From positions 2,542,001 to 2,606,000 of the forward strand of contig NZ_LT629799.1 of assembly GCF_900105785.1 (NCBI RefSeq): DNA of 64,000 nucleotides, in the 5' to 3' direction. Shown piece by piece: positions 1 to 64,000 of this stretch. Numbering within the stretch: the stretch's first letter is position 1; each line of letters begins with the position of its first letter. The translations under genes and the position numbers were made by a program. Under the pieces are notes generated by a model. The model did not search any database and had not been told where the DNA came from. It saw only the letters and a program-made list of their open reading frames with translations. Source of the DNA: Microlunatus sagamiharensis. GTDB lineage: Bacteria > Actinomycetota > Actinomycetes > Propionibacteriales > Propionibacteriaceae.

Positions 1-499
1 GCGTCCAGTCGGCCAGCAGCAGCTCGCCGATCGCCTTCTGCGTCCCGTACGAGGTCAGCGGCGTCTGGTGGAAGTCCTCGGGGATCGGCAGCGGCAGCGG
101 CGCCCCGTAGACGGCGATGGAGGACGTGAGCACCAGGCGCGGCGTGCGGCCCTCGGTCTCGTGCGACGTGCGGACCGCGTCGAGTAGGGCGCGCGTCCCG
201 TCGAGGTTGACGCGGTAGCCGAGGTCGAGGTCGGTCTCGGCCTGGCCGGAGACGACGGCGGCGAGGTGGAAGACGACGTCGGGACGCCCGGCCACGAGTC
301 GGTCGGCGACCCCGTCCGCGGCCAGGTCGGCGGCGACCAGGTCCACCGTGCCGGCGAACCCGTCGGGTGCCGTCGGGGCGACGACGTCGGTCAGCGTGAG
401 GTGCTCGACCGCGGCCTCCCCCAGCGAACCGTCACCCACCAGCCGCGCGACGAGCTTGCGGCCGAGCATGCCGGCCGCGCCGGTGACCAGGACGTGCAC
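1..499 (-). CDS. NAD-dependent epimerase/dehydratase, D-erythronate dehydrogenase-like (partial)
   Basis: The 3' end of the gene is cut by the window edge; about 166 residues remain. The N-terminus reads VHVLVTGAAGMLGRKL, a Rossmann GxxGxxG nucleotide-binding loop. The extended-SDR pieces follow: FHLAAVVSG, a conserved SSIAVYG stretch and the catalytic YxxxK (YGTQK). The spacing and the MLGRKL...DVVAP pattern resemble D-erythronate dehydrogenases (DenD family), which oxidise a four-carbon sugar acid with NAD. UDP-sugar epimerases are a close alternative, so the substrate is inferred. The GTG start lies 12 bp downstream of the ctaB stop, so the two genes are probably co-transcribed. Confidence 0.7.
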   Translation of the reverse strand, partial: MHVLVTGAAGMLGRKLVARLVGDGSLGEAAVEHLTLTDVVAPTAPDGFAGTVDLVAADLAADGVADRLVAGRPDVVFHLAAVVSGQAETDLDLGYRVNLDGTRALLDAVRTSHETEGRTPRLVLTSSIAVYGAPLPLPIPEDFHQTPLTSYGTQKAIGELLLADWT

Positions 500-511
500 G
501 CCCGTCCCCGC

Positions 512-1474
512 TCAGCGCAGCAGCGGGTCGACCGCGGCGGCGACGAAGACCAGGGCGAGGTAGGAGTTCGACCAGTGGAAGAGCCGCATCGGGCGCAGCG
601 CGGCGTCGGTCAGGCCGGCGCGGGCCCGGTTGTAGAGCTGCACCGCCTCGACGAGGAAGACCAGCCCGGCGATTCCGGCGACCGAGGGGTAGAGCCACCC
701 GGTCTGGGCGACGGGCCACAGCGCGAGGGAGACCAGCACGGTCACGACGCTGTAGACCAGGATCTGGCGGGCGACCGCGGGCGCGGAGCGCACGACCGGC
801 AGCATCGGCACGTCGGCCGCGGCGTAGTCGGCGCGGTAGCGGAAGGCCAGCGCCCAGGTGTGCGGCGGGGTCCAGAAGAAGACGATCGCGAACAGCACGA
901 ACGGCGCCAGCGCGATCTGGCCGGTCACCGCGGTCCAGCCGATCAGCGGCGGGAAGCAGCCGGCGATCCCGCCCCAGACGATGTTCTGGGGGGTGCGGCG
1001 CTTGAGCAGCATCGTGTAGACGAAGACGTAGAACGCGTTGGCCCCGAGGGCGAGCCCGGCGGAGAGCCAGTTGACGCCGAGGCCCAGCACGAGGGTGGCG
1101 GCGACGCCGAGCACGGCGCCGAACACCGTGGCCGCGCGCGGCCCGACCATGTGGCGCGGCAGCGCACGGCGCCGCGTACGGCGCATGCGCTCGTCGATGT
1201 CGCGGTCGAGGACGCAGTTGAAGACGTTGGCGCTGGCCGCCGCGAAGCAGCCGCCGAGCATGGTGAGCGCGACGAGCGCGAGCGGCGGGACCCCACGTGC
1301 TGCGAGGAACATCGCCGGCACGGTCGTCACCAGCAGGAGCTCGATGATCCGCGGCTTGGTCAGGTTGACGTACGCGGAGAGGACGTCGCGCGCCGTGGTC
1401 CGGGCTGCGTCGCGCTCCTCGGCGGCCGAGCCACCCGCCGCGGCGGCGTCGCCGGTCAGGTCCAGGGCGCTCAC
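512..1474 (-). CDS. ctaB: Protoheme IX farnesyltransferase (heme o synthase)
   Basis: Integral membrane UbiA-family prenyltransferase that adds a farnesyl group to protoheme IX to make heme o, the precursor of heme a for cytochrome oxidase. The 320-residue protein has the family start YVNLTKPRIIELLLVTTVPA, and the first aspartate motif is seen in NVFNCVLDRDIDERM, followed by RTRRRALPRH. Several hydrophobic helices follow, and length is normal. It lies divergent from tkt, an arrangement common in actinobacteria. GTG start. Identification is firm from the motifs. Confidence 0.95.
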   Translation of the reverse strand: MSALDLTGDAAAAGGSAAEERDAARTTARDVLSAYVNLTKPRIIELLLVTTVPAMFLAARGVPPLALVALTMLGGCFAAASANVFNCVLDRDIDERMRRTRRRALPRHMVGPRAATVFGAVLGVAATLVLGLGVNWLSAGLALGANAFYVFVYTMLLKRRTPQNIVWGGIAGCFPPLIGWTAVTGQIALAPFVLFAIVFFWTPPHTWALAFRYRADYAAADVPMLPVVRSAPAVARQILVYSVVTVLVSLALWPVAQTGWLYPSVAGIAGLVFLVEAVQLYNRARAGLTDAALRPMRLFHWSNSYLALVFVAAAVDPLLR

Positions 1475-1763
1475 AGGTTGAACTCTCTCACGTCGGGCAC
1501 CGTCGACCCACCGGACGGCGGTGCGTGTGCCCCGCCAGCGTAGGACGGCCGGCCCCCGCTCCCCAGGCCTGCGCGGTGTGGTCTACGTCGTACGGGCGGT
1601 GACGCCCGCACGACAGGTCGGGGACGTCGTGGTGAGTGGTCGGTGTCCACGCGGGTAGGCCCTGTGCTGTGACGCACCCCGCTCGATAAGGTCGGGGGGT
1701 CGGAGTCGCCGGCGCAACCGCGGTCGGCGCCCGCCTGCTGCTCGCATCCCGGAAGGATCGCTC
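1475..1763. promoter_or_regulatory. Divergent intergenic region ctaB/tkt
   Basis: This 289-bp spacer separates two genes transcribed away from each other, so both promoters should lie here. A GGAAGGA ribosome binding site precedes the tkt GTG start. I see no clear -35/-10 pair and no convincing operator palindrome. No small coding gene is evident. Confidence 0.5.
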
Positions 1764-3977
1764 GTGACCGACACCCAGACCACCTCCCCGACCCAGGACG
1801 ACATCTTCCCGGAGGGGTGGACCGACCTCGACACCAAGGCCGTGGACACCATCCGCGTCCTGGCCGCCGACGCGGTGCAGAAGGTGGGCAACGGGCACCC
1901 CGGGACGGCGATCAGCCTCGCCCCGGTCGCGTACCTGCTCTTCCAGAAGGTCATGCGTCACAACCCGGCCGAGCCGCACTGGCCGGGCCGCGACCGCTTC
2001 GTGCTCTCCTGCGGCCACTCGAGCATCTCGCTCTACCTCCAGCTGTTCATGGGCGGCTGGGGCCTGGAGCTCGAGGACATCGAGGCGCTGCGCACCTGGG
2101 GCTCCAAGACCCCGGGCCACCCGGAGTACGGCCACACCGACGGCGTCGAGATCACGACCGGCCCCCTCGGCCAGGGCATCGCCAACGCGGTGGGCATGGC
2201 GATGGCCGCCCGCCGCGAGCGCGGCCTGCTCGACCCCGACGCGCCCGAGGGCGAGTCGATCTTCGACCACCAGATCTACTGCCTGGCCTCCGACGGCGAC
2301 ATCGAGGAGGGCATCAGCAGCGAGGCGTCCTCGCTCGCCGCCACCCAGCGCCTCGGCAACCTCACGCTGATCTACGACCGCAACTTCATCTCGATCGAGG
2401 GTCACACCGACATCGCGCTGACCGAGGACACCGCGGCCCGCTACGCCGCCTACGGCTGGCACGTCACGACCGTCGACTGGCTCGAGGGCGGCGAGTACCG
2501 CGAGAACGTCAAGGCGCTCCTCGACGCGATGGATGAGGGGCGGAAGGTCACCGACCGGCCGACCTTCATCCAGCTGCGCACGATCATCGCCTGGCCCTCG
2601 CCCACCAAGCAGAACACCGAGGGCGCGCACGGCAGCGCGCTCGGCACGGACGAGGTCGCCGCGCTCAAGAAGGTCCTGGGCTTCGACCCGGACAAGACCT
2701 TCGACGTCGACCCCGCGGTCCTCGAGCACACCCGCGGGCTCCGCGACCGCGGCGCTGCGGCGCAGGCCGCGTGGCAGCAGGGCTTCGACACCTGGGCCGA
2801 GACCAACGCCGAGGGCAAGGCCCTCTACGAGCGCATGGTCGACGACGAGCTGACCCCGGGCTGGGAGGAGGCGCTCCCGACCTGGGACGCCGACCCCAAG
2901 GGCGTCGCGACGCGCGCAGCGTCGGGCGCCGTGCTCACCGCGCTCGCGCCCAGGCTCCCCGAGCTGTGGGGCGGCTCGGCCGACCTCGCCAGCTCGAACA
3001 ACACGACGCCGAAGGGCGAGCCGAGCTTCCTCCCGACCGACCGTCAGAGCGAGGAGTTCAAGGGCGGCCCGTACGGCCGGGTGCTGCACTTCGGCATCCG
3101 CGAGCACGCGATGGGCGCCATCCTCAACGGCATCAAGGTGCACGGCGGGACGCGCCCCTACGGCGGCACGTTCCTGACCTTCTCCGACTACATGCGCGGC
3201 GCGGTCCGCCTGTCGGCCCTGATGCGGGTCCCGGTCACCTACGTGTGGACCCACGACTCCATCGGTCTCGGCGAGGACGGCCCGACCCACCAGCCGATCG
3301 AGCACGTGTCGTCGCTCCGGCTGATCCCGGGCCTCGACGTCGTCCGCCCGGCCGACGCGAACGAGACCGCCGCCTCCTGGGCCGCGATCCTCAAGAACAA
3401 GGACCGGCCCGCCGGGCTCATCCTGAGCCGGCAGAACCTGCCGATCGTGCCGCGCGGCACCGACGGCTACGCCACGACCGAGGGCGTCGCCCGCGGCGCG
3501 TACGTGCTGAAGGACTTCGGCACGGCCGACCCGGACAAGACGGTGATCATCGTCGCCACCGGCTCGGAGGTGCAGCTCGCGGTCGGTGCGGCCGAGGCGC
3601 TGGCCGGCGAGGGCGTCGCCGTGCGCGTGGTCTCGATGCCCTGCCGCGAGTGGTTCGACGAGCAGGACGACGCCTACCGCGAGTCGGTCATCCCGGCGGC
3701 CGTCAAGGCGCGGGTCAGCGTCGAGGCCGGGGTCTCGGGCAGCTGGCGCGACATCGTCGGCGACGCCGGCCGGATCGTCAGCATCAACCACTACGGCGCC
3801 AGCGCCGACGGTGCGCTGCTGTTCAAGGAGTTCGGGTTCACCACCGAGACCGTCGCCGCCGCGGCGCGGGAGAGCCTGGCCCACGCCTCCGACGCCGGGG
3901 CGCCGCTGCACGCCGCGGCCGCCGGCCCCAAGAACACCGGCGACCACGAGCCCGACGCGGGCGCCACGATCAGCTGA
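1764..3977 (+). CDS. tkt: Transketolase
   Basis: Thiamine-diphosphate enzyme that moves two-carbon units between ketose and aldose phosphates in the non-oxidative pentose phosphate pathway and the Calvin-type interconversions. The protein has 737 residues. The N-terminal third has NGHPGTAISLAP and GPLGQGIANAVGMA, and the thiamine-diphosphate motif begins at GDIEEGISSE. The Pyr domain has GIREHAMGAILNG, and TYVWTHDSIGLGEDGPTHQ carries substrate-binding histidines. Length and order match bacterial transketolases. GTG start with GGAAGGA upstream. It is the first gene of a tkt-tal-pgl run. Confidence 0.98.
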   Translation: MTDTQTTSPTQDDIFPEGWTDLDTKAVDTIRVLAADAVQKVGNGHPGTAISLAPVAYLLFQKVMRHNPAEPHWPGRDRFVLSCGHSSISLYLQLFMGGWGLELEDIEALRTWGSKTPGHPEYGHTDGVEITTGPLGQGIANAVGMAMAARRERGLLDPDAPEGESIFDHQIYCLASDGDIEEGISSEASSLAATQRLGNLTLIYDRNFISIEGHTDIALTEDTAARYAAYGWHVTTVDWLEGGEYRENVKALLDAMDEGRKVTDRPTFIQLRTIIAWPSPTKQNTEGAHGSALGTDEVAALKKVLGFDPDKTFDVDPAVLEHTRGLRDRGAAAQAAWQQGFDTWAETNAEGKALYERMVDDELTPGWEEALPTWDADPKGVATRAASGAVLTALAPRLPELWGGSADLASSNNTTPKGEPSFLPTDRQSEEFKGGPYGRVLHFGIREHAMGAILNGIKVHGGTRPYGGTFLTFSDYMRGAVRLSALMRVPVTYVWTHDSIGLGEDGPTHQPIEHVSSLRLIPGLDVVRPADANETAASWAAILKNKDRPAGLILSRQNLPIVPRGTDGYATTEGVARGAYVLKDFGTADPDKTVIIVATGSEVQLAVGAAEALAGEGVAVRVVSMPCREWFDEQDDAYRESVIPAAVKARVSVEAGVSGSWRDIVGDAGRIVSINHYGASADGALLFKEFGFTTETVAAAARESLAHASDAGAPLHAAAAGPKNTGDHEPDAGATIS

Positions 3978-4025
3978 GCACCCCTCAACCCACCTCGCAC
4001 CACCCATCCCGAGAAGGACAAGCAC

Positions 4026-5180
4026 ATGAGCGACCGACTCAAGGGTCTCGCCGACGAGGGCGTCTCCATCTGGCTCGACGACCTGTCGCGCGAGCGCATC
4101 AAGACCGGCAACCTCGAGGGCCTGATCAAGGACTCCTCCGTCGTCGGCGTCACCACCAACCCGACGATCTTCGCCTCGGCGCTGTCGAACGGGGCCGCCT
4201 ACGACGACCAGGTCCGTGAGCTCGCCTCGCGCGACACGGCCGTGGCCGACGCGATCAAGACGCTGACGTCGGACGACGTCCGCAACGCCTGCGACCTCTT
4301 CAAGGGTGTCTACGACTCCACGAACGGTGTGGACGGGCGGGTCTCGATCGAGGTCGAGCCCGGGCTGGCCATGGACACCGAGGGCACCTCGGCGCAGGCC
4401 GCCGACCTGTGGAAGATCGTCGACCGGCCGAACGTGCTGATCAAGATCCCGGCGACCAAGCCCGGCCTGCCGGCGATCGCCAACGCGATCGGCGAGGGCA
4501 TCAGCGTGAACGTGACGCTGATCTTCTCCCTCGAGCGCTACCGCGCCGTGATGGACGCCTACCTCAGCGGGCTCGAGCAGGCCTCGGCCAACGGCCACGA
4601 CCTGAGCGGCATCCACTCGGTGGCGTCGTTCTTCATCTCCCGCGTCGACTCCGAGGTCGACAAGCGCCTCGACGCCATCGGCAGCGACGAGGCCCTCGCG
4701 CTCAAGGGCAAGGCGGCCATCGCGAACGGCCGGCTCGCCTACGCCGCGTACGAGGAGGTGTTCGCCGGCGAGCGCTTCGCGGCCCTCGAGGCCAAGGGGG
4801 CGAACCGGCAGCGTCCGCTGTGGGCCTCCACCGGGGTCAAGAACCCCGACCTGCCCGACACGCTCTACGTCACCGAGCTCGTGGTCGCCGGCACGGTCAA
4901 CACCATGCCGGAGAAGACGATGCAGGCCTTCGCCGACCACGGCGAGCTCAACGGCGACCGCGTCAGCGGCACCGAGGAGGAGGCGACGCAGGTCTTCGAC
5001 CAGCTGGAGGCCGTGGGCGTCGACCTCGACGACGTGTGGGAGGTCCTCGAGTCCGAGGGCGTCGACAAGTTCGACAAGTCGTGGGGCGAGCTCGTCGACA
5101 CCGTCCAGACGGCGCTCGACGACGCGAAGAAGGGCAAGGCGCCGGGCGAGTCGACCGACGTCGACGACCCCAACAACTAG
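4026..5180 (+). CDS. tal: Transaldolase
   Basis: Transfers a dihydroxyacetone unit from sedoheptulose 7-phosphate to glyceraldehyde 3-phosphate. At 384 residues it belongs to the longer actinobacterial/cyanobacterial transaldolase class. [15 protein letters not shown] is the conserved N-terminal substrate loop, [16 protein letters not shown] holds the Schiff-base lysine, and [11 protein letters not shown] is also conserved. AGAAGGA precedes the ATG. It lies 48 bp behind tkt, so co-transcription is likely; a strong hairpin follows. Confidence 0.97.
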
Positions 5181-5195
5181 GTCTCACGCAGCACG

Positions 5196-5229
5196 AGGGC
5201 CGGACGGAGCGCACGCTCCGTCCGGCCCT
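5196..5229 (+). terminator. GC-rich hairpin after tal
   Basis: Perfect 15-bp inverted repeat (5196-5210 and 5215-5229) around a GCAC loop, 16 bp after the tal stop. There is no T-tract, which is usual for actinobacterial terminators. As pgl follows on the same strand 43 bp later, this may attenuate rather than end transcription. Confidence 0.8.
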
Positions 5230-5271
5230 GCTCGTCCCCGCACACCCTCGTCCCCACCAGGAGGCCCCGCC

Positions 5272-6024
5272 GTGCCCACCCCTGCCGAGATCGTCGTCCA
5301 CGCCGACGCCGACGCCGTCGCCGAGGCGCTGGCCTCCCGGCTCACCCGCACCCTCGCCGACCTGCAGGCCCGGGGTCGCACCCCGCAGGTCTGCCTGACC
5401 GGCGGTGGCATCGCCACGAAGGCGTACGCGCGGCTCGCCGCCGACGGCCCGGGCGACGTCGACTGGTCGCGGGTGGACCTGTGGTGGGGCGACGAGCGGT
5501 TCGTGCCCGCCGCGGACGCCGACCGCAACGCGGACGCGACCGTGGAGGCCCTGCGCGGCCCGCTGCGCCTCGACGACGCGCACCTGCACGTGATGCCCGC
5601 CTCCGGAGCCGGCCTCGACCTGGACGAGGCGGCGGCCGCGTACGCGCGTGAGCTCGGCGAGACGGTCTTCGACGTCTGCCTGCTCGGCATGGGCCCCGAC
5701 GGGCACGTCGCGTCGCTGTTCCCCGGCCACCCCGACGCGGACGCGCCCGGCACCGTGATCGCGGTCCGGAGCTCCCCCAAGCCCCCGCCCGAGCGCCTCA
5801 GCGTGACCATGGACGTCATCAACCGCTCGCGCCAGGTGTGGTTCTGCGTCAGCGGCGCGGAGAAGGCCGAGGCGGTCGCGAAGGGCGTGCTGGGCACGGG
5901 TCCCGACCCGGTGCCGGCCGCCCGCGCCACGGGCACGGAGGCGACCGTGTGGCTGGTCGACGAGGCGGCCGTGGCCGACCTGCCCGAGACGCTGCCGGGC
6001 GGCGCCGAGCGCGTCGAGGTCTAG
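5272..6024 (+). CDS. pgl: 6-phosphogluconolactonase
   Basis: Hydrolyses 6-phosphogluconolactone to 6-phosphogluconate, the second step of the oxidative pentose phosphate pathway. The 250-residue protein is of DevB/Pgl type: CLTGGGIATKAYARL near the N-terminus, VDLWWGDERFVPA, and the LLGMGPDGHVASLFPGH block that lines the active site. GTG start. Grouping with tkt and tal supports the role. In many actinobacteria zwf and opcA stand between tal and pgl; both are absent here. Confidence 0.93.
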   Translation: MPTPAEIVVHADADAVAEALASRLTRTLADLQARGRTPQVCLTGGGIATKAYARLAADGPGDVDWSRVDLWWGDERFVPAADADRNADATVEALRGPLRLDDAHLHVMPASGAGLDLDEAAAAYARELGETVFDVCLLGMGPDGHVASLFPGHPDADAPGTVIAVRSSPKPPPERLSVTMDVINRSRQVWFCVSGAEKAEAVAKGVLGTGPDPVPAARATGTEATVWLVDEAAVADLPETLPGGAERVEV

Positions 6025-6058
6025 TCCCCGCGCGGGGGCGGGACCTCGGCGCGGGACG

Positions 6059-6733
6059 TCAGCGCGGCGCGGGCGCCAGCCGGCGGTCGAGCCAGCGGAA
6101 GACCAGCAGGAGCAGCACGCCGAGCACCAGCACCCCGCCTACGGCGAGCAGCGCGGGGCCGTAGCCAACCTCGGAGACGTCGAGGAAGGGGTACGGGTAC
6201 CAGCCGGTGATCGCACCACGCACGAACGTGTAGACGACCCAGGCCAGCGGCCAGGCGAAGGCCCAGCCGAACGTGGACCAGGCGATCCGCGGGCGCGGCC
6301 CGACCAGGGCCCAGAAGACCACCGTGGCCAGGGGCGAGACGAGGTGGAAGCCCATGCCGGCCACCAGGGCCCAGCCGGACAGGTCGACCAGCGGCGCCAG
6401 CAGCGTCCAGTAGACGATGCCGGTGATCGAGATGCCGAGCAGCGCGTCGAGGCGGACGACCCGCCACACGCGGCCGTCGCGGGCCGGGTCGAGGGCCAGC
6501 GTCAGCGACGCCGCCAGCACGAAGAGGTTGCTCTGGATGGTGAAGTAGCTGAGGAAGTCGGCCAGCCGCCGGCCGACCGAGACCCCTGCCAGGCTGTCGC
6601 CGGTGTTGCTGTCGGTGCCGCCGAAGAGCAGCAGGGCGAGCTGGACGACGAGCGAGACGACCACCACCAGGGCGACCGCGGCGTGCAGCGCCCGCGGGAG
6701 GCGGTGGGTCCGGGGGTCGGCGGTCGTGCTCAG
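6059..6733 (-). CDS. Pr6Pr family integral membrane protein
   Basis: About 224 residues with six hydrophobic segments and the family-defining pattern YFTIQSNLFV near residue 55. Pr6Pr proteins are of unknown function. The frame stays open upstream, but similarity begins at STTADPRTHRL. The best start is a CTG at 6731-6733 that overlaps the TGA of the upstream gene (CTGA), giving translational coupling. No ATG, GTG or TTG lies at that point, so the start is uncertain. It is convergent with pgl. Confidence 0.7.
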   Translation of the reverse strand: MSTTADPRTHRLPRALHAAVALVVVVSLVVQLALLLFGGTDSNTGDSLAGVSVGRRLADFLSYFTIQSNLFVLAASLTLALDPARDGRVWRVVRLDALLGISITGIVYWTLLAPLVDLSGWALVAGMGFHLVSPLATVVFWALVGPRPRIAWSTFGWAFAWPLAWVVYTFVRGAITGWYPYPFLDVSEVGYGPALLAVGGVLVLGVLLLLVFRWLDRRLAPAPR

Positions 6734-7134
6734 CGCAGCTCGACCCCGTCGAGCAGCTCGCGCATCGTGCGGTACGGGTCGGCGGAGCCGAGCACGTTCT
6801 CGCCGCGCTTGAGCAGGCAGCAGAAGACCCGCATGTGGTCGGAGCCGACGGTCCGCCAGGAGGCCACCCGGGCCTGTTCCCACAGGCACGTCGTCTCCAG
6901 CACGTACGGCTGCAGCAGCTGCCAGGTGTGCAGGTCGGCCGTGCCCAGCAGGCCGGTGTTCAACGGCACCCCGGCCAGCCAGGCGACGATCTCGTCGACC
7001 TTCGAGCCCTCGCGGACCGGGTTGCCGACCGTGGCCGCCGCGAAGACGTGCAGGAACGTGGTGGTCGCCACCTCGACGGCGTCCGCGCGGTAGAGCCCCT
7101 CCAAGCCCGCGTAGCGCGGTGGCCGGGGCGGCAC
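6730..7134 (-). CDS. Conserved hypothetical protein next to rbpA
   Basis: A 134-residue protein that I do not recognise. It is mostly alpha-helical by composition, with two adjacent cysteines (VFCCLLKRGENV) near the C-terminus and one more in LETTCLWEQ. There is no signal peptide or membrane segment. The GTG start lies directly behind the rbpA stop and its own stop overlaps the next gene, so the three genes look like one unit. It could serve in regulation or metal binding, but nothing in the sequence decides this. Confidence 0.7.
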   Translation of the reverse strand: MPPRPPRYAGLEGLYRADAVEVATTTFLHVFAAATVGNPVREGSKVDEIVAWLAGVPLNTGLLGTADLHTWQLLQPYVLETTCLWEQARVASWRTVGSDHMRVFCCLLKRGENVLGSADPYRTMRELLDGVELR

Positions 7135-7136
7135 GC

Positions 7137-7496
7137 TCAGTAGATGACCTCGCCGCGCGCGCGCCGGTCGCGCAGCGACGCGAGCGCCTCGCTGAGGATC
7201 GTCGCCGCCTCGACGTCGCTGCGACGCTCCTTCACGTAGGCGAGGTGCGTCTTGTACGGCTCGTTCTTCGTCGGCGGCGGCGGGTTCTTGGCGTCGTTGT
7301 TCGCCGGGAGGCCGCAGCGCGGGCAGTCCCACATCTCCGGCACCGCCGCGTCGGCGGCGAACGCTGGCCGCGTCTCGTGCCCGGACGAGCAGAAGTAGGA
7401 GACGTAGAGCCGCGGTGCGGTGTCGCCCCGCTCGGCCTCGCCCATCGGCCCTGCCCCGACCCTGCTGCCCCGGATCGCGCTTCCGCTACCAGCCAC
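7137..7496 (-). CDS. rbpA: RNA polymerase-binding protein RbpA
   Basis: Small actinobacterial transcription factor that binds the principal sigma factor and RNA polymerase and stabilises open promoter complexes. The 119-residue protein has AIRGSRVGAGPMGEAERG in the N-terminal tail and basic linker. A zinc-ribbon-like core follows (YFCSSGH...WDCPRCG, three visible cysteines plus His), then the C-terminal sigma-interaction helix around KTHLAYVKERRS. A GGGGGA ribosome binding site precedes the GTG start. The gene is a strong actinobacterial marker. Confidence 0.97.
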   Translation of the reverse strand: MAGSGSAIRGSRVGAGPMGEAERGDTAPRLYVSYFCSSGHETRPAFAADAAVPEMWDCPRCGLPANNDAKNPPPPTKNEPYKTHLAYVKERRSDVEAATILSEALASLRDRRARGEVIY

Positions 7497-7618
7497 CGTC
7501 AGATCCCCCGATCCGTGTTGTCAGAGGTGCACATCGTGCACGTCGCCCTGCGAGGCCCATCCTTGGACGTCAAGTATGAGACGGCTGAGCGGCACGCCGG
7601 TCCAGCACCAGCCACGTC

Positions 7619-7864
7619 TCAGGAACCGAGCTTGTAGAGCAGCCCGAGGGCGACGATGCAGGCCAGCCAGATCACCGCGATGATGATCGTGAGCCGGTCC
7701 AGGTTGCGCTCGGCGACCGACGACCCGCCGAGCGACGACGAGATGCCGCCGCCGAAGAGGTCGGAGAGGCCGCCACCGCGCCCCTTGTGGAGCAGGACGA
7801 ACAGGGCCAGCGCCACGCTCGTGATGACGAGCACGATCGAGAAGATCAGGATCGGGGTGGTCAT
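7619..7864 (-). CDS. secG: Preprotein translocase subunit SecG
   Basis: Small membrane subunit of the SecYEG protein export channel. About 81 residues with two transmembrane helices (ILIFSIVLVITSVALALFVL and LTIIIAVIWLACIVALGLL), joined by a glycine-rich loop GRGGGLSDLFGGG typical of SecG. I chose the ATG at 7864; in-frame GTG codons a few residues upstream are possible. Its place behind tpiA in gap-pgk-tpiA-secG is the standard actinobacterial order. Confidence 0.93.
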   Translation of the reverse strand: MTTPILIFSIVLVITSVALALFVLLHKGRGGGLSDLFGGGISSSLGGSSVAERNLDRLTIIIAVIWLACIVALGLLYKLGS

Positions 7865-7878
7865 GAGAGGCACAAGCA

Positions 7879-7902
7879 CGGGCTGAAGTTTAACCCAGCC
7901 CG
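7879..7902 (-). terminator. Small hairpin between tpiA and secG
   Basis: Perfect 7-bp inverted repeat (CGGGCTG at 7879-7885, CAGCCCG at 7896-7902) around an AT-rich loop containing GTTTAA, just upstream of the secG start. It may weakly terminate or attenuate transcription from tpiA, or lie in the secG leader. Confidence 0.45.
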
Positions 7903-8021
7903 GGCCCCGGACCCACCGCTCTGCACGGGCGGCACCCCGCTCGGGACGGCGACGGCCCGGAAGGTCCCCACGCAGGATGGTGGACCCGCCGGGCCGGCGG
8001 TCGGGGCTCAGGCGTGCAGGG

Positions 8022-8810
8022 TCAGAGCGTGGGCAGGTCGTAGAAGCGCGCGATGCCCGAGAACTCCTCGACCTTGAGGCTCGCGCCGCCCACGAGGGCG
8101 CCGTCCACGTCGGGCTGGGCCATGATCGCGGCCACGTTGTCGGACTTGACCGAGCCGCCGTAGAGCACGCGGACCGCGTCGGCGGTGTCCTCGGCGTACA
8201 GCTCGGCGACGGTCGCCCGCACCGCGGCGCAGACCTCCTGCGCGTCCTCGGGGGTCGCGGTCAGGCCGGTGCCGATCGCCCAGACCGGCTCGTAGGCGAT
8301 CACGAGCCCGGCGACCTGCTCGGCCGAGAAGCCGGCGAGCCCGGCCCGGACCTGCGCGACGACGTGGGCCACGTGCTCGCCGCTCTCGCGGACGTCCTTG
8401 CCCTCCCCCACGCAGACGATCGGCGTGATGCCGGCGGCCAGGGCGAGGTGGGCCTTGGTGTTGACCAGCGCGTCGTCCTCGTGGTGGTACTCGCGCCGCT
8501 CCGAGTGGCCGACCGCGACGTAGCGGCAGCCGAGCTTGGCCAGCATCGACGCCGAGATCTCCCCGGTGTAGGCCCCGGCGTCGTGCGCCGAGAGGTCCTG
8601 GGCGCCGTACGCGAGCTTGAGCCGGTCGCCGTCGATCAGCGTCTGCACCGAGCGGAGGTCGGTGAACGGCACGAGCACGACCACCTCGGACTTCGCCGCG
8701 TCGTGCTTCTTGTCGTCCAGCGTCCAGGCGAGCTTCTGCACGAAGCCCACCGCCTCGACGTGGTTGAGGTTCATCTTCCAGTTGCCGGCCATCAGCGGCG
8801 TGCGGGGCAC
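8022..8810 (-). CDS. tpiA: Triosephosphate isomerase
   Basis: Interconverts dihydroxyacetone phosphate and glyceraldehyde 3-phosphate. 262 residues, a TIM barrel. [10 protein letters not shown] contains the catalytic lysine, [12 protein letters not shown] the catalytic histidine, and [12 protein letters not shown] the catalytic glutamate and flexible loop 6; [11 protein letters not shown] is the phosphate-binding loop. AAGGA precedes the GTG start at 8810. It is the third gene of the gap-pgk-tpiA operon. Confidence 0.98.
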
Positions 8811-8879
8811 AGGGTGTCCTTCGTCAGTTGGGTCGTGCGGCGGGGTACGGCGGGTGCTGCGTACGAATGCGGGCGGCGG

Positions 8880-10067
8880 TCAGCCGAGCACGGCGAGGCC
8901 CGGGAGGGACTTGCCCTCCAGGTACTCCAGGCTCGCGCCGCCGCCGGTGGAGATGTGGCCGAAGTCGTCGTCGGCGAAGCCGAGGTCGCGCACGGCCGCG
9001 GCGGAGTCGCCACCACCGACGACCGAGAGCCCGTCGACCTCGGTGAGCGCCTTGGCCACGGCCCGCGTGCCCTCGGCGAACGGCACCCACTCGGCGACGC
9101 CCATCGGGCCGTTCCAGAAGACCGTCCTCGAGGAGGCGATGACCTCGGCGAAGGCCGCGCCCGACTCGGGGCCGATGTCGAGGCCGAGCTGGTCGGCGGG
9201 CATCGCGTCGGCCGCGACGACGGTCGGCGGGGCGTCGGCCTTGAACTCCGGCGCCACGACGATGTCGGTCGGGAGCACGATGCGCTTGCCGTCGGCCTGG
9301 GCGCGCTCCAGGTAGCCCTTCACGACGTCGATCTGGTCGCGCTCCAGCAGGCTGGTGCCGACCTCGTGGCCCTGCGCGGCGAGGAACGTGAAGACCATGC
9401 CGCCGCCGACGAGCAGCGTGTCGGCGGTGCTCAGCAGGTTGTCGATGACCGCCAGCTTGTCCGACACCTTGGCGCCGCCGAGGACGACGGCGTACGGGCG
9501 CTCGGGCGACTCGGTGAGGCGGCGCAGCACCTCGACCTCGGCGAGCACGAGGCCGCCGGCGGCGTTGGGGAGGAGCTGGGCCACGTCGTAGACGCTGGCC
9601 TGCTTGCGGTGCACGACGCCGAAGCCGTCGGAGACGAAGACGTCGCCGAAGGAGGCGTACTTCTGGGCCAGCTCGGCGCGCTCGGCGTCGACCTTGGACT
9701 CCTCGGCCGGCTCGTAGCGGACGTTCTCGAGCATGGCCACCTCGCCGTCGCCGAGGCCGGCGACGATCTCGGCGGCCGACGGCCCGACCACGTCCTCGGC
9801 GAGGCGCACGTCGGTCCCGAGCAGCTCGCCGAGCCGCGCGGCGGCCGGCGCCAGCGAGTACTGGGGGTTCACCTGACCCTTGGGCCGGCCGAGGTGGGCC
9901 ATCACGACGACCTTGGCGCCGGCGTCGCGCAGCTGCGTGAGCGTCGGGACGGAGGCGCGGATGCGGCCGTCGTCGGTGATGGTGCCCCCGTCGAGCGGGA
10001 CGTTCAGGTCGCAGCGGACGAGGACGCGCTTGCCGCGCAGGTCCCCCAGGTCGGCGACGGACTTCAT
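8880..10067 (-). CDS. pgk: Phosphoglycerate kinase
   Basis: Transfers phosphate from 1,3-bisphosphoglycerate to ADP. 395 residues from the ATG at 10067, chosen because a strong AAGGAG site lies just upstream and the protein then begins [31 protein letters not shown] and [12 protein letters not shown] are the substrate-binding N-domain motifs. [14 protein letters not shown] and the GGGDSAAAV stretch are the nucleotide-binding C-domain motifs. Complete and normal in length. Confidence 0.98.
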
Positions 10068-10148
10068 CTGCGGACTCCTTCGCGTGCGGTCAGGCACATG
10101 GGTTGAGGCACCTCGGGCGCTCCCCGGCGGGGACGCCCCAGACGTGGC

Positions 10149-10182
10149 CCGAGCCCGCCGAAGACGTGTTCGACGGGCTCGG
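10149..10182 (-). terminator. Hairpin between gap and pgk
   Basis: A 14-bp inverted repeat with one mismatch (10149-10162 and 10169-10182) around GACGTG, 18 bp after the gap stop. It could reduce read-through from gap into pgk, allowing more GAPDH than the downstream enzymes. Confidence 0.7.
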
Positions 10183-10200
10183 GACGGGACGTGCGTGAGG

Positions 10201-11217
<1,017 letters not shown>

Positions 11218-11298
11218 TCACAGGGTGGTCCAGCAAGCCCTTGCCGGGCTCGTCCCCACGATAACGAAGTCGTTTCTCCCGCGTTACGACCGCTCGCC

Positions 11299-11339
11299 CA
11301 CTGGTCTGATACCAGATGGGCACCTGGTACGCCCAGTGG
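11299..11339 (-). terminator. Nested inverted repeat between the Gfo/Idh gene and gap
   Basis: Outer arms CCACTGG/CCAGTGG (11299-11305, 11333-11339) enclose inner arms TACCAG/CTGGTA (11310-11315, 11324-11329). The element lies 14 bp beyond the stop of the Gfo/Idh gene, so a terminator is the simplest reading. The overlapping half-sites CTGGT-N5-ACCAG also resemble a GntR-type operator and sit about 95-135 bp upstream of gap, so an operator remains possible. Confidence 0.5.
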
Positions 11340-11353
11340 TCACATGATCAAGG

Positions 11354-12469
11354 TCACGCGGGCCGGCCGACGACGTCGTGCACCGGCGACCAGGACCGGA
11401 GCCGTTCGCGCACCGCCGCGTCCCGCTCGTCGGCCAGCGCGGTCGCGTACGCGGCCTCGAGGACCTCGGCCAGCTGCACGCGGCGACCGTCCCGGGCCGA
11501 CAGCACGGCGGCCTCGACCACCGCCAGGCTCATCACGTTCGCGTGCACCTCGCCCGACGGCACACCTCCGTGCCGGAGCGCCGCGACGAGCTCGGCGAGC
11601 GCACCGGCCGTCTCCTCGGGCTCCTCCCCCACGACCGCCGGGACGGGCGTCCCGTCGAGCCGCTCCGCCACCGGCACGCCGTCGCCGTCCCAGACCGCGC
11701 TCCCGCCCTCGGCGCCGACCCGCCAGCGCCCGTTCCAGGAGGTCTCCAGACCCGGGGCGCACCAGCTGCCGGAGAAGGTGAAGCGGGCGCCGGACGCGAA
11801 GGCCACGACGACCTCCGCCGAGGCGTCGCCGGCGAACCAGCTCCACGCGGGGTTGTGGCTCTCGCAGTAGACCGACACCGGTTCGCTGCCGGCCAGGTCG
11901 CGGGCGAGGTCGAGCTGGTGGATCGCCATGTCGACGAGGAGCGGCTGCTCCATCTCCTCGCGGAAGCCGCCGAAGTGCGGCGCCCGGAAGAACGCGCAGC
12001 CGAGCGAGGCGACCGGGCCGAGCTCGGCGAGCTGGCGCCGCAGGGCCGCGAGGTGGCGGAAGTAGCGGCGCGACTGCGAGACGACGAGCAGGCGGCCCGC
12101 GACCTCCGAGGCCGCCGCCAGCGACAGCCCCTCGGCGACGGTCGGCGCGAGCGGCTTCTCGCTCAGCACGGTCATCCCGGCGCGCAGGGCCGCCGAGGAG
12201 ACGGCGTGGTGCGCGCCCGGGACGGTCACGTTCAGCAGGACGTCGGGCGGCTCGACCGCCAGCCGGTCGTACGCGGTGGCCACCGGCACCCCGGCGTGGC
12301 CCTCCTCGTCCGCGGCCCGGCGGGCGGTGGCCTCGTCCAGGTCGACGAGGCCGACGAGCTCGACGTCGGGGTCCGCCGCGAGGGTGCGGAGCCACGTCCG
12401 GCCCATGCCGCCGGCACCGACCTGCACGACCCGCACCGGGCGGTTCGGCGGCACCGTCGGGTTCGTCAC
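11354..12469 (-). CDS. Gfo/Idh/MocA family oxidoreductase
   Basis: 371-residue NAD(P)-dependent sugar or inositol dehydrogenase-like protein. The N-terminus has VVQVGAGGMGRTWLRTLAAD (Rossmann fold) and VGLVDLDEA for the adenine ribose. SEKPLAPTVAEG carries the family EKP motif with the catalytic lysine, followed by the C-terminal alpha/beta domain (QLDLARDLAG is the H/D-type active-site helix). Substrate unknown. It lies about 37 bp downstream of whiA on the same strand and may be read through from it. Confidence 0.85.
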   Translation of the reverse strand: MTNPTVPPNRPVRVVQVGAGGMGRTWLRTLAADPDVELVGLVDLDEATARRAADEEGHAGVPVATAYDRLAVEPPDVLLNVTVPGAHHAVSSAALRAGMTVLSEKPLAPTVAEGLSLAAASEVAGRLLVVSQSRRYFRHLAALRRQLAELGPVASLGCAFFRAPHFGGFREEMEQPLLVDMAIHQLDLARDLAGSEPVSVYCESHNPAWSWFAGDASAEVVVAFASGARFTFSGSWCAPGLETSWNGRWRVGAEGGSAVWDGDGVPVAERLDGTPVPAVVGEEPEETAGALAELVAALRHGGVPSGEVHANVMSLAVVEAAVLSARDGRRVQLAEVLEAAYATALADERDAAVRERLRSWSPVHDVVGRPA

Positions 12470-12506
12470 GGCCTACGCCTGCCCGGTCTCGTCGACCGCG
12501 TCCGGC

Positions 12507-13487
12507 TCAGTCCTCGAGCATGTCCGAGGTGAGCGAGGCCTCGGTGTTCGGGATGCCGAGCTCGGCGGCCTTCTTGTCGGCCGTGGCCAGCAGGCGCCGG
12601 ATGCGTCCGGCCACCGCGTCCTTGGTCAGCTGCGGGGTGTGCAGCTGACCCAGCTCCTCGAGGCTGGCCTGCTGGTGCTCGACGCGGAGGTGGCCGGCGA
12701 CCTTGAGGTGCTCGGGGACGTCGTCGCCGAGGATCTCGAGGGCCCGCTCCACCCGGGCGCCCGCGGCGACGGCCGCACGGGCCGAGCGGCGCAGGTTCGC
12801 GTCGTCGAAGTTGGCGAGCCGGTTGGCCGAGGCGCGGACCTCGCGCCGCATCCGGCGCTCCTCCCAGGCCATCAGGGAGTCGTGGGCGCCGAGGTGGGTC
12901 AGCAGCGCGGCGATCGCGTCGCCGTCGCGCACCACGACGCGGTCGACCGCCCGCACCTCGCGGGCCTTGGCCGGGATCCCGAGGCGGCGGGCGGCGCCGA
13001 CGAGGGCGAGCGCGGCCTCCGGGCCGGGGCAGGTCACCTCGAGGGCCATGGAGCGGCCGGGCTCGGTCAGCGAGCCGTGGGCGAGGAAGGCGCCCCGCCA
13101 CGCGGCGACGCAGTCGCAGGTCCCGCCGCTGACGACCTGGGCCGGGAGCCCACGGGCCGGGCGGCCCTTGGAGTCGACGAGCCCGGTCTGGCGGGCGAGG
13201 GCGTCGCCGTCCTTGACCACGCGGACGACGTAGCGCGTGCCCCGGCGCAGCCCGTTGCCGTTGACGACGACGAGGTCGCTGCTGTGGCCGAAGACGTCGG
13301 CGATCTCGGTCCGCAGGCGCCGGGCCGCGGCACCGGTGTCGAGCTCGGCCTCGATCACGATCTTGCCGCTCACCACGTGCAGGCCGTTGGCGAAGCGCAG
13401 CATGGCCGCGACCTCGGACTTGCGGCAGCACGGCTTGGTGACCTTGACGGTCGCGAGCTCCGCCTTCACCTGCGCCGTCATCGCCAT
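12507..13487 (-). CDS. whiA: DNA-binding regulator WhiA
   Basis: Actinobacterial homologue of the sporulation and cell division regulator WhiA (DUF199). It has a degenerate LAGLIDADG homing-endonuclease fold fused to a C-terminal helix-turn-helix. 326 residues from the ATG at 13487 ([11 protein letters not shown]), which matches the usual family start. Conserved stretches include [44 protein letters not shown], and [17 protein letters not shown] before the helix-turn-helix. It is last of uvrC-rapZ-yvcK-whiA, the standard order. Confidence 0.96.
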
Positions 13488-13572
13488 GCGGGGAACTATG
13501 CCACGGCTGTCACGCACCCCTCCCCGTCCCGGGACGGACGAAAAGACGGGCCGGGCGGGTGGTAGGGAGCGC

Positions 13573-14580
13573 TCAGACGCCCATGATCTCGGCGTACGCC
13601 GACGCCAGCCGGAGCGGGTCGTGGCGCGGTGAGCCGTCGCGCACCGCGAGGTCGGCGAGGGCGAGCTCCGCACCCAGGGAGTCGGCCCAGGCCGGCAGGT
13701 GCGGGTCCTCGGAGGCGAAGCCGCTGTCGGCCAGGACGACGTCCAGGCGGAGCTTGGGCGCGTGGTCGGCGAGCAGCTCGATGTGCTTGGCCGCCGAGAA
13801 GCCCGCGGTCTCCTCCGCCGGCTCCAGGTTGAGCACCAGCACGCGCTTGGCCGAGGTGGTCTCGATCGCCTCGGCGAGCTGCGGGACCAGCAGGTGCGGG
13901 ATCACCGAGGTGAACCACGACCCCGGCCCGAGCACCACCCAGTCGGCGGCGAGCACGGCGTCGACCGACTCGGGGCAGGCCGGCGGGTCCTCGGGGAGCA
14001 GGTGGACCGAGCACACCTCCCCCGTCGTCTTCGCCACGCGCGCCTGGCCGCGGACGGAGGAGACCTCGTCCGGGTGCTCGGCCGACAGCCCGATGACGTC
14101 GGCCTCGATCTCGAGGGGCACCGAGGCCATCGGCAGCACGCGGCCGGTGCAGCCCAGCAGGCGGGCGACCATGTCGAGCCCGGCGACCGGGTCGCCGAGC
14201 CGCTCCCACAGGCCGGCGATCAGCAGGTTGCCGATGGCGTGGTCGCCGAGCGGGCCCGGGGACTGGAAGCGGTACTGCAGCACGTCGGCCCAGGTGCGAC
14301 CGGACTCGTCGTCGCCGCACAGGGCGGCCAGGGCCATGCGCAGGTCGCCGGGCGGCAGGCAGCCGAGCTCGCGGCGCAGCCGGCCCGAGGAACCGCCGTC
14401 GTCGGCGACGGTGACGATCGCGGTGAGGCGGTCGGTGACCCGCCGCAGCGCCGAGAGCGAGGCGGAGAGCCCGTGGCCGCCGCCGAAGGCGACCACCGCC
14501 GGGCGCCGCTCGACCAGCGGACGCCCGTGCAGCCGCACCGGCGCGCGCACCGCCCCCGGCGCTCTCATGCGGTCGCTCAC
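13573..14580 (-). CDS. yvcK: Gluconeogenesis factor YvcK/CofD-like protein
   Basis: 335 residues with the YvcK/CofD fold. [20 protein letters not shown] is the N-terminal nucleotide-binding loop, [18 protein letters not shown] is highly conserved, and [12 protein letters not shown] follows. [17 protein letters not shown] is the typical C-terminal motif. YvcK proteins bind UDP-GlcNAc and coordinate carbon metabolism with cell wall synthesis and shape; here this is known only from the family. Its partners rapZ and whiA flank it. Confidence 0.93.
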
Positions 14581-14598
14581 CCCCGCATCATGCCCGGC

Positions 14599-15540
14599 TC
14601 ACTCCCGGCCCAGGTCGCGGTGCAGCACCGTGGTGGGCAGGCCGTCGGCCCGCAGCCGCCGGGCCAGCTCCTCGGAGATGGCCGTGCTGCGGTGCTTGCC
14701 GCCGGTGCAGCCGATGCCGATCGTGGCGAAGCGCTTGCCCTCGTGCAGGTAGCCCTGCGAGACCGTCTCCAGCACCTGCTCGAGCGAGTCGAGGAAGGGC
14801 TCGGCGCCCGGCTGGCCCAGCACGTACGCGCTCACCGGCGCGCTCAGCCCGGTCTGCGGGCGCAGCTCGGGCACCCAGTGCGGGTTGGGCAGGAAGCGCA
14901 CGTCGAAGATCATGTCCGCGTCGAGCGGGATGCCGTTCTTGAAGCCGAACGACAGCACCGTCACCCGCAGCGCGTGGTCCGGGCCGCCGTACGCGTGCGT
15001 GATCCGCGAGCCGAGCTGGTGCACGTTCAGCGAGGAGGTGTCGATGACCAGGTCGGCCGCCGCGCGGAGCGTGGCCAGGAGCTCGCGCTCGCGGTGGATG
15101 CCGTCCAGCAGGCGCCCGTCGCCCTGGAGCGGGTGCGGCCGGCGGACCGACTCCTGGCGCCGCACGATGACGTCGTCGGAGGCCTCGACGTAGACGATCT
15201 CGGGGACCGTGCCGGCCTCCTTGAGCTCGGCGAACATCGTCGGCAGCTGCTCGAAGAACGAGCGCGTCCGCACGTCGAGCACCACCGCGAGCTGCCGGAT
15301 GCCGGTCCGGCGGGCCTCGTCGCAGACGTCGGGCAGCACGCTCGGCGGCAGGTTGTCGACCACGTACCAGCCGAGGTCCTCGAGGTTGTCGGCCGTCGTC
15401 GACCGACCTGCGCCGGACATGCCGCTCACCACGACCAGGCGCAGGGGCGCGACCTCGGTCGCGGTCACGTCGGTCAGGGCGGCGCGTTCGTCGATGGGCG
15501 GCGTGGGGGCGGTCGCCGTCTCTGTGCTCACGCCGCCCAT
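14599..15540 (-). CDS. rapZ: RNase adapter protein RapZ family P-loop protein
   Basis: 313-residue P-loop ATP/GTP-binding protein. LVVVSGMSGAGRSTTADNLE is the Walker A region, followed by DLGWYVVDNLPPSVLP. The C-terminal domain has SFGFKNGIPLDADMIFDVRF and IGIGCTGGKHRS, both diagnostic of the family. In enterobacteria RapZ controls an amino-sugar regulatory RNA; the actinobacterial role is less clear. ATG at 15540 was chosen; GTG at 15531 is an alternative. Confidence 0.93.
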   Translation of the reverse strand: MGGVSTETATAPTPPIDERAALTDVTATEVAPLRLVVVSGMSGAGRSTTADNLEDLGWYVVDNLPPSVLPDVCDEARRTGIRQLAVVLDVRTRSFFEQLPTMFAELKEAGTVPEIVYVEASDDVIVRRQESVRRPHPLQGDGRLLDGIHRERELLATLRAAADLVIDTSSLNVHQLGSRITHAYGGPDHALRVTVLSFGFKNGIPLDADMIFDVRFLPNPHWVPELRPQTGLSAPVSAYVLGQPGAEPFLDSLEQVLETVSQGYLHEGKRFATIGIGCTGGKHRSTAISEELARRLRADGLPTTVLHRDLGRE

Positions 15541-15900
15541 TATCCGTCCGAGCGGACGCTCACGCAGGCCCCGCGCGCCGACCACCCCGCAGGAAGTGGC
15601 CGTGGGCAGCGCCAACACCACGACGGAGCCGCGGGGGCACTCCCGAGACCGCGCTCCGAGCCCGCCCGACCGGCGACCCGACCGACATGACCGCAGGGGC
15701 GGGCCGACCGCTGGGGCCGTCCGCAGTCGTGACGTCGGAGGCGGGTGCCTGGACGAGGGCGTCGGGCGTGGATGGGTCTGGCGGGAGCACGGGCGTATGC
15801 CGTCCGCCGCACACGAAGCAGAGGTGAGGACGCTCGTGCGGATGGTTGTCCGACGCCCTCGTCCAGGTGCCCGCCGGCAGCAAACGGACGAAGGACGGGC
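15541..15900. other. Intergenic region uvrC/rapZ
   Basis: This 360-bp gap between the uvrC stop and the rapZ start holds a long inverted repeat, listed separately. Open frames exist but have no ribosome binding site or family resemblance, so I see no gene. A rapZ promoter may lie in 15541-15740. Confidence 0.5.
15740..15875 (-). repeat. Long inverted repeat beyond uvrC
   Basis: Two 26-bp arms (15740-15765 and 15850-15875) match at 24 positions and are separated by 84 nt, which can itself pair partly (CCGCACACGAAGC against GCTCGTGCGG). The 3' arm begins 26 bp from the uvrC stop. As RNA it would form a hairpin of about 135 nt. It may be a terminator, a processing site or a leader element of rapZ; no T-tract is present. 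Confidence 0.65.
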
Positions 15901-17904
15901 TCAGCGGTCGACCAGTACCTCGCCCGTGGCCATGTCGATCGCGTCGCCGGCCGGGCGGGAGTCGAGCGCGGCGAGGACCGCTTGCGCGGTCTTGAGGCCG
16001 AACCCCGGCACCGCGGCGATGTCCTCGACGCTGGCGGCGCGCAGCTTCTTGAGCGAGCCGAAGTGGTGCAGCAGCGCCTTGCGCCGCACCTCGCCGAGCC
16101 CGGGCACCTGGTCGAGCACCGACTCGACCATGCTCTTGCTGCGCCGCCCGCGGTGGTGGGTGATGGCGAATCGGTGCGCCTCGTCGCGGACGCGCTGGAG
16201 CAGGTAGAGCCCCTCGCTCGTGCGCGGGAGGATCACCGGGTCCGGCGCGTCGGGCAACCAGACCTCCTCGAGGCGCTTGGCCAGGCCGCAGAGCGCGACG
16301 TCGTCGACGCCCAGCTCGTCCATGGCGGCCGCGGCGGCGGCGACCTGCGGCGGTCCGCCGTCGACGACGACGAGCTGTGGCACGTACGCGAAGCGGCGCG
16401 GCGCGCCGGTCTCGGGGTCGATGAGCAGCGGCCCCTCGCCGCCGGAGCCGTCGGTCGCGGACTGCGCCGCGCGACGGTCGTCGATCATCCGCTTGAAGCG
16501 GCGCGTGATGACCTCGTGCATGGAGGCGACGTCGTTCTGGCCGTCCACGCCGCGGATGACGAAGCGGCGGTACTCGCTCTTGCGCGGCAGGCCGTCCTCG
16601 AAGACGACCATCGAGGCGACGACCTCGGTGCCCTGCAGGTTGGAGATGTCGAAGCACTCGATGCGCAGCGGGGCGCCCGGCAGCTCGAGGGCCTCCTGGA
16701 TCTCCTCCAACGCCCGGTTGCGGGTCGACAGGTCGCTCGCGCGGGTGGTCTTGTGCCGGATCAGCGCCTCGGCAGCGTTCTTGGCGACCGTCTCCATGAG
16801 CGTGCGCTTGTCGCCGCGCTGCGGGACGCGGATGCCCACGTGGGAGCCGCGGCGCTCGCTGAGCAGCTCCGTGAGCGAGTCGAGCGAGGTCGGCAGCTCG
16901 GGCACGAGGATCTCGCGCGGCACCGCGTCGCGCGGGTCGGGGTCGTGGTCGGACTCCGCGTACAGCTGGAGGAGGAACTGCTCGACCAGCTCGGGCGTGC
17001 CGCCCTCGTCGAAGCGGTCGGCGACCCAGCCGCGCTCGCCGCGGATCCGGCCGCCGCGGACGTGGAAGATCTGCACCGCGACCTCGAGCGGGTCCTCGGC
17101 CAGGGCGATGACGTCGGCGTCCGTGCCGTCGGCGAAGACCACCGCGTTGCGCTCCAGCGCGCGCTGCATCGCCTGGGCGTCGTCGCGGAGCCGGGCGGCG
17201 CGCTCGAAGTCCATCTCGTCGCTCGCCGCGCGCATCTTGCGCTCGATCGAGCGGATCATCGGCGTCGCCTGCCCGCCCATGAACTGGCAGAAGTCGTCGA
17301 CGATCTCGCGGTGCTCCTCCGGCGTCACCTTGCCCACGCAGGGCGCCGAGCACTTGTCGATGTAGCCGAGCAGGCAGGGCCGGCCGAGCAGCTGGTGGTT
17401 GCGGAAGACCCCGGGCCGGCACGAGCGCATCGGGAAGACGTGCAGCAGCTGGTCGACCGTCTCGCGGATGGCCCAGGCGTGGCTGTACGGGCCGAAGTAG
17501 CGGTTGCCCTTGCGCTTGGGCCCGCGCCCGACCATCACCCGCGGGTACTCCTCGCTCAGCGTCACCGCGAGCCAGGGGTAGGACTTGTCGTCGCGGTACT
17601 TGACGTTGAACCGCGGGTCGAACTCCTTGATCCAGGAGTACTCGAGCTGGAGCGACTCGACCTCGGTCTGGACGACGGTCCACTCGACCTTGGTCGCGGT
17701 CGTGACCATCTGCCGGGTGCGCTCGTGCAGCCCCCGCGGGTCGGCGAAGTAGGAGTTCAGCCGCTGGCGCAGGCTCTTGGCCTTGCCGACGTAGATGACC
17801 CGCCCGTTCTCGTCGGAGAAGCGGTAGACGCCCGGCTGCTCGGGGATCGACCCGGGTGCCGGGCGGTAGGACAGCGGCGAGCGCCGAGCACGGGTTCCAG
17901 GCAC
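15901..17904 (-). CDS. uvrC: Excinuclease ABC subunit C
   Basis: Dual-incision nuclease of nucleotide excision repair. 667 residues. The N-terminal GIY-YIG domain starts at [21 protein letters not shown] cysteine-rich stretch ([17 protein letters not shown]) and a UVR UvrB-binding region follow. The C-terminal RNase H-like nuclease has [20 protein letters not shown] and [11 protein letters not shown], and a helix-hairpin-helix pair near [13 protein letters not shown] and [13 protein letters not shown] ends it. All expected domains are present. Confidence 0.97.
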
Positions 17905-17958
17905 GGGCCCCAGGTTAGGTCGCCCCGCTGACAGTCCCGCCGCCCCGAGACGGCCGGC

Positions 17959-18507
17959 TCATCCGGTGACGTAGACCTTCGACCCGACGACGGTGGTCGC
18001 CGACTCCGCCAGCGGCTTGTTCGCCGGGCCCTGCTTGACCGAGCCGTCCTCGACCGAGAACTCGCTGCCGTGGCAGGGGCACTCGATGACGCCGTTCGCG
18101 ACCTTGGTGACCGGGCAGCCCTGGTGCGTGCAGATCTTGCTGAAGGCCTTGAACGTGCCCGCGCTCGGCTGCGTGACGACGTAGTCGGCGTCGTCGAGGA
18201 TCACGCCACCGCCCGTCGGGACGTCGGCGGTCGCCACGCTCGGCCCGCTCGGCGCGGCCTCGCTCGACGCCTCCGCGGACGCGGACGCGCTGGGGCTGCT
18301 CGCGGCGGGGCTGGAGGACGCGCTGGTGGGCGCGGCGGAGGTGGGCACGGGGGCGCCCGCCTGGCCCTCGGCCCCGCACGCGGCCAGCGTCAGCACGGCG
18401 CCGCCCGAGACCACGACGATGCCCGCCGTACGCAGCACGTCCCGTCGCGACGGGGCGAGGCTTCCCTGGTCCACGCGGGTCTCTTCGGAGGTGTCGAGAC
18501 GGTTCAT
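17959..18507 (-). CDS. Tat-exported Rieske [2Fe-2S] lipoprotein
   Basis: 182 residues from the ATG at 18507. The signal has twin arginines (SRRDVLRTAGIVVVSGG) and ends in a lipobox LAAC, so it should be a Tat-exported lipoprotein on the outer face of the membrane. A long Ser/Ala/Pro linker follows. The Rieske fold has both cluster motifs CTHQGC and CPCHGS, giving the two Cys and two His ligands. Such stand-alone ferredoxin-like Rieske proteins are frequent in actinobacteria; the partner is unknown. It is not the cytochrome bc1 Rieske, which is larger. Confidence 0.88.
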   Translation of the reverse strand: MNRLDTSEETRVDQGSLAPSRRDVLRTAGIVVVSGGAVLTLAACGAEGQAGAPVPTSAAPTSASSSPAASSPSASASAEASSEAAPSGPSVATADVPTGGGVILDDADYVVTQPSAGTFKAFSKICTHQGCPVTKVANGVIECPCHGSEFSVEDGSVKQGPANKPLAESATTVVGSKVYVTG

Positions 18508-18615
18508 CGGTCGCTCCCGGGGTCGAGCAGGCTGGGGCCAGCCGCTGGTTGATCGGCCAACGACCCGGGCCACGCCGGTGGTTCCCGACGCCGGGCGCCC
18601 TGCGACCCTCGACGG

Positions 18616-18962
18616 GTGGAGGGACGTCGACTCGCGCTGCCGTCGGTCCCACCCGGGTCGGTCCTGCTGCGGCCCTTCGCCGACACCGACGTGCCCATGC
18701 TGCGCGACCTGGCGACGGACCCGTACGTGCCGACGATCGCGGCGTCGCCGGCCAGGCGCTGCGCGCGCTCACGACCTTCGCGTGGACCCTGCCGGACGTC
18801 CTCCGCGTCGAGCTCTTCGTCGAGCCCTGGAACATCGCGTCGCTGCGCACCGCCGAGGTCGCCGGGTACGTCCGGGAGGCTGTGCTGCCCGGTGCGGAGG
18901 TCCGCGGCCGGTCGACCGACCTCGTGAGGCTGGCGCTCAGCCGGCCGAGCGACCACCCGTGA
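18616..18962 (+). pseudogene. Broken GNAT N-acetyltransferase
   Basis: The first ~48 codons encode a typical GNAT beginning (GSVLLRPFADTDVPMLRDLA, then DPYVPTIA). From about 18750 the similarity continues in a different frame with the family end (LTTFAWTLPDVLRVELFVEP, then WNIASLRTAEVAGYVREAVL). The central region that carries the acetyl-CoA P-loop is missing, so an internal deletion with a frame change is the best explanation. The 3' end overlaps the convergent ProC-like gene by 26 bp. It cannot give a working enzyme as it stands. Confidence 0.75.
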
Positions 18963-19731
18963 CGCGCGCGAGCACCGCGTCCAGCGCCGTCTCGACCACC
19001 GCGTGGGTCCCGGCCGCGCGGACGTGCTCACGGACCTGCTGGTTGAGCCCGCCCGGCGTGGCGTGGTCGTCGGCGAGGGCACCGAGCTCGCGGTCGGGCT
19101 CGGCGGCCAGCGCGTCGCTCAGCCCGCGCAGCAGCTCGCCGACGTAGGCCCGCGCGTCGGGGCCGGGGACGCCCTGGCCCGCGAGCCAGGCCTCGACGGT
19201 CGCGAGCAGGTCGAGCTGCGTGGCGGCGAAGGCTGAGGCCGCGCTGAAGGCGTCGAACGCCAGCTCGTCCTCGAGGGCGGCGACCTCGCCGAGCCGGGCG
19301 AACAGCGCCAGCGCGGCCGGCTCGGGCGGCACGACCGGCACGAGACCCTGCCGGGCCGCGACCGAGGGCAGCGGGATGGCCCGGGCCACGCGGGTCGCCG
19401 GGGCCACCGCGGCGAGCAGGTCGGCGACCGGCAGTGCGGCGACGACGCTGACCACGACCTGCTCGGCGCTGAACCGCAACCCGTCGAGCACCGCGGGGGC
19501 GTCCACCGGCCGCGGTGCGAGCACCACGCAGGGCGCGGCGTCGACGACCGCCTGGTTGTCGGACGCCACCCGCACGTTGCCGAACCGCGCCGCGAGCGCA
19601 GCGCTGACGGCGGCGCCACGCGGCGACACGACGATCGCGGGCGGGTCGTCGAGGGTGCTCAGCCCCTCGACCATCGCCCGGGTGATCGCCCCGGTGCCGA
19701 CGAACCCGTACGCCGCAGCCCAGCCGCTCAC
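18937..19731 (-). CDS. Pyrroline-5-carboxylate reductase-like NAD(P)-binding protein
   Basis: 264 residues. It has the ProC architecture, with GFVGTGAITRAMVEGL as dinucleotide loop and an all-helical C-terminal dimer domain. The two signature regions differ from true ProC: the usual RxMPNTPA is RAIPLPSVA, and the usual SPGGTT is TPGGLNQQV. It may be a diverged ProC or an enzyme with another imine substrate. It starts 7 bp behind uvrA, so it is probably co-transcribed with it. Confidence 0.75.
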   Translation of the reverse strand: MSGWAAAYGFVGTGAITRAMVEGLSTLDDPPAIVVSPRGAAVSAALAARFGNVRVASDNQAVVDAAPCVVLAPRPVDAPAVLDGLRFSAEQVVVSVVAALPVADLLAAVAPATRVARAIPLPSVAARQGLVPVVPPEPAALALFARLGEVAALEDELAFDAFSAASAFAATQLDLLATVEAWLAGQGVPGPDARAYVGELLRGLSDALAAEPDRELGALADDHATPGGLNQQVREHVRAAGTHAVVETALDAVLARVTGGRSAG

Positions 19732-19738
19732 GCCGGGA

Positions 19739-22864
<3,126 letters not shown>

Positions 22865-22986
22865 CGACAGTTCCGAACCCCGCGAGAGGGCCCGGGTATT
22901 CCCCCTCCGGCCGCGTCCGTCCGGGCCCGGTGGTGCGAACGCGCGGCGGCTCGGCGCCGACGGAACGCCCCCGCTAGCCTCGCCCC

Positions 22987-23741
22987 GTGAGCCAGCCCAG
23001 CGCCGACGCCCAGCTCGCCGACCTGCGGGGGCTGGTCGCCAGGGCCACCCAGCAGCTGCTCGGCGCGACCATCGCCGTCACCGACGAGCAGTGGCCGCAC
23101 CGAGCCGGCTCCCGCGCTGGAGCCGGGCGCACGTCGCGACCCACCTCGCCCGCCAGGCCGACGGCTTCACCAACCTCGTCGAGGGCGCGGAGACCGGCAC
23201 CCGCACGACGATGTACGCCTCGCCCGAGGCCCGCGACGCCGACATCGAGACGGGCGCACGGCGCTCGGGCCTGGAGCTGCAGACCGACCTCGACACCAGC
23301 GCCGGCCGGCTGGCCGAGGCCTTCGAGCGGCTCGACCACGTCGCCGCCGACGCCCCGGGGGACGCCGGGCCCGCGCGCGGCTGGGCCGCGTCGGTCGAGC
23401 TGCGCGGCGGCCTCGTGGTCCCGGCGCGGCTGCTGCCGCTGGGCCGCCTCTTCGAGGTCGCGCTGCACCTCGTCGACCTCGACGTCGGCCACGAGGTCGA
23501 GCAGCTCGACGAGCCCGTCGCGGAGTGGCTGATCGAGTGGTTCGCCTTCCGCGCACGCGCCCGCGACGAGTTCCCCCGCGTCGAGCTCCACGCGCCCTCG
23601 GGCTTCACCGGGGAGGTCGGGACCGTCGGCCCGCCGGTCGTCGTCCGGGGCCCCGCGCCCGCCCTGCTGGGCTGGCTCACCGGCCGGACCCCCGCCGGAT
23701 CGGTCGACGGCGCCGGGGGCCTGGTGCTGCCCACCCTCTGA
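22987..23741 (+). pseudogene. Maleylpyruvate isomerase-type mycothiol-dependent protein, frameshifted
   Basis: DinB-fold protein of the maleylpyruvate isomerase N-terminal family, whose members use mycothiol. The start ([20 protein letters not shown]) runs to VTDEQWP. The family sequence then continues one frame over from PSRLPRWSRAHVATHLARQA to the stop at 23741. Adding one G after the TGG at 23092-23094 restores EQWAAPSRLPRW and a 251-residue protein. So a single base is missing, by mutation or by sequence error. It is divergent from uvrA. Confidence 0.75.
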
Positions 23742-23834
23742 CCCGTCCGACCTGACCCGTCCGACCCGGCCCGGCCCACCTGACCCGGACGACCCCGGAG
23801 CGCGCTCGGGGTGACCTGGCCCGAGACTGGGCCC

Positions 23835-24494
23835 ATGGCCGGACTCCACCACGTCACCCGCGGCGGCGAGCCGCTGACGATCGCACTCTCCCCCACCGTC
23901 ACCCTCACGAAGGTGTCGGTCGGGCCGATGGACAACAACGCGTACGTGCTCGAGGGCGGCGGCGGGCTGGTCCTCGTGGACGCGGCCGACGACGCCGCGA
24001 CGCTGCTCGCCGTGCTCGGGGACCGCGACCTCGACGCCGTCGTCACCACCCACCGGCACGCCGACCACTGGCAGGCGCTCGCGGACGTCGCCCGGACGGG
24101 GGCCCGCCTCGTCGCCGGCACGCCGGACGCCGGGGCCATCCCCGACGACGCCGGTGTGACGCGGCCGGACGGCGTCTGGGACGGCGACACGGTGGCCCTG
24201 GGCTCCGAGCACCTCGACGTCGTCGGCCTGGTCGGCCACACGCCCGGCTCGGTGCTGCTCGCCTACCGCGGCGGCGACGGGCCGACGCACCTCTTCACCG
24301 GCGACAGCCTCTTCCCGGGCGGGCCGGGCAGGACCCGGAGCCCGGAGGACTTCACCTCCCTGATGGACGACCTCGAGGCCAAGGTCTTCGCGGTCTTCGA
24401 CGACGACACGGTCGTCCACCCCGGGCACGGTGACGGCACCACCCTCGGCGCCGAGCGCCCCCACCTCCAGGAGTGGCGCGAGCGCGGCTGGTGA
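23835..24494 (+). CDS. MBL-fold metallo-hydrolase
   Basis: 219 residues with the glyoxalase II-like metallo-beta-lactamase fold. THRHADHW supplies the first metal ligands, VGLVGHTPGSVLL the second His, FTGDSLFPGGPGR the bridging aspartate, and VHPGHGDGTT the last His. The ATG at 23835 begins MAGLHHVTRGGEPL. These proteins often hydrolyse glutathione- or mycothiol-linked thioesters; the substrate is not known here. The neighbouring mycothiol-type gene makes a thiol link plausible but unproven. Confidence 0.88.
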   Translation: MAGLHHVTRGGEPLTIALSPTVTLTKVSVGPMDNNAYVLEGGGGLVLVDAADDAATLLAVLGDRDLDAVVTTHRHADHWQALADVARTGARLVAGTPDAGAIPDDAGVTRPDGVWDGDTVALGSEHLDVVGLVGHTPGSVLLAYRGGDGPTHLFTGDSLFPGGPGRTRSPEDFTSLMDDLEAKVFAVFDDDTVVHPGHGDGTTLGAERPHLQEWRERGW

Positions 24495-24512
24495 GCGACG
24501 GGCCGGTACCCG

Positions 24513-25835
24513 TCAGGCCGTGACCGGTCCGCCCGACGTCCCGCGGACGGCCTCGCGCAGAGCCGTGGCGAGCTCGACGGCCGCGGCCTCGTCGAGGTCG
24601 CCGACGGTGACGCGCACGGCCGGCCCGGCGTCCTGGCGGAACCGCTGCCCAGGCGCCACGGCCCACCCGGCGGCGAGCAGCGCGGCGACCGCCCGCGCCT
24701 CGTCGGGGACCGGCACCCAGACGTTCAGGCCGGTCGCGCCCGTGCCGGGCACCCCGACGTCGTCGAGCGCCCGCAGCAGCGCCGTGCGGCGGGCGTCGTA
24801 GGTGTCGGCGGCGACCTCGACCACGCGCGCCACCTCCGGGTCGGACCACAGGGCCACCGCGAGGCGCTGCAGCAGGGTGCTCACCCAGCCGGACCCCACC
24901 CGCAGCTGGCCCTCGACCCGGGCGGTCGTCGCCTCGTCGCCGACGACCACGGCCAGGCGCAGGTCGGGCCCGTACGGCTTGGACAGCGACCGGACGAACG
25001 CCCAGGCCGAGGTCGAGCCCGCCAGGCTCGCCAGCGGCACGCGCGCGAGCTCGGCCGCGTGGTCGTCCTCGACGAGCAGCACGTCCGGGTGGGCGTCCAG
25101 CACGCTCCTCAGCCGCGCGGCGCGTGCAGGCGTCACCGCCGCGCCGGTCGGGTTCTGCGCCCGGGTGGTGACGACGACGGCGCGGGCCCCGTCGGAGAGC
25201 GCCGTGGCGAGGGCGCGCGGGTCGGGCCCCGCCTCGTCGACGCGGACGGGCAGGGCCCGCAGGCCCGAGGCGGCGAGCAGGTCGAGCAGGTTGGGCCAGC
25301 CCGGGTCCTCGACGGCGACGGCGTCGCCCGGGGCCAGGCGGGCGAGCAGGATCCTGCGGATCGCGTCGAGCCCGCCCGCGGCCAGGGTGAGGTGTGTGGC
25401 ATCGACGCCCGCGGCCGCCAGCCGCCGCCGGGCCAGGTCGGCGAGCTCGGGCAGGACGAGGTCGCCCGGGGCCTCGGCCGGGTCCGCCCAGCGGAGGTCC
25501 ACCGTGTCGAGGCGCGGCAGCAGCGCCGCCGACGGCTGTCCGGACGCGAGGTCGACGACGCCCGAGGGCACCGCGGGGCCGCTGCTCCGGGTCGCGAGCG
25601 CCGGACGCGCACGCACCCGGGTCCCCAGCCGTCCGCGGGTCTCGACCAGCCCCCGGGCGGCCGCCGTCTTGTAGGCGCTGGCCACCGTGCCGGGCGCGAC
25701 CCCCAGCTCGGTCGCCAGGCCCCGCACGGTCGGCAGCAGGTCGCCGGCGACCAGGCCGCCGTCGCGGACGGCCCGCTCGAGGGAGGCGACGATCTCGGTT
25801 GCCGTGGACCCGGCCAGGCGATAACGTTCTGTCAC
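24513..25835 (-). CDS. MocR/PdxR-type GntR regulator with aminotransferase domain
   Basis: 440 residues. Residues 1-75 form a winged helix of the GntR family (LLPTVRGLATELGVAPGTVA), and the rest is a type I aminotransferase-like domain with the PLP lysine in VRSLSKPYGPDLRLAVVVGD. Members sense pyridoxal phosphate or amino compounds and often control vitamin B6 genes. It is divergent from an FMN-binding pyridoxamine-oxidase-fold gene, and an ordered set of half-sites lies between them. The start is GTG at 25835 inside the first half-site, so autorepression is likely. Confidence 0.9.
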   Translation of the reverse strand: MTERYRLAGSTATEIVASLERAVRDGGLVAGDLLPTVRGLATELGVAPGTVASAYKTAAARGLVETRGRLGTRVRARPALATRSSGPAVPSGVVDLASGQPSAALLPRLDTVDLRWADPAEAPGDLVLPELADLARRRLAAAGVDATHLTLAAGGLDAIRRILLARLAPGDAVAVEDPGWPNLLDLLAASGLRALPVRVDEAGPDPRALATALSDGARAVVVTTRAQNPTGAAVTPARAARLRSVLDAHPDVLLVEDDHAAELARVPLASLAGSTSAWAFVRSLSKPYGPDLRLAVVVGDEATTARVEGQLRVGSGWVSTLLQRLAVALWSDPEVARVVEVAADTYDARRTALLRALDDVGVPGTGATGLNVWVPVPDEARAVAALLAAGWAVAPGQRFRQDAGPAVRVTVGDLDEAAAVELATALREAVRGTSGGPVTA

Positions 25836-25861
25836 AATCAGAAGATTGTACTAGATCAATC
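25835..25861. promoter_or_regulatory. MocR-type operator
   Basis: Three copies of one 5-bp half-site: CAATC (25835-25839), GATTG (25844-25848) and CAATC (25857-25861). The two direct copies are 22 bp apart, two helical turns, and each pairs with the middle one to form a palindrome (CAATC-N4-GATTG and GATTG-N8-CAATC). This mix of direct and inverted sites is typical of MocR binding regions. It lies between the divergent regulator and the gene at 25876, and its AT content contrasts with the surroundings. Confidence 0.75.
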
Positions 25862-25875
25862 GAACGAGCGGAACC

Positions 25876-26541
25876 ATGCCGAGCACCACGACCTACGCCC
25901 CCTCCGCGCGCACCACGCCCACCCGGCTCCGCGAGCGCGTGTCGTACGACCGCGACGCCGTGCACGCCGCCCTCGACGAGGCGGTCCTGTGCCACGTGGC
26001 CTTCGTCGTCGACGGTGCCCCGGTCGTCCTGCCGCAGCTGCACGCGCGCGTCGGCGAGACCCTCTACCTGCACGGCTCGACGGGCGCCCGGGCGATGCGC
26101 CAGGCGCAGACCGACGGCATCGACGTGTGCGTGACCGTCACACACCTCGACGGCCTCGTGCTGGCCCGCTCCGCCTTCCACCACTCCGCCAACTACCGCT
26201 GCGTCGTCGTCCACGGGCGGGCGCACCTCGTCACCGACCCCGCGGAGAAGGACGAGGCCCTGCGCCACCTCGTCGACGCGGTCGTCCCGGGCCGGTCCGA
26301 CCACGTCCGTGGGCCCAGCCGCCGCGAGCTGGCCGCGACCGCGGTGCTGCGGCTCGACCTGGTCGACGTCTCCTACAAGCACCGCGAGGGCCCGCCCGGG
26401 GACGACGAGGACGACCTCGGCTCGCCCTGGTGGGCAGGCGTCCTCCCGCTGCGCACCGTGACCGGGGAGCCGGTGCCGGCACCGGACCTCGTGCCGGGCG
26501 TCGAGGTCCCGGAGCACGTGCGCGGGTGGGCGCGGGGCTGA
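25876..26541 (+). CDS. Pyridoxamine 5'-phosphate oxidase-fold FMN protein (NimA-like)
   Basis: 221 residues of the split-barrel flavin family. It begins with a short leader and RVSYDRDAVHAALDEAV, followed by LCHVAFVVDGAPVVLPQ and YLHGSTGARAMRQ, which are typical of 5-nitroimidazole reductase (Nim)-like proteins. HSANYRCVVVHGRAHLV lies in the FMN-contact region. It is divergent from a MocR regulator and probably its target. The natural substrate is unknown; a B6-vitamer or small-molecule reduction role would fit the regulator. Confidence 0.85.
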   Translation: MPSTTTYAPSARTTPTRLRERVSYDRDAVHAALDEAVLCHVAFVVDGAPVVLPQLHARVGETLYLHGSTGARAMRQAQTDGIDVCVTVTHLDGLVLARSAFHHSANYRCVVVHGRAHLVTDPAEKDEALRHLVDAVVPGRSDHVRGPSRRELAATAVLRLDLVDVSYKHREGPPGDDEDDLGSPWWAGVLPLRTVTGEPVPAPDLVPGVEVPEHVRGWARG

Positions 26542-26573
26542 GGTCCCCTGGCCGATCGGCCGCCAACCCGTCA

Positions 26574-26687
26574 GGGCCCTTCGACAGGCTCAGGAAGCGT
26601 TCTCGGGTCCCTGCCTCCGCCCTTGGCTCGCTCAGGGAGCGTTCCTCAGTCCCTGCCTCCGCCCATCGACAGGCCCGAGGAGCGTCC
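26574..26687. repeat. Cluster of dispersed intergenic repeats
   Basis: Three related units spaced about 42 bp apart. The best copy contains CCCTTCGACAGGCTCAGG and AGCGTT (from 26577). Two degraded copies follow, each preceded by the same GTCCCTGCCTCCGCCC (26607-26622 and 26649-26664). The same core recurs at 58141-58276. It looks like a REP-type intergenic repeat, non-coding. Confidence 0.7.
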
Positions 26688-26739
26688 CGCGCCACGTCCG
26701 GGAACGGTGCTCGACGCTTCGCGTGGCTACGGTGTCGGC

Positions 26740-27246
26740 GTGGACGCGGTGATCGCCTGGTCGGGCTTCGTCGGGGCCTGGCTCCTCGTCGCCGGGCCGC
26801 TGTTCCAGGCCGCGACGGAGCTCGACGAGCAGGGCGACCACCGCCGCGGACTGACCCGGGTGTCGGGCGTCGTCGAGTCGCCGCCGCGGCTGTCGCCGTG
26901 GTGGTGGCTGCTGCCGCCGGTCGCGTACGTCAAGCAGCGCCGCCGGCAGGCGGCCTACCGCGCGGCGGTGATGGACGCCCTGACGACCGACGAGCTCGAG
27001 GACTTCGTCGAGCTCAGCGGCACCGCCACCGGCTGGGCGATGGTCGCGTCCGGCGCCTTCTTCATCGCCGTCAAGGAGACCTGGGAGCTGCTGGAGCTCT
27101 ACGAGGCACCCGGCTGGCTGCTGCCCCTGGCGCTCCTGGTGATGCTGGCGCTCTGCGCGGCCAACACCGTCGTCCGCGTCCGGTGGGGCCACGGCGTGGT
27201 CGACGCCAAGCGGCGTGCGGCGGGCGCGAGGAGCAGGGCGGCGTGA
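26740..27246 (+). CDS. Hypothetical membrane protein
   Basis: 168 residues from a GTG at 26740 (VDAVIAWSGFVGAWLLVAGP). Hydrophobic segments lie at the N-terminus, after residue 95 (TGWAMVASGAFFIAV) and near residue 130 (LLPLALLVMLALCAANTVV). A basic loop and a basic tail (KRRAAGARSRAA) lie on what should be the cytoplasmic side. No family recognised. Its stop overlaps the next start (GTGA), so it belongs to a three-gene unit with 27243 and the MFS transporter. Confidence 0.6.
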   Translation: MDAVIAWSGFVGAWLLVAGPLFQAATELDEQGDHRRGLTRVSGVVESPPRLSPWWWLLPPVAYVKQRRRQAAYRAAVMDALTTDELEDFVELSGTATGWAMVASGAFFIAVKETWELLELYEAPGWLLPLALLVMLALCAANTVVRVRWGHGVVDAKRRAAGARSRAA

Positions 27247-27548
27247 CCGACGGACGCGACCCGGCTGCCGGCCCCGAGGAGCCGGACGACCTCGCCGCCC
27301 TCGTGGAGCGGGTTCCGCCGGGCTGGACCGAGGTCGCGTATGCCGGCCTCCGCTGGGGGCTGACCCGCACCGACCGGGCGCGGGGCGGGACCACGTCGAT
27401 CTACGCCGAGGAGCTGGGCGGCCCGGGGTTCGTCAGCGCGAACGTCTGGCGCACGCAGGGCGGCGAGCTGCTGCGGCCGTGCGAGATGCCCGCGGAGCGC
27501 GTCCTCGACTTCCTGCGCGGCTGGATCCCGGCGGAGGACGCGCGGTGA
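27243..27548 (+). CDS. Small conserved hypothetical protein
   Basis: 101 residues; soluble, no signal. The conserved-looking core is VPPGWTEVAYAGLRWGLTRT, then IYAEELGGPGFVSANVWR and LLRPCEMPAERVLDFLRG with a lone cysteine. Similar small proteins are sometimes named peptide methionine sulfoxide reductase in actinobacterial annotations, but no MsrA GCFW motif is present, so I do not assign that activity. It overlaps both neighbours by 4 bp, indicating translational coupling. Confidence 0.65.
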   Translation: MTDGRDPAAGPEEPDDLAALVERVPPGWTEVAYAGLRWGLTRTDRARGGTTSIYAEELGGPGFVSANVWRTQGGELLRPCEMPAERVLDFLRGWIPAEDAR

Positions 27549-28726
27549 CGGACCGGTCCTGGCGCGGGGTCGCCCCGGCGATGTTCATGGTCGCGTGGGG
27601 CGGCAACCACTTCTCGCCCCTGCTGCTGCTCTACCGCCAGGTCGAGCACTACTCGGCGGTCGAGGTGGACCTCTTCTTCGCGTTCTACATCCTCGGGCTG
27701 GTGCCCGGCTTCCTGCTCGCCGGGCCGCTGTCCGACCGCTTCGGCCGGCGCCCGCTGGTGGCCGCCGCGCTGGCCCTCGGCGTGGTCGGCAGCGTCGTGC
27801 TCGGCCTGGGCGCCGCGAGCCCGGCGGCGCTGTGCGCCGGACGGCTGGTCAGCGGGGTCAGCGTCGCGTCGGTGATGGTGGCCGGGACGACGTGGGTCAA
27901 GGAGCTGTCGGTGGCCGCCGCCCCGCCGGTCCGGGCCCGCCGGGCCGCCCTCACCCTGACGGTCGGCTTCGGGATCGGGGCCGCCGCGGGCGGGGCGCTC
28001 GCCCAGTGGGGCCCCGCGCCGACGCTGCTCCCCTACGCCGTGCAGGTCCTGCTGTCCCTGGTCGCCGCGCTGCCGCTCGCGCGGACGCCCGAGACCCGGC
28101 CCCGCGGGCTGCTGCCGGTGCGCCCGCTGCGCGAGGAACTGCACCTGCCCGCCGCGAGCCGGCCGCGCTTCCTGCGCGTCGTGGTGCCGATGGCGCCCTG
28201 GGTCTTCGGCGCACCCGCGCTGGCCTTCGTCGTCGGACCGGCCCTCGTCGCCGGGCGGACCGGCGCGTACACGATCGCGTACGCCGCGCTGGCCGCCGTC
28301 GTCACGCTCACCCTCGGCGCGGGGGTGCAGCCGTTCGTCCCGCGGCTGGCCCGCCGGGTCCGCGGGCGGCAGGCCGTCGTCGGGCTGGTGCTCGTCGGCG
28401 TGGCCTCGCTGCTGCTCGCCCTTGACGTCGCGCTGGGCTCGGTCGGCGTGGCGCTCGTAGCCGCCGCGCTGCTCGGGACCGCGTACGGCATCTGCATCCT
28501 GACCGGGCTGGTCGAGACCCAGGCGCTCGCCGACCCGGAGCGGGTCGCGGGGCTCACCGGCGTCTACTACTCGCTGATCTACGTCGGGTTCGTCCTGCCC
28601 GCCGTGCTGTCCGGGCTGTCGGTCGTGGCGCCCGAGGTCTGGCTGCTGGTGCTCGTCGCCCTCGCCGCCGGGGCCTGCGCGGTCGCGGTCGAACGCGGCC
28701 TGCGCTCGACGGGGCCGCCGGCGTAG
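27545..28726 (+). CDS. MFS transporter
   Basis: 393 residues and twelve hydrophobic segments. The motif between helices 2 and 3 is GPLSDRFGRRPLVAAAL, the standard major facilitator signature, and RLVSGVSVASVMVAG follows in helix 4. The substrate cannot be told; drug or metabolite export is most common for this type. The GTG start overlaps the stop of the small gene upstream, so it is last in a coupled three-gene unit. Confidence 0.88.
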   Translation: MTDRSWRGVAPAMFMVAWGGNHFSPLLLLYRQVEHYSAVEVDLFFAFYILGLVPGFLLAGPLSDRFGRRPLVAAALALGVVGSVVLGLGAASPAALCAGRLVSGVSVASVMVAGTTWVKELSVAAAPPVRARRAALTLTVGFGIGAAAGGALAQWGPAPTLLPYAVQVLLSLVAALPLARTPETRPRGLLPVRPLREELHLPAASRPRFLRVVVPMAPWVFGAPALAFVVGPALVAGRTGAYTIAYAALAAVVTLTLGAGVQPFVPRLARRVRGRQAVVGLVLVGVASLLLALDVALGSVGVALVAAALLGTAYGICILTGLVETQALADPERVAGLTGVYYSLIYVGFVLPAVLSGLSVVAPEVWLLVLVALAAGACAVAVERGLRSTGPPA

Positions 28727-28735
28727 GCGGACCGC

Positions 28736-29263
28736 CTACTGGCCGACGCGCCCGTCGACGCACTCGCGCAGCAGGTCGGCGTGACCGCAGTGGCGCGCGT
28801 ACTCCTCGATCATGTGGACGAGCACCTCGCGCAGCGCGACGGGGTCGGTGTCGGTGCGGCGCGACAGGGTGCCGAGGTCCTCGGTCGCCGCCACGAACGC
28901 GTCGGTGTCCGCGCAGGCCCGCTCCCAGAGGCTCCATGCCTCGGCCACGACGGCCGGGTCGGCGACCGCGCCGTCGAAGTCGCCGTCGCGGTGCTCGTCG
29001 CTGCTCCAGGGGCGCTCGAGGTGCTCGCCGCGCATCCAGCGGACCGTCCAGATCATCTCCACCTCGGCGAGGTGGCGGACCAGGCCCAGCAGCGACATCG
29101 TCGAGGGCGGCACCGAACGGCGCGCCAGCTGCTCGGCGTCGAGCCCGTCGCACTTCATCCGCAGCGTGTGGCGGTAGACGCGGAGATAGTCGAGCAGCGT
29201 CGCCCGCTCCCCCTCGAGCACGGTCGCGGACCCGCGCGGGTCGTCGTCGGGGTCGACCCACAT
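28736..29263 (-). CDS. DinB family protein (DUF664)
   Basis: 175 residues of the DinB/YfiT-like four-helix fold. LLGLVRHLAEVEMIWTVRWM carries the first metal-ligand His, and HMIEEYARHCGHADLLRE carries the two C-terminal histidines. LSRRTDTDPVALREVLVHM is typical of actinobacterial DUF664 members. Many are thought to be thiol (mycothiol or bacillithiol)-dependent transferases; no substrate can be named. ATG at 29263. It is convergent with the MFS gene. Confidence 0.85.
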   Translation of the reverse strand: MWVDPDDDPRGSATVLEGERATLLDYLRVYRHTLRMKCDGLDAEQLARRSVPPSTMSLLGLVRHLAEVEMIWTVRWMRGEHLERPWSSDEHRDGDFDGAVADPAVVAEAWSLWERACADTDAFVAATEDLGTLSRRTDTDPVALREVLVHMIEEYARHCGHADLLRECVDGRVGQ

Positions 29264-29352
29264 GTCACTCGCCTGCGACGCCCGCGTCCACCGCTCCCGC
29301 TGCTCCACCCGGACACCCTGGCGGGGCGGGTGCCGCCTGTCCACCCGGAGGT

Positions 29353-30753
29353 TCAGCCGCGCCGCAGCACCCGCCGGCGGACCGGCTGGCCGATCAGCTC
29401 GGCGACCAGCACCGCCGCGGCGATGGCCAGGCCACGGGCGCCCGCGTTGACGATGCTGAGCAGCCCGGCGGACGGCTCGCCCGTGCTCAGCTCCAGCAGG
29501 CCGGTGTAGAGGGTCAGCCCGGGCAGCAACGACAGGATGCCGGGCACGACGACCATCATCGGCAGCGCCCGCTGGGCGTTGGCCAGGACGTAGCCGCTGA
29601 TGCCGACGACGAAGGCCGCGCAGGCGTAGGCGGGCACGCCGACCACCCCGAGGGCCTGGACGACCGAGAGCACGAGCATCCCCATCGCCGCGCTCAGCGC
29701 CGCGGCCGGGAGCAGCCGGTAGGGCGTGTAGTAGGTGATCGCGGCCGCCGTCGCGGCGACCGCGGCGGACGCGACCCGCACCGGGAGCGCGTCGAGCCCG
29801 AGCGTGCCCGGGTTGACGGACATGTCGACCCCGAAGGCGCGGGTCACCGCGAGCCCCAGCGCCACGCCGCCCACCAGGCCGGCGACCACGAGGAGGACCT
29901 CGAAGACGCGAGCGGCACCCGTCACCAGGTAGCCGCTCAGCGCGTCCCGCACGCCGTTGACGAGCAGGCCCCCGGGGAGCAGCACGACGATGCTGCCGGC
30001 CACCACGAGGGCCGGGGTGCTCTGGGCGCCGAGCGCGGTCGTCGTGGCCGCGGCCAGCGTCGCCACGAGCCCGCCCACGACGTTGAGGTAGAAGGTCGGG
30101 ACCCGGTGCCCCGCGAGCCAGCGCCCGACGAGGTCGGTGAGCATCGCCGAGGTCGCCACCACGACCGCCGCGGCCCAGTCGCCGCCGAGCTGCGTCACGA
30201 TCGCCGCGGCGAGCAGCCCGCGGGCCAGGGTGACGGCGTTGTCGCCGTACGGGTGCGGGCGCCGCTCGATCTCGGCCAGCCGCGCGAAGGCGGCCTCGCG
30301 GTCGAGCTGGCCGCCGGCGAGCGCGATGAGCAGCTGGTGGACGTCCGCGAGCCGGGAGTGGTCGTCGCTGCGCTGGCGCACGACGCTCACCGAGGTGATC
30401 GGCGGACGCACCTCGTCGGGCCGCACCGAGACGACGATCGAGGTGAAGGTCACGTCGACCTCCGGGCTCGGCAGCCCCATGGCCAGCGCCGCGGCCCGGA
30501 TCGACGCCTCGACGTCGTCCATGGACGCGCCGCGGGCGAGCATCACCGCCCCGACCCGGTGGGCGAAGTCGAAGGAGCGCTGCTGCTCCGCGTCGTCCGG
30601 CGCGGGCAGCGGCCGCTGCACGTCCCACAGGTCCAGGGGCGGCACCCCGTGGATCAGCGTGGGCGGGTCGTCGTCGGCCCAGACGCGGTTGACCTGGCGG
30701 CGCAGCCGGCGCCACCGCTCCTGCCCCGGCTGGTCCTCCCAGGACACGACCAC
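29353..30753 (-). CDS. thrE: Threonine/serine exporter family protein
   Basis: 466 residues with the ThrE two-part architecture. A soluble N-terminal region (FAHRVGAVMLARGASMDDVE) leads into two membrane modules of five helices each. YLNVVGGLVATLAAATTTA and ITYYTPYRLLPAAALSAAMG are family-like. VVPGILSLLPGLTLYTGLLE near the C-terminus is diagnostic. In Corynebacterium ThrE exports threonine and serine. Substrate here is by family only. Confidence 0.9.
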   Translation of the reverse strand: MVVSWEDQPGQERWRRLRRQVNRVWADDDPPTLIHGVPPLDLWDVQRPLPAPDDAEQQRSFDFAHRVGAVMLARGASMDDVEASIRAAALAMGLPSPEVDVTFTSIVVSVRPDEVRPPITSVSVVRQRSDDHSRLADVHQLLIALAGGQLDREAAFARLAEIERRPHPYGDNAVTLARGLLAAAIVTQLGGDWAAAVVVATSAMLTDLVGRWLAGHRVPTFYLNVVGGLVATLAAATTTALGAQSTPALVVAGSIVVLLPGGLLVNGVRDALSGYLVTGAARVFEVLLVVAGLVGGVALGLAVTRAFGVDMSVNPGTLGLDALPVRVASAAVAATAAAITYYTPYRLLPAAALSAAMGMLVLSVVQALGVVGVPAYACAAFVVGISGYVLANAQRALPMMVVVPGILSLLPGLTLYTGLLELSTGEPSAGLLSIVNAGARGLAIAAAVLVAELIGQPVRRRVLRRG

Positions 30754-30852
30754 CCCTCGCTGCGTTCAGGTCCGCCGCCGCGGACCCCGCCGATGCTGGT
30801 TCGCCGCCGCGCTCGTTGTCAACCGGCCCCGGGCCGCGTCGACCAGCACCCT

Positions 30853-31830
30853 CTAGCCCGGGCGGCGGGCACCCTTCCAGGGCATCGACGTGACCGCGAT
30901 GTAGCTGACCTTGCTGCCGGGCTTCGGCGCGTGGACGACCTTCCCGTCGCCGGCGTAGATGCCCACGTGGGAGGGCCCGGAGTAGAAGAAGACGAGATCG
31001 CCGGGCCGCAGGTCGGCCTTCGCCACCGCGGTGCCGAGCTTGTACTGCGCGGCCGCGCTGTGCGGCAGCGTGACCCCGGCCCTGCCCCACGCCCGCATCG
31101 TGAGGCCCGAGCAGTCCCACCGGTCCGGACCCGCGGCGCCGTACTCGTACGGGTCCCCGAGCTGGGCCTTCGCGAAGGCCAGGGCGGTCTCTCCGGGCGT
31201 GGTCGCCGCGGGCGCACCGGGGTCGCCGCCCGGCTCCCCGCCCTGGTCCCCGGTGCTCGGGGGCAGCGCCTGGCCGCCCGCCTGCAGGGCCGCCCACTCG
31301 AGCGCGGTGGTCCGGCCGGTGACCGGGAGACCGAGCCGGGTCTGCAGGTCCTTGACCGCCTGCTCGGTGAGCGCGGCGTAGTTCGTCGTGCCCGGCAGCT
31401 CGCGGTGGCCGAGCGCGCGCAAGGAGAGCTGGAGCCTCCGCACGTCGGTGCCCTTGTCCCCGCGCTCCAGCGCCGGGGTCGAGCCCTGCGCGATCAGCGC
31501 GGCCCACGTGGCGGGGTTCGTCCGGCCCGTCGCCTCGAGGGCGTGCGCGGTCTGGAACGTCCGCAGCTTGGCGGCGTCCGCCGAGGAGAACGACCGGTTG
31601 CGGCTCGTCGCCAGCCCGGCCTGGTGCAGCAGGCACTCGACCGCACCGGCCCTGCTCCCCTTCGTGCCGGCCTTCACGGTCGAGTAGGTCGTGAACTTCG
31701 TCGTGCACCCGGCCGCGGCGGCGGGCGACGCCGAACCCGCCCAGACCCCGGCCGACACGGCGATCGCCAGCGCCGCTCCGACGACCCGCCCCACGACCCG
31801 CCTCCCGACCCGCCTCTGCGCGACACCCAT
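30853..31830 (-). CDS. Secreted NlpC/P60 peptidoglycan hydrolase with peptidoglycan-binding domain
   Basis: 325 residues. A signal peptide precedes SASPAAAAG, then two peptidoglycan-binding type 1 repeats (VECLLHQAGLATSRNRSFSS and VRRLQLSLRALGHRELPG) and a linker. The C-terminal NlpC/P60 endopeptidase has catalytic Cys in DRWDCSGLTMRAW, His in PSHVGIYAGDG and the third polar residue in VVHAPKPGSK. It should cleave peptide stems in the wall after export. A GAGGGAG site lies upstream of the ATG. Stands alone. Confidence 0.92.
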   Translation of the reverse strand: MGVAQRRVGRRVVGRVVGAALAIAVSAGVWAGSASPAAAAGCTTKFTTYSTVKAGTKGSRAGAVECLLHQAGLATSRNRSFSSADAAKLRTFQTAHALEATGRTNPATWAALIAQGSTPALERGDKGTDVRRLQLSLRALGHRELPGTTNYAALTEQAVKDLQTRLGLPVTGRTTALEWAALQAGGQALPPSTGDQGGEPGGDPGAPAATTPGETALAFAKAQLGDPYEYGAAGPDRWDCSGLTMRAWGRAGVTLPHSAAAQYKLGTAVAKADLRPGDLVFFYSGPSHVGIYAGDGKVVHAPKPGSKVSYIAVTSMPWKGARRPG

Positions 31831-32078
31831 GACTCGACTCCCTCGTCCGCTGATGACCCGAGCGACCCAGACGTCAGGACCGCGATGAGTTCCCTGCGGG
31901 CGCTGACGTCAAGGCGCCACGCCGAGTAGATCGTGCAGAAGAAGATTTCGTGACAGCGCGGTGCCGCCTGTGCACGGCGAGCGCCGCTCGACCGGTACGG
32001 ACCCCGCCCGACCGCCGTCCCCACCGCCCCGCCAGGCTGGTCCACGTACGACGACGTCGACGTCCACGAGGAGCACCG

Positions 32079-33086
32079 ATGACCCGACCGATCACCCTGT
32101 TCACCGGCCAGTGGGCCGACCTGCCCTTCGAGGAGGTCTGCCGCCTGGCCTCGGGCTGGGGCTACGACGGCCTCGAGATCGCCTGCTGGGGCGACCACTT
32201 CGACCCCTCGGCCGCGGTGGAGGACGACGCCTACGTGCCCGCCAAGCTCGAGGTGCTCAAGCGCCACGGCCTGCAGGTCTTCGCGATCAGCAACCACCTC
32301 AAGGGCCAGGCCGTCTGCGACGACCCGATCGACGCCCGCCACCGCGACATCCTCCCCGACCGCATCTGGGGCGACGGCGACGCCGAGGGCGTCCGGCAGC
32401 GCGCCGCCGAGGAGATGAAGAACACCGCCCGCGCCGCCCGCAAGCTCGGCGTGGACGTGGTCGTGGGCTTCACCGGCTCCTCGATCTGGAAGTACGTCGC
32501 CATGTTCCCGCCGGCCTCCCAGTCGCTGGTCGACGCCGGCTACGAGGACTTCGCCAAGCGGTGGAACCCGATCCTCGACGTCTTCGACGCCGAGGGCGTC
32601 AAGTTCGGTCACGAGGTCCACCCGAGCGAGATCGCGTACGACTACTGGACGACGACGCGCGCGCTCGAGGCGGTCGGGCACCGCGAGGCCTTCGGCCTCA
32701 ACTGGGACCCGAGCCACTTCGTCTGGCAGGACCTCGACCCGGTCGGCTTCCTCTGGGACTTCCAGGACCGGATCGTCCACGTGGACTGCAAGGACGCGAA
32801 GCTCCAGGTCGGCAACGGGCGCAACGGCCGGATGGGCTCGCACCTGGCGTGGGCCGACCCGCGCCGCGGCTGGGACTTCGTCTCCACCGGGCACGGCGAC
32901 GTGCCGTGGGAGCGCTGCTTCCGGATGCTCAACACGATCGGCTACGACGGCCCCATCTCGATCGAGTGGGAGGACGCCGGCATGGACCGCCTCGTCGGCG
33001 CGCCCGAGGCCCTGGAGTTCGTCCGCCGGCTCGCCTTCGACGCCCCGGAGGCCGCCTTCGACGCGGCCTTCAGCAGCCAGGGCTGA
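32079..33086 (+). CDS. Sugar phosphate isomerase/epimerase
   Basis: 335 residues of the xylose isomerase-like TIM barrel (AP endonuclease 2 family). [17 protein letters not shown] gives the first metal-binding glutamate. [14 protein letters not shown] and [12 protein letters not shown] give further Glu/His/Asp ligands, and VHVDCKDAK and ISIEWEDAG the last. A GAGGAG site precedes the ATG. Such enzymes act in inositol and rare-sugar catabolism; no partner is nearby, so the substrate is open. The next gene starts 13 bp downstream. Confidence 0.88.
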
Positions 33087-33099
33087 GGGGTCGGCCGCG

Positions 33100-33777
33100 A
33101 TCACGACCGACACCGGCGAGGGGCGGGGCGAGGGACGGGGCGAGGGACGGGTCGTCCTCGTCCCCGCCGAGCGGCTCGCCGGCTGGCTGACGCGGTTCGC
33201 CGAGCGGCACGGTCCGCTCTCCACCGCGCCGGCGGCCGCCGAGGTCGTGGTGTCGGCGCCCGACGGCGCGGTGGCCGTCGTCGAGGTGCCCTTCCCGCCG
33301 CTGCGGGGAGCCCTCGCGGTCGCCGGCACCGGGCCGCTCGTCGAGCACGTGCTCGCCGAGCGCAGCGTCGGTGCCGTGCTCGTCCGCAAGGGCGGGTACG
33401 CCGTCGGCTGGTTCGCCGGCCGCCGGCTGCAGGCGTCCAAGGTCGGCAGCGCCTACGTCCAGGGCCGGACCAAGGCCGGCGGCTGGTCGCAGCAGCGCTA
33501 CGCCCGGCGCCGGGAGAACCAGACCAACCAGGCGTACGCCGAGGCCGCCGACGTGGTCGCGACCGTGCTGCTCCCCCACGCGCACCGGCTCGCCGCCGTC
33601 GTCGGGGGCGGTGACGCCGCCGGTGTGCACGCCGTGCTGGAGGACCCACGGCTGGCCCCGCTCCGGGCGCGGCTGCTCTCCCGGGTGCTGCCCACCCCCG
33701 ACCCGCGCCTGCGGGTCCTGCAGACGTTCGGCGACCAGCTGCGCGAGGTCCGGATCACCCTCAACGCGCAGGCGTGA
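33100..33777 (+). CDS. acVLRF1 family peptidyl-tRNA hydrolase (Vms1/eRF1-like release factor)
   Basis: Actinobacterial relative of the Vms1/ANKZF1 release factor domain, which cleaves peptidyl-tRNA on stalled large ribosomal subunits. The loop QGRTKAGGWSQQRYARRREN is diagnostic, with the glutamines of the catalytic GGxxQ-like element. The matching N-terminus (VVLVPAERLAGWLTRFAERH) lies upstream of the first ATG, GTG or TTG, which is GTG 33247. No canonical start occurs in any frame between the upstream stop and there. An ATC at 33100, 9 nt behind a GAGGGG site, is the best start and gives 225 residues. It overlaps the convergent kinase by 17 bp. Confidence 0.82.
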   Translation: MTTDTGEGRGEGRGEGRVVLVPAERLAGWLTRFAERHGPLSTAPAAAEVVVSAPDGAVAVVEVPFPPLRGALAVAGTGPLVEHVLAERSVGAVLVRKGGYAVGWFAGRRLQASKVGSAYVQGRTKAGGWSQQRYARRRENQTNQAYAEAADVVATVLLPHAHRLAAVVGGGDAAGVHAVLEDPRLAPLRARLLSRVLPTPDPRLRVLQTFGDQLREVRITLNAQA

Positions 33778-35227
33778 GCCGGCCCTTCTTCGCCGTCGCC
33801 GTCACGGGTGCTGTCTCCGGCGCCGCCTCCCGCGCCGGCACCAGCAGCGAGGAGACCGCCTCGCGGCTGGTCACGCCGGGCAGCTGGAGCGTGAGCTCGG
33901 CGCCGCCCTCGGCCGAGCGGCCCGCGTGCACGCTGCCGCCGATCTCGTCCATCGTCTTGGCGACGATGGCCAGCCCGAGCCCCGTGCCCTTGGTGTGCCG
34001 ACCCGACTCCCCGCGGAAGAAGCGGTCGAAGACGTAGGGCAGGTCGGCCTCGGGGATGCCCGGTCCCGCGTCGGAGACCCGCAGGCGGTTGCCCTCCAGG
34101 CGGACGCGGACCGTCGCACCGGGCGGGCTCCACTTGACCGCGTTGTCGAGCAGGTTGGTCACGGCCCGGCGCAGGGAGTCCGGGTCGGCCACGACGAAGA
34201 GCGGTTGCAGCGCCACGTCGAAGGTGATGCCCGCGGCGCGGCGCTGCACCCGCTCGACCGCGTCGCGCACCAGCTCCACGACGTCCAGCGGGGCCAGGGT
34301 GAGCGTCGAGTCGTCGCGGGCCACGTGCACGAGGTCGCCGATCATCTCGGTGAGCTCGCCTAGCTGACCCTGGACGTCGCCCAGGACCGCCGCCTTCTGC
34401 TCCTCGCTCAGGCGGTCGCGGCCGAGGTCCTCGGCCAGCAGGTCGACGTTCGTGCGGAGGCTGGTCAGGGGCGTGCGCAGCTCGTGCCCGGCGTCGGCGA
34501 CGAGCCGGGACTGGCGCTCGCGCGCCTTGGTGAGGGAGGCCAGCATCAGGTTGAAGGAGCCGGCCATCGTCACGAGGTCGCCCTTGGCGTAGCGGACGGA
34601 GACGGGCTGGTAGTCCTGCGTCGCGGTGACGTGCTCCATCGCCTCGGTGAGCTGGCGCATCGGGCGGAGACCGGAGGCGCCGACCAGCACCCCGACGACC
34701 GCGGCGGCCAGCACGCCCGCCAGGCAGACGGCGCCCAGGATGAAGCGCTGCACCTCGAGGACGTGCAGCGCCGGACCGAGCGGGCGGCCGACGAGCAGGG
34801 CGTGGCCGGTGCCGGGCAGCGGGAGCGCGACCACCGCGTACCGCTGGCCGTCGACGGTGCGGCCGGTGCGCTGCACCAGCCCGCCGGCCGGTCCGGCGGC
34901 CTCGAGGTCGGACGGCTCGACCACCAGCGCGAGGTCGTCGCCCGGTGTCCGCAGCACGGTGCCCGAGGCGTCGACGGCCTGGACCACGACCTGCCCGGGT
35001 TGCTGGAGGTCGGCGGGGAGCGTCCCGGTGCCCTCGATGGCGCGCGCCGCCGGTCCGGCCAGGTCCTGGGCGATCCCGAGGGCGATCTCCTGCGAGGTGC
35101 TGACGAGCGTCGAGCACAGGGCCAGATAGCCGACGGCGCTGCACACGACGACGGCGAGGGCCACGGCGACCGTGGTCAGCAGCGACACGCGCCGCTGCAT
35201 GGGGTGGTCCCACAGGAACGTGAGCAT
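33761..35227 (-). CDS. Sensor histidine kinase (MprB-like)
   Basis: 488 residues from ATG 35227. Two transmembrane helices (LLTTVAVALAVVVCSAVGYL and the one at LAGVLAAAVVGVLVG) enclose an extracellular sensor domain of about 130 residues. A HAMP linker, a phospho-acceptor helix DAGHELRTPLTSLRTNVDLL, and an ATPase domain with N box (NLLDNAVKWSPPG), G1 (VSDAGPGIPE) and G2 (GTGLGLAIV) follow. It resembles MprB. No response regulator gene lies beside it, so its partner is elsewhere. It is divergent from lon, and an upstream in-frame start at 35284 is possible. Confidence 0.88.
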   Translation of the reverse strand: MLTFLWDHPMQRRVSLLTTVAVALAVVVCSAVGYLALCSTLVSTSQEIALGIAQDLAGPAARAIEGTGTLPADLQQPGQVVVQAVDASGTVLRTPGDDLALVVEPSDLEAAGPAGGLVQRTGRTVDGQRYAVVALPLPGTGHALLVGRPLGPALHVLEVQRFILGAVCLAGVLAAAVVGVLVGASGLRPMRQLTEAMEHVTATQDYQPVSVRYAKGDLVTMAGSFNLMLASLTKARERQSRLVADAGHELRTPLTSLRTNVDLLAEDLGRDRLSEEQKAAVLGDVQGQLGELTEMIGDLVHVARDDSTLTLAPLDVVELVRDAVERVQRRAAGITFDVALQPLFVVADPDSLRRAVTNLLDNAVKWSPPGATVRVRLEGNRLRVSDAGPGIPEADLPYVFDRFFRGESGRHTKGTGLGLAIVAKTMDEIGGSVHAGRSAEGGAELTLQLPGVTSREAVSSLLVPAREAAPETAPVTATAKKGRLTPAR

Positions 35228-35311
35228 CCGCACCGTGCCGACCACCTCTCCCGGGCCCTGGGCGCGCCGCTGGTCAGCCGCCACCGGAAGCCTAAGTCGC
35301 TCCTCAACGAA

Positions 35312-35323
35312 GAACCGGTGTTC
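35312..35323. promoter_or_regulatory. LexA-like palindrome
   Basis: GAAC-CGGT-GTTC matches the core GAAC-N4-GTTC of actinobacterial LexA boxes. The usual flanking TC/GA is missing. It lies between the divergent kinase and lon. Weak candidate. Confidence 0.3.
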
Positions 35324-35406
35324 CCTCAGACTCCGGCCGCCAGCAGGGCCGTCGGCATCGGTGTTCGCCTGCAGCAGACGCCGGGAATGGATGCGTCCCG
35401 TCCAGC

Positions 35407-35427
35407 CTTGAGCGGGTGTCGCTCAAC
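35407..35427 (+). promoter_or_regulatory. HAIR element (HspR operator) upstream of lon
   Basis: CTTGAGC-N7-GCTCAAC at 35407-35427 closely matches the HspR-associated inverted repeat CTTGAGT-N7-ACTCAAG, 35 bp upstream of the lon start. HspR represses dnaK, clpB and lon in Streptomyces, so heat-shock control of lon is expected here too. Confidence 0.8.
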
Positions 35428-35462
35428 CACACCTGAGCGGCCCCGAACGGAGGCTTGACCCA

Positions 35463-37853
<2,391 letters not shown>

Positions 37854-37863
37854 GCCTGCTGAC

Positions 37864-37899
37864 CCTCGGCCCGGCACCCCTGCGGGTGTCGGGCCGAGG
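37864..37899 (+). terminator. lon terminator hairpin
   Basis: 16-bp arms with one G-U-type mismatch (37864-37879 and 37884-37899) around a CTGC loop, 10 bp after the lon stop. No T-tract. Confidence 0.85.
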
Positions 37900-37981
37900 T
37901 GCTTGACCGGCCAACAGTTGACGCTTTGTTCATCGTGTTACTCGCTCATTGCATGACACGGTGCTAAAGTCTTCTCAGCAA

Positions 37982-38007
37982 GCGGGTAGTACGTCGGAGG
38001 AACTACC
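37982..38007 (+). promoter_or_regulatory. Leader inverted repeat of marR copy 1
   Basis: A 26-bp block containing GGTAGT-N11-ACTACC, with GTCGGAGGA in the loop. It starts about 12 nt behind a likely -10 box (TAAAGT after GTGC), so it would sit at the very 5' end of the transcript. The same 26 bases occur without change at 38707-38732 before the second marR gene. It can act as DNA operator or RNA hairpin. Confidence 0.7.
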
Positions 38008-38149
38008 AGGCTTCGAGACGTGGACGAGGGTCCTGCGAGCTTCCGTTGGGGGAAAGCTCTCAGGCCCCGTTCTACGATCTGGCCCTACGATGCGAGCGCA
38101 TCGGACACCCCCGCTGACGAGGAGCCCCGACATCACCCAGGACGACGTC

Positions 38150-38608
38150 ATGGGCACGGCCGTCCGCAACCTGCGCAGCCTGATCCTGGCCGGGGAGTAC
38201 TACCGCCAGGCGGTGTCCGAGGCCATCGGCCTGGGCACCACGGAGACGCAGGCGCTGTCCTACCTCGCCGTCCACGGCGAGAGCGGGCAGTCGCTCCTCG
38301 CTCGCGACCTCGGGCTGACCAGCAGCGCCTCGACCTCGCTGGTGGACCGCCTGGAGCGCCAGGGCGTCGCCGAGCGCGTACGGCACCCGCACGACCGGCG
38401 CCGACTGATCGTCCGACTCACGGACCGCGGCCGTGCGGTCGTCGAGGAGAGCTACGCATGGCTGGCCTCCACGCTCGAGCAGGTGGAGCCCGACGAGCTG
38501 GAGCACGTCTCCGCGATCCTCGCCTTCCTGGCCGACGACCTGAAGACACGCACCGCGGGGCGTCAGGCCTCGGGGTGGCGCGGCCTCACCCACGCACTTC
38601 CCGTCTGA
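38150..38608 (+). CDS. MarR family transcriptional regulator, copy 1
   Basis: 152 residues from the ATG at 38150 (MGTAVRNLRSLILAGEYYRQ). The winged helix is clear: LLARDLGLTSSASTSLVDRL as recognition helix, then VRHPHDRRRLIVRLTDRG as the wing with the conserved DxRR. Long helices at both ends form the dimer domain. It is about 70% like copy 2 by eye. An ATC at 38132, 7 nt behind GAGGAG, aligns with the TTG start of copy 2 and may be the true start; ATG 38090 lacks a ribosome binding site. Confidence 0.88.
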   Translation: MGTAVRNLRSLILAGEYYRQAVSEAIGLGTTETQALSYLAVHGESGQSLLARDLGLTSSASTSLVDRLERQGVAERVRHPHDRRRLIVRLTDRGRAVVEESYAWLASTLEQVEPDELEHVSAILAFLADDLKTRTAGRQASGWRGLTHALPV

Positions 38609-38706
38609 GAAGCGGACCGGCGCGGTCAAGGACTGCTCGATCGTTCGACGGCTCGACGGCCGGTCACTCCGATCATCGAGCGATCGTGCTACCGTTCTCC
38701 CCGCAC

Positions 38707-38732
38707 GCGGGTAGTACGTCGGAGGAACTACC
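38707..38732 (+). promoter_or_regulatory. Leader inverted repeat of marR copy 2
   Basis: Identical over 26 bases to 37982-38007, again with GGTAGT/ACTACC arms and GGAGGA in the loop. It is again preceded by GTGCTA at the -10 position. Sequence on either side has diverged more, although AGGCTT and a CGAG block persist downstream, so the repeat itself is under selection. Confidence 0.7.
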
Positions 38733-38842
38733 GCAGCAGGCTTGTCGAGGACGCTTCCCTTCCAGGACGGCGATCCGGCTGACGGGTCTCAGCCGCACCC
38801 GACCGGCACCGCACGGTGCCCCACCTGCCCCAGGAGCCATCT

Positions 38843-39319
38843 TTGTCGTCCCCCTCGGTGATGGCGGAAGCCGTCCGCAACCTGCGCCAGATGATCCTGG
38901 CCGGCGAGCACTACCGGCAGGCGTTCGCAAGCGCCGCCGGGCTCGGGGCGACCGAGAGCCAGGCGCTGTCCTACCTCGCGGTGCACGGCGACAGCGGGCA
39001 GACCGTGCTCGCCCGCGATCTCGGGCTCACCAGCAGCGCCTCCACCGCCCTCGTCGACCGCCTCGAGCGGCAGGGGGTGGCCGAGCGCGTCCGGCACCCG
39101 CGCGACCGGCGTCGCACGATCGTCCACCTGACGGAGCGCGGGCTCATGATCGTCGCCGAGAGCCAGCGGTGGCTCGCCGAGACCATGGCCCAGGTCGACG
39201 AGGGCGAGCTCGAGCGCGTGTCCGCCTCCCTCGGCTTCATCGCCGAGACCCTCCAGGGGCGCACCGCCACCGGCGAGGAACGCCATTGGGCGGGCCTCAC
39301 CCACGCCCTTCCCGCCTAG
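38843..39319 (+). CDS. MarR family transcriptional regulator, copy 2
   Basis: 158 residues from the TTG at 38843, chosen because CAGGAG lies 6 nt upstream; the protein begins (M)SSPSVMAEAVRNLRQMI. Winged helix VLARDLGLTSSASTALVDRL and wing VRHPRDRRRTIVHLTERG are nearly the same as in copy 1. Both proteins end in GLTHALP plus one residue. A tandem duplication is likely. Ligand and targets are unknown. A 6C RNA gene follows 90 bp downstream. Confidence 0.88.
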   Translation: MSSPSVMAEAVRNLRQMILAGEHYRQAFASAAGLGATESQALSYLAVHGDSGQTVLARDLGLTSSASTALVDRLERQGVAERVRHPRDRRRTIVHLTERGLMIVAESQRWLAETMAQVDEGELERVSASLGFIAETLQGRTATGEERHWAGLTHALPA

Positions 39320-39410
39320 CCACCTCGGCCTGTATGTCATGTTCCGGCCATTGCCGGTTGAGGACATCGGTATCTGAGGATGGCGCTCAGTCCGTGCCCT
39401 AAAGTAATTC

Positions 39411-39512
39411 ATGGCGGACGGGGGTGATGAACCCCCGAGCATCATCCTCGTCCGCCGAACCGGGAAGCCCGTACCCACCTGAACCCCCGAGCAGGTGAGT
39501 GCGGGCTTCCTG
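39411..39512 (+). ncRNA. 6C small RNA
   Basis: Two successive strong hairpins with the same C-rich loop AACCCCCGAG. The first is a continuous 17-bp stem (39413-39429 with 39440-39456, two G-U pairs). The second is a 19-bp stem with one mismatch (39463-39481 with 39492-39510). Two stem-loops with C-run loops define the actinobacterial 6C RNA (B11 in mycobacteria). A -10 box TAAAGT (39400-39405) puts the 5' end near 39411. The second hairpin probably also terminates. In mycobacteria 6C acts on cell-division and replication-related mRNAs. Confidence 0.85.
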
Positions 39513-39723
39513 TGCGTCCGGAACCGCACGCGCTCCTGCCGCTCGGCGGGCACCGCGGAATCCGCGGTCGTGGCCCGAGGTGGAGCCCCGTCAGCCCCTC
39601 GTGCCCGCGCGTCCCTGACGAGCGAGCGCCACGGGCCCGCTCGGGCACGGCCCGGAGCCCTCGCGCCCCGGATGCTTCCCCGAACCCTGACGAAGCACGG
39701 TGACGGGGCCGCCCTGCGAGCGG
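39513..39723. other. Intergenic stretch between 6C RNA and terC
   Basis: Convergent spacer of 211 bp. I see no gene, no strong terminator and no recognised site. Short open frames here lack ribosome binding sites. Confidence 0.4.
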
Positions 39724-40722
39724 TCAGGCTGCGGAGCTGGTCGGCTCCGCGTGGTCCTCGTCCCAGCGCGACTTGACCAGGCTGGCCACGGCCGTGATGA
39801 GGAGCGTGCCGATGATGACCAGGAGCGAGAGCCAGATCGGGATCTCGAGGCTGAACGGGATGCCGAGCCGCTCGTCCAGGTGGTACTCGTGCAGCGCGTG
39901 GAAGACGAGCTTGACGCCGATGAAGGCGAGGATCACGGAGAGCCCCAGCGACAGGTAGACGAGCTTGCGCAGCAGTCCGCCGAGGAGGAAGTACAGCTGC
40001 CGCAGGCCCATCAGCGCGAACACGTTGGCGGTGAAGACGAGGTACGGCTCCTGCGTCAGCCCGTAGATGGCGGGGATCGAGTCCAGGGCGAAGAGCAGGT
40101 CGGTGCTGCCGAGCGCGACGATGACGATGAACATCGGCGTGATGAGACGCCGGCCGTCCCGGCGGACCGTCAGGTGCGGGCCCTCGAAGTCCTCGGTCGA
40201 CGGCAGGCGACGGCGGACGAGGCGCAGCAGCGGGTTGTCGGGCGCCTCCTCCTCGTCGTCGTGGCTGCGGTAGTCGAGGACCAGCCGCACCGCGGTGTAG
40301 AGCAGGAACGCGCCGAAGATGAAGAAGACCCAGCTGAAGCGGTCGATGGCGGCCGCGCCCACGGCGATGAAGATGCCGCGGAAGACCAGGGCCAGGACGA
40401 TGCCCACGAGCAGCGCGAACTGCTGGAGCTCTCTAGGCACCTTCAGCTTGGCCATGATGATGAGGAAGATGAAGAGGTTGTCGATCGAGAGGCTGTACTC
40501 GGTCAACCACCCGGCGAAGAACTCGCCCGCGTAGCGGGGGCCGGCGACACCCCACACCCCGAGCCCGAAGACCACGGCCAGCGCGACGAAGACGCCGATC
40601 GCGATGCCGGCCTCCCGCATCGAGGGCTCGTGCGGCCGGCGGCCGATGACGAAGATGTCGAAGCCGAGGATCGCGACCATGATCGCGATGGTCGCGGCCC
40701 AGGCGTAACCGTGAACGTCCAA
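39724..40722 (-). CDS. TerC family membrane protein (probable Mn2+ exporter)
   Basis: 332 residues with about eight membrane helices. Conserved acidic motifs include TEYSLSIDNLFIFLIIM and STDLLFALDSIPAIYG, the TerC/Alx signature in which the aspartates are thought to bind metal. The TTG start lies 8 nt behind GGAGG. A manganese-type riboswitch precedes it, which supports manganese export, as shown for bacterial TerC and Alx relatives. Confidence 0.92.
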   Translation of the reverse strand: MDVHGYAWAATIAIMVAILGFDIFVIGRRPHEPSMREAGIAIGVFVALAVVFGLGVWGVAGPRYAGEFFAGWLTEYSLSIDNLFIFLIIMAKLKVPRELQQFALLVGIVLALVFRGIFIAVGAAAIDRFSWVFFIFGAFLLYTAVRLVLDYRSHDDEEEAPDNPLLRLVRRRLPSTEDFEGPHLTVRRDGRRLITPMFIVIVALGSTDLLFALDSIPAIYGLTQEPYLVFTANVFALMGLRQLYFLLGGLLRKLVYLSLGLSVILAFIGVKLVFHALHEYHLDERLGIPFSLEIPIWLSLLVIIGTLLITAVASLVKSRWDEDHAEPTSSAA

Positions 40723-40730
40723 CTCAGGAG

Positions 40731-40875
40731 CCTCCGAGACGGGTATGAGAGCGTGCAGATACGTCTCGGAGGTCTCTTCCGCCAGGCTCGCTGACCGGCG
40801 GCACCGGGCCTAGGGGACCCGAGGTCCGGTGAGCCGTGCTGACGATGCCGTCGCGGGGGAATACTCCCCTCCAGC
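40731..40875 (-). promoter_or_regulatory. yybP-ykoY type manganese riboswitch
   Basis: On the minus strand the leader has the conserved AGGGGAGTATTCCCC start (near 40870), CGACGGCATCGTCA, a CACCGG/CCGGTG helix, and GGCGGAAGAGACCTCCGAG. The last part pairs perfectly over 11 bp with CGTCTCGGAGG (40731-40741 with 40762-40772). That 3' arm contains the GGAGG ribosome binding site of terC. So the expression platform appears translational: the site is hidden unless ligand rearranges the aptamer. The motif is recognised from memory of the family, not by a covariance search. Confidence 0.8.
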
Positions 40876-40939
40876 GGGCAAGTATGGCAGTCAGGCCGGT
40901 GGCCGCCAAAAGTGCGGCCCGGACCGGGCGGCGTCCCGG

Positions 40940-43048
40940 CTAGCGGTTGGCCTCCACCATCTGGCGCAGCTCCTTCTTGAGCTCGGACACCTCGTCGCGG
41001 ATCCGCGCGGCGACCTCGAACTGGAGCTCGGCCGCCGCGGTGTGCATCTGCTCGGTCAGCTGCTGCACCAGGTCGGCGAGGTCGCCCGCGGGCATGCCCG
41101 CGGTCTTGCGGATCTGGTCGGCCTCGCGCCCCAGGCTGGGCACCGGCGACTTGCCCTTGCCCCGCTGCCGCCCGCCCGCACCGGTGCCGCTCGACAGGAG
41201 GGAGTCGGTGTCGGCGTCCTCGCGCGCCAGCATCTCGGTGATGTCGGCGATCTTCTTCTGCAGCGGCTTGGGGTCGATGCCGTGCTCGAGGTTGTACGCG
41301 ACCTGCACCTCGCGGCGACGGTTGGTCTCGTCGATCGCGGCGGCCATCGAGTCGGTGATCGAGTCGGCGTACATGTGCACCTCGCCCGACACGTTGCGCG
41401 CCGCGCGGCCGATGGTCTGGATGAGGCTCTTGGAGCTGCGGAGGAAGCCCTCCTTGTCGGCGTCGAGGATCGCCACCAGCGACACCTCGGGCAGGTCGAG
41501 GCCCTCGCGCAGCAGGTTGATGCCGACCAGGACGTCGTACTCCCCCATCCGCAGCTCCCGCAGCAGGGCGATGCGCTGCAGGGTGTCCACCTCGGAGTGC
41601 AGGTAGCGCGTGCGCACCTTGTTCTCCAGCAGGTAGTCGGTGAGGTCCTCGGCCATCTTCTTGGTCAGGGTGGTGACGAGCACCCGCTCGCCCCGCTCCG
41701 CACGCAGCCGGATCTCCCCGATCAGGTCGTCGATCTGGCCCGAGGTCGGCTTGACCACGACCTGCGGGTCGACCAGCCCGGTCGGGCGGATCAGCTGCTC
41801 GACGTAGCCGTCCGAGCGGACGAGCTCGTAGTCGCCCGGGGTCGCCGAGAGGTAGACCGTCTGCCCGATCCGCTCGACGAACTCCTCGAAGCGCAGCGGC
41901 CGGTTGTCCATGGCGCTCGGCAGCCGGAAGCCGTGGTCGACCAGCGTCCGCTTGCGGGACATGTCGCCCTCGTACATGCCGCCGATCTGCGGGACCGTCA
42001 CGTGCGACTCGTCGACGACGAGCAGGAAGTCCTCGGGGAAGTAGTCCAGCAGCGTGTTGGGCGCGGTGCCCGGGCCGCGGCCGTCCATGTGGCGCGAGTA
42101 GTTCTCGATGCCCGAGCAGGTGCCGATCTGACGCATCATCTCGATGTCGTAGCTGGTGCGCATCCGCAGCCGCTGGGCCTCGAGCAGCTTGTGCTGCGAC
42201 TCGAGCTGCGCCAGGCGCTCGCCGAGCTCGGCCTCGATGTCGCGGATCGCGCGCTCCATGCGTTCCGGGCCGGCGATGTAGTGGCTGGCCGGGAAGACGT
42301 AGACCTCGGTGTCCTCGGTGACCACCTCGCCGGTCACCGGGTGCATCGTCGAGAGCTTCTCGATCTCGTCGCCGAAGAACTCGACGCGGACGGCCAGCTC
42401 CTCGTACATCGGGAAGACCTCGAGGGTGTCCCCGCGCACGCGGAAGGTCCCGCGCGTCCCCGCGAGGTCGTTGCGGGCGTACTGGATGCCGACCAGCCGG
42501 CGCAGCAGGGCGTCGCGGTCGACCTCGTCGCCGACGCGGAGCCGGACCATGCGGTCGACGTACTCCTGCGGGGTGCCCAGGCCGTAGATCGCCGACACGG
42601 TCGCCACCACGATCACGTCGCGCCGGGTCAGCAGCGAGTTGGTCGCCGAGTGCCGCAGCCGCTCGACCTCCTCGTTGAGCGAGGAGTCCTTCTCGATGTA
42701 GGTGTCGGTCTGGGGGACGTACGCCTCGGGCTGGTAGTAGTCGTAGTAGGAGACGAAGTACTCGACGGCGTTGTTCGGGAAGAACTGCCGCAGCTCGTTG
42801 GCGAACTGCGCGGCCAGCGTCTTGTTGGGCTGCATGACCAGCACCGGGCGCTGCACCTTCTCGGTCAGCCAGCCGATGGTCGCCGTCTTGCCCGTGCCGG
42901 TGGCGCCGAGCAGCACGACGTCCTGCTCGCCCGCCCGGACGCGGCGCTCGAGGTCGGCGATGGCCGTCGGCTGGTCGCCGCCGGGCTCGAAGTCGGCCTC
43001 CATCGTGAACGGGGCGACCGTGCGCTGCAGGTCGGTGATCGGACGCAT
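40940..43048 (-). CDS. uvrB: Excinuclease ABC subunit B
   Basis: Helicase-like subunit that verifies damage and loads UvrC. 702 residues: Walker [17 protein letters not shown], the beta-hairpin segment [20 protein letters not shown], Walker [14 protein letters not shown], and motif [22 protein letters not shown]. The C-terminal UVR domain ([20 protein letters not shown]) binds UvrC. A 100-residue spacer separates it from the upstream gene. Complete. Confidence 0.97.
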
Positions 43049-43082
43049 GGGTCGAGCCTACGCAGGCCCTCCGACAGTTTCG

Positions 43083-43150
43083 TCCTCCTCGCGCCCGGGC
43101 TCCGCCCCTGCTGTCGTCCGGAAGAAGCGCCCGGCCCGGCGCGAGGAGGA
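43083..43150 (-). terminator. Long inverted repeat behind the 43155 gene
   Basis: Perfect 13-bp arms TCCTCCTCGCGCC (43083-43095) and its complement (43138-43150), with a further GGGC/GCCC pairing inside a 42-nt loop. It begins 4 bp after the stop of the gene at 43155-44138 and ends before uvrB. Confidence 0.65.
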
Positions 43151-43154
43151 ACCG

Positions 43155-44138
43155 TCAGCCGGCCGCCTGCGACTCGAGCATGCTGGTCGACATCGAGGAG
43201 AAGTCGTCCTGCAGGCTCGCCTGGTCGGCCGACGAGGTGAAGGCGACCGTCCCGACGACCGTGACGCCGTCGGACTCCCGCACCGACACGATGCTGACGA
43301 GCAGCAGGTTGCTCGTGCCCTGGCCGCCGCTGACGGTGACCTGGGCGTTGCACGTGGCGACCTCGAGCTTGTCGGTACCGACGTCCGCGCTCTTGGGCGT
43401 GGAGAACTTCCCGCCGCCCTCGCCCTCGGCCAGCTGCTTGTGCCAGGCGGTGCAGACCTGTCCGGGGTTGCTCCCGGCGTCCAGCTCGGCGGTCTGGCCG
43501 ATGTAGACGTTCTTGTCGTCGGTCAGCTGGGCCAGGGAGGTGGTCTGCTTGCGCACCTCCCACCCGTCGGCCGCGACCAGCGTGACGCCGTGGCCGAGGT
43601 CCAGGCTCTTGCCGCCCTGGCTCCCGCCGCCGCTGCCCGGCGTGGAGGAGCTGCTCGGCTCGCTCGAGGGCGAGGCGCTGGGCTCGGTGGACGGCTCGTC
43701 GGGCGGCGGGGTCTGCGGGCCGGGGGTGATGGTCGTGGCCGGGACGTCCTCGTCGCCCGAGCTGAGCCCGATGACGATGCCGCCGATCGCCACCAGGGCG
43801 ACCACGGCGGCGACGACGATGCCGATCAGGACCAGCGGGCTCTTCTTCTTCGGCGCTCCCCCGCCCGGTCCTCCGGGTCCGTAGCCCTGCGGCCCGTACC
43901 CGCCCTGGCCCTGCTGCGGGTAGCCGCCCTGCGGACCGTAGCCCTGACCCTGCTGCGGGTAGCCGTACGCCTGCTGACCCTGGGGCGCGTAGCCGCCCTG
44001 GGGCCCGTAGCCGCCCTGGCCCTGGTCCGGGTAGCCGCCCTGCTGGCCGTAGCCCGGCTGCTGGCCGAACCCGCCCTGCGGCCCGTGACCCTGCCCGGAG
44101 GGCTGGCCCTGCCCGGGACGTCCCTGGGACTCGCTCAT
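43155..44138 (-). CDS. Gly/Gln/Tyr/Pro-rich single-pass membrane protein
   Basis: 327 residues. Residues 1-95 are a low-complexity tail of repeats around GYGPQGGY and YPQQGQG. A KKK stop and one transmembrane helix (SPLVLIGIVVAAVVALVAIG) follow. A Pro/Ser/Thr linker leads to an extracellular domain of about 150 residues with two cysteines (QVCTAWHKQL and LEVATCNAQV) that may form a disulfide. Proteins with this cytoplasmic tail are common in actinobacteria, but I recognise no function. It overlaps the PrsW-like gene by 4 bp and is coupled to it. Confidence 0.75.
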   Translation of the reverse strand: MSESQGRPGQGQPSGQGHGPQGGFGQQPGYGQQGGYPDQGQGGYGPQGGYAPQGQQAYGYPQQGQGYGPQGGYPQQGQGGYGPQGYGPGGPGGGAPKKKSPLVLIGIVVAAVVALVAIGGIVIGLSSGDEDVPATTITPGPQTPPPDEPSTEPSASPSSEPSSSSTPGSGGGSQGGKSLDLGHGVTLVAADGWEVRKQTTSLAQLTDDKNVYIGQTAELDAGSNPGQVCTAWHKQLAEGEGGGKFSTPKSADVGTDKLEVATCNAQVTVSGGQGTSNLLLVSIVSVRESDGVTVVGTVAFTSSADQASLQDDFSSMSTSMLESQAAG

Positions 44139-45409
44139 GCCTGCTCCTCCCCGTCGTGCTCGCTTCGTCCCTGCTCGGCCGACGGCACGGCGGCCGCGCC
44201 GGAGCCCCGGTGCACGGTGACCGTCTCCTCACCCGGTGCGGCGCCCGCGGTCGCGGGCACGCGGGGCCGGACCCCGTTGGCGGTGGCGGCCACGGCCGTG
44301 CCGCAGGCGGCGCAGAAGGCGGCGCCCGGCTGGAGCGGCATCTCGCACTGGGAGCAGAACTCCAGCTCGCCGTCCGGCCCCACCCCCGCCGTGCGCGCGG
44401 CGTGCTCCAGCGCGGCCTCCATGAGCCCGGTGTGCAGCACGACCCGCAGCCGCAGGATCAGGATGCCGAGGAGCAGCAGGCCCCACACGATGCTCAGCAG
44501 GACGCCGAGCGTCGCGTCGCCGAGGAAGGAGAAGAGGTACACCCCGGCCTGGTAGGCGACGTTGGCTGCCACGGCGAGCACGACCGCACGGACGTAGCGC
44601 GGGGTGAAGCCGTCGTAGCCGCGCCCGAGGCCGGAGAACTCGGCGCACGCCAGCCCGCTCGCCGTGCCGATCAGCAGCGGCTTGACGAAGCCCTCGAGGA
44701 AGACCAGCGAGACCCACAGGCCGGGGTCCGCGTCCTGCAGCCCGCCGGTGAGCAGCGCCCAGTGGCGCACGAGGGTGTCGAAGGTGGAGTAGGCGACGCC
44801 GCTGATGACGCCGAAGGTGAGCCCGTCCATGAGGTCGTCGAACTGGGGCCGGCTGGCCAGGAGGACCGGGCCCACCTGGCGGATGGCCTCGCCGACCACC
44901 GGCGCGAGCAGGGCGACGACCAGGAAGGTGCCGAGGTCGGGCGCACCGCTGCCGGAGCCCTCGAGGCTCGGCGCGGAGAAGGAGACCGGTCCCCGCAGCC
45001 ACGTCCAGAGGACGGTCCAGAGGATCGCCAGGACCCCGGTGAGCGCGAAGGCGAGCCCGGTGACCGGGATCGGCTCGTCCTCCCAGAGGTTCACGTCGTA
45101 CATGTAGACGATGTAGACGATCGGGACGGCGAAGGCGGCGACGAGCACCGCGATCGGCATCGCCCCGAAGATGGCGGCCACCAGCGCCACCACGAGCGCG
45201 ATGGTCAGCGCGACGCGGTAGGTCTGCGGCCGCTGGCCCGACCCGCGCGGCATGATCGAGGAGACGAGCGCGAACGACGCCACGGGCTCGTCCGGGCGGG
45301 CCGCGAACGAGCGGCGCCGGCCGGCGTCGCGGCCGCGGCGGTCGTCACCGCACTGGGCGCAGAAGTGGGCGGTCTCGGGGATCTGCGCGTGGCAGCGCGG
45401 GCACTCCAT
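44135..45409 (-). CDS. PrsW-like membrane protein flanked by two zinc ribbons
   Basis: 424 residues from the ATG at 45409, which has GAGGAGG upstream. The N-terminus is a zinc ribbon (MECPRCHAQIPETAHFCAQC) and a second one lies near the C-terminus (FCSQCEMPLQPGAAFCAAC). Between them about eight helices resemble the PrsW intramembrane protease, including RPQFDDLMDGLTFGVISGVA. The PrsW active-site residues are altered: EExxK reads GEAIR, the EN motif is replaced (STFDTLV), and the helix with the catalytic His has none. It is probably not a working protease. Confidence 0.75.
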   Translation of the reverse strand: MECPRCHAQIPETAHFCAQCGDDRRGRDAGRRRSFAARPDEPVASFALVSSIMPRGSGQRPQTYRVALTIALVVALVAAIFGAMPIAVLVAAFAVPIVYIVYMYDVNLWEDEPIPVTGLAFALTGVLAILWTVLWTWLRGPVSFSAPSLEGSGSGAPDLGTFLVVALLAPVVGEAIRQVGPVLLASRPQFDDLMDGLTFGVISGVAYSTFDTLVRHWALLTGGLQDADPGLWVSLVFLEGFVKPLLIGTASGLACAEFSGLGRGYDGFTPRYVRAVVLAVAANVAYQAGVYLFSFLGDATLGVLLSIVWGLLLLGILILRLRVVLHTGLMEAALEHAARTAGVGPDGELEFCSQCEMPLQPGAAFCAACGTAVAATANGVRPRVPATAGAAPGEETVTVHRGSGAAAVPSAEQGRSEHDGEEQA

Positions 45410-45502
45410 GGGTCCTCCTCGGCCTGACCCTGGACCAGGGTCGTCGGGGTGGCACGGGCCGCAGCCGACCCGGTTGGGCACGGAGTATGGCAGCCCGCGG
45501 AG

Positions 45503-46117
45503 TCACTCAGGGCTGATTCGGCGCCACAGGTCGTCGACGTGTCGGACGAGGTCCGCCCGGCTCCCGCTGTTGTCGAGCACCACGTCCGCGGCCGCCAGCC
45601 GCTCCTCGCGCGAGGCCTGCGCGGCGATGCGGGCGTCGACCGCCGCGTCGTCCAGCCCGTCGCGGGCGAGCAGACGGGCCCGCTGCACCGCCGGGTCCAC
45701 GTCGACCACGACGACGAGGTCGAACGAGCCCGCCTGCCCGGTCTCCACGAGGAGCGGGATGACGTGCACGACGACCCGGCCGGGGCCGGCGGCGGCCTCG
45801 AGCTCGGCGGCCCGCGCGCGGACGGCGGGGTGCACGATCCCCTCGAGGTCGCGCCGCGCGGCAGCCGACCCCTCGCCGCCGAAGACGAGCCGGCCGAGCG
45901 CCGGCCGGTCGAGCCGGCCGTCCGGGGCCAGCACCGACGTCCCGAACCGCTCCACGACCGCCGCGAGCCCGGGCGTGCCCGGCTCGACGACCTCGCGGGC
46001 GAGCACGTCGGAGTCGACGAGCACCGCGCCCCGAGCGGCCAGGAGGTCGGCCACCGTGGTCTTGCCCGAGGCGATGCCCCCGGTCAGCCCGACCCGCCGT
46101 ACGCCCGTCGCCGTCAC
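45503..46117 (-). CDS. coaE: Dephospho-CoA kinase
   Basis: Last step of coenzyme A synthesis: phosphorylates the 3'-hydroxyl of dephospho-CoA. 204 residues from a GTG at 46117. VGLTGGIASGKTTVADLLA is the P-loop, VLVDSDVLAREVVEPG the substrate-binding DxD region, and VVHVIPLLVETGQAGSFDLV is conserved. Many actinobacterial CoaE proteins carry a C-terminal GrpB domain; this one does not. It lies downstream of rpsA, the usual order. Confidence 0.95.
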   Translation of the reverse strand: MTATGVRRVGLTGGIASGKTTVADLLAARGAVLVDSDVLAREVVEPGTPGLAAVVERFGTSVLAPDGRLDRPALGRLVFGGEGSAAARRDLEGIVHPAVRARAAELEAAAGPGRVVVHVIPLLVETGQAGSFDLVVVVDVDPAVQRARLLARDGLDDAAVDARIAAQASREERLAAADVVLDNSGSRADLVRHVDDLWRRISPE

Positions 46118-46155
46118 ACTCGGAGCGTAGTGCGCCGACCGGTCCCGGGACGCGG

Positions 46156-46190
46156 GAAGGCCCCGCTCCGTCGTGCGGAGCGGGGCCTTC
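46156..46190 (-). terminator. rpsA terminator hairpin
   Basis: Perfect 15-bp inverted repeat (46156-46170 and 46176-46190) around a 5-nt loop, 37 bp beyond the rpsA stop and before coaE. On the minus strand the 3' arm ends in TTC with no T-tract. Confidence 0.85.
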
Positions 46191-46226
46191 TCGGTGGTGC
46201 TGGGTGCTGCTGGTGCTGCCGGTCGA

Positions 46227-47720
46227 TCAAGCGTTGCCGGTGAGCTTCTCCCGCAGGGCCTGCAGGGCCTCGTCCGAGGCCAGCGAACCCTCCGGAGCGG
46301 CCGACGCGGGGGACGAGCTGCCGCCCCCGGTCGACGTGCTGCTGCTCGGCGCGCTGGACGACGAGGAGTACGTGGACGGCGCCGCCGCGGCGTTGGCACC
46401 CTCCTCGGCCTCGACGACCTGCTTCTTGTGCGCCTCCCAGCGGGCGTGAGCCTCGGCGTACTGGGCCTCCCAGGCCGCGCGCTGCTCGTCGTAGCCCTCG
46501 AGCCACTCGCCCGTCTCCGGGTCGAAGCCCTCCGGGTACAGGTAGTTGCCCTGCTCGTCGTAGCTCGCCGTCATGCCGTAGAGCGTCGGGTCGAACTCCT
46601 CGGAGTTGATGTCGACGCCCTCGTTGGCCTGCTTGAGCGACAGCGAGATGCGGCGACGCTCGAGGTCGATGTCGATGATCTTGACGAGCACCGAGTCGTT
46701 GACCTGCACGACCTGCTCGGGGATCTCGACGTGACGCTCGGCGAGCTCGGAGACGTGCACCAGGCCCTCGATGCCCTCCTCGACGCGGACGAACGCACCG
46801 AAGGGCACCAGCTTGGTGACCTTGCCCGGCACGATCTGCCCGATCTGGTGGGTGCGGGCGAACGCCTGCCACGGGTCTTCCTTGGTCGCCTTCAGCGACA
46901 GCGAGACGCGCTCGCGGTCCATGTCGACGTCCAGGACCTCGACCGTGACCTCCTGGCCGACCTCGACGACCTCGGACGGGTGGTCGATGTGCTTCCAGGA
47001 GAGCTCCGAGACGTGCACGAGGCCGTCCACGCCACCCAGGTCCACGAAGGCACCGAAGTTGACGATGGAGGACACGACACCCTTGCGGATCTGGCCCTTC
47101 TGCAGCTGCGTGAGGAAGTTCTGGCGGACCTCGGACTGCGTCTGCTCGAGCCACGCGCGCCGGGACAGGACCACGTTGTTGCGGTTCTTGTCGAGCTCGA
47201 TGATCTTGGCCTCGAGCTCCATGCCGACGTACGGCTGGAGGTCGCGGACGCGGCGCATCTCGACGAGCGAGGCGGGCAGGAAGCCGCGCAGGCCGATGTC
47301 GATGATCAGACCACCCTTGACGACCTCGATCACCGAACCGGTGACGACACCGTCCTCTTCCTTGATCTTCTCGATCGTGCCCCAGGCGCGCTCGTACTGA
47401 GCACGCTTCTTGGACAGGATCAGACGACCCTCCTTGTCCTCCTTCTGCTGGACGAGGGCCTCGACCTCGTCGCCGACGGAGACCACGTCGAACGGGTCCA
47501 CGTCGTGCTTGATGGAGAGCTCTTTGGAGGGGATGACCCCTTCGGTCTTGTAACCGATGTCGAGCAGGACCTCGTCCCGGTCGACCTTGACGACGGTGCC
47601 GCTGACGATGTCGCCGTCGTTGAAGTACTTGATGGTCGCGTCGATGGCGGCGAGGAAGGCCTCGTCGGACTCGAAGTCGTTGATCGCAACCTGGGGAGGA
47701 GCCTCGAGAGAGGACGTCAT
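46227..47720 (-). CDS. rpsA: 30S ribosomal protein S1
   Basis: 497 residues with four S1 RNA-binding repeats: GDIVSGTVVKVDRDEVLLDI, GVVTGSVIEVVKGGLIIDIG, IRKGVVSSIVNFGAFVDLGG and IVPGKVTKLVPFGAFVRVEE. The four-repeat form is normal for actinobacteria. The C-terminus is a disordered Ser/Ala/Gly tail. It recruits mRNA to the 30S subunit. A 379-bp spacer upstream should hold its promoter. Confidence 0.97.
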   Translation of the reverse strand: MTSSLEAPPQVAINDFESDEAFLAAIDATIKYFNDGDIVSGTVVKVDRDEVLLDIGYKTEGVIPSKELSIKHDVDPFDVVSVGDEVEALVQQKEDKEGRLILSKKRAQYERAWGTIEKIKEEDGVVTGSVIEVVKGGLIIDIGLRGFLPASLVEMRRVRDLQPYVGMELEAKIIELDKNRNNVVLSRRAWLEQTQSEVRQNFLTQLQKGQIRKGVVSSIVNFGAFVDLGGVDGLVHVSELSWKHIDHPSEVVEVGQEVTVEVLDVDMDRERVSLSLKATKEDPWQAFARTHQIGQIVPGKVTKLVPFGAFVRVEEGIEGLVHVSELAERHVEIPEQVVQVNDSVLVKIIDIDLERRRISLSLKQANEGVDINSEEFDPTLYGMTASYDEQGNYLYPEGFDPETGEWLEGYDEQRAAWEAQYAEAHARWEAHKKQVVEAEEGANAAAAPSTYSSSSSAPSSSTSTGGGSSSPASAAPEGSLASDEALQALREKLTGNA

Positions 47721-47959
47721 GTAGTAGGTGCTCCGGATGGTGGATGGTGGTGGAGTTGTCCGCTGAGGCCCGGTCCGTACTGCCTGACGAAGCTCACGCG
47801 GCGCTTATTCGACAACGCCGGACGACCACCATCTGATTCCGTACGAGCGTGCCCTGCTCCCTTGGAGGTAACGCAGGCCACAGCGACTCGCAACGTTACC
47901 CGCGCACAGGAAACGGGGTCAATTCCCCGACCCGCCCGTCATCCGCCCACCCTCCGGAG
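47721..47959 (-). promoter_or_regulatory. rpsA upstream region
   Basis: About 240 bp of comparatively low GC without a gene. Ribosomal protein genes usually have a strong promoter and often a leader; TTGGAGGTAACG near 47860 and an AT-richer stretch suggest this, but I could not place a -35/-10 pair with confidence. Confidence 0.4.
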
Positions 47960-48087
47960 CTGTGACGGCGATCGCCCGTGGGCACCTGGCGTCGTGTGCG
48001 TGAAGCACGCCCAACCGAGCCACGGCGTCGGGCCGCGCTTCACGCGGACGGCGTCAGGTGCCCACGGTGAGGCGATCGCCGTCAGAG
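47960..48087 (-). repeat. Long inverted repeat beyond polA
   Basis: Arms of 47 and 51 bp (47960-48006 and 48037-48087) pair over most of their length with a few mismatches and a small bulge. Both carry GACGGCGATCGCC, GTGGGCACCTG and GCGTGAAGC or their complements. The 30-nt centre can pair further. It begins 13 bp after the polA stop. It could be a very stable terminator, or a small palindromic mobile element fixed there. Confidence 0.7.
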
Positions 48088-48099
48088 CGACCAGACAGT

Positions 48100-50867
48100 T
48101 CAGTGCGCGGCGTCGTGCCAGCTCCGCCCGACGCCCACCGAGACGTCCAGCGGCACGCTCATCTCCACCGCCTGGCCCATCTTGGCTCGGACGAGCTCCT
48201 CGAGCGCCTCGCGCTCCCCCGTGCCGACCTCGAACACGAGCTCGTCGTGGACCTGGAGCAGCATCCGGCTGCTCATCCGGGCGTCGTCGAGCGCCTGCTC
48301 GACGTCGAGCATCGCCACCTTGATGATGTCGGCGGCGGAGCCCTGGATCGGCGCGTTCAGCGCCATCCGCTCGGCCATCTCGCGGCGCTGCCGGTTGTCG
48401 CTCATCAGGTCGGGCAGGTAGCGGCGCCGGCCGAGGATCGTCTCGGTGTACTCGGTGCGCCGCGCGTCGGCCACCAGCCCGTGCAGGTAGGTCCGCACGC
48501 CGCCGAAGCCCTCGAAGTACTCGTCCATGAGCGCCTTGGCCTCGGACGTCTCGATGTGCAGCTGCTGGCTCAGCCCGAAGGCGGACAGGCCGTACGCCAG
48601 CCCGTAGTTCATCGCCTTGATCTTGGCCCGCTCGCCGCCGGTGACCGCGTCGGGCTCGACCCCGAAGACGCGCGAGGCGGTGACGGTGTGGAAGTCCATG
48701 CCCGAGCGGAAGGCCTCGATCAGCGCCTGGTCGTCGCTGGCGTGGGCCATGATCCGCATCTCGATCTGGCTGTAGTCGGCCGACATCAGCGACTCGTAGC
48801 CCGGGCCGACGACGAAGGCCTGGCGGATCCGCCGGCCCTCCTCGGTGCGGATCGGGATGTTCTGCAGGTTGGGGTCGGTGCTCGAGAGCCGGCCGGTCGC
48901 GGCGATCGTCTGGACGTAGGTGGTGTGGATCCGCCCGTCGTCCGCGATCGACTTGAGCAGCCCCTCGACGGTCTGGCGCAGCCGGATGGCGTCGCGGTGG
49001 ACCAGCAGGTGCTGCAGGAAGGGGTGCTCGGTCTTGGCGTAGAGGCTCTGCAGGGCCTCGGCGTCGGTGGTGTAGCCCGACTTGGTGCGCCGCGTCTTGG
49101 GCATGCCGAGCTCGTCGAAGAGCACCACCTGCAGCTGCTTGGGCGAGCCGAGGTTGATCTGCTTGCCCAGGACCTCGTACGCCTCCGCCGCGGCGCGCGA
49201 GACGGTGGCGTCGAACTCCGACTCCAGCGCCCGCAGGTGGTCGACGTCGACCGCGACGCCGGTCCGCTCCATCCGAGCGAGGGTGCGCAGCAGCGGCAGC
49301 TCGACGCCGTAGAGCAGGCTCGTGCCGCCCCGCTCCTCGATCTGGACGTCGAGGGCGTCGGCGAGGTCGATGACGGCCCGCGCCCGGACCATCGACGCGT
49401 CGGCGGCGACCTTGGCGCCGGAGTCGTCGTCGCCGAAGTCGAGGGCGTCCTGGCCGGCGTCGGTGACGTCCTGCTCGCCCTCGGGCCCCTCGACCCGAAG
49501 CTCGCGCTTGAGGTAGCGCACGGTGAGGTCGGCCAGGTCGAAGGTGCGCTGGTCGGGCCGCACCAGGTAGGCGGCGAGCTGGGTGTCCGACGTCAGGCCG
49601 GCGAGCTCCCACCCGCGGGCCCAGAGCGCGAGCAGCGGGCCCTTGGCGTCGTGCATGGCCTTGGGCCGGGCCTCGTCGGCCAGCCAGGTCGCCAGCACCT
49701 GCTCGTCCTGCGCCAGCAGCTCGGTCACGTCGACGTACGCCGCGGCGCCGTCGGCCGCGGCGAGCGAGAGCGCCCGCACGTCGCCGGAGCCCGAGCCCCA
49801 GTGCCCGATCACGTCCAGCCCGGTGCGCCCGTCGCCGGTGTGCTCGGCCAGCCACCCGGCGAGCTGGCCAGCGACGAGCTGCTCCCCCACCACGTCGAAG
49901 CCGCCCTCGGCGACCATCTCGTCGGAGTTCGGCAGGGCCTCCAGCAGGCGGTCGCGCAGCACCCGGAACTCGAGCCCGTCGAACAGCGTGTGGACCGCCT
50001 CGCGGTTCCACGGCCGCCGCTCGAGGTCGTCGATGCCCAGGGGCAGCTCGAGGTCGCGCACGAGCGCGTTGATCCGCCGGTTGAGCAGCACGTCCTCGGT
50101 GCGCTCCTGGAAGGCCTGCGCGGCCTTGCCCTTGAGCTCGCCGGCGTGCTGGACGAGGGTCTCGAGGTCGCCGTACTGGTCGAGCCACTTGGCGGCGGTC
50201 TTGGGCCCGACGCCGGGGACCCCGGGCAGGTTGTCGCTCGTCTCGCCGACCAGCGCGGCGAGGTCGGGGTAGCGCTCCGGCGTCATCAGGTAGCGCTCCT
50301 GGACCACCTCCGGCGTCATCCGGGCGAGGTCGGAGACCCCCTTGCGGGGGTAGAGGACGGTGACGTCCTCGCTGACCAGCTGGAAGGCGTCGCGGTCGCC
50401 GGTGCAGACCAGCACCTCCCAGCCGGCGTCGCGCGCCCGGGTGGTGAGGGTGCCGATGACGTCGTCGGCCTCGAAGCCGGGCTTGTCGACGAAGGCGATG
50501 TTGAGGGCGGTCAGGACCTCCTTGACCAGGTCGACCTGACCGCGGAACTCGCTGGGGCTCTCGGAGCGGTTGGCCTTGTAGTCGCTGTACATCTCGCTGC
50601 GGAACGTCTGGCGGCTGACGTCGAAGGCGACGCCCACGTGGGTCGGCGCCTCGTCGCGCAGGACGTTGATCAGCATCGAGGTGAAGCCGAAGACGCCGTT
50701 GGTGTGCTGGCCGGTGGCGGTCGAGAAGTTCTCGACCGGCAGGGCGAAGAAGGCCCGGTACGCCAGCGAGTGGCCGTCGAGCAGGAGCAGCTTGGGCCGC
50801 GCGGGCTCCTTGGCGGCCCCCGCTTCGACCCCGCAGCTCCCGGCTTCGTCCTCGTCGCGGTCGGCAC
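48100..50867 (-). CDS. polA: DNA polymerase I (apparent single-base frameshift near the 5' end)
   Basis: About 922 residues if repaired. The 5' nuclease domain starts at KLLLLDGHSLAYRAFFALPV, and a degenerate 3' exonuclease domain follows. The polymerase domain has motif A SADYSQIEMRIMAH, motif B RAKIKAMNYGLAYGLSAFG and motif C QVHDELVFEV. In the main frame no ATG, GTG or TTG lies near the N-terminus. A GTG at 50867 in the next frame gives a plausible start, and one extra G in the run at 50817-50821 would join the two. So a base is missing, or an unusual start is used. Essential-type repair gene; other sequence is intact. Confidence 0.85.
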
Positions 50868-50938
50868 GCGCCGACTCTATCCGCGCCCACCGACAAGTCG
50901 CGCGCCGCGAAGAGCCCGTCCGTGGCAGGGTGCCGGGC

Positions 50939-51424
50939 GTGACCGAGCCGAGCCCGACCCCCTCCCCGAGCTCCCCCACGGGCCCCGCACCGCTGCCCGC
51001 GTGGTGGGCCACGACCGCCAGCGCGCTCGACGCCAAGATGGGCCTGGAGGTGACCGAGCTGACGCCCGACCGGGTGGTCGGCTCGATGCCCGTCGAGGGC
51101 AACACCCAGCCCTTCGGGCTGTGGCACGGCGGAGCCTCGTGCGTGCTGGCCGAGACGCTCGCCTCGATCGGGTCGTTCGCCCACGCCCGGACGCTGGCCC
51201 CCGGCTCCGCGGCCGTCGGCGTCGACCTGAACGCCACCCACCACCGCTCCGTGCGGGCCGGCCGGGTGACCGGGACCGCCACCGCCCTGCGCCTGGGCCG
51301 GCGCGTGACCTCGTACGAGGTGGTGCTCACCGACGACGAGGGCCGCCGCGTCGGCACGGCCCGGGTCACCTGCCAGGTGGTGCCGGGCGAGCCCGCGCCC
51401 GCCGGCGCGGACGGAGCCGAGTAG
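50939..51424 (+). CDS. PaaI-family hotdog-fold thioesterase
   Basis: 161 residues from a GTG at 50939. The hotdog core has MPVEGNTQPFGLWHGGASCV, where HGG is the usual PaaI/ComA active-site region with the general base nearby (AETLASIGS). VGVDLNATHHRSVRAGRVTG follows. Such enzymes hydrolyse hydroxybenzoyl- or phenylacetyl-CoA-type thioesters; substrate unknown. It is divergent from polA, a conserved neighbourhood in actinobacteria, and coupled to the next gene. Confidence 0.88.
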   Translation: MTEPSPTPSPSSPTGPAPLPAWWATTASALDAKMGLEVTELTPDRVVGSMPVEGNTQPFGLWHGGASCVLAETLASIGSFAHARTLAPGSAAVGVDLNATHHRSVRAGRVTGTATALRLGRRVTSYEVVLTDDEGRRVGTARVTCQVVPGEPAPAGADGAE

Positions 51425-51912
51425 TGCCCCAGGTCGTCGCCCGGGCCTGGGTCGGGGTCCCGCCGGCGCTCGCCTTCGCCGTCAGCCAGACCACCGGCGA
51501 GGTCCGGCTGCGCTGGGACCCCTTCATCCGCGCGCAGCACCTGCTCGACGCCGAGCGGCCGGGCAAGGACGTGCGCACCGTGACCCGGTCCAGGGTCGGG
51601 CCGGTCGGCGGCTTCCGCATGGTCACCCGCTACGTCTCCTACCGCCCACCCACCTCGGTCGGCATGACGATGGAGGAGGGCCCGTGGTTCTTCGCCTCCT
51701 TCGGGGGCGGCTGGCGCTTCGACGCCGAGGCCCGCGAGGGCGTGGAGGGCACGCTCGCCACCTGGAAGTACACGTACGCGGTGCGCCCGCGGCTGCTGCG
51801 CCCGGTCGCCGAGCCGATCGGCCAGCGGCTGCTCGGGAGGGAGATCTCCGCCCGCATCGAGGCCTTCCGGCGGGCCTGCGCCGACCCCGACGTGCTCTCC
51901 GCGGCTTCCTGA
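51424..51912 (+). CDS. SRPBCC family protein
   Basis: 162 residues with a START/polyketide-cyclase-like helix-grip fold: AWVGVPPALAFAVSQTTGEV at the start, a beta-sheet core, and a long C-terminal helix (GREISARIEAFRRACA). These proteins bind hydrophobic ligands. The function is unknown. The GTG start overlaps the G of the upstream TAG stop, so translation is probably coupled to the thioesterase. Confidence 0.78.
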   Translation: MPQVVARAWVGVPPALAFAVSQTTGEVRLRWDPFIRAQHLLDAERPGKDVRTVTRSRVGPVGGFRMVTRYVSYRPPTSVGMTMEEGPWFFASFGGGWRFDAEAREGVEGTLATWKYTYAVRPRLLRPVAEPIGQRLLGREISARIEAFRRACADPDVLSAAS

Positions 51913-51959
51913 GACCGCTCTCAGCGCTCTCCGAGGACCCCTGGACAGACCGGGCCCGA

Positions 51960-51978
51960 GGCGCAAAGATGTTGCGCC
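51960..51978 (+). terminator. Short hairpin after the SRPBCC gene
   Basis: Perfect 7-bp arms GGCGCAA/TTGCGCC around AGATG, 47 bp after the stop. It marks the end of the thioesterase-SRPBCC unit. Confidence 0.55.
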
Positions 51979-52293
51979 GCTGCCGCGACCTCACGCAGGA
52001 ACTATCGTTCGACAGCCGACGAATGAATTCTCGCCTGTGACGACGTCATAACAAACGGTAACAGCGGGGTCATTTTCGGTAACAAGTCGGATATAACCCT
52101 CGGTAAGGCTGCGGCAGCGGACGACGTCCGCCGGGACCCCCGGCGGGCCGAGGTCACTGCCGCGACACGTCCGGGTTCCCCTGGTCGGCTCCTCGGGACG
52201 GAGCCGGCTCCACCTCCGGACGGGTGGCCGTAGGACGAGCACTGCCCGGCCGGCGCACGGTGTGCCGACCGAGATGCACGAGGAGGAAATCCC
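51979..52293 (+). promoter_or_regulatory. livK promoter region
   Basis: A 315-bp stretch with one of the lowest GC contents in the window at 52000-52110. Three copies of CGGTAA (52056, 52077, 52101) are spaced 21 and 24 bp apart on one face of the helix and probably bind a regulator. A GAGGAGG ribosome binding site precedes the livK TTG start. No riboswitch recognised. Confidence 0.5.
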
Positions 52294-53562
52294 TTGCCAG
52301 CACGATCTCTGACGCGCGTCGTGGCGCTGGGCGCGATCGCCGCCCTGTCCCTGACGGCGTGCGCCAACGGCACCGACAACGGCACCGGAGGCGGCGGGGA
52401 CACCCCGACCGACCTGATCATCTCCACCGACCTGCCGCTGCAGGGCGCCAGCGCGTCGACCTCGGAGTCGACCAACAACCTGATCCAGCTCTACCTCGAC
52501 CAGGTCGGGGGCAAGGCGGGCAACTACAACATCAAGCTGCAGACCTACGACGACTCCACCGCCGCCAAGGGCGCATGGGACGACGCGGCCTGCGCCAAGA
52601 ACGCGACCGACCACGTGGCCAACACCAACGAGGTGGCGGTCATGGGCACGTACAACTCCGGCTGCGCCAAGATCGAGCTGCCGACCCTCAACAACGACAA
52701 CCTGCTGATGGTCAGCCACGCCAACACCAACCCGGGCCTCACCAAGGAGTGGGACCCGGGCGAGCCCGGCAAGTACTACCCGAGCGGCACGCGCAACTTC
52801 GCCCGCGTGATCACCACCGACGACTACCAGGGTGTGGGCGCGGCGGCGTTCGCGGCCAACGACCTCAAGGTCAAGAAGGCCTACGTCCTCAACGACAACC
52901 AGACCTACGGCCTGGGTGTCGCGCGCGCCTTCGAGGAGAACGCGCAGAAGAACGGCATCGAGATCGTCGGCAAGGGCAGCTGGGACGCCAAGCAGCCCAA
53001 CTACACCGCCCTGTTCCAGTCGATCAAGGCCTCCGGCGCCGACATCGTCTACCTCGGCGGCATCTACGACAACAACGGCGGCCAGCTCGTCAAGGACAAG
53101 GTCTCGGTCCTCGGCCCGAACGACGGCGCGGTCAAGCTGCTGGCGCCGGACGGCTTCACCGGCTACCCGGACCTGCTGGCCCTCGACCAGTCGAAGGGCA
53201 TGTACCTGACCTTCGCCGGTCTGACCCAGGACCAGCTCGTCAAGGCCGGTGGCGAGGGCGCCAAGCTCCTCGAGGCCTACCAGGCCAAGTACAACAAGGC
53301 TCCGGACGGCTCGTACCCGCTGTACGGCGTCGCCGCGGTCCAGGTGATCCTGGACGCGATCGCCAAGTCCGACGGCACCCGCCAGAGCGTGACCGAGCAG
53401 GTGCTCGGCGGCTCGGGGATCACCATCCCCGCCGACCAGTCGGTGCTGGGCAAGGAGATCAAGATCGACCCGGCGACGGGCGACACCTCCGCGAAGGACC
53501 TCACGATCGAGGTCGTCAAGGACAACAAGGAGACGTTCTTCAAGTCGCAGTCCATCTCCTGA
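52294..53562 (+). CDS. livK: Branched-chain amino acid-type ABC transporter substrate-binding lipoprotein
   Basis: 422 residues from a TTG with GAGGAGG about 8 nt upstream. A lipoprotein signal ends in LSLTAC. The mature protein is a type I periplasmic-binding fold (DLIISTDLPLQGASASTSES; KKAYVLNDNQTYGLGVARAF; GADIVYLGGIYDNNG). It should capture the solute outside the membrane for LivHMGF. The family takes up leucine, isoleucine and valine, but also amides and other solutes; the ligand is not certain. Confidence 0.92.
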   Translation: MPARSLTRVVALGAIAALSLTACANGTDNGTGGGGDTPTDLIISTDLPLQGASASTSESTNNLIQLYLDQVGGKAGNYNIKLQTYDDSTAAKGAWDDAACAKNATDHVANTNEVAVMGTYNSGCAKIELPTLNNDNLLMVSHANTNPGLTKEWDPGEPGKYYPSGTRNFARVITTDDYQGVGAAAFAANDLKVKKAYVLNDNQTYGLGVARAFEENAQKNGIEIVGKGSWDAKQPNYTALFQSIKASGADIVYLGGIYDNNGGQLVKDKVSVLGPNDGAVKLLAPDGFTGYPDLLALDQSKGMYLTFAGLTQDQLVKAGGEGAKLLEAYQAKYNKAPDGSYPLYGVAAVQVILDAIAKSDGTRQSVTEQVLGGSGITIPADQSVLGKEIKIDPATGDTSAKDLTIEVVKDNKETFFKSQSIS

Positions 53563-53568
53563 CCGCAG

Positions 53569-53607
53569 GGACCGCCGGGTCCGGCCTCGTGCCGGGCTCG
53601 GCGGTCC
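53569..53607 (+). terminator. Hairpin between livK and livH
   Basis: Perfect 9-bp arms GGACCGCCG (53569-53577) and CGGCGGTCC (53599-53607) with further GC pairing inside, 7 bp after the livK stop. It would let livK mRNA exceed that of the membrane parts. Confidence 0.65.
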
Positions 53608-53738
53608 TTCGTCCGGCCCCGCACCGGTCCGGGTCCCCCGGCCCCGCCGGCGGCACCACCGCACCTCGCACCACCTCCGGGTCACCCGACCCGGCTCAGC
53701 ACCGGCGCCGCTGCGCCGCCCTTCCGAAAGGTTGACCC

Positions 53739-54791
53739 GTGGCCACAGCGTCGCTCGTCGTCGGGGGTACCCAGAGAAAGGCCAAGGTCCGGCTCGGACC
53801 ACTGGTCGAGCGTGTCCTGGGTTACGCCGTCCTCGCCCTGGTCCTCGTCTGGTTCGTCGCGAACATCGTCGCCGACCCCGACCGCTTCCTCGGCTCGCTC
53901 CTCGTCGGGCTCCAGAACGGTCTGCTCTACGCCCTCGTCGCCCTCGGCTACACGATGGTGTACGGCATCGTGGAGCTCATCAACTTCGCCCACGGCGACC
54001 TCTTCATGCTCACCACGATCATCGCGGCGGGCCTCATGGTCGGCCTGCTCGGCGTGACGCAGCTGACCGCGATCAGCATCCTCGCCCTGCTCCTGGCCCT
54101 CGTGGTCTGCATGGCCGCCGGCGGCTTCATCAACATGTCGGCCGAGTTCCTCGCCTACCGCCGGCTGCGCTCCGCGCCCAAGCTGGCGCCGCTGATGACC
54201 GCCGTCGGCCTGTCCTTCATCTTCCGCGGCATCGCCCAGCAGGAGTACGTCAACGGCTCGGCCCAGAAGAACTGGCCGATCGTGTGGGGCGGCCCGGTCG
54301 TCGAGGGCGTCTACATCTACAAGCTGGTGATGGTCCTCGCGGTCACCGTGCCGCTGCTGCTCCTCATGACCTACATCGTGTCGCGCACCAAGATGGGCAA
54401 GGCCATGCGCGCGGTCGCGCAGGACCAGGACGGCGCCCGCCTGATGGGCATCAACGTCAACGGCACGATCTCGTTCGTCTTCGGCCTCGGCGGCGCCCTG
54501 GCCGGTGCGGCCGGCGTCCTGTACTTCCTGTGCCAGACGCAGACCTACTACGACACGGGCACGCAGCTCGGCCTCATCGCCTTCACCTCCGCGGTGCTCG
54601 GCGGCATCGGCAACCTGAGCGGCGCGGTCGTCGGCGGGCTGGCGATCGGCATCATCCAGGCCATCAACGAGGGAGGCGCCTACGGGCTCGGCTCGAACTG
54701 GTCGCAGAGCGTCGTCTTCATCATCCTGATCATCCTGATGGTCTTCAAGCCCGAGGGCATCTTCGGGCGTCCCACCACGGAGAAGGTGTAG
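53739..54791 (+). CDS. livH: Branched-chain amino acid-type ABC permease LivH
   Basis: 350 residues, about eight membrane helices. QNGLLYALVALGYTMVYGIV and ELINFAHGDLFML form the family N-terminus, and AVAQDQDGARLMGINVN is the cytoplasmic loop that contacts the ATPases. FTSAVLGGIGNLSGAVVGG is the typical later loop. GTG start with AAGG upstream. First gene of livHMGF. Confidence 0.95.
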   Translation: MATASLVVGGTQRKAKVRLGPLVERVLGYAVLALVLVWFVANIVADPDRFLGSLLVGLQNGLLYALVALGYTMVYGIVELINFAHGDLFMLTTIIAAGLMVGLLGVTQLTAISILALLLALVVCMAAGGFINMSAEFLAYRRLRSAPKLAPLMTAVGLSFIFRGIAQQEYVNGSAQKNWPIVWGGPVVEGVYIYKLVMVLAVTVPLLLLMTYIVSRTKMGKAMRAVAQDQDGARLMGINVNGTISFVFGLGGALAGAAGVLYFLCQTQTYYDTGTQLGLIAFTSAVLGGIGNLSGAVVGGLAIGIIQAINEGGAYGLGSNWSQSVVFIILIILMVFKPEGIFGRPTTEKV

Positions 54792-54794
54792 GCC

Positions 54795-56165
54795 ATGGCT
54801 GCTGCGACGCACGCGGCGCAGGGCTCCTCGGGGGCTCGGCGCTCGCTCGGGAGGTACGGCTGGCCGATCGGCTACGTCGTCGTCATCCTCTTCCTGTTCT
54901 TCCTCTACTTCCAGATCCTGCCCAGCCTGGTGAAGCCGGTCTCGGCACCGGTGCTGGCCTGGCTCCCGGTCGCCACGATCAACGAGTGCCTGATGTGGGC
55001 GATCATGGCCCTCGGCCTGAACGTCGTCGTCGGCTACGCGGGTCTGCTCGACCTCGGCTACGTGGCCTTCTGGGCGCTCGGCGGCTACACCGCCGGCTGG
55101 CTGATGGCCTACCCGTTCAACTGGACGTGGGACTTCCACCTGCTCTCCCCGGTGAAGGCCACCACCCCGGGCACGCACATCAACTTCTGGTTGGTGGCGA
55201 TCGCGGCCGGCATCCTCTGCTCGATCCTCGGCCTGATCATCGGCGCCCCCACCCTGCGGCTGCGCGGTGACTACCTGGCGCTGGTGACCCTGGGCTTCGG
55301 CGAGGTCATCACCCAGTTCTTCCGCAACTCCGGCGACATCGCCGGTTTCAACCTCGCCAACGGCGACCCGGGCATCTCCCCCATCGACCCGATCGGCACC
55401 GGTCCCCTGGGCGCGGCGGGCATCGCCCCGCCGCTGCTGACCAACTCGGCGGCCGGCAACGTGTGGAAGATCCTCGTGCTCGGCCTGCTGGTCGGCATCT
55501 GCATCTTCGTCTCGCTGCGCATCCGCGAGGGCCGGCTCGGCCGGGCCTGGCTCGCGCTGCGCGAGGACGAGCTGGCGGCCTCCATGATGGGCGTCCCGCT
55601 GGTCCGGGTGAAGCTGCTCGCGTACGCGGTCGGCGCCTTCTTCGGCGGCATCGGCGGCGTGGCGAACGCCTCGGCGATCACCACGGCCGTCTCGCCGTCA
55701 GGCTTCGACTTCGGCAAGTCGGTGCTGGTGCTGCTCATGGTCGTCCTCGGCGGCATGGGCAACGTCTGGGGCGTGACGATCGGTGCCTTCCTGCTCTCCT
55801 GGCTCAACAGCAACGGGCTCAAGCAGATCGGCGTGCAGATCGACTCCTTCGCCGGCACCGACCTCGCCGCGAGCCTCCCGCGTTATAACTACGTCATCCT
55901 CGGGCTGCTGCTCGTGCTGATGATGCTGTTCCGTCGCGAGGGCCTGATCCCCGAGAGCCGGACGAAGGCCCTCATGCAGATGCCCTCGAGGACCGAGGCC
56001 GAGTCGCTCGGCGCCGACTCCCTCGAGGCCGAGGCCGAGACGGAGGCGGTCGAGCACAGCGACGCCGACGACGACGCCAGGATCGCCGCCTCGGCGGCGG
56101 CCATGGCCGGGTCCGCGACCGCGGCCGGCACCAGCAGCACCGCCCGGCGGGAGGACGAGTCGTGA
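54795..56165 (+). CDS. livM: Branched-chain amino acid-type ABC permease LivM
   Basis: 456 residues. The core resembles LivM: MWAIMALGLNVVVGYAGLLD, TLRLRGDYLALVTLGFGEVI, and the ATPase-contact loop LREDELAASMMGVPLVRVKL. The C-terminus carries an extra acidic, Ala/Glu/Asp-rich tail of about 75 residues (EAEAETEAVEHSDADDDAR), unusual for the family and probably cytoplasmic. It overlaps livG by 4 bp. Confidence 0.94.
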   Translation: MAAATHAAQGSSGARRSLGRYGWPIGYVVVILFLFFLYFQILPSLVKPVSAPVLAWLPVATINECLMWAIMALGLNVVVGYAGLLDLGYVAFWALGGYTAGWLMAYPFNWTWDFHLLSPVKATTPGTHINFWLVAIAAGILCSILGLIIGAPTLRLRGDYLALVTLGFGEVITQFFRNSGDIAGFNLANGDPGISPIDPIGTGPLGAAGIAPPLLTNSAAGNVWKILVLGLLVGICIFVSLRIREGRLGRAWLALREDELAASMMGVPLVRVKLLAYAVGAFFGGIGGVANASAITTAVSPSGFDFGKSVLVLLMVVLGGMGNVWGVTIGAFLLSWLNSNGLKQIGVQIDSFAGTDLAASLPRYNYVILGLLLVLMMLFRREGLIPESRTKALMQMPSRTEAESLGADSLEAEAETEAVEHSDADDDARIAASAAAMAGSATAAGTSSTARREDES

Positions 56166-57229
56166 GCGAGTCGAGCCGCGGGAGCGCGGAGAAGACGGCC
56201 CCGGAGACCCTGGCGGACGTGACGCAGCTCGGCGGCACGCCCAACAGCCCCGACGACCCGAGCGGCGCGGCCGGCTACGGCCGGCCGGACTCGGCCCAGA
56301 GCGGGATCGACGGCAGCCTGCAGCGTCCCAGCGGCCTGGCCGCCGGAGCGCCCGGGGTCGACCCGGTCGAGGCGAACGTCCTCTACGCCGATCGCATCAC
56401 CATCCGCTTCGGCGGCCTGACCGCGGTCGACAACGTGTCGTTCGCGATCCCGCCGAGGTCGGTGGTCAGCCTCATCGGGCCGAACGGTGCGGGGAAGACG
56501 ACGTTCTTCAACGTGCTCACCGGCCTCTACGAGGCGACCGAGGGCGCGGTCTACCTGGACGGGCGCGACATCACCGCGGTCAAGCCGCACAAGCGCGCGG
56601 CGATGGGCCTGGCCCGCACCTTCCAGAACATCCGGCTCTTCGGACTCATGACGGCCGAGGAGAACGTCATGGTCGCCATGCACTCCCACCTCAAGGCGGG
56701 CGTCATGTCGACGATCATCCGGACGCCCGGGCAGCGCCGCGAGGAGCGCGAGGCGCGGGAGACCGCCCGCGAGCTCCTCGACTACGTCGGGATCGGCAAG
56801 ACCGTCGGCGAGCTCGCCCGCAACCTCTCCTACGGTGACCAGCGCCGCCTGGAGATCGCCCGGGCCATGGCGCTCAAGCCCAAGGTCCTGCTGCTCGACG
56901 AGCCGACCGCCGGCATGAACCCGCAGGAGTCGGCGAACTTCAACGACTTCGTCTACCGGGTCCGTGACGAGAAGGGCATCTCGGTGCTGCTGATCGAGCA
57001 CGACATGAGCGTGATCATGAAGATCAGCGAGCGCATCACGGTGCTCGACCGGGGCGCGATGATCGCCGAGGGCACCCCCGACGACATCCGCAACAACCAG
57101 CAGGTGATCGAGGCGTACCTCGGCAAGACCGGCACCCGGGAGGGCAAGCGCCTCCCCAAGCCGGGCGCCGCGGCGGCCCTGGGCACCGAGACCGGCACGA
57201 CCACCACCACGGACGGGGAGCAGGCATGA
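56162..57229 (+). CDS. livG: Branched-chain amino acid-type ABC ATPase LivG
   Basis: 355 residues. Residues 1-75 are a disordered Gly/Pro/Ser-rich extension not usual in LivG. The ABC domain follows: ITIRFGGLTAVDNVSFAIPP, Walker A GPNGAGKTT, signature NLSYGDQRRLEIARAMALKP and Walker B VLLLDEPTAGMNP. The BCA_ABC_TP C-terminal segment is also present. It pairs with LivF to drive uptake. It overlaps both neighbours (GTGA and ATGA). Confidence 0.95.
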   Translation: MSESSRGSAEKTAPETLADVTQLGGTPNSPDDPSGAAGYGRPDSAQSGIDGSLQRPSGLAAGAPGVDPVEANVLYADRITIRFGGLTAVDNVSFAIPPRSVVSLIGPNGAGKTTFFNVLTGLYEATEGAVYLDGRDITAVKPHKRAAMGLARTFQNIRLFGLMTAEENVMVAMHSHLKAGVMSTIIRTPGQRREEREARETARELLDYVGIGKTVGELARNLSYGDQRRLEIARAMALKPKVLLLDEPTAGMNPQESANFNDFVYRVRDEKGISVLLIEHDMSVIMKISERITVLDRGAMIAEGTPDDIRNNQQVIEAYLGKTGTREGKRLPKPGAAAALGTETGTTTTTDGEQA

Positions 57230-58002
57230 GCGCGCCCACGCAGGACTCGGTCGCGGCCCAGGGGGCCCGCTCCCGGGAGGCGGGCAAGGAGGTCATCCTC
57301 GAGCTCAAGGACCTCTCGGTCAGCTACGGCAACATCGCCGCGGTCCAGAACCTCTCGATGACCGTGCACAAGGGCGAGATCGTCACCCTGATCGGCTCCA
57401 ACGGCGCCGGCAAGTCCACCACGCTGCGCACCATCTCGGGCCTGCTGCGGCCCAAGAGCGGCGACGTCGTCTTCGAGGGCGACAAGATCAACGGCATCCC
57501 CGGCCACGAGGTGGTCAAGCTCGGGATCTCGCAGTCCCCCGAGGGCCGCAAGATCTTCCAGCGGATGACCGTGTCGGAGAACCTCGACCTCGGCGCCTTC
57601 ACCCGCAAGGACACGACCAAGATCGCCGAGGACCGCGAGAACGTCCTCGAGCTCTTCCCGCGCCTGCGCGAGCGGATCAACCAGAAGGCCGGGACCATGT
57701 CCGGCGGCGAGCAGCAGATGCTCGCCGTCGCCCGCGCCCTGCTGGGCAACCCGCGCCTGCTGCTCCTGGACGAGCCCTCCATGGGCCTCGCCCCGGTGCT
57801 CGTCGACGTGATCTTCGAGACCATCGAGAAGATCCGTTCGCAGGGCGTCACCGTCCTGCTCGTCGAGCAGAACGCGCTGGCGGCGCTGGAGATCGCCGAC
57901 TACGCGTACGTGCTCGAGTCGGGCCGGCTGAACACCCAGGGCGAGGCCGCCACGCTCCTCGACGACCCGTCGGTCACGGCGGCGTACCTCGGCGGGCACT
58001 AG
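57226..58002 (+). CDS. livF: Branched-chain amino acid-type ABC ATPase LivF
   Basis: 258 residues. LSVSYGNIAAVQNLSMTVHK, Walker A GSNGAGKST, QSPEGRKIFQRMTVSENL (typical LivF Q-loop region), signature TMSGGEQQMLAVARALL and Walker B LLLLDEPSMGLAP. It ends VTAAYLGGH as is usual. Last gene of the operon; a very strong hairpin follows. Confidence 0.96.
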   Translation: MSAPTQDSVAAQGARSREAGKEVILELKDLSVSYGNIAAVQNLSMTVHKGEIVTLIGSNGAGKSTTLRTISGLLRPKSGDVVFEGDKINGIPGHEVVKLGISQSPEGRKIFQRMTVSENLDLGAFTRKDTTKIAEDRENVLELFPRLRERINQKAGTMSGGEQQMLAVARALLGNPRLLLLDEPSMGLAPVLVDVIFETIEKIRSQGVTVLLVEQNALAALEIADYAYVLESGRLNTQGEAATLLDDPSVTAAYLGGH

Positions 58003-58052
58003 CCCTTCGTGTCCGGTCTCGCGCACGCCGGCTGATCGCGGCGTCTTCCTCC

Positions 58053-58118
58053 CGAACGCGGACGGCGCACGGATCGCGGAGCCTCACAGCTCTGCGATCC
58101 GTGCGCCGTTCGCGTTCG
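58053..58118. terminator. 25-bp stem terminator after livF
   Basis: Arms 58053-58077 and 58094-58118 pair over 25 positions with one G-U pair, around a 16-nt loop that can pair a little more. It starts 51 bp after the livF stop. It is one of the longest perfect stems here and should stop transcription in either direction. Confidence 0.85.
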
Positions 58119-58140
58119 CTCGTCCAGACGTCGCGGCCGG

Positions 58141-58276
58141 GGAACGCTCCCTGAGCCTGCCGAAGGGCCTCGACGAGGTTGGCGTCCTCGCGCTGTCGTG
58201 GAGCTGGCCGCTGAGCGCCCTTCGACAGGCTCAGGGGGCGTACCCCGGCCCTTCGACAGGCTGAAGGAGCGTCCGC
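58141..58276. repeat. Second cluster of the CCCTTCGACAGG repeat
   Basis: Three copies: one inverted (58143-58170) and two direct (from 58217 and from 58247), each built on CCCTTCGACAGGCTCAGG-like sequence followed by an AGCGT-like end. They are the same family as 26574-26687. With the livF terminator they fill the 330-bp gap before the next gene; no coding gene is seen. Confidence 0.7.
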
Positions 58277-58332
58277 GGAGCCGGGTGGCAGGCTGATGGC
58301 GAACCTCTCCCCCGCCGACGATCGGAGCCCTC

Positions 58333-59202
58333 GTGCAGCTCGGTGTCCACTTCGCGAACTTCACTCTGCCGGGCCAGCCCGGGACGCTGGCCACGCTGCT
58401 CGGCGACACCGCCGAGGCGGCCGAGGAGTCGGGGGCCGCGTGGTTCACGCTCATGGACCACTGGTTCCAGATGGAGCAGCTCGGCGGGCCCGACGAGCCG
58501 ATGCTCGAGGGCTACACCAGCCTGGGGTTCGTCGCCGCCCGCACGCGGACGATGAAGCTCGGCCTGCTCGTCACCGGCGTCACCTACCGCCACCCGGGAT
58601 TGCTGGCCAAGACCGTCACCACGCTCGACGTGCTGTCGCAGGGCCGCGGCATGCTCGGCATCGGCGCCGCCTGGTACGAGCGCGAGCACCTGGGGCTGGG
58701 CGTCCCCTTCCCCGGCACCGCCGAGCGCTTCGAGCGCCTCGAGGAGGCGCTCGAGATCTGCGCGCAGATGTGGAGCGACGACGACGGGCCGTACGAGGGG
58801 AAGCACTACCGACTGGCCTCCACGCTGTGCAACCCGCGGCCGGTCAGCACCCCGCGCCCGTACGTGGTCGTCGGTGGCGTGGGCGAGCGCAAGACGCTGC
58901 GGCTCGTGACCAGGCACGCCGACGCGACGAACATGTTCGCGATGGAGCCGGCCGACCTCGCCCACAAGGTCGAGGTGCTGCACCGCCACTGCGAGACCGA
59001 GGGGCGCGACCCCGCCGAGATCCAGCTGACGCTGGTCGGCGGACCCGACCCGGTGACCGAGACCGATGCCTTCCTGCGGGCCATGGAGGCGTACGCGGCG
59101 CTCGGCTTCAGCCACGTGCAGACCGGGCCGGCCGGGCCCGACCCGGTCGGCTGGGCGCGGGACCTCGCCCCGGTCGTCGCCCGCCTGGGCGGGATCGGCT
59201 AG
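58333..59202 (+). CDS. LLM class F420-dependent oxidoreductase
   Basis: 289 residues of the luciferase-like fold. LGVHFANFTLPGQPGTLATL and AWFTLMDHWFQMEQLG form the start, VTYRHPGLLAKTVTTLDVLS and GRGMLGIGAAWYEREHLGLG hold the F420/FMN phosphate-binding region, and PRPYVVVGGVGERKTLRLV the C-terminal part. Actinobacterial members usually use coenzyme F420. Substrate unknown. GTG start. Convergent with, and overlapping by 4 bp, the monooxygenase gene. Confidence 0.9.
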   Translation: MQLGVHFANFTLPGQPGTLATLLGDTAEAAEESGAAWFTLMDHWFQMEQLGGPDEPMLEGYTSLGFVAARTRTMKLGLLVTGVTYRHPGLLAKTVTTLDVLSQGRGMLGIGAAWYEREHLGLGVPFPGTAERFERLEEALEICAQMWSDDDGPYEGKHYRLASTLCNPRPVSTPRPYVVVGGVGERKTLRLVTRHADATNMFAMEPADLAHKVEVLHRHCETEGRDPAEIQLTLVGGPDPVTETDAFLRAMEAYAALGFSHVQTGPAGPDPVGWARDLAPVVARLGGIG

Positions 59203-60575
59203 CCGACCGCGGCCGCCTCGTCGTAGGAGCCCTCCTCGGGCACGGGCTCGTGCGGCGGGTGCGGCGGCTCCGTGGTGAGCCGGGCCCCGAGCTCGGCGGC
59301 GAGGCGCTGCACGAGGTCGCGGCTGGCCTCCATCTGGGTCTCCCAGTCGGGCCTGACCATGTCGATGCGCCGTTCGAGGGGCTGCTCGGCCTCCAGCGCC
59401 GCCGCGAGCGAGCGGTCGAGCCCGTCCTCCCACAGCTCCGCCATCGACAGCGCCAGCTGGGACTGCACGGGGTAGAGGGCGATCTGCGGACCGCGCGGCG
59501 CCGCCAGGCCGATCAGGTAGAGCCGGTCCAGACCCGCGGGCACGACGCCCCCGGCCGTCCGCAACGGGACGCCGCCGTCGGTCTGCAGCAGGTCGTCGGC
59601 GAGGAAGGGCAGCGACGGGTGGAAGCCGGTCGCCCACAGGATCGTGTCGAACTCGCCCGCGGAGCCGTCGGCGAAGTGCACCGTGCGCCCCTCGAAGCGC
59701 TCAATGCCCGGCACGACGGTGACCCGGCCGTGCTGGATCCAGTAGAGGAGCAGCTCGTTGACGATCGGCGCGCCCTCGGCGAGCGTGCGGAACGGCGGCT
59801 CCGGCAGCCCGGGGTAGTTCTCGTAGGTGCCCTTGCTGGCCGTGATCAGCAGCCGGGTGAGGAGGTCCTGCTCCTCGAACGTGAACTGCTTGAGCCAGCC
59901 GAGCTCGGAGCGCGGCACGCCGAAGAAGGTCTTCGGCTGGAAGTAGTGCCCCGACCGGATGCAGATCGACACCTCGAGGCGGTGCTGCGCGGCGTCCACC
60001 GCGAGGTCGCAGCCCGAGTTGCCGGACCCGACGACGAGGACGCGCCGGCCCTCGACGTCGGCCGTGCTGGAGTAGGAGCCGGAGTGGACCTGCGTCCCGG
60101 TGAACTCCCCCGGCACCTGCGGCACCCGCTGGTCGTGCAGGTGGCCGTTCGCGACGAACACCCCGTCGTACGCCCGCTGCGCGCCGTCGGAGGTCCGCAC
60201 CACCCAGCCGGCCGACCCGGTCGAGCCCGGCCCCCCGTTCAGCAGGGGCACGGGCTCGACCGACTCCACCCGCACGCCGAAGGTGATGCGGGGACGCAGG
60301 TCGTGGGCGTCCGCGTACGCGTTGAGGTACGCGGTCACCTGGTCGCGGGAGGGGAAGAGCGGGTAGTCGGCGGGCATCGGGAAGCCGGCGTAGCCCGTCA
60401 CGTCGCGCGAGGTGATGAGGTGCAGGGCCTCGTAGTCGGTGTTCCAGTGGCCGCCGACGCGGTCGGACGCCTCGAAGCAGTCGACCGTGCGTCCGGCGCC
60501 CAGCAGGGTCTGCAGCGCGGCGAGGCCGGCCGCGCCGGCGCCGATCACGCAGTAGCGGGGTGCGGCCTCGACCAT
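59199..60575 (-). CDS. Flavin-containing monooxygenase
   Basis: 458 residues from the ATG at 60575, with GGGAGGAA upstream. CVIGAGAAGLAALQTLLGAG binds FAD, VGGHWNTDYEALHLITSRDV is the FMO/Baeyer-Villiger pattern, and VLVVGSGNSGCDLAVDAAQ binds NADPH. FAVGFHPSL-type ATG motif is seen as LWATGFHPSLPFL. It should oxygenate a ketone, sulfide or amine. It is preceded by an SDR gene 29 bp upstream, so the two enzymes probably act on one substrate pathway. Confidence 0.88.
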   Translation of the reverse strand: MVEAAPRYCVIGAGAAGLAALQTLLGAGRTVDCFEASDRVGGHWNTDYEALHLITSRDVTGYAGFPMPADYPLFPSRDQVTAYLNAYADAHDLRPRITFGVRVESVEPVPLLNGGPGSTGSAGWVVRTSDGAQRAYDGVFVANGHLHDQRVPQVPGEFTGTQVHSGSYSSTADVEGRRVLVVGSGNSGCDLAVDAAQHRLEVSICIRSGHYFQPKTFFGVPRSELGWLKQFTFEEQDLLTRLLITASKGTYENYPGLPEPPFRTLAEGAPIVNELLLYWIQHGRVTVVPGIERFEGRTVHFADGSAGEFDTILWATGFHPSLPFLADDLLQTDGGVPLRTAGGVVPAGLDRLYLIGLAAPRGPQIALYPVQSQLALSMAELWEDGLDRSLAAALEAEQPLERRIDMVRPDWETQMEASRDLVQRLAAELGARLTTEPPHPPHEPVPEEGSYDEAAAVG

Positions 60576-60604
60576 GGCGGTTCCTCCCGGGGTGTGGCGG
60601 CGCG

Positions 60605-61339
60605 TCATCGGATCAGGCTCCCGCCGCTGATCACGAGGGTCTCGCCGGTGACGTAGCTGCCGCCGCCGGCGAGCTGGACGACCCAGCCGGCGATCTCCTC
60701 GGGCTGAGCGACGCGGCCCAGCGGGATCGTGGCGGCGGCCCTGGTGATCCGGTCGCTGGCCGCCGTCCCCGGGGTGGCGACCCACCCCGGCGCGACGCCG
60801 TTGACCGTGATCTCGGGGGCCAGCTCGACGGCCAGGGAGCGGGTCAGCGCGGACACCGCGGCCTTGGAGGCGCAGTAGACGAGCTGGCCCGGGGAGACGG
60901 CGAGGGCGTCGACGGAGGAGAAGTTCACGATCCCGCCGCCGCCCGCGGCGCGGAGCAGCGGCACCGTCGCGCGGCAGACGTTGAGCACGCCGAGGACGTT
61001 GACGTCGAAGACGCGGTGGAACAGCAGGTCGGTGTAGTCGTCCAGGGTGCTCGGCGGGTAGATGCCGGCCGCGTTGACGACCGCACGCAGCCGGAGGCCG
61101 TCCGCCGCGCGGACGACCGCGCCGGTCAGCGCGACCTCGTCGGTGACGTCGGCGACCACCGGCACGTAACGCTCCCCCAGGTCGGTCGCCGACGCCCGCA
61201 GCGCCTCGCCCGAGGAGTCGAGCGCGAGCACCGTCCAGCCGTCGTCCACGTAGCGCCGGGCGGTCGCCAGCCCCATGCCGCTCCCCGCCCCGGTCACGAG
61301 GGCGGCGTACGACGGTGCGGTGCGGTGGTCCTCGGTCAC
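60605..61339 (-). CDS. Short-chain dehydrogenase/reductase
   Basis: 244 residues. ALVTGAGSGMGLATARRYVD binds the cofactor, VNAAGIYPPSTLDD follows, and the catalytic set is Ser in NFSSVDALAV with YCASKAAVSALTRSL (YxxxK). The end, SYVTGETLVISGGSLI, is typical. GTG at 61339 is assumed; TTG at 61381 is an alternative. A likely alcohol/ketone partner of the downstream monooxygenase. Confidence 0.88.
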   Translation of the reverse strand: MTEDHRTAPSYAALVTGAGSGMGLATARRYVDDGWTVLALDSSGEALRASATDLGERYVPVVADVTDEVALTGAVVRAADGLRLRAVVNAAGIYPPSTLDDYTDLLFHRVFDVNVLGVLNVCRATVPLLRAAGGGGIVNFSSVDALAVSPGQLVYCASKAAVSALTRSLAVELAPEITVNGVAPGWVATPGTAASDRITRAAATIPLGRVAQPEEIAGWVVQLAGGGSYVTGETLVISGGSLIR

Positions 61340-61420
61340 CCCTCCAGCCTGGCGGAGCCGCTGCTCAAGGTGAAGGGCCAAACGACGTCACCAGCCCAAG
61401 GAGGAGCCTTGGGCGAGGGG

Positions 61421-62665
61421 TCAGCGACGCCCGCTGAGCTCCCGCTCGGGCAGCACCCGGGTGACGTCGTCGAGGACCGGACCACGGCGGAAGGGGGCGG
61501 TGAGCGCGGGCAGGATCCCCTGGCGGTTCACGACCAGGGCCACCGCGGCGAGCGCCGCGTAGACGGCGGTCAGCACGAGCCGGCCACCCGTCCCCGGGAC
61601 CGCGAACTGCACGGCGAAGAGGGCCAGCAGCGTCCACGCCGCCCACCGCGGGAAGCGCAGCGTCATCAGCACCGCGACCGCCATCAGGGTCTGGGCGATG
61701 GTCAGGCCGAACTCCTCGACCTGGCGCCCGTCGAGCACCAGCGCCGTCGAGCCGCCGCCCAGCAGGTAGGCGACCGGCAGGCTGCCGACCAGCAGCGTCC
61801 ACTGGTTGACCTTGGCCGCGACCAGCAGGCCCAGCGCCGCCGCACCCTTGCCCCGGAGGGCGAAGATCACCGCGACGATCAGCTCGGGCGCCTCGGAGGC
61901 GAGCGGGGCCAGCCACTGCACGAGCAGGAACTGGTCGACCCCGAGCGCCTGGCCGCTGGCGATGAGCGCCTCGGCGAAGGGTTCGGCGCTGGCTAGGATG
62001 ACGCCCGCGGCGAGCACGAACATCGCGGCGACGACGGTGCGCCGGACGCGGCCCGGCAGGGCGCCGATGCGGGCGGCGGGGCCGACGAGGTCGGGCTCCT
62101 CGTCATCGCCGGTGGTGGCGACCCGGACGAGGTAGAAGACGAAGACGCCGAGCAGCACGAGCCCGAGGAGCAGCGGGATCCGCCCGGTCGCCGGCACGAC
62201 CAAGGCGAGCAGCGAGGCGAGGGCGAGGAACCCGATCTCGACGCGGTAGGCGGGGTCGAGCACGAGCGCGCGCACCGTGCGCCCCGTACGGCGGCGGGCG
62301 ACGGCCAGCGACAGGATCACCACGACCGACCACCCCACGCCGAGGAGCAGGCGGTTGGAGCCGGTCATGTTGGCCGCCGCGAACTGCACGTACTCCGGGC
62401 GCGACCCGGCCGTGTAGGCGAAGTACAGGTCGACCGCGTACTCGGGCAGCACCGCGATCACGGCGAGGACCGCGATGGCGAGCCCCCCGGCGATGTCCAC
62501 CTCGGCCGCCTCGGCCGCCCAGGCCAGCACGAAGGAGGCCGCGACGACCGCGGCACCGAAGACGAGCAGCGCCAGCCCGGGGGCGAGCTCCACGTGCCCG
62601 ACCCGAACGGCGACGGCCGGCAGGGCCACCGCCAGGCAGAGCAGGACGGGTCGGAGCGTGCGCAT
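61421..62665 (-). CDS. Sodium/calcium exchanger (CaCA) family protein
   Basis: 414 residues in two inverted five-helix halves. The two alpha repeats are visible: IAVLAVIAVLPEYAVDLYFA with ANMTGSNRLLLG, and WLAPLASEAPELIVAVIFAL with AAKVNQWTLLVGSLP. Acidic residues in these helices bind the cation. This is cation/H+ or Na+/Ca2+ exchange by family. It is divergent from an ArsR regulator with a palindrome between them, so it is probably metal-controlled. Confidence 0.85.
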   Translation of the reverse strand: MRTLRPVLLCLAVALPAVAVRVGHVELAPGLALLVFGAAVVAASFVLAWAAEAAEVDIAGGLAIAVLAVIAVLPEYAVDLYFAYTAGSRPEYVQFAAANMTGSNRLLLGVGWSVVVILSLAVARRRTGRTVRALVLDPAYRVEIGFLALASLLALVVPATGRIPLLLGLVLLGVFVFYLVRVATTGDDEEPDLVGPAARIGALPGRVRRTVVAAMFVLAAGVILASAEPFAEALIASGQALGVDQFLLVQWLAPLASEAPELIVAVIFALRGKGAAALGLLVAAKVNQWTLLVGSLPVAYLLGGGSTALVLDGRQVEEFGLTIAQTLMAVAVLMTLRFPRWAAWTLLALFAVQFAVPGTGGRLVLTAVYAALAAVALVVNRQGILPALTAPFRRGPVLDDVTRVLPERELSGRR

Positions 62666-62690
62666 CACGACGGTCAGCCTGCCAACGTTT

Positions 62691-62710
62691 CGTCGTTCGC
62701 GCAAATGACG
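62691..62710. promoter_or_regulatory. ArsR-type operator
   Basis: A 20-bp imperfect palindrome (CGTCGTTCGC then GCAAATGACG; 16 of 20 positions symmetric) lies 26 bp from the exchanger start and 65 bp from the ArsR start. It is the only clear dyad in the divergent spacer. Confidence 0.6.
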
Positions 62711-62774
62711 AACTGGAAGGTGACACGGACCACCCGGCCGTCCGCGGCCTCGCCGGTGGCCCTGCGCAGGCAGA

Positions 62775-63149
62775 ATGCGGGGCGTGACGCCGGAGCCGAC
62801 GGACCAGCAGCTGGACGTGGCGGCGCGGACCTTCGCGCTGCTCTCCGCGCCGGTGCGACTGCACCTGGTCACCCTGGCCGCCGCGGGCGAGCACGACGTC
62901 GGCACGCTGTCGGAGAAGGCCGGCGTGAGCATCGCGACGGCGAGCCAGCACCTGAGCAAGCTCCGGCTGGCCGGGCTGGTGAGCGCACGCCGCGACGGCC
63001 GGCGGCAGATCTACACCGTCGACGACCCGCACGTGCTGACGATGATCCACCAGATCTTCGACCACGTCGCGCCCGACGGAACCCTCGCCCCCGACCCGCC
63101 GTTCCCGTTGGCAGACCCCCGAGACCGGGAGCCGGGCCCACCGGCCTAG
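62775..63149 (+). CDS. ArsR family transcriptional regulator
   Basis: 124 residues. Winged helix: ALLSAPVRLHLVTLAAAGEH, then VGTLSEKAGVSIATASQHLS with the recognition helix, and SARRDGRRQIYTVDDPHVL as the wing. The alpha-3 cysteine motif of As/Cd sensors is absent. C-terminal histidines and aspartates (DDPHVLTMIHQIFDHV) could form an alpha-5-type Zn/Ni site. It should control the divergent exchanger. ATG at 62775 assumed; GTG 62784 possible. Confidence 0.88.
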   Translation: MRGVTPEPTDQQLDVAARTFALLSAPVRLHLVTLAAAGEHDVGTLSEKAGVSIATASQHLSKLRLAGLVSARRDGRRQIYTVDDPHVLTMIHQIFDHVAPDGTLAPDPPFPLADPRDREPGPPA

Positions 63150-63328
63150 GTCGGGACCCGGCCTGGTGCTACGACCTTGGTCCACTGCCGTCGGGCCCTG
63201 CCGCTGACCTAGCGTCGCCGTCGAGGGCGGCGTACGGCGCGGTGCGCCCGGCGACGGTCCTCCGCAGGAAGACTGGAGGGGCGGCGCCGCCGGTCCCCGC
63301 ACCCCTGACAGACAGAAGGAACCGCCTG

Positions 63329-63748
63329 ATGAGCACCACCACCTCGAACGCCCGTCCCACGAGCGGGAGCACCACGTCCGCCGGCCCGCTGCTCCTGGCG
63401 CTGAAGGTCTTCGCCGCGCTCGCGGTGGTCGCCGTGCTGTGGCAGTTCGTCACCGCGGGGCAGCTGCTGCCCCGCGGCTCCGAGGGCGCGGAGACCGGCC
63501 ACGCAGCCGGCGCCATCGTCCTGCACGTCGTCAGCGGGCTGGCCGCCATCGCCGCCGTCGTGCTGTGGCGCCAGCGCGTCGTGAGCCTCGCGCTGGCCGC
63601 GCTGGCCGTCGTCGTGTTCGCCTTCGGCTTCCTGCAGGCAGCGCTGGGCGGCTACAGCTCGCTCTACGTCCACATCCCCGGCGCGATGCTGCTGACCGCC
63701 GGGGTGGTCTGGCTGCTGGTCGCCGCGGTCCGCTCCCGCCGGGCCTGA
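63329..63748 (+). CDS. Hypothetical four-helix membrane protein
   Basis: 139 residues from an ATG with AGAAGGA upstream. Four hydrophobic helices: LLLALKVFAALAVVAVLWQF, AGAIVLHVVSGLAAIAAVVL, SLALAALAVVVFAFGFLQAA and MLLTAGVVWLLVAAVRS. A His in the second and one in the loop before the fourth (YVHIPGA) would suit heme binding, but this is inference. No family assigned. Stands alone. Confidence 0.7.
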   Translation: MSTTTSNARPTSGSTTSAGPLLLALKVFAALAVVAVLWQFVTAGQLLPRGSEGAETGHAAGAIVLHVVSGLAAIAAVVLWRQRVVSLALAALAVVVFAFGFLQAALGGYSSLYVHIPGAMLLTAGVVWLLVAAVRSRRA

Positions 63749-63767
63749 GCCCGGACCGTCGGGGGCG

Positions 63768-64000
63768 CTACTTCTTCTTCGCGCCCCCGGCGCCGTGCTC
63801 GATGACGCCCTCGGCGACCTCGCGCATCGACTTGCGCAGGTCCATGGCCGTCTTCTGGATCCAGCGGAACGCCTCGGGCTCGCTCAGCCCGAGCCCGGTC
63901 TGGAGCATGCCCTTGGCCCGGTCGACCGCCTTGCGGGACTCGAGCCGCTCCGTCAGGTCGCTGACCTCGGCCTCGACGGCGCTGATCTCGGCGAACCGGG
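63768..64000 (-). CDS. ANTAR domain regulator (partial, C-terminal end)
   Basis: Only the last 77 residues are in the window. They read as an ANTAR RNA-binding domain: AVDRAKGMLQTGLGLSEPEA, then FRWIQKTAMDLRKSMREVAE and a tail ending GGAKKK. ANTAR proteins bind paired hairpins in mRNA leaders to prevent termination. In mycobacteria the ANTAR response regulator pdtaR lies close to polA, which would fit, but the receiver or GAF part is outside the window, so the subtype cannot be fixed. Confidence 0.85.
   Translation of the reverse strand, partial: RFAEISAVEAEVSDLTERLESRKAVDRAKGMLQTGLGLSEPEAFRWIQKTAMDLRKSMREVAEGVIEHGAGGAKKK

Follow-up and report, generated by a model that had tools for sequence, protein, structure and literature searches.

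A conserved inverted repeat in the promoter regions of tandem marR paralogues of Microlunatus as a predicted MarR operator

A tandem marR pair and a 6C-like RNA between lon and terC

We analyzed a 64-kb stretch of DNA from Microlunatus sagamiharensis (the window), in which two marR genes and a small RNA, all on the + strand, lie between lon and the convergent terC within the intergenic region 37854 to 39723. The first gene, marR1 (38132 to 38608), encodes a MarR-family regulator, and the second, marR2 (38843 to 39319), encodes a paralogue that is 69% identical to it. Both proteins scored above the Pfam curated cut-offs for PF12802 (marR1, 40.7 bits, E value of 2.7e-10; marR2, 40.0 bits, 4.5e-10; cut-off, 27) and for PF01047 (34.0 and 34.8 bits; cut-off, 24.6), bearing out the family assignment made in an earlier, sequence-only reading of the locus. 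That reading had looked to the Nocardioidaceae as the family, but Microlunatus belongs to the Propionibacteriaceae. The probable start codon of marR1 is the AUC at 38132, which follows an AGGAG at 38120 to 38124, with the first ATG at 38150; for marR2, the probable start is the TTG at 38843, after an AGGAG at 38832 to 38836, with an ATG at 38861.

Upstream of each gene lies the same 26-mer, GCGGGTAGTACGTCGGAGGAACTACC, on the + strand at 37982 to 38007 (copy 1) and 38707 to 38732 (copy 2). The two copies are identical at 26/26 positions, exactly where the earlier reading had placed them, and the adjoining bases differ (A or C before, A or G after). Each 26-mer contains a 23-bp near-palindrome, GGTAGT-N11-ACTACC (37985 to 38007 and 38710 to 38732), so that both marR genes have an inverted repeat in their own promoter region; we propose each copy as a MarR operator. 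The 23-mer is dyad symmetric at 9 of 11 pairs, and the N11 segment, taken earlier for a loop, is therefore itself partly symmetric. Allowing up to 2 mismatches, the arms at this spacing matched exactly twice in the 64 kb, against 0.41 matches expected, and at least two matches were found in 4 of 100 shuffles; hence, the arms alone are just mildly unusual, and the part that is not due to chance is the identity of the whole 26-mer. The two copies are the only ones in the 4,405,185-base genome, where a search for the 23-mer that tolerated 3 mismatches found no other.

Predicted -10 hexamers, each preceded by TGC and read by eye, are TAAAGT at 37965 to 37970 for marR1 and TACCGT at 38690 to 38695 for marR2 (both + strand). 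The hexamer is 11 nt from the 26-mer at both copies, and TGnTAnnnT-like hexamers are found at 11 to 14 nt in the relatives. The -10-like box that had been claimed ahead of each copy can thus be seen, while a consensus promoter scan of 37800 to 39600 returned 0 sites, which leaves the transcription start as a prediction. The 26-mer ends 124 nt ahead of the probable AUC of marR1 and 142 nt ahead of its first ATG; for marR2, the distances are 110 nt (probable TTG) and 128 nt (ATG). The distance of 130 to 145 nt given earlier is a rough fit, and for the ATGs only.

The third feature is a 6C-like RNA with two hairpins (39409 to 39516, + strand), which neighbors the marR genes, has AACCCCCGAG in both loops, and is preceded by a -10-like hexamer of its own, TAAAGT, at 39400 to 39405. 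Its two-hairpin fold is conserved (z score of -9.0). In its C-rich-loop hairpins and covarying stems it resembles the 6C RNA (RF01066; B11 in mycobacteria), whereas the loops of the window copy hold five C residues rather than six and the RF01066 model does not match it: in this genome the model had no match at any reported threshold, and across 20 genomes of the genus it had no match over the cut-off and sub-threshold matches elsewhere in 5. A dyad of ~32 bp (TGTCCnnTTnnGGACATGTCCnnAAnnGGACA type) was seen by eye upstream of the promoters of 6C-like RNAs, in a degenerate form at 39335 to 39366 in the window and also in L059, L060, and L079.

Conservation of the element in three Microlunatus species

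In an order-wide sample, the element matched in 3 of 293 genomes, all of them of the genus of the window: its own genome, G042, and G229. G042, which is Microlunatus flavus (Propionibacteriaceae; the spacing of the copies is among the grounds for this identification), has two copies, one of them with ACTGCC, and G229 has one exact copy in this sample. A second G229 marR gene, reached via a protein search of 20 genomes of the genus, has a diverged copy, GGTGGTAGATCGGAGGAACTGCG. In the same or a changed form, the element is therefore present in 6/6 leaders of orthologous marR genes from three Microlunatus species, and the earlier expectation that it would accompany orthologous genes held.

Across these six promoters the element is the only strongly conserved DNA. 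Its mean pairwise identity is 0.92, versus 0.27 to 0.43 for four ungapped neighboring stretches, in line with the earlier remark that the flanks had diverged; the element is therefore under selection. It is conceivable that a recent duplication or gene conversion left the repeat behind without function, since the two genes are tandem paralogues, but the neighboring DNA has diverged to near-random identity and the element persists in three species whose six MarR proteins are 54 to 80% identical, making such an origin extremely improbable. In the protein tree, marR1 of the window and marR1 of M. flavus grouped together (support of 94/87), and most forks were weakly supported.

Scans of wider scope added no further marR-associated copies. 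With up to 2 mismatches allowed, 7 of 198 genomes of the family matched, namely the three known ones and four with single matches, none of which, on inspection, had a marR context; a reversed control pattern gave 3 matches. A scan of a named genome collection returned 7 stretches, one of which is M. flavus; among the other six, the one inspected, L052, lies in a coding frame.

In 7 of the 15 other genomes of the genus that had a lon match, terC adjoins lon without marR, and the other lon loci of those 15, among the loci listed, have different neighbors. No CGGAGGAAC occurs within 1.5 kb of lon at the 14 other-genome loci listed. From the seven genomes without marR at lon-terC, it would follow that the marR-marR-RNA module was inserted in the clade of three species or lost elsewhere.

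The six genes also share features downstream of the element. An in-frame ATC lies 6 to 8 nt after AGGAG in five of them (38132 in the window, L007, L025, L003, and L008), and the marR2 gene of the window (38843) has TTG where the other five have ATC. Since the ATC is well placed after AGGAG, the downstream ATG is ~25 nt from AGGAG, and G229_1 lacks ATG, GTG, or TTG there, five of the six genes likely initiate at AUC, which would keep the repressors at a low level. Further copies of the 6C-like RNA were found in L003 (2231 to 2337), L008 (2048 to 2154), and L025 (2038 to 2143). The loops are two AACCCCCGAG, except that one G229 copy has ACCCCCCGAG as its second loop. The RNA follows each marR gene in G229 and marR2 only in M. 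sagamiharensis and M. flavus. A model built for this RNA identified seven strong loci (E value below 1e-10) in 5 of 157 genomes of the family; four of them come after the marR genes described here, and the remaining three, from two additional genomes, lack an adjacent marR. The idea of one module with a 6C RNA is thus borne out insofar as the 6C-like RNA adjoins marR in three species; it does not extend to the three strong loci without marR, or to a match with RF01066.

The element as a possible RNA hairpin

At the predicted start, the element could also form a hairpin at the 5' end of the marR mRNA that shows its GGAGG loop to a trans-acting partner or the ribosome, thereby controlling marR translation or stability. 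The partner might be, for instance, a small RNA with C-rich loops, such as the neighboring 6C-like RNA, or the 30S subunit, bound by a 5' stabilizer. Several observations fit this proposal, which the sequence-only reading had offered as one of two. The element would sit at the extreme 5' end, and positions 10 to 20 (TCGGAGGAACT) are invariant in 6/6 copies and thus more conserved than the arms, with the changes falling in the left spacer and the arms. In the second copies of M. flavus and G229 (G042_2 and G229_2), the arm changes preserve pairing when G-U pairs are counted (6/6 and 5/6, respectively), while the symmetry of the DNA drops to 5/6 and 3/6, and an outer stem gives G229_2 a more stable fold than 199 of 200 shuffles (z score of -3.3). 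On the other hand, five of the six copies fold no better than shuffles (z scores of +0.2 to -1.0), and when the entire leaders of the two window copies were folded, the predicted structure was not the hairpin. Covariation was not significant among only six sequences, with one pair changed on both sides and 157 of 500 shuffles scoring as high. Homologous sites, described below, keep the arms and their spacing without GGAGG. Taken together, these data make control by a 5'-terminal hairpin unlikely.

Two reports on mycobacteria describe C-rich loops of 6C/B11 that bind G-rich ribosome-binding sites (PMC10470900, PMC12395582); because of this precedent, the 6C-like RNA may possibly act on the marR mRNA. 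Pairing between its loops and the leaders exceeded that of shuffles only for G229_1 (0/60 shuffles as good) and G042_1 (2/60), and there via a different hairpin, with UYGGGGG; shuffles did as well in 4/60 cases for own_2, 8/60 for G042_2, 9/60 for own_1, and 50/60 for G229_2. An alignment of the leaders showed that marR1, but not marR2, has a further inverted repeat in its leader (38037 to 38059, + strand), with a UUGGGGG loop. The loop is kept as UYGGGGG in the three species (window, L004, and L003) and could pair with the complementary CCCCCGA in the loops of the 6C-like RNA, a result that is suggestive for this hairpin only.

Two other types of leader were considered and rejected. For a leader peptide, inspection by eye of the six leaders found no start codon suitably spaced downstream of GGAGG. 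For an ANTAR-type or other Rfam RNA, there was no match: the whole window contained none at the gathering threshold, and a search of 37800 to 39700 with E values up to 10 gave 9 matches far below gathering, none of them over the element on the + strand.

Operator-like sites before homologous marR genes

Besides the six genes described above, the genus provided 16 marR homologues, whose promoters we searched for RGTAGT-N11-ACTACY, scoring each out of 12 and comparing the counts with 300 shuffle sets. Scores of at least 10/12 were obtained for 4 of the 16 promoters (G272_b, 12; G272_a, 11; G113, 10; G053, 10), a result that is partly post hoc, since the idea came from the G272_b site, seen by eye beforehand. 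In the shuffle sets, the mean was 0.15 and the maximum 2, and none reached 4. When spacers of 0 to 25 were compared, only N11 gave promoters with scores of at least 11, and the other lengths gave a maximum of 2 promoters with at least 10. Like-built sites therefore stand before more distant homologues: AGTAGT-TCAATAACTTG-ACTACT in G272_b, AGTAGT-TTGACCAAATG-ATTACC in G272_a, AGTAGT-CGCACGGTCGA-GTTACT in G113, and AGTTGT-TCGACAGTCGG-ACAACC in G053, in which both arms are changed together. None of these spacers has anything in common with ACGTCGGAGGA; display of GGAGG therefore cannot be the function that unites the sites. By eye, the site directly follows a -10-like hexamer in G272_a and G272_b, as in the window, while in G113 it lies ahead of the apparent -10 and would then escape transcription. 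A search of seven Microlunatus genomes for exact arm pairs returned six locations; at five, the pair precedes a gene of this marR subfamily, and the sixth is within a coding frame.

Considered together, these comparisons make it probable that the element is a conserved autoregulatory MarR operator common to the tandem paralogues, each copy being a predicted DNA operator for this MarR subfamily. The operator would be placed just downstream of the promoter, and a ligand or redox signal would release the MarR repressor. In this, the comparative data side with the other proposal of the sequence-only reading, a start-site MarR operator available to both proteins; from them we infer MarR binding, repression, cross-regulation by the two proteins, and the transcription start.

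Several findings count against an operator. The four positive promoters are not independent, as G272_a, G272_b, and G113 (and also G001_b) share CAAGTAGT. The site is lacking in 12 of the 16 homologous promoters, including those of the closest four paralogues from these three species (best scores of 7 to 9 of 12). The half-sites of a MarR dimer are usually spaced one turn apart, and the 17 bp between the centers of the arms exceeds that. The nonpalindromic spacer TCGGAGGA is invariant in the six copies, which a simple palindromic operator would not require, and in G229_2, the copy that has diverged furthest, just 5 of the 11 dyad pairs remain. Coevolution with the recognition helix was considered and set aside: G229_2 has SSALTAL in place of SSASTAL, but the G272 proteins, which have good sites, differ there too, so this residue helps neither way. 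The nearest paralogues without the element (own_p1854, own_p1436, G229_p1922, and G042_p533; L036 to L039) share a promoter motif of their own, approximately CTGGTATTTTCCTGAGAA, as seen by eye.

The asymmetric conservation would also suit an element limited to this clade that is read by a transcription factor other than MarR, or that acts as promoter-proximal DNA within the initial transcribed sequence. The fixed 11 nt (11 to 14 nt in relatives) to the -10-like hexamer fits such an element, and MarR binding is a prediction. However, other genes of this MarR subfamily are preceded by sites that agree in arms and spacing, which is not simply explained in this way, and we regard such a role as very unlikely. 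A double role, in which the element would serve as a MarR operator in DNA and would fold in the transcript into a hairpin at the 5' end, its GGAGG loop recognized by the C-rich loops of the 6C-like RNA or by 30S subunits, appears quite unlikely. If it were true, the repressor pair with AUC starts, the operator, and the neighboring small RNA would make up one two-level switch.

The earlier statement that no element of this form had been described is too strong, as a MarR palindrome and ACTA/TAGT half-sites are in print, although in the literature searched we found no publication with the sequence of the element or one combining Microlunatus, the MarR family, and an operator. As reported, the Ms6508 MarR of Mycobacterium smegmatis recognizes a 21-bp palindrome, ATACCTCTGT-N-ACAGAGGTAT, only at its own operon (PMC4143341), and AesR, a MarR-type regulator of Corynebacterium glutamicum, binds ACTA/TAGT half-sites in ACTATG-N3-CATAGT and CGACTA-N7-TAGTTG (PMC13413800). 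Like the former, the Microlunatus element is a palindrome of comparable length that stands in front of the regulator gene itself and has no further site in the genome, but the spacer between its arms, 11 bp long and largely asymmetric, is conserved in the clade, and two tandem paralogues share the predicted site. With the AesR operator, which is reported to overlap the promoter of its own operon, it has in common the ACTA/TAGT half-sites of an actinobacterial MarR-type site; the AesR sites have N3 and N7 spacing and lie side by side for one regulator, unlike the N11 of Microlunatus.

A palindrome close to the start of transcription may be mistaken for an RNA leader, and comparison of arms and spacing across homologous promoters separates an operator from a leader of this kind. 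For Microlunatus, the analysis provides a testable operator, RGTAGT-N11-ACTACY, for an undescribed MarR subfamily, and the tandem marR pair is predicted to repress each other.
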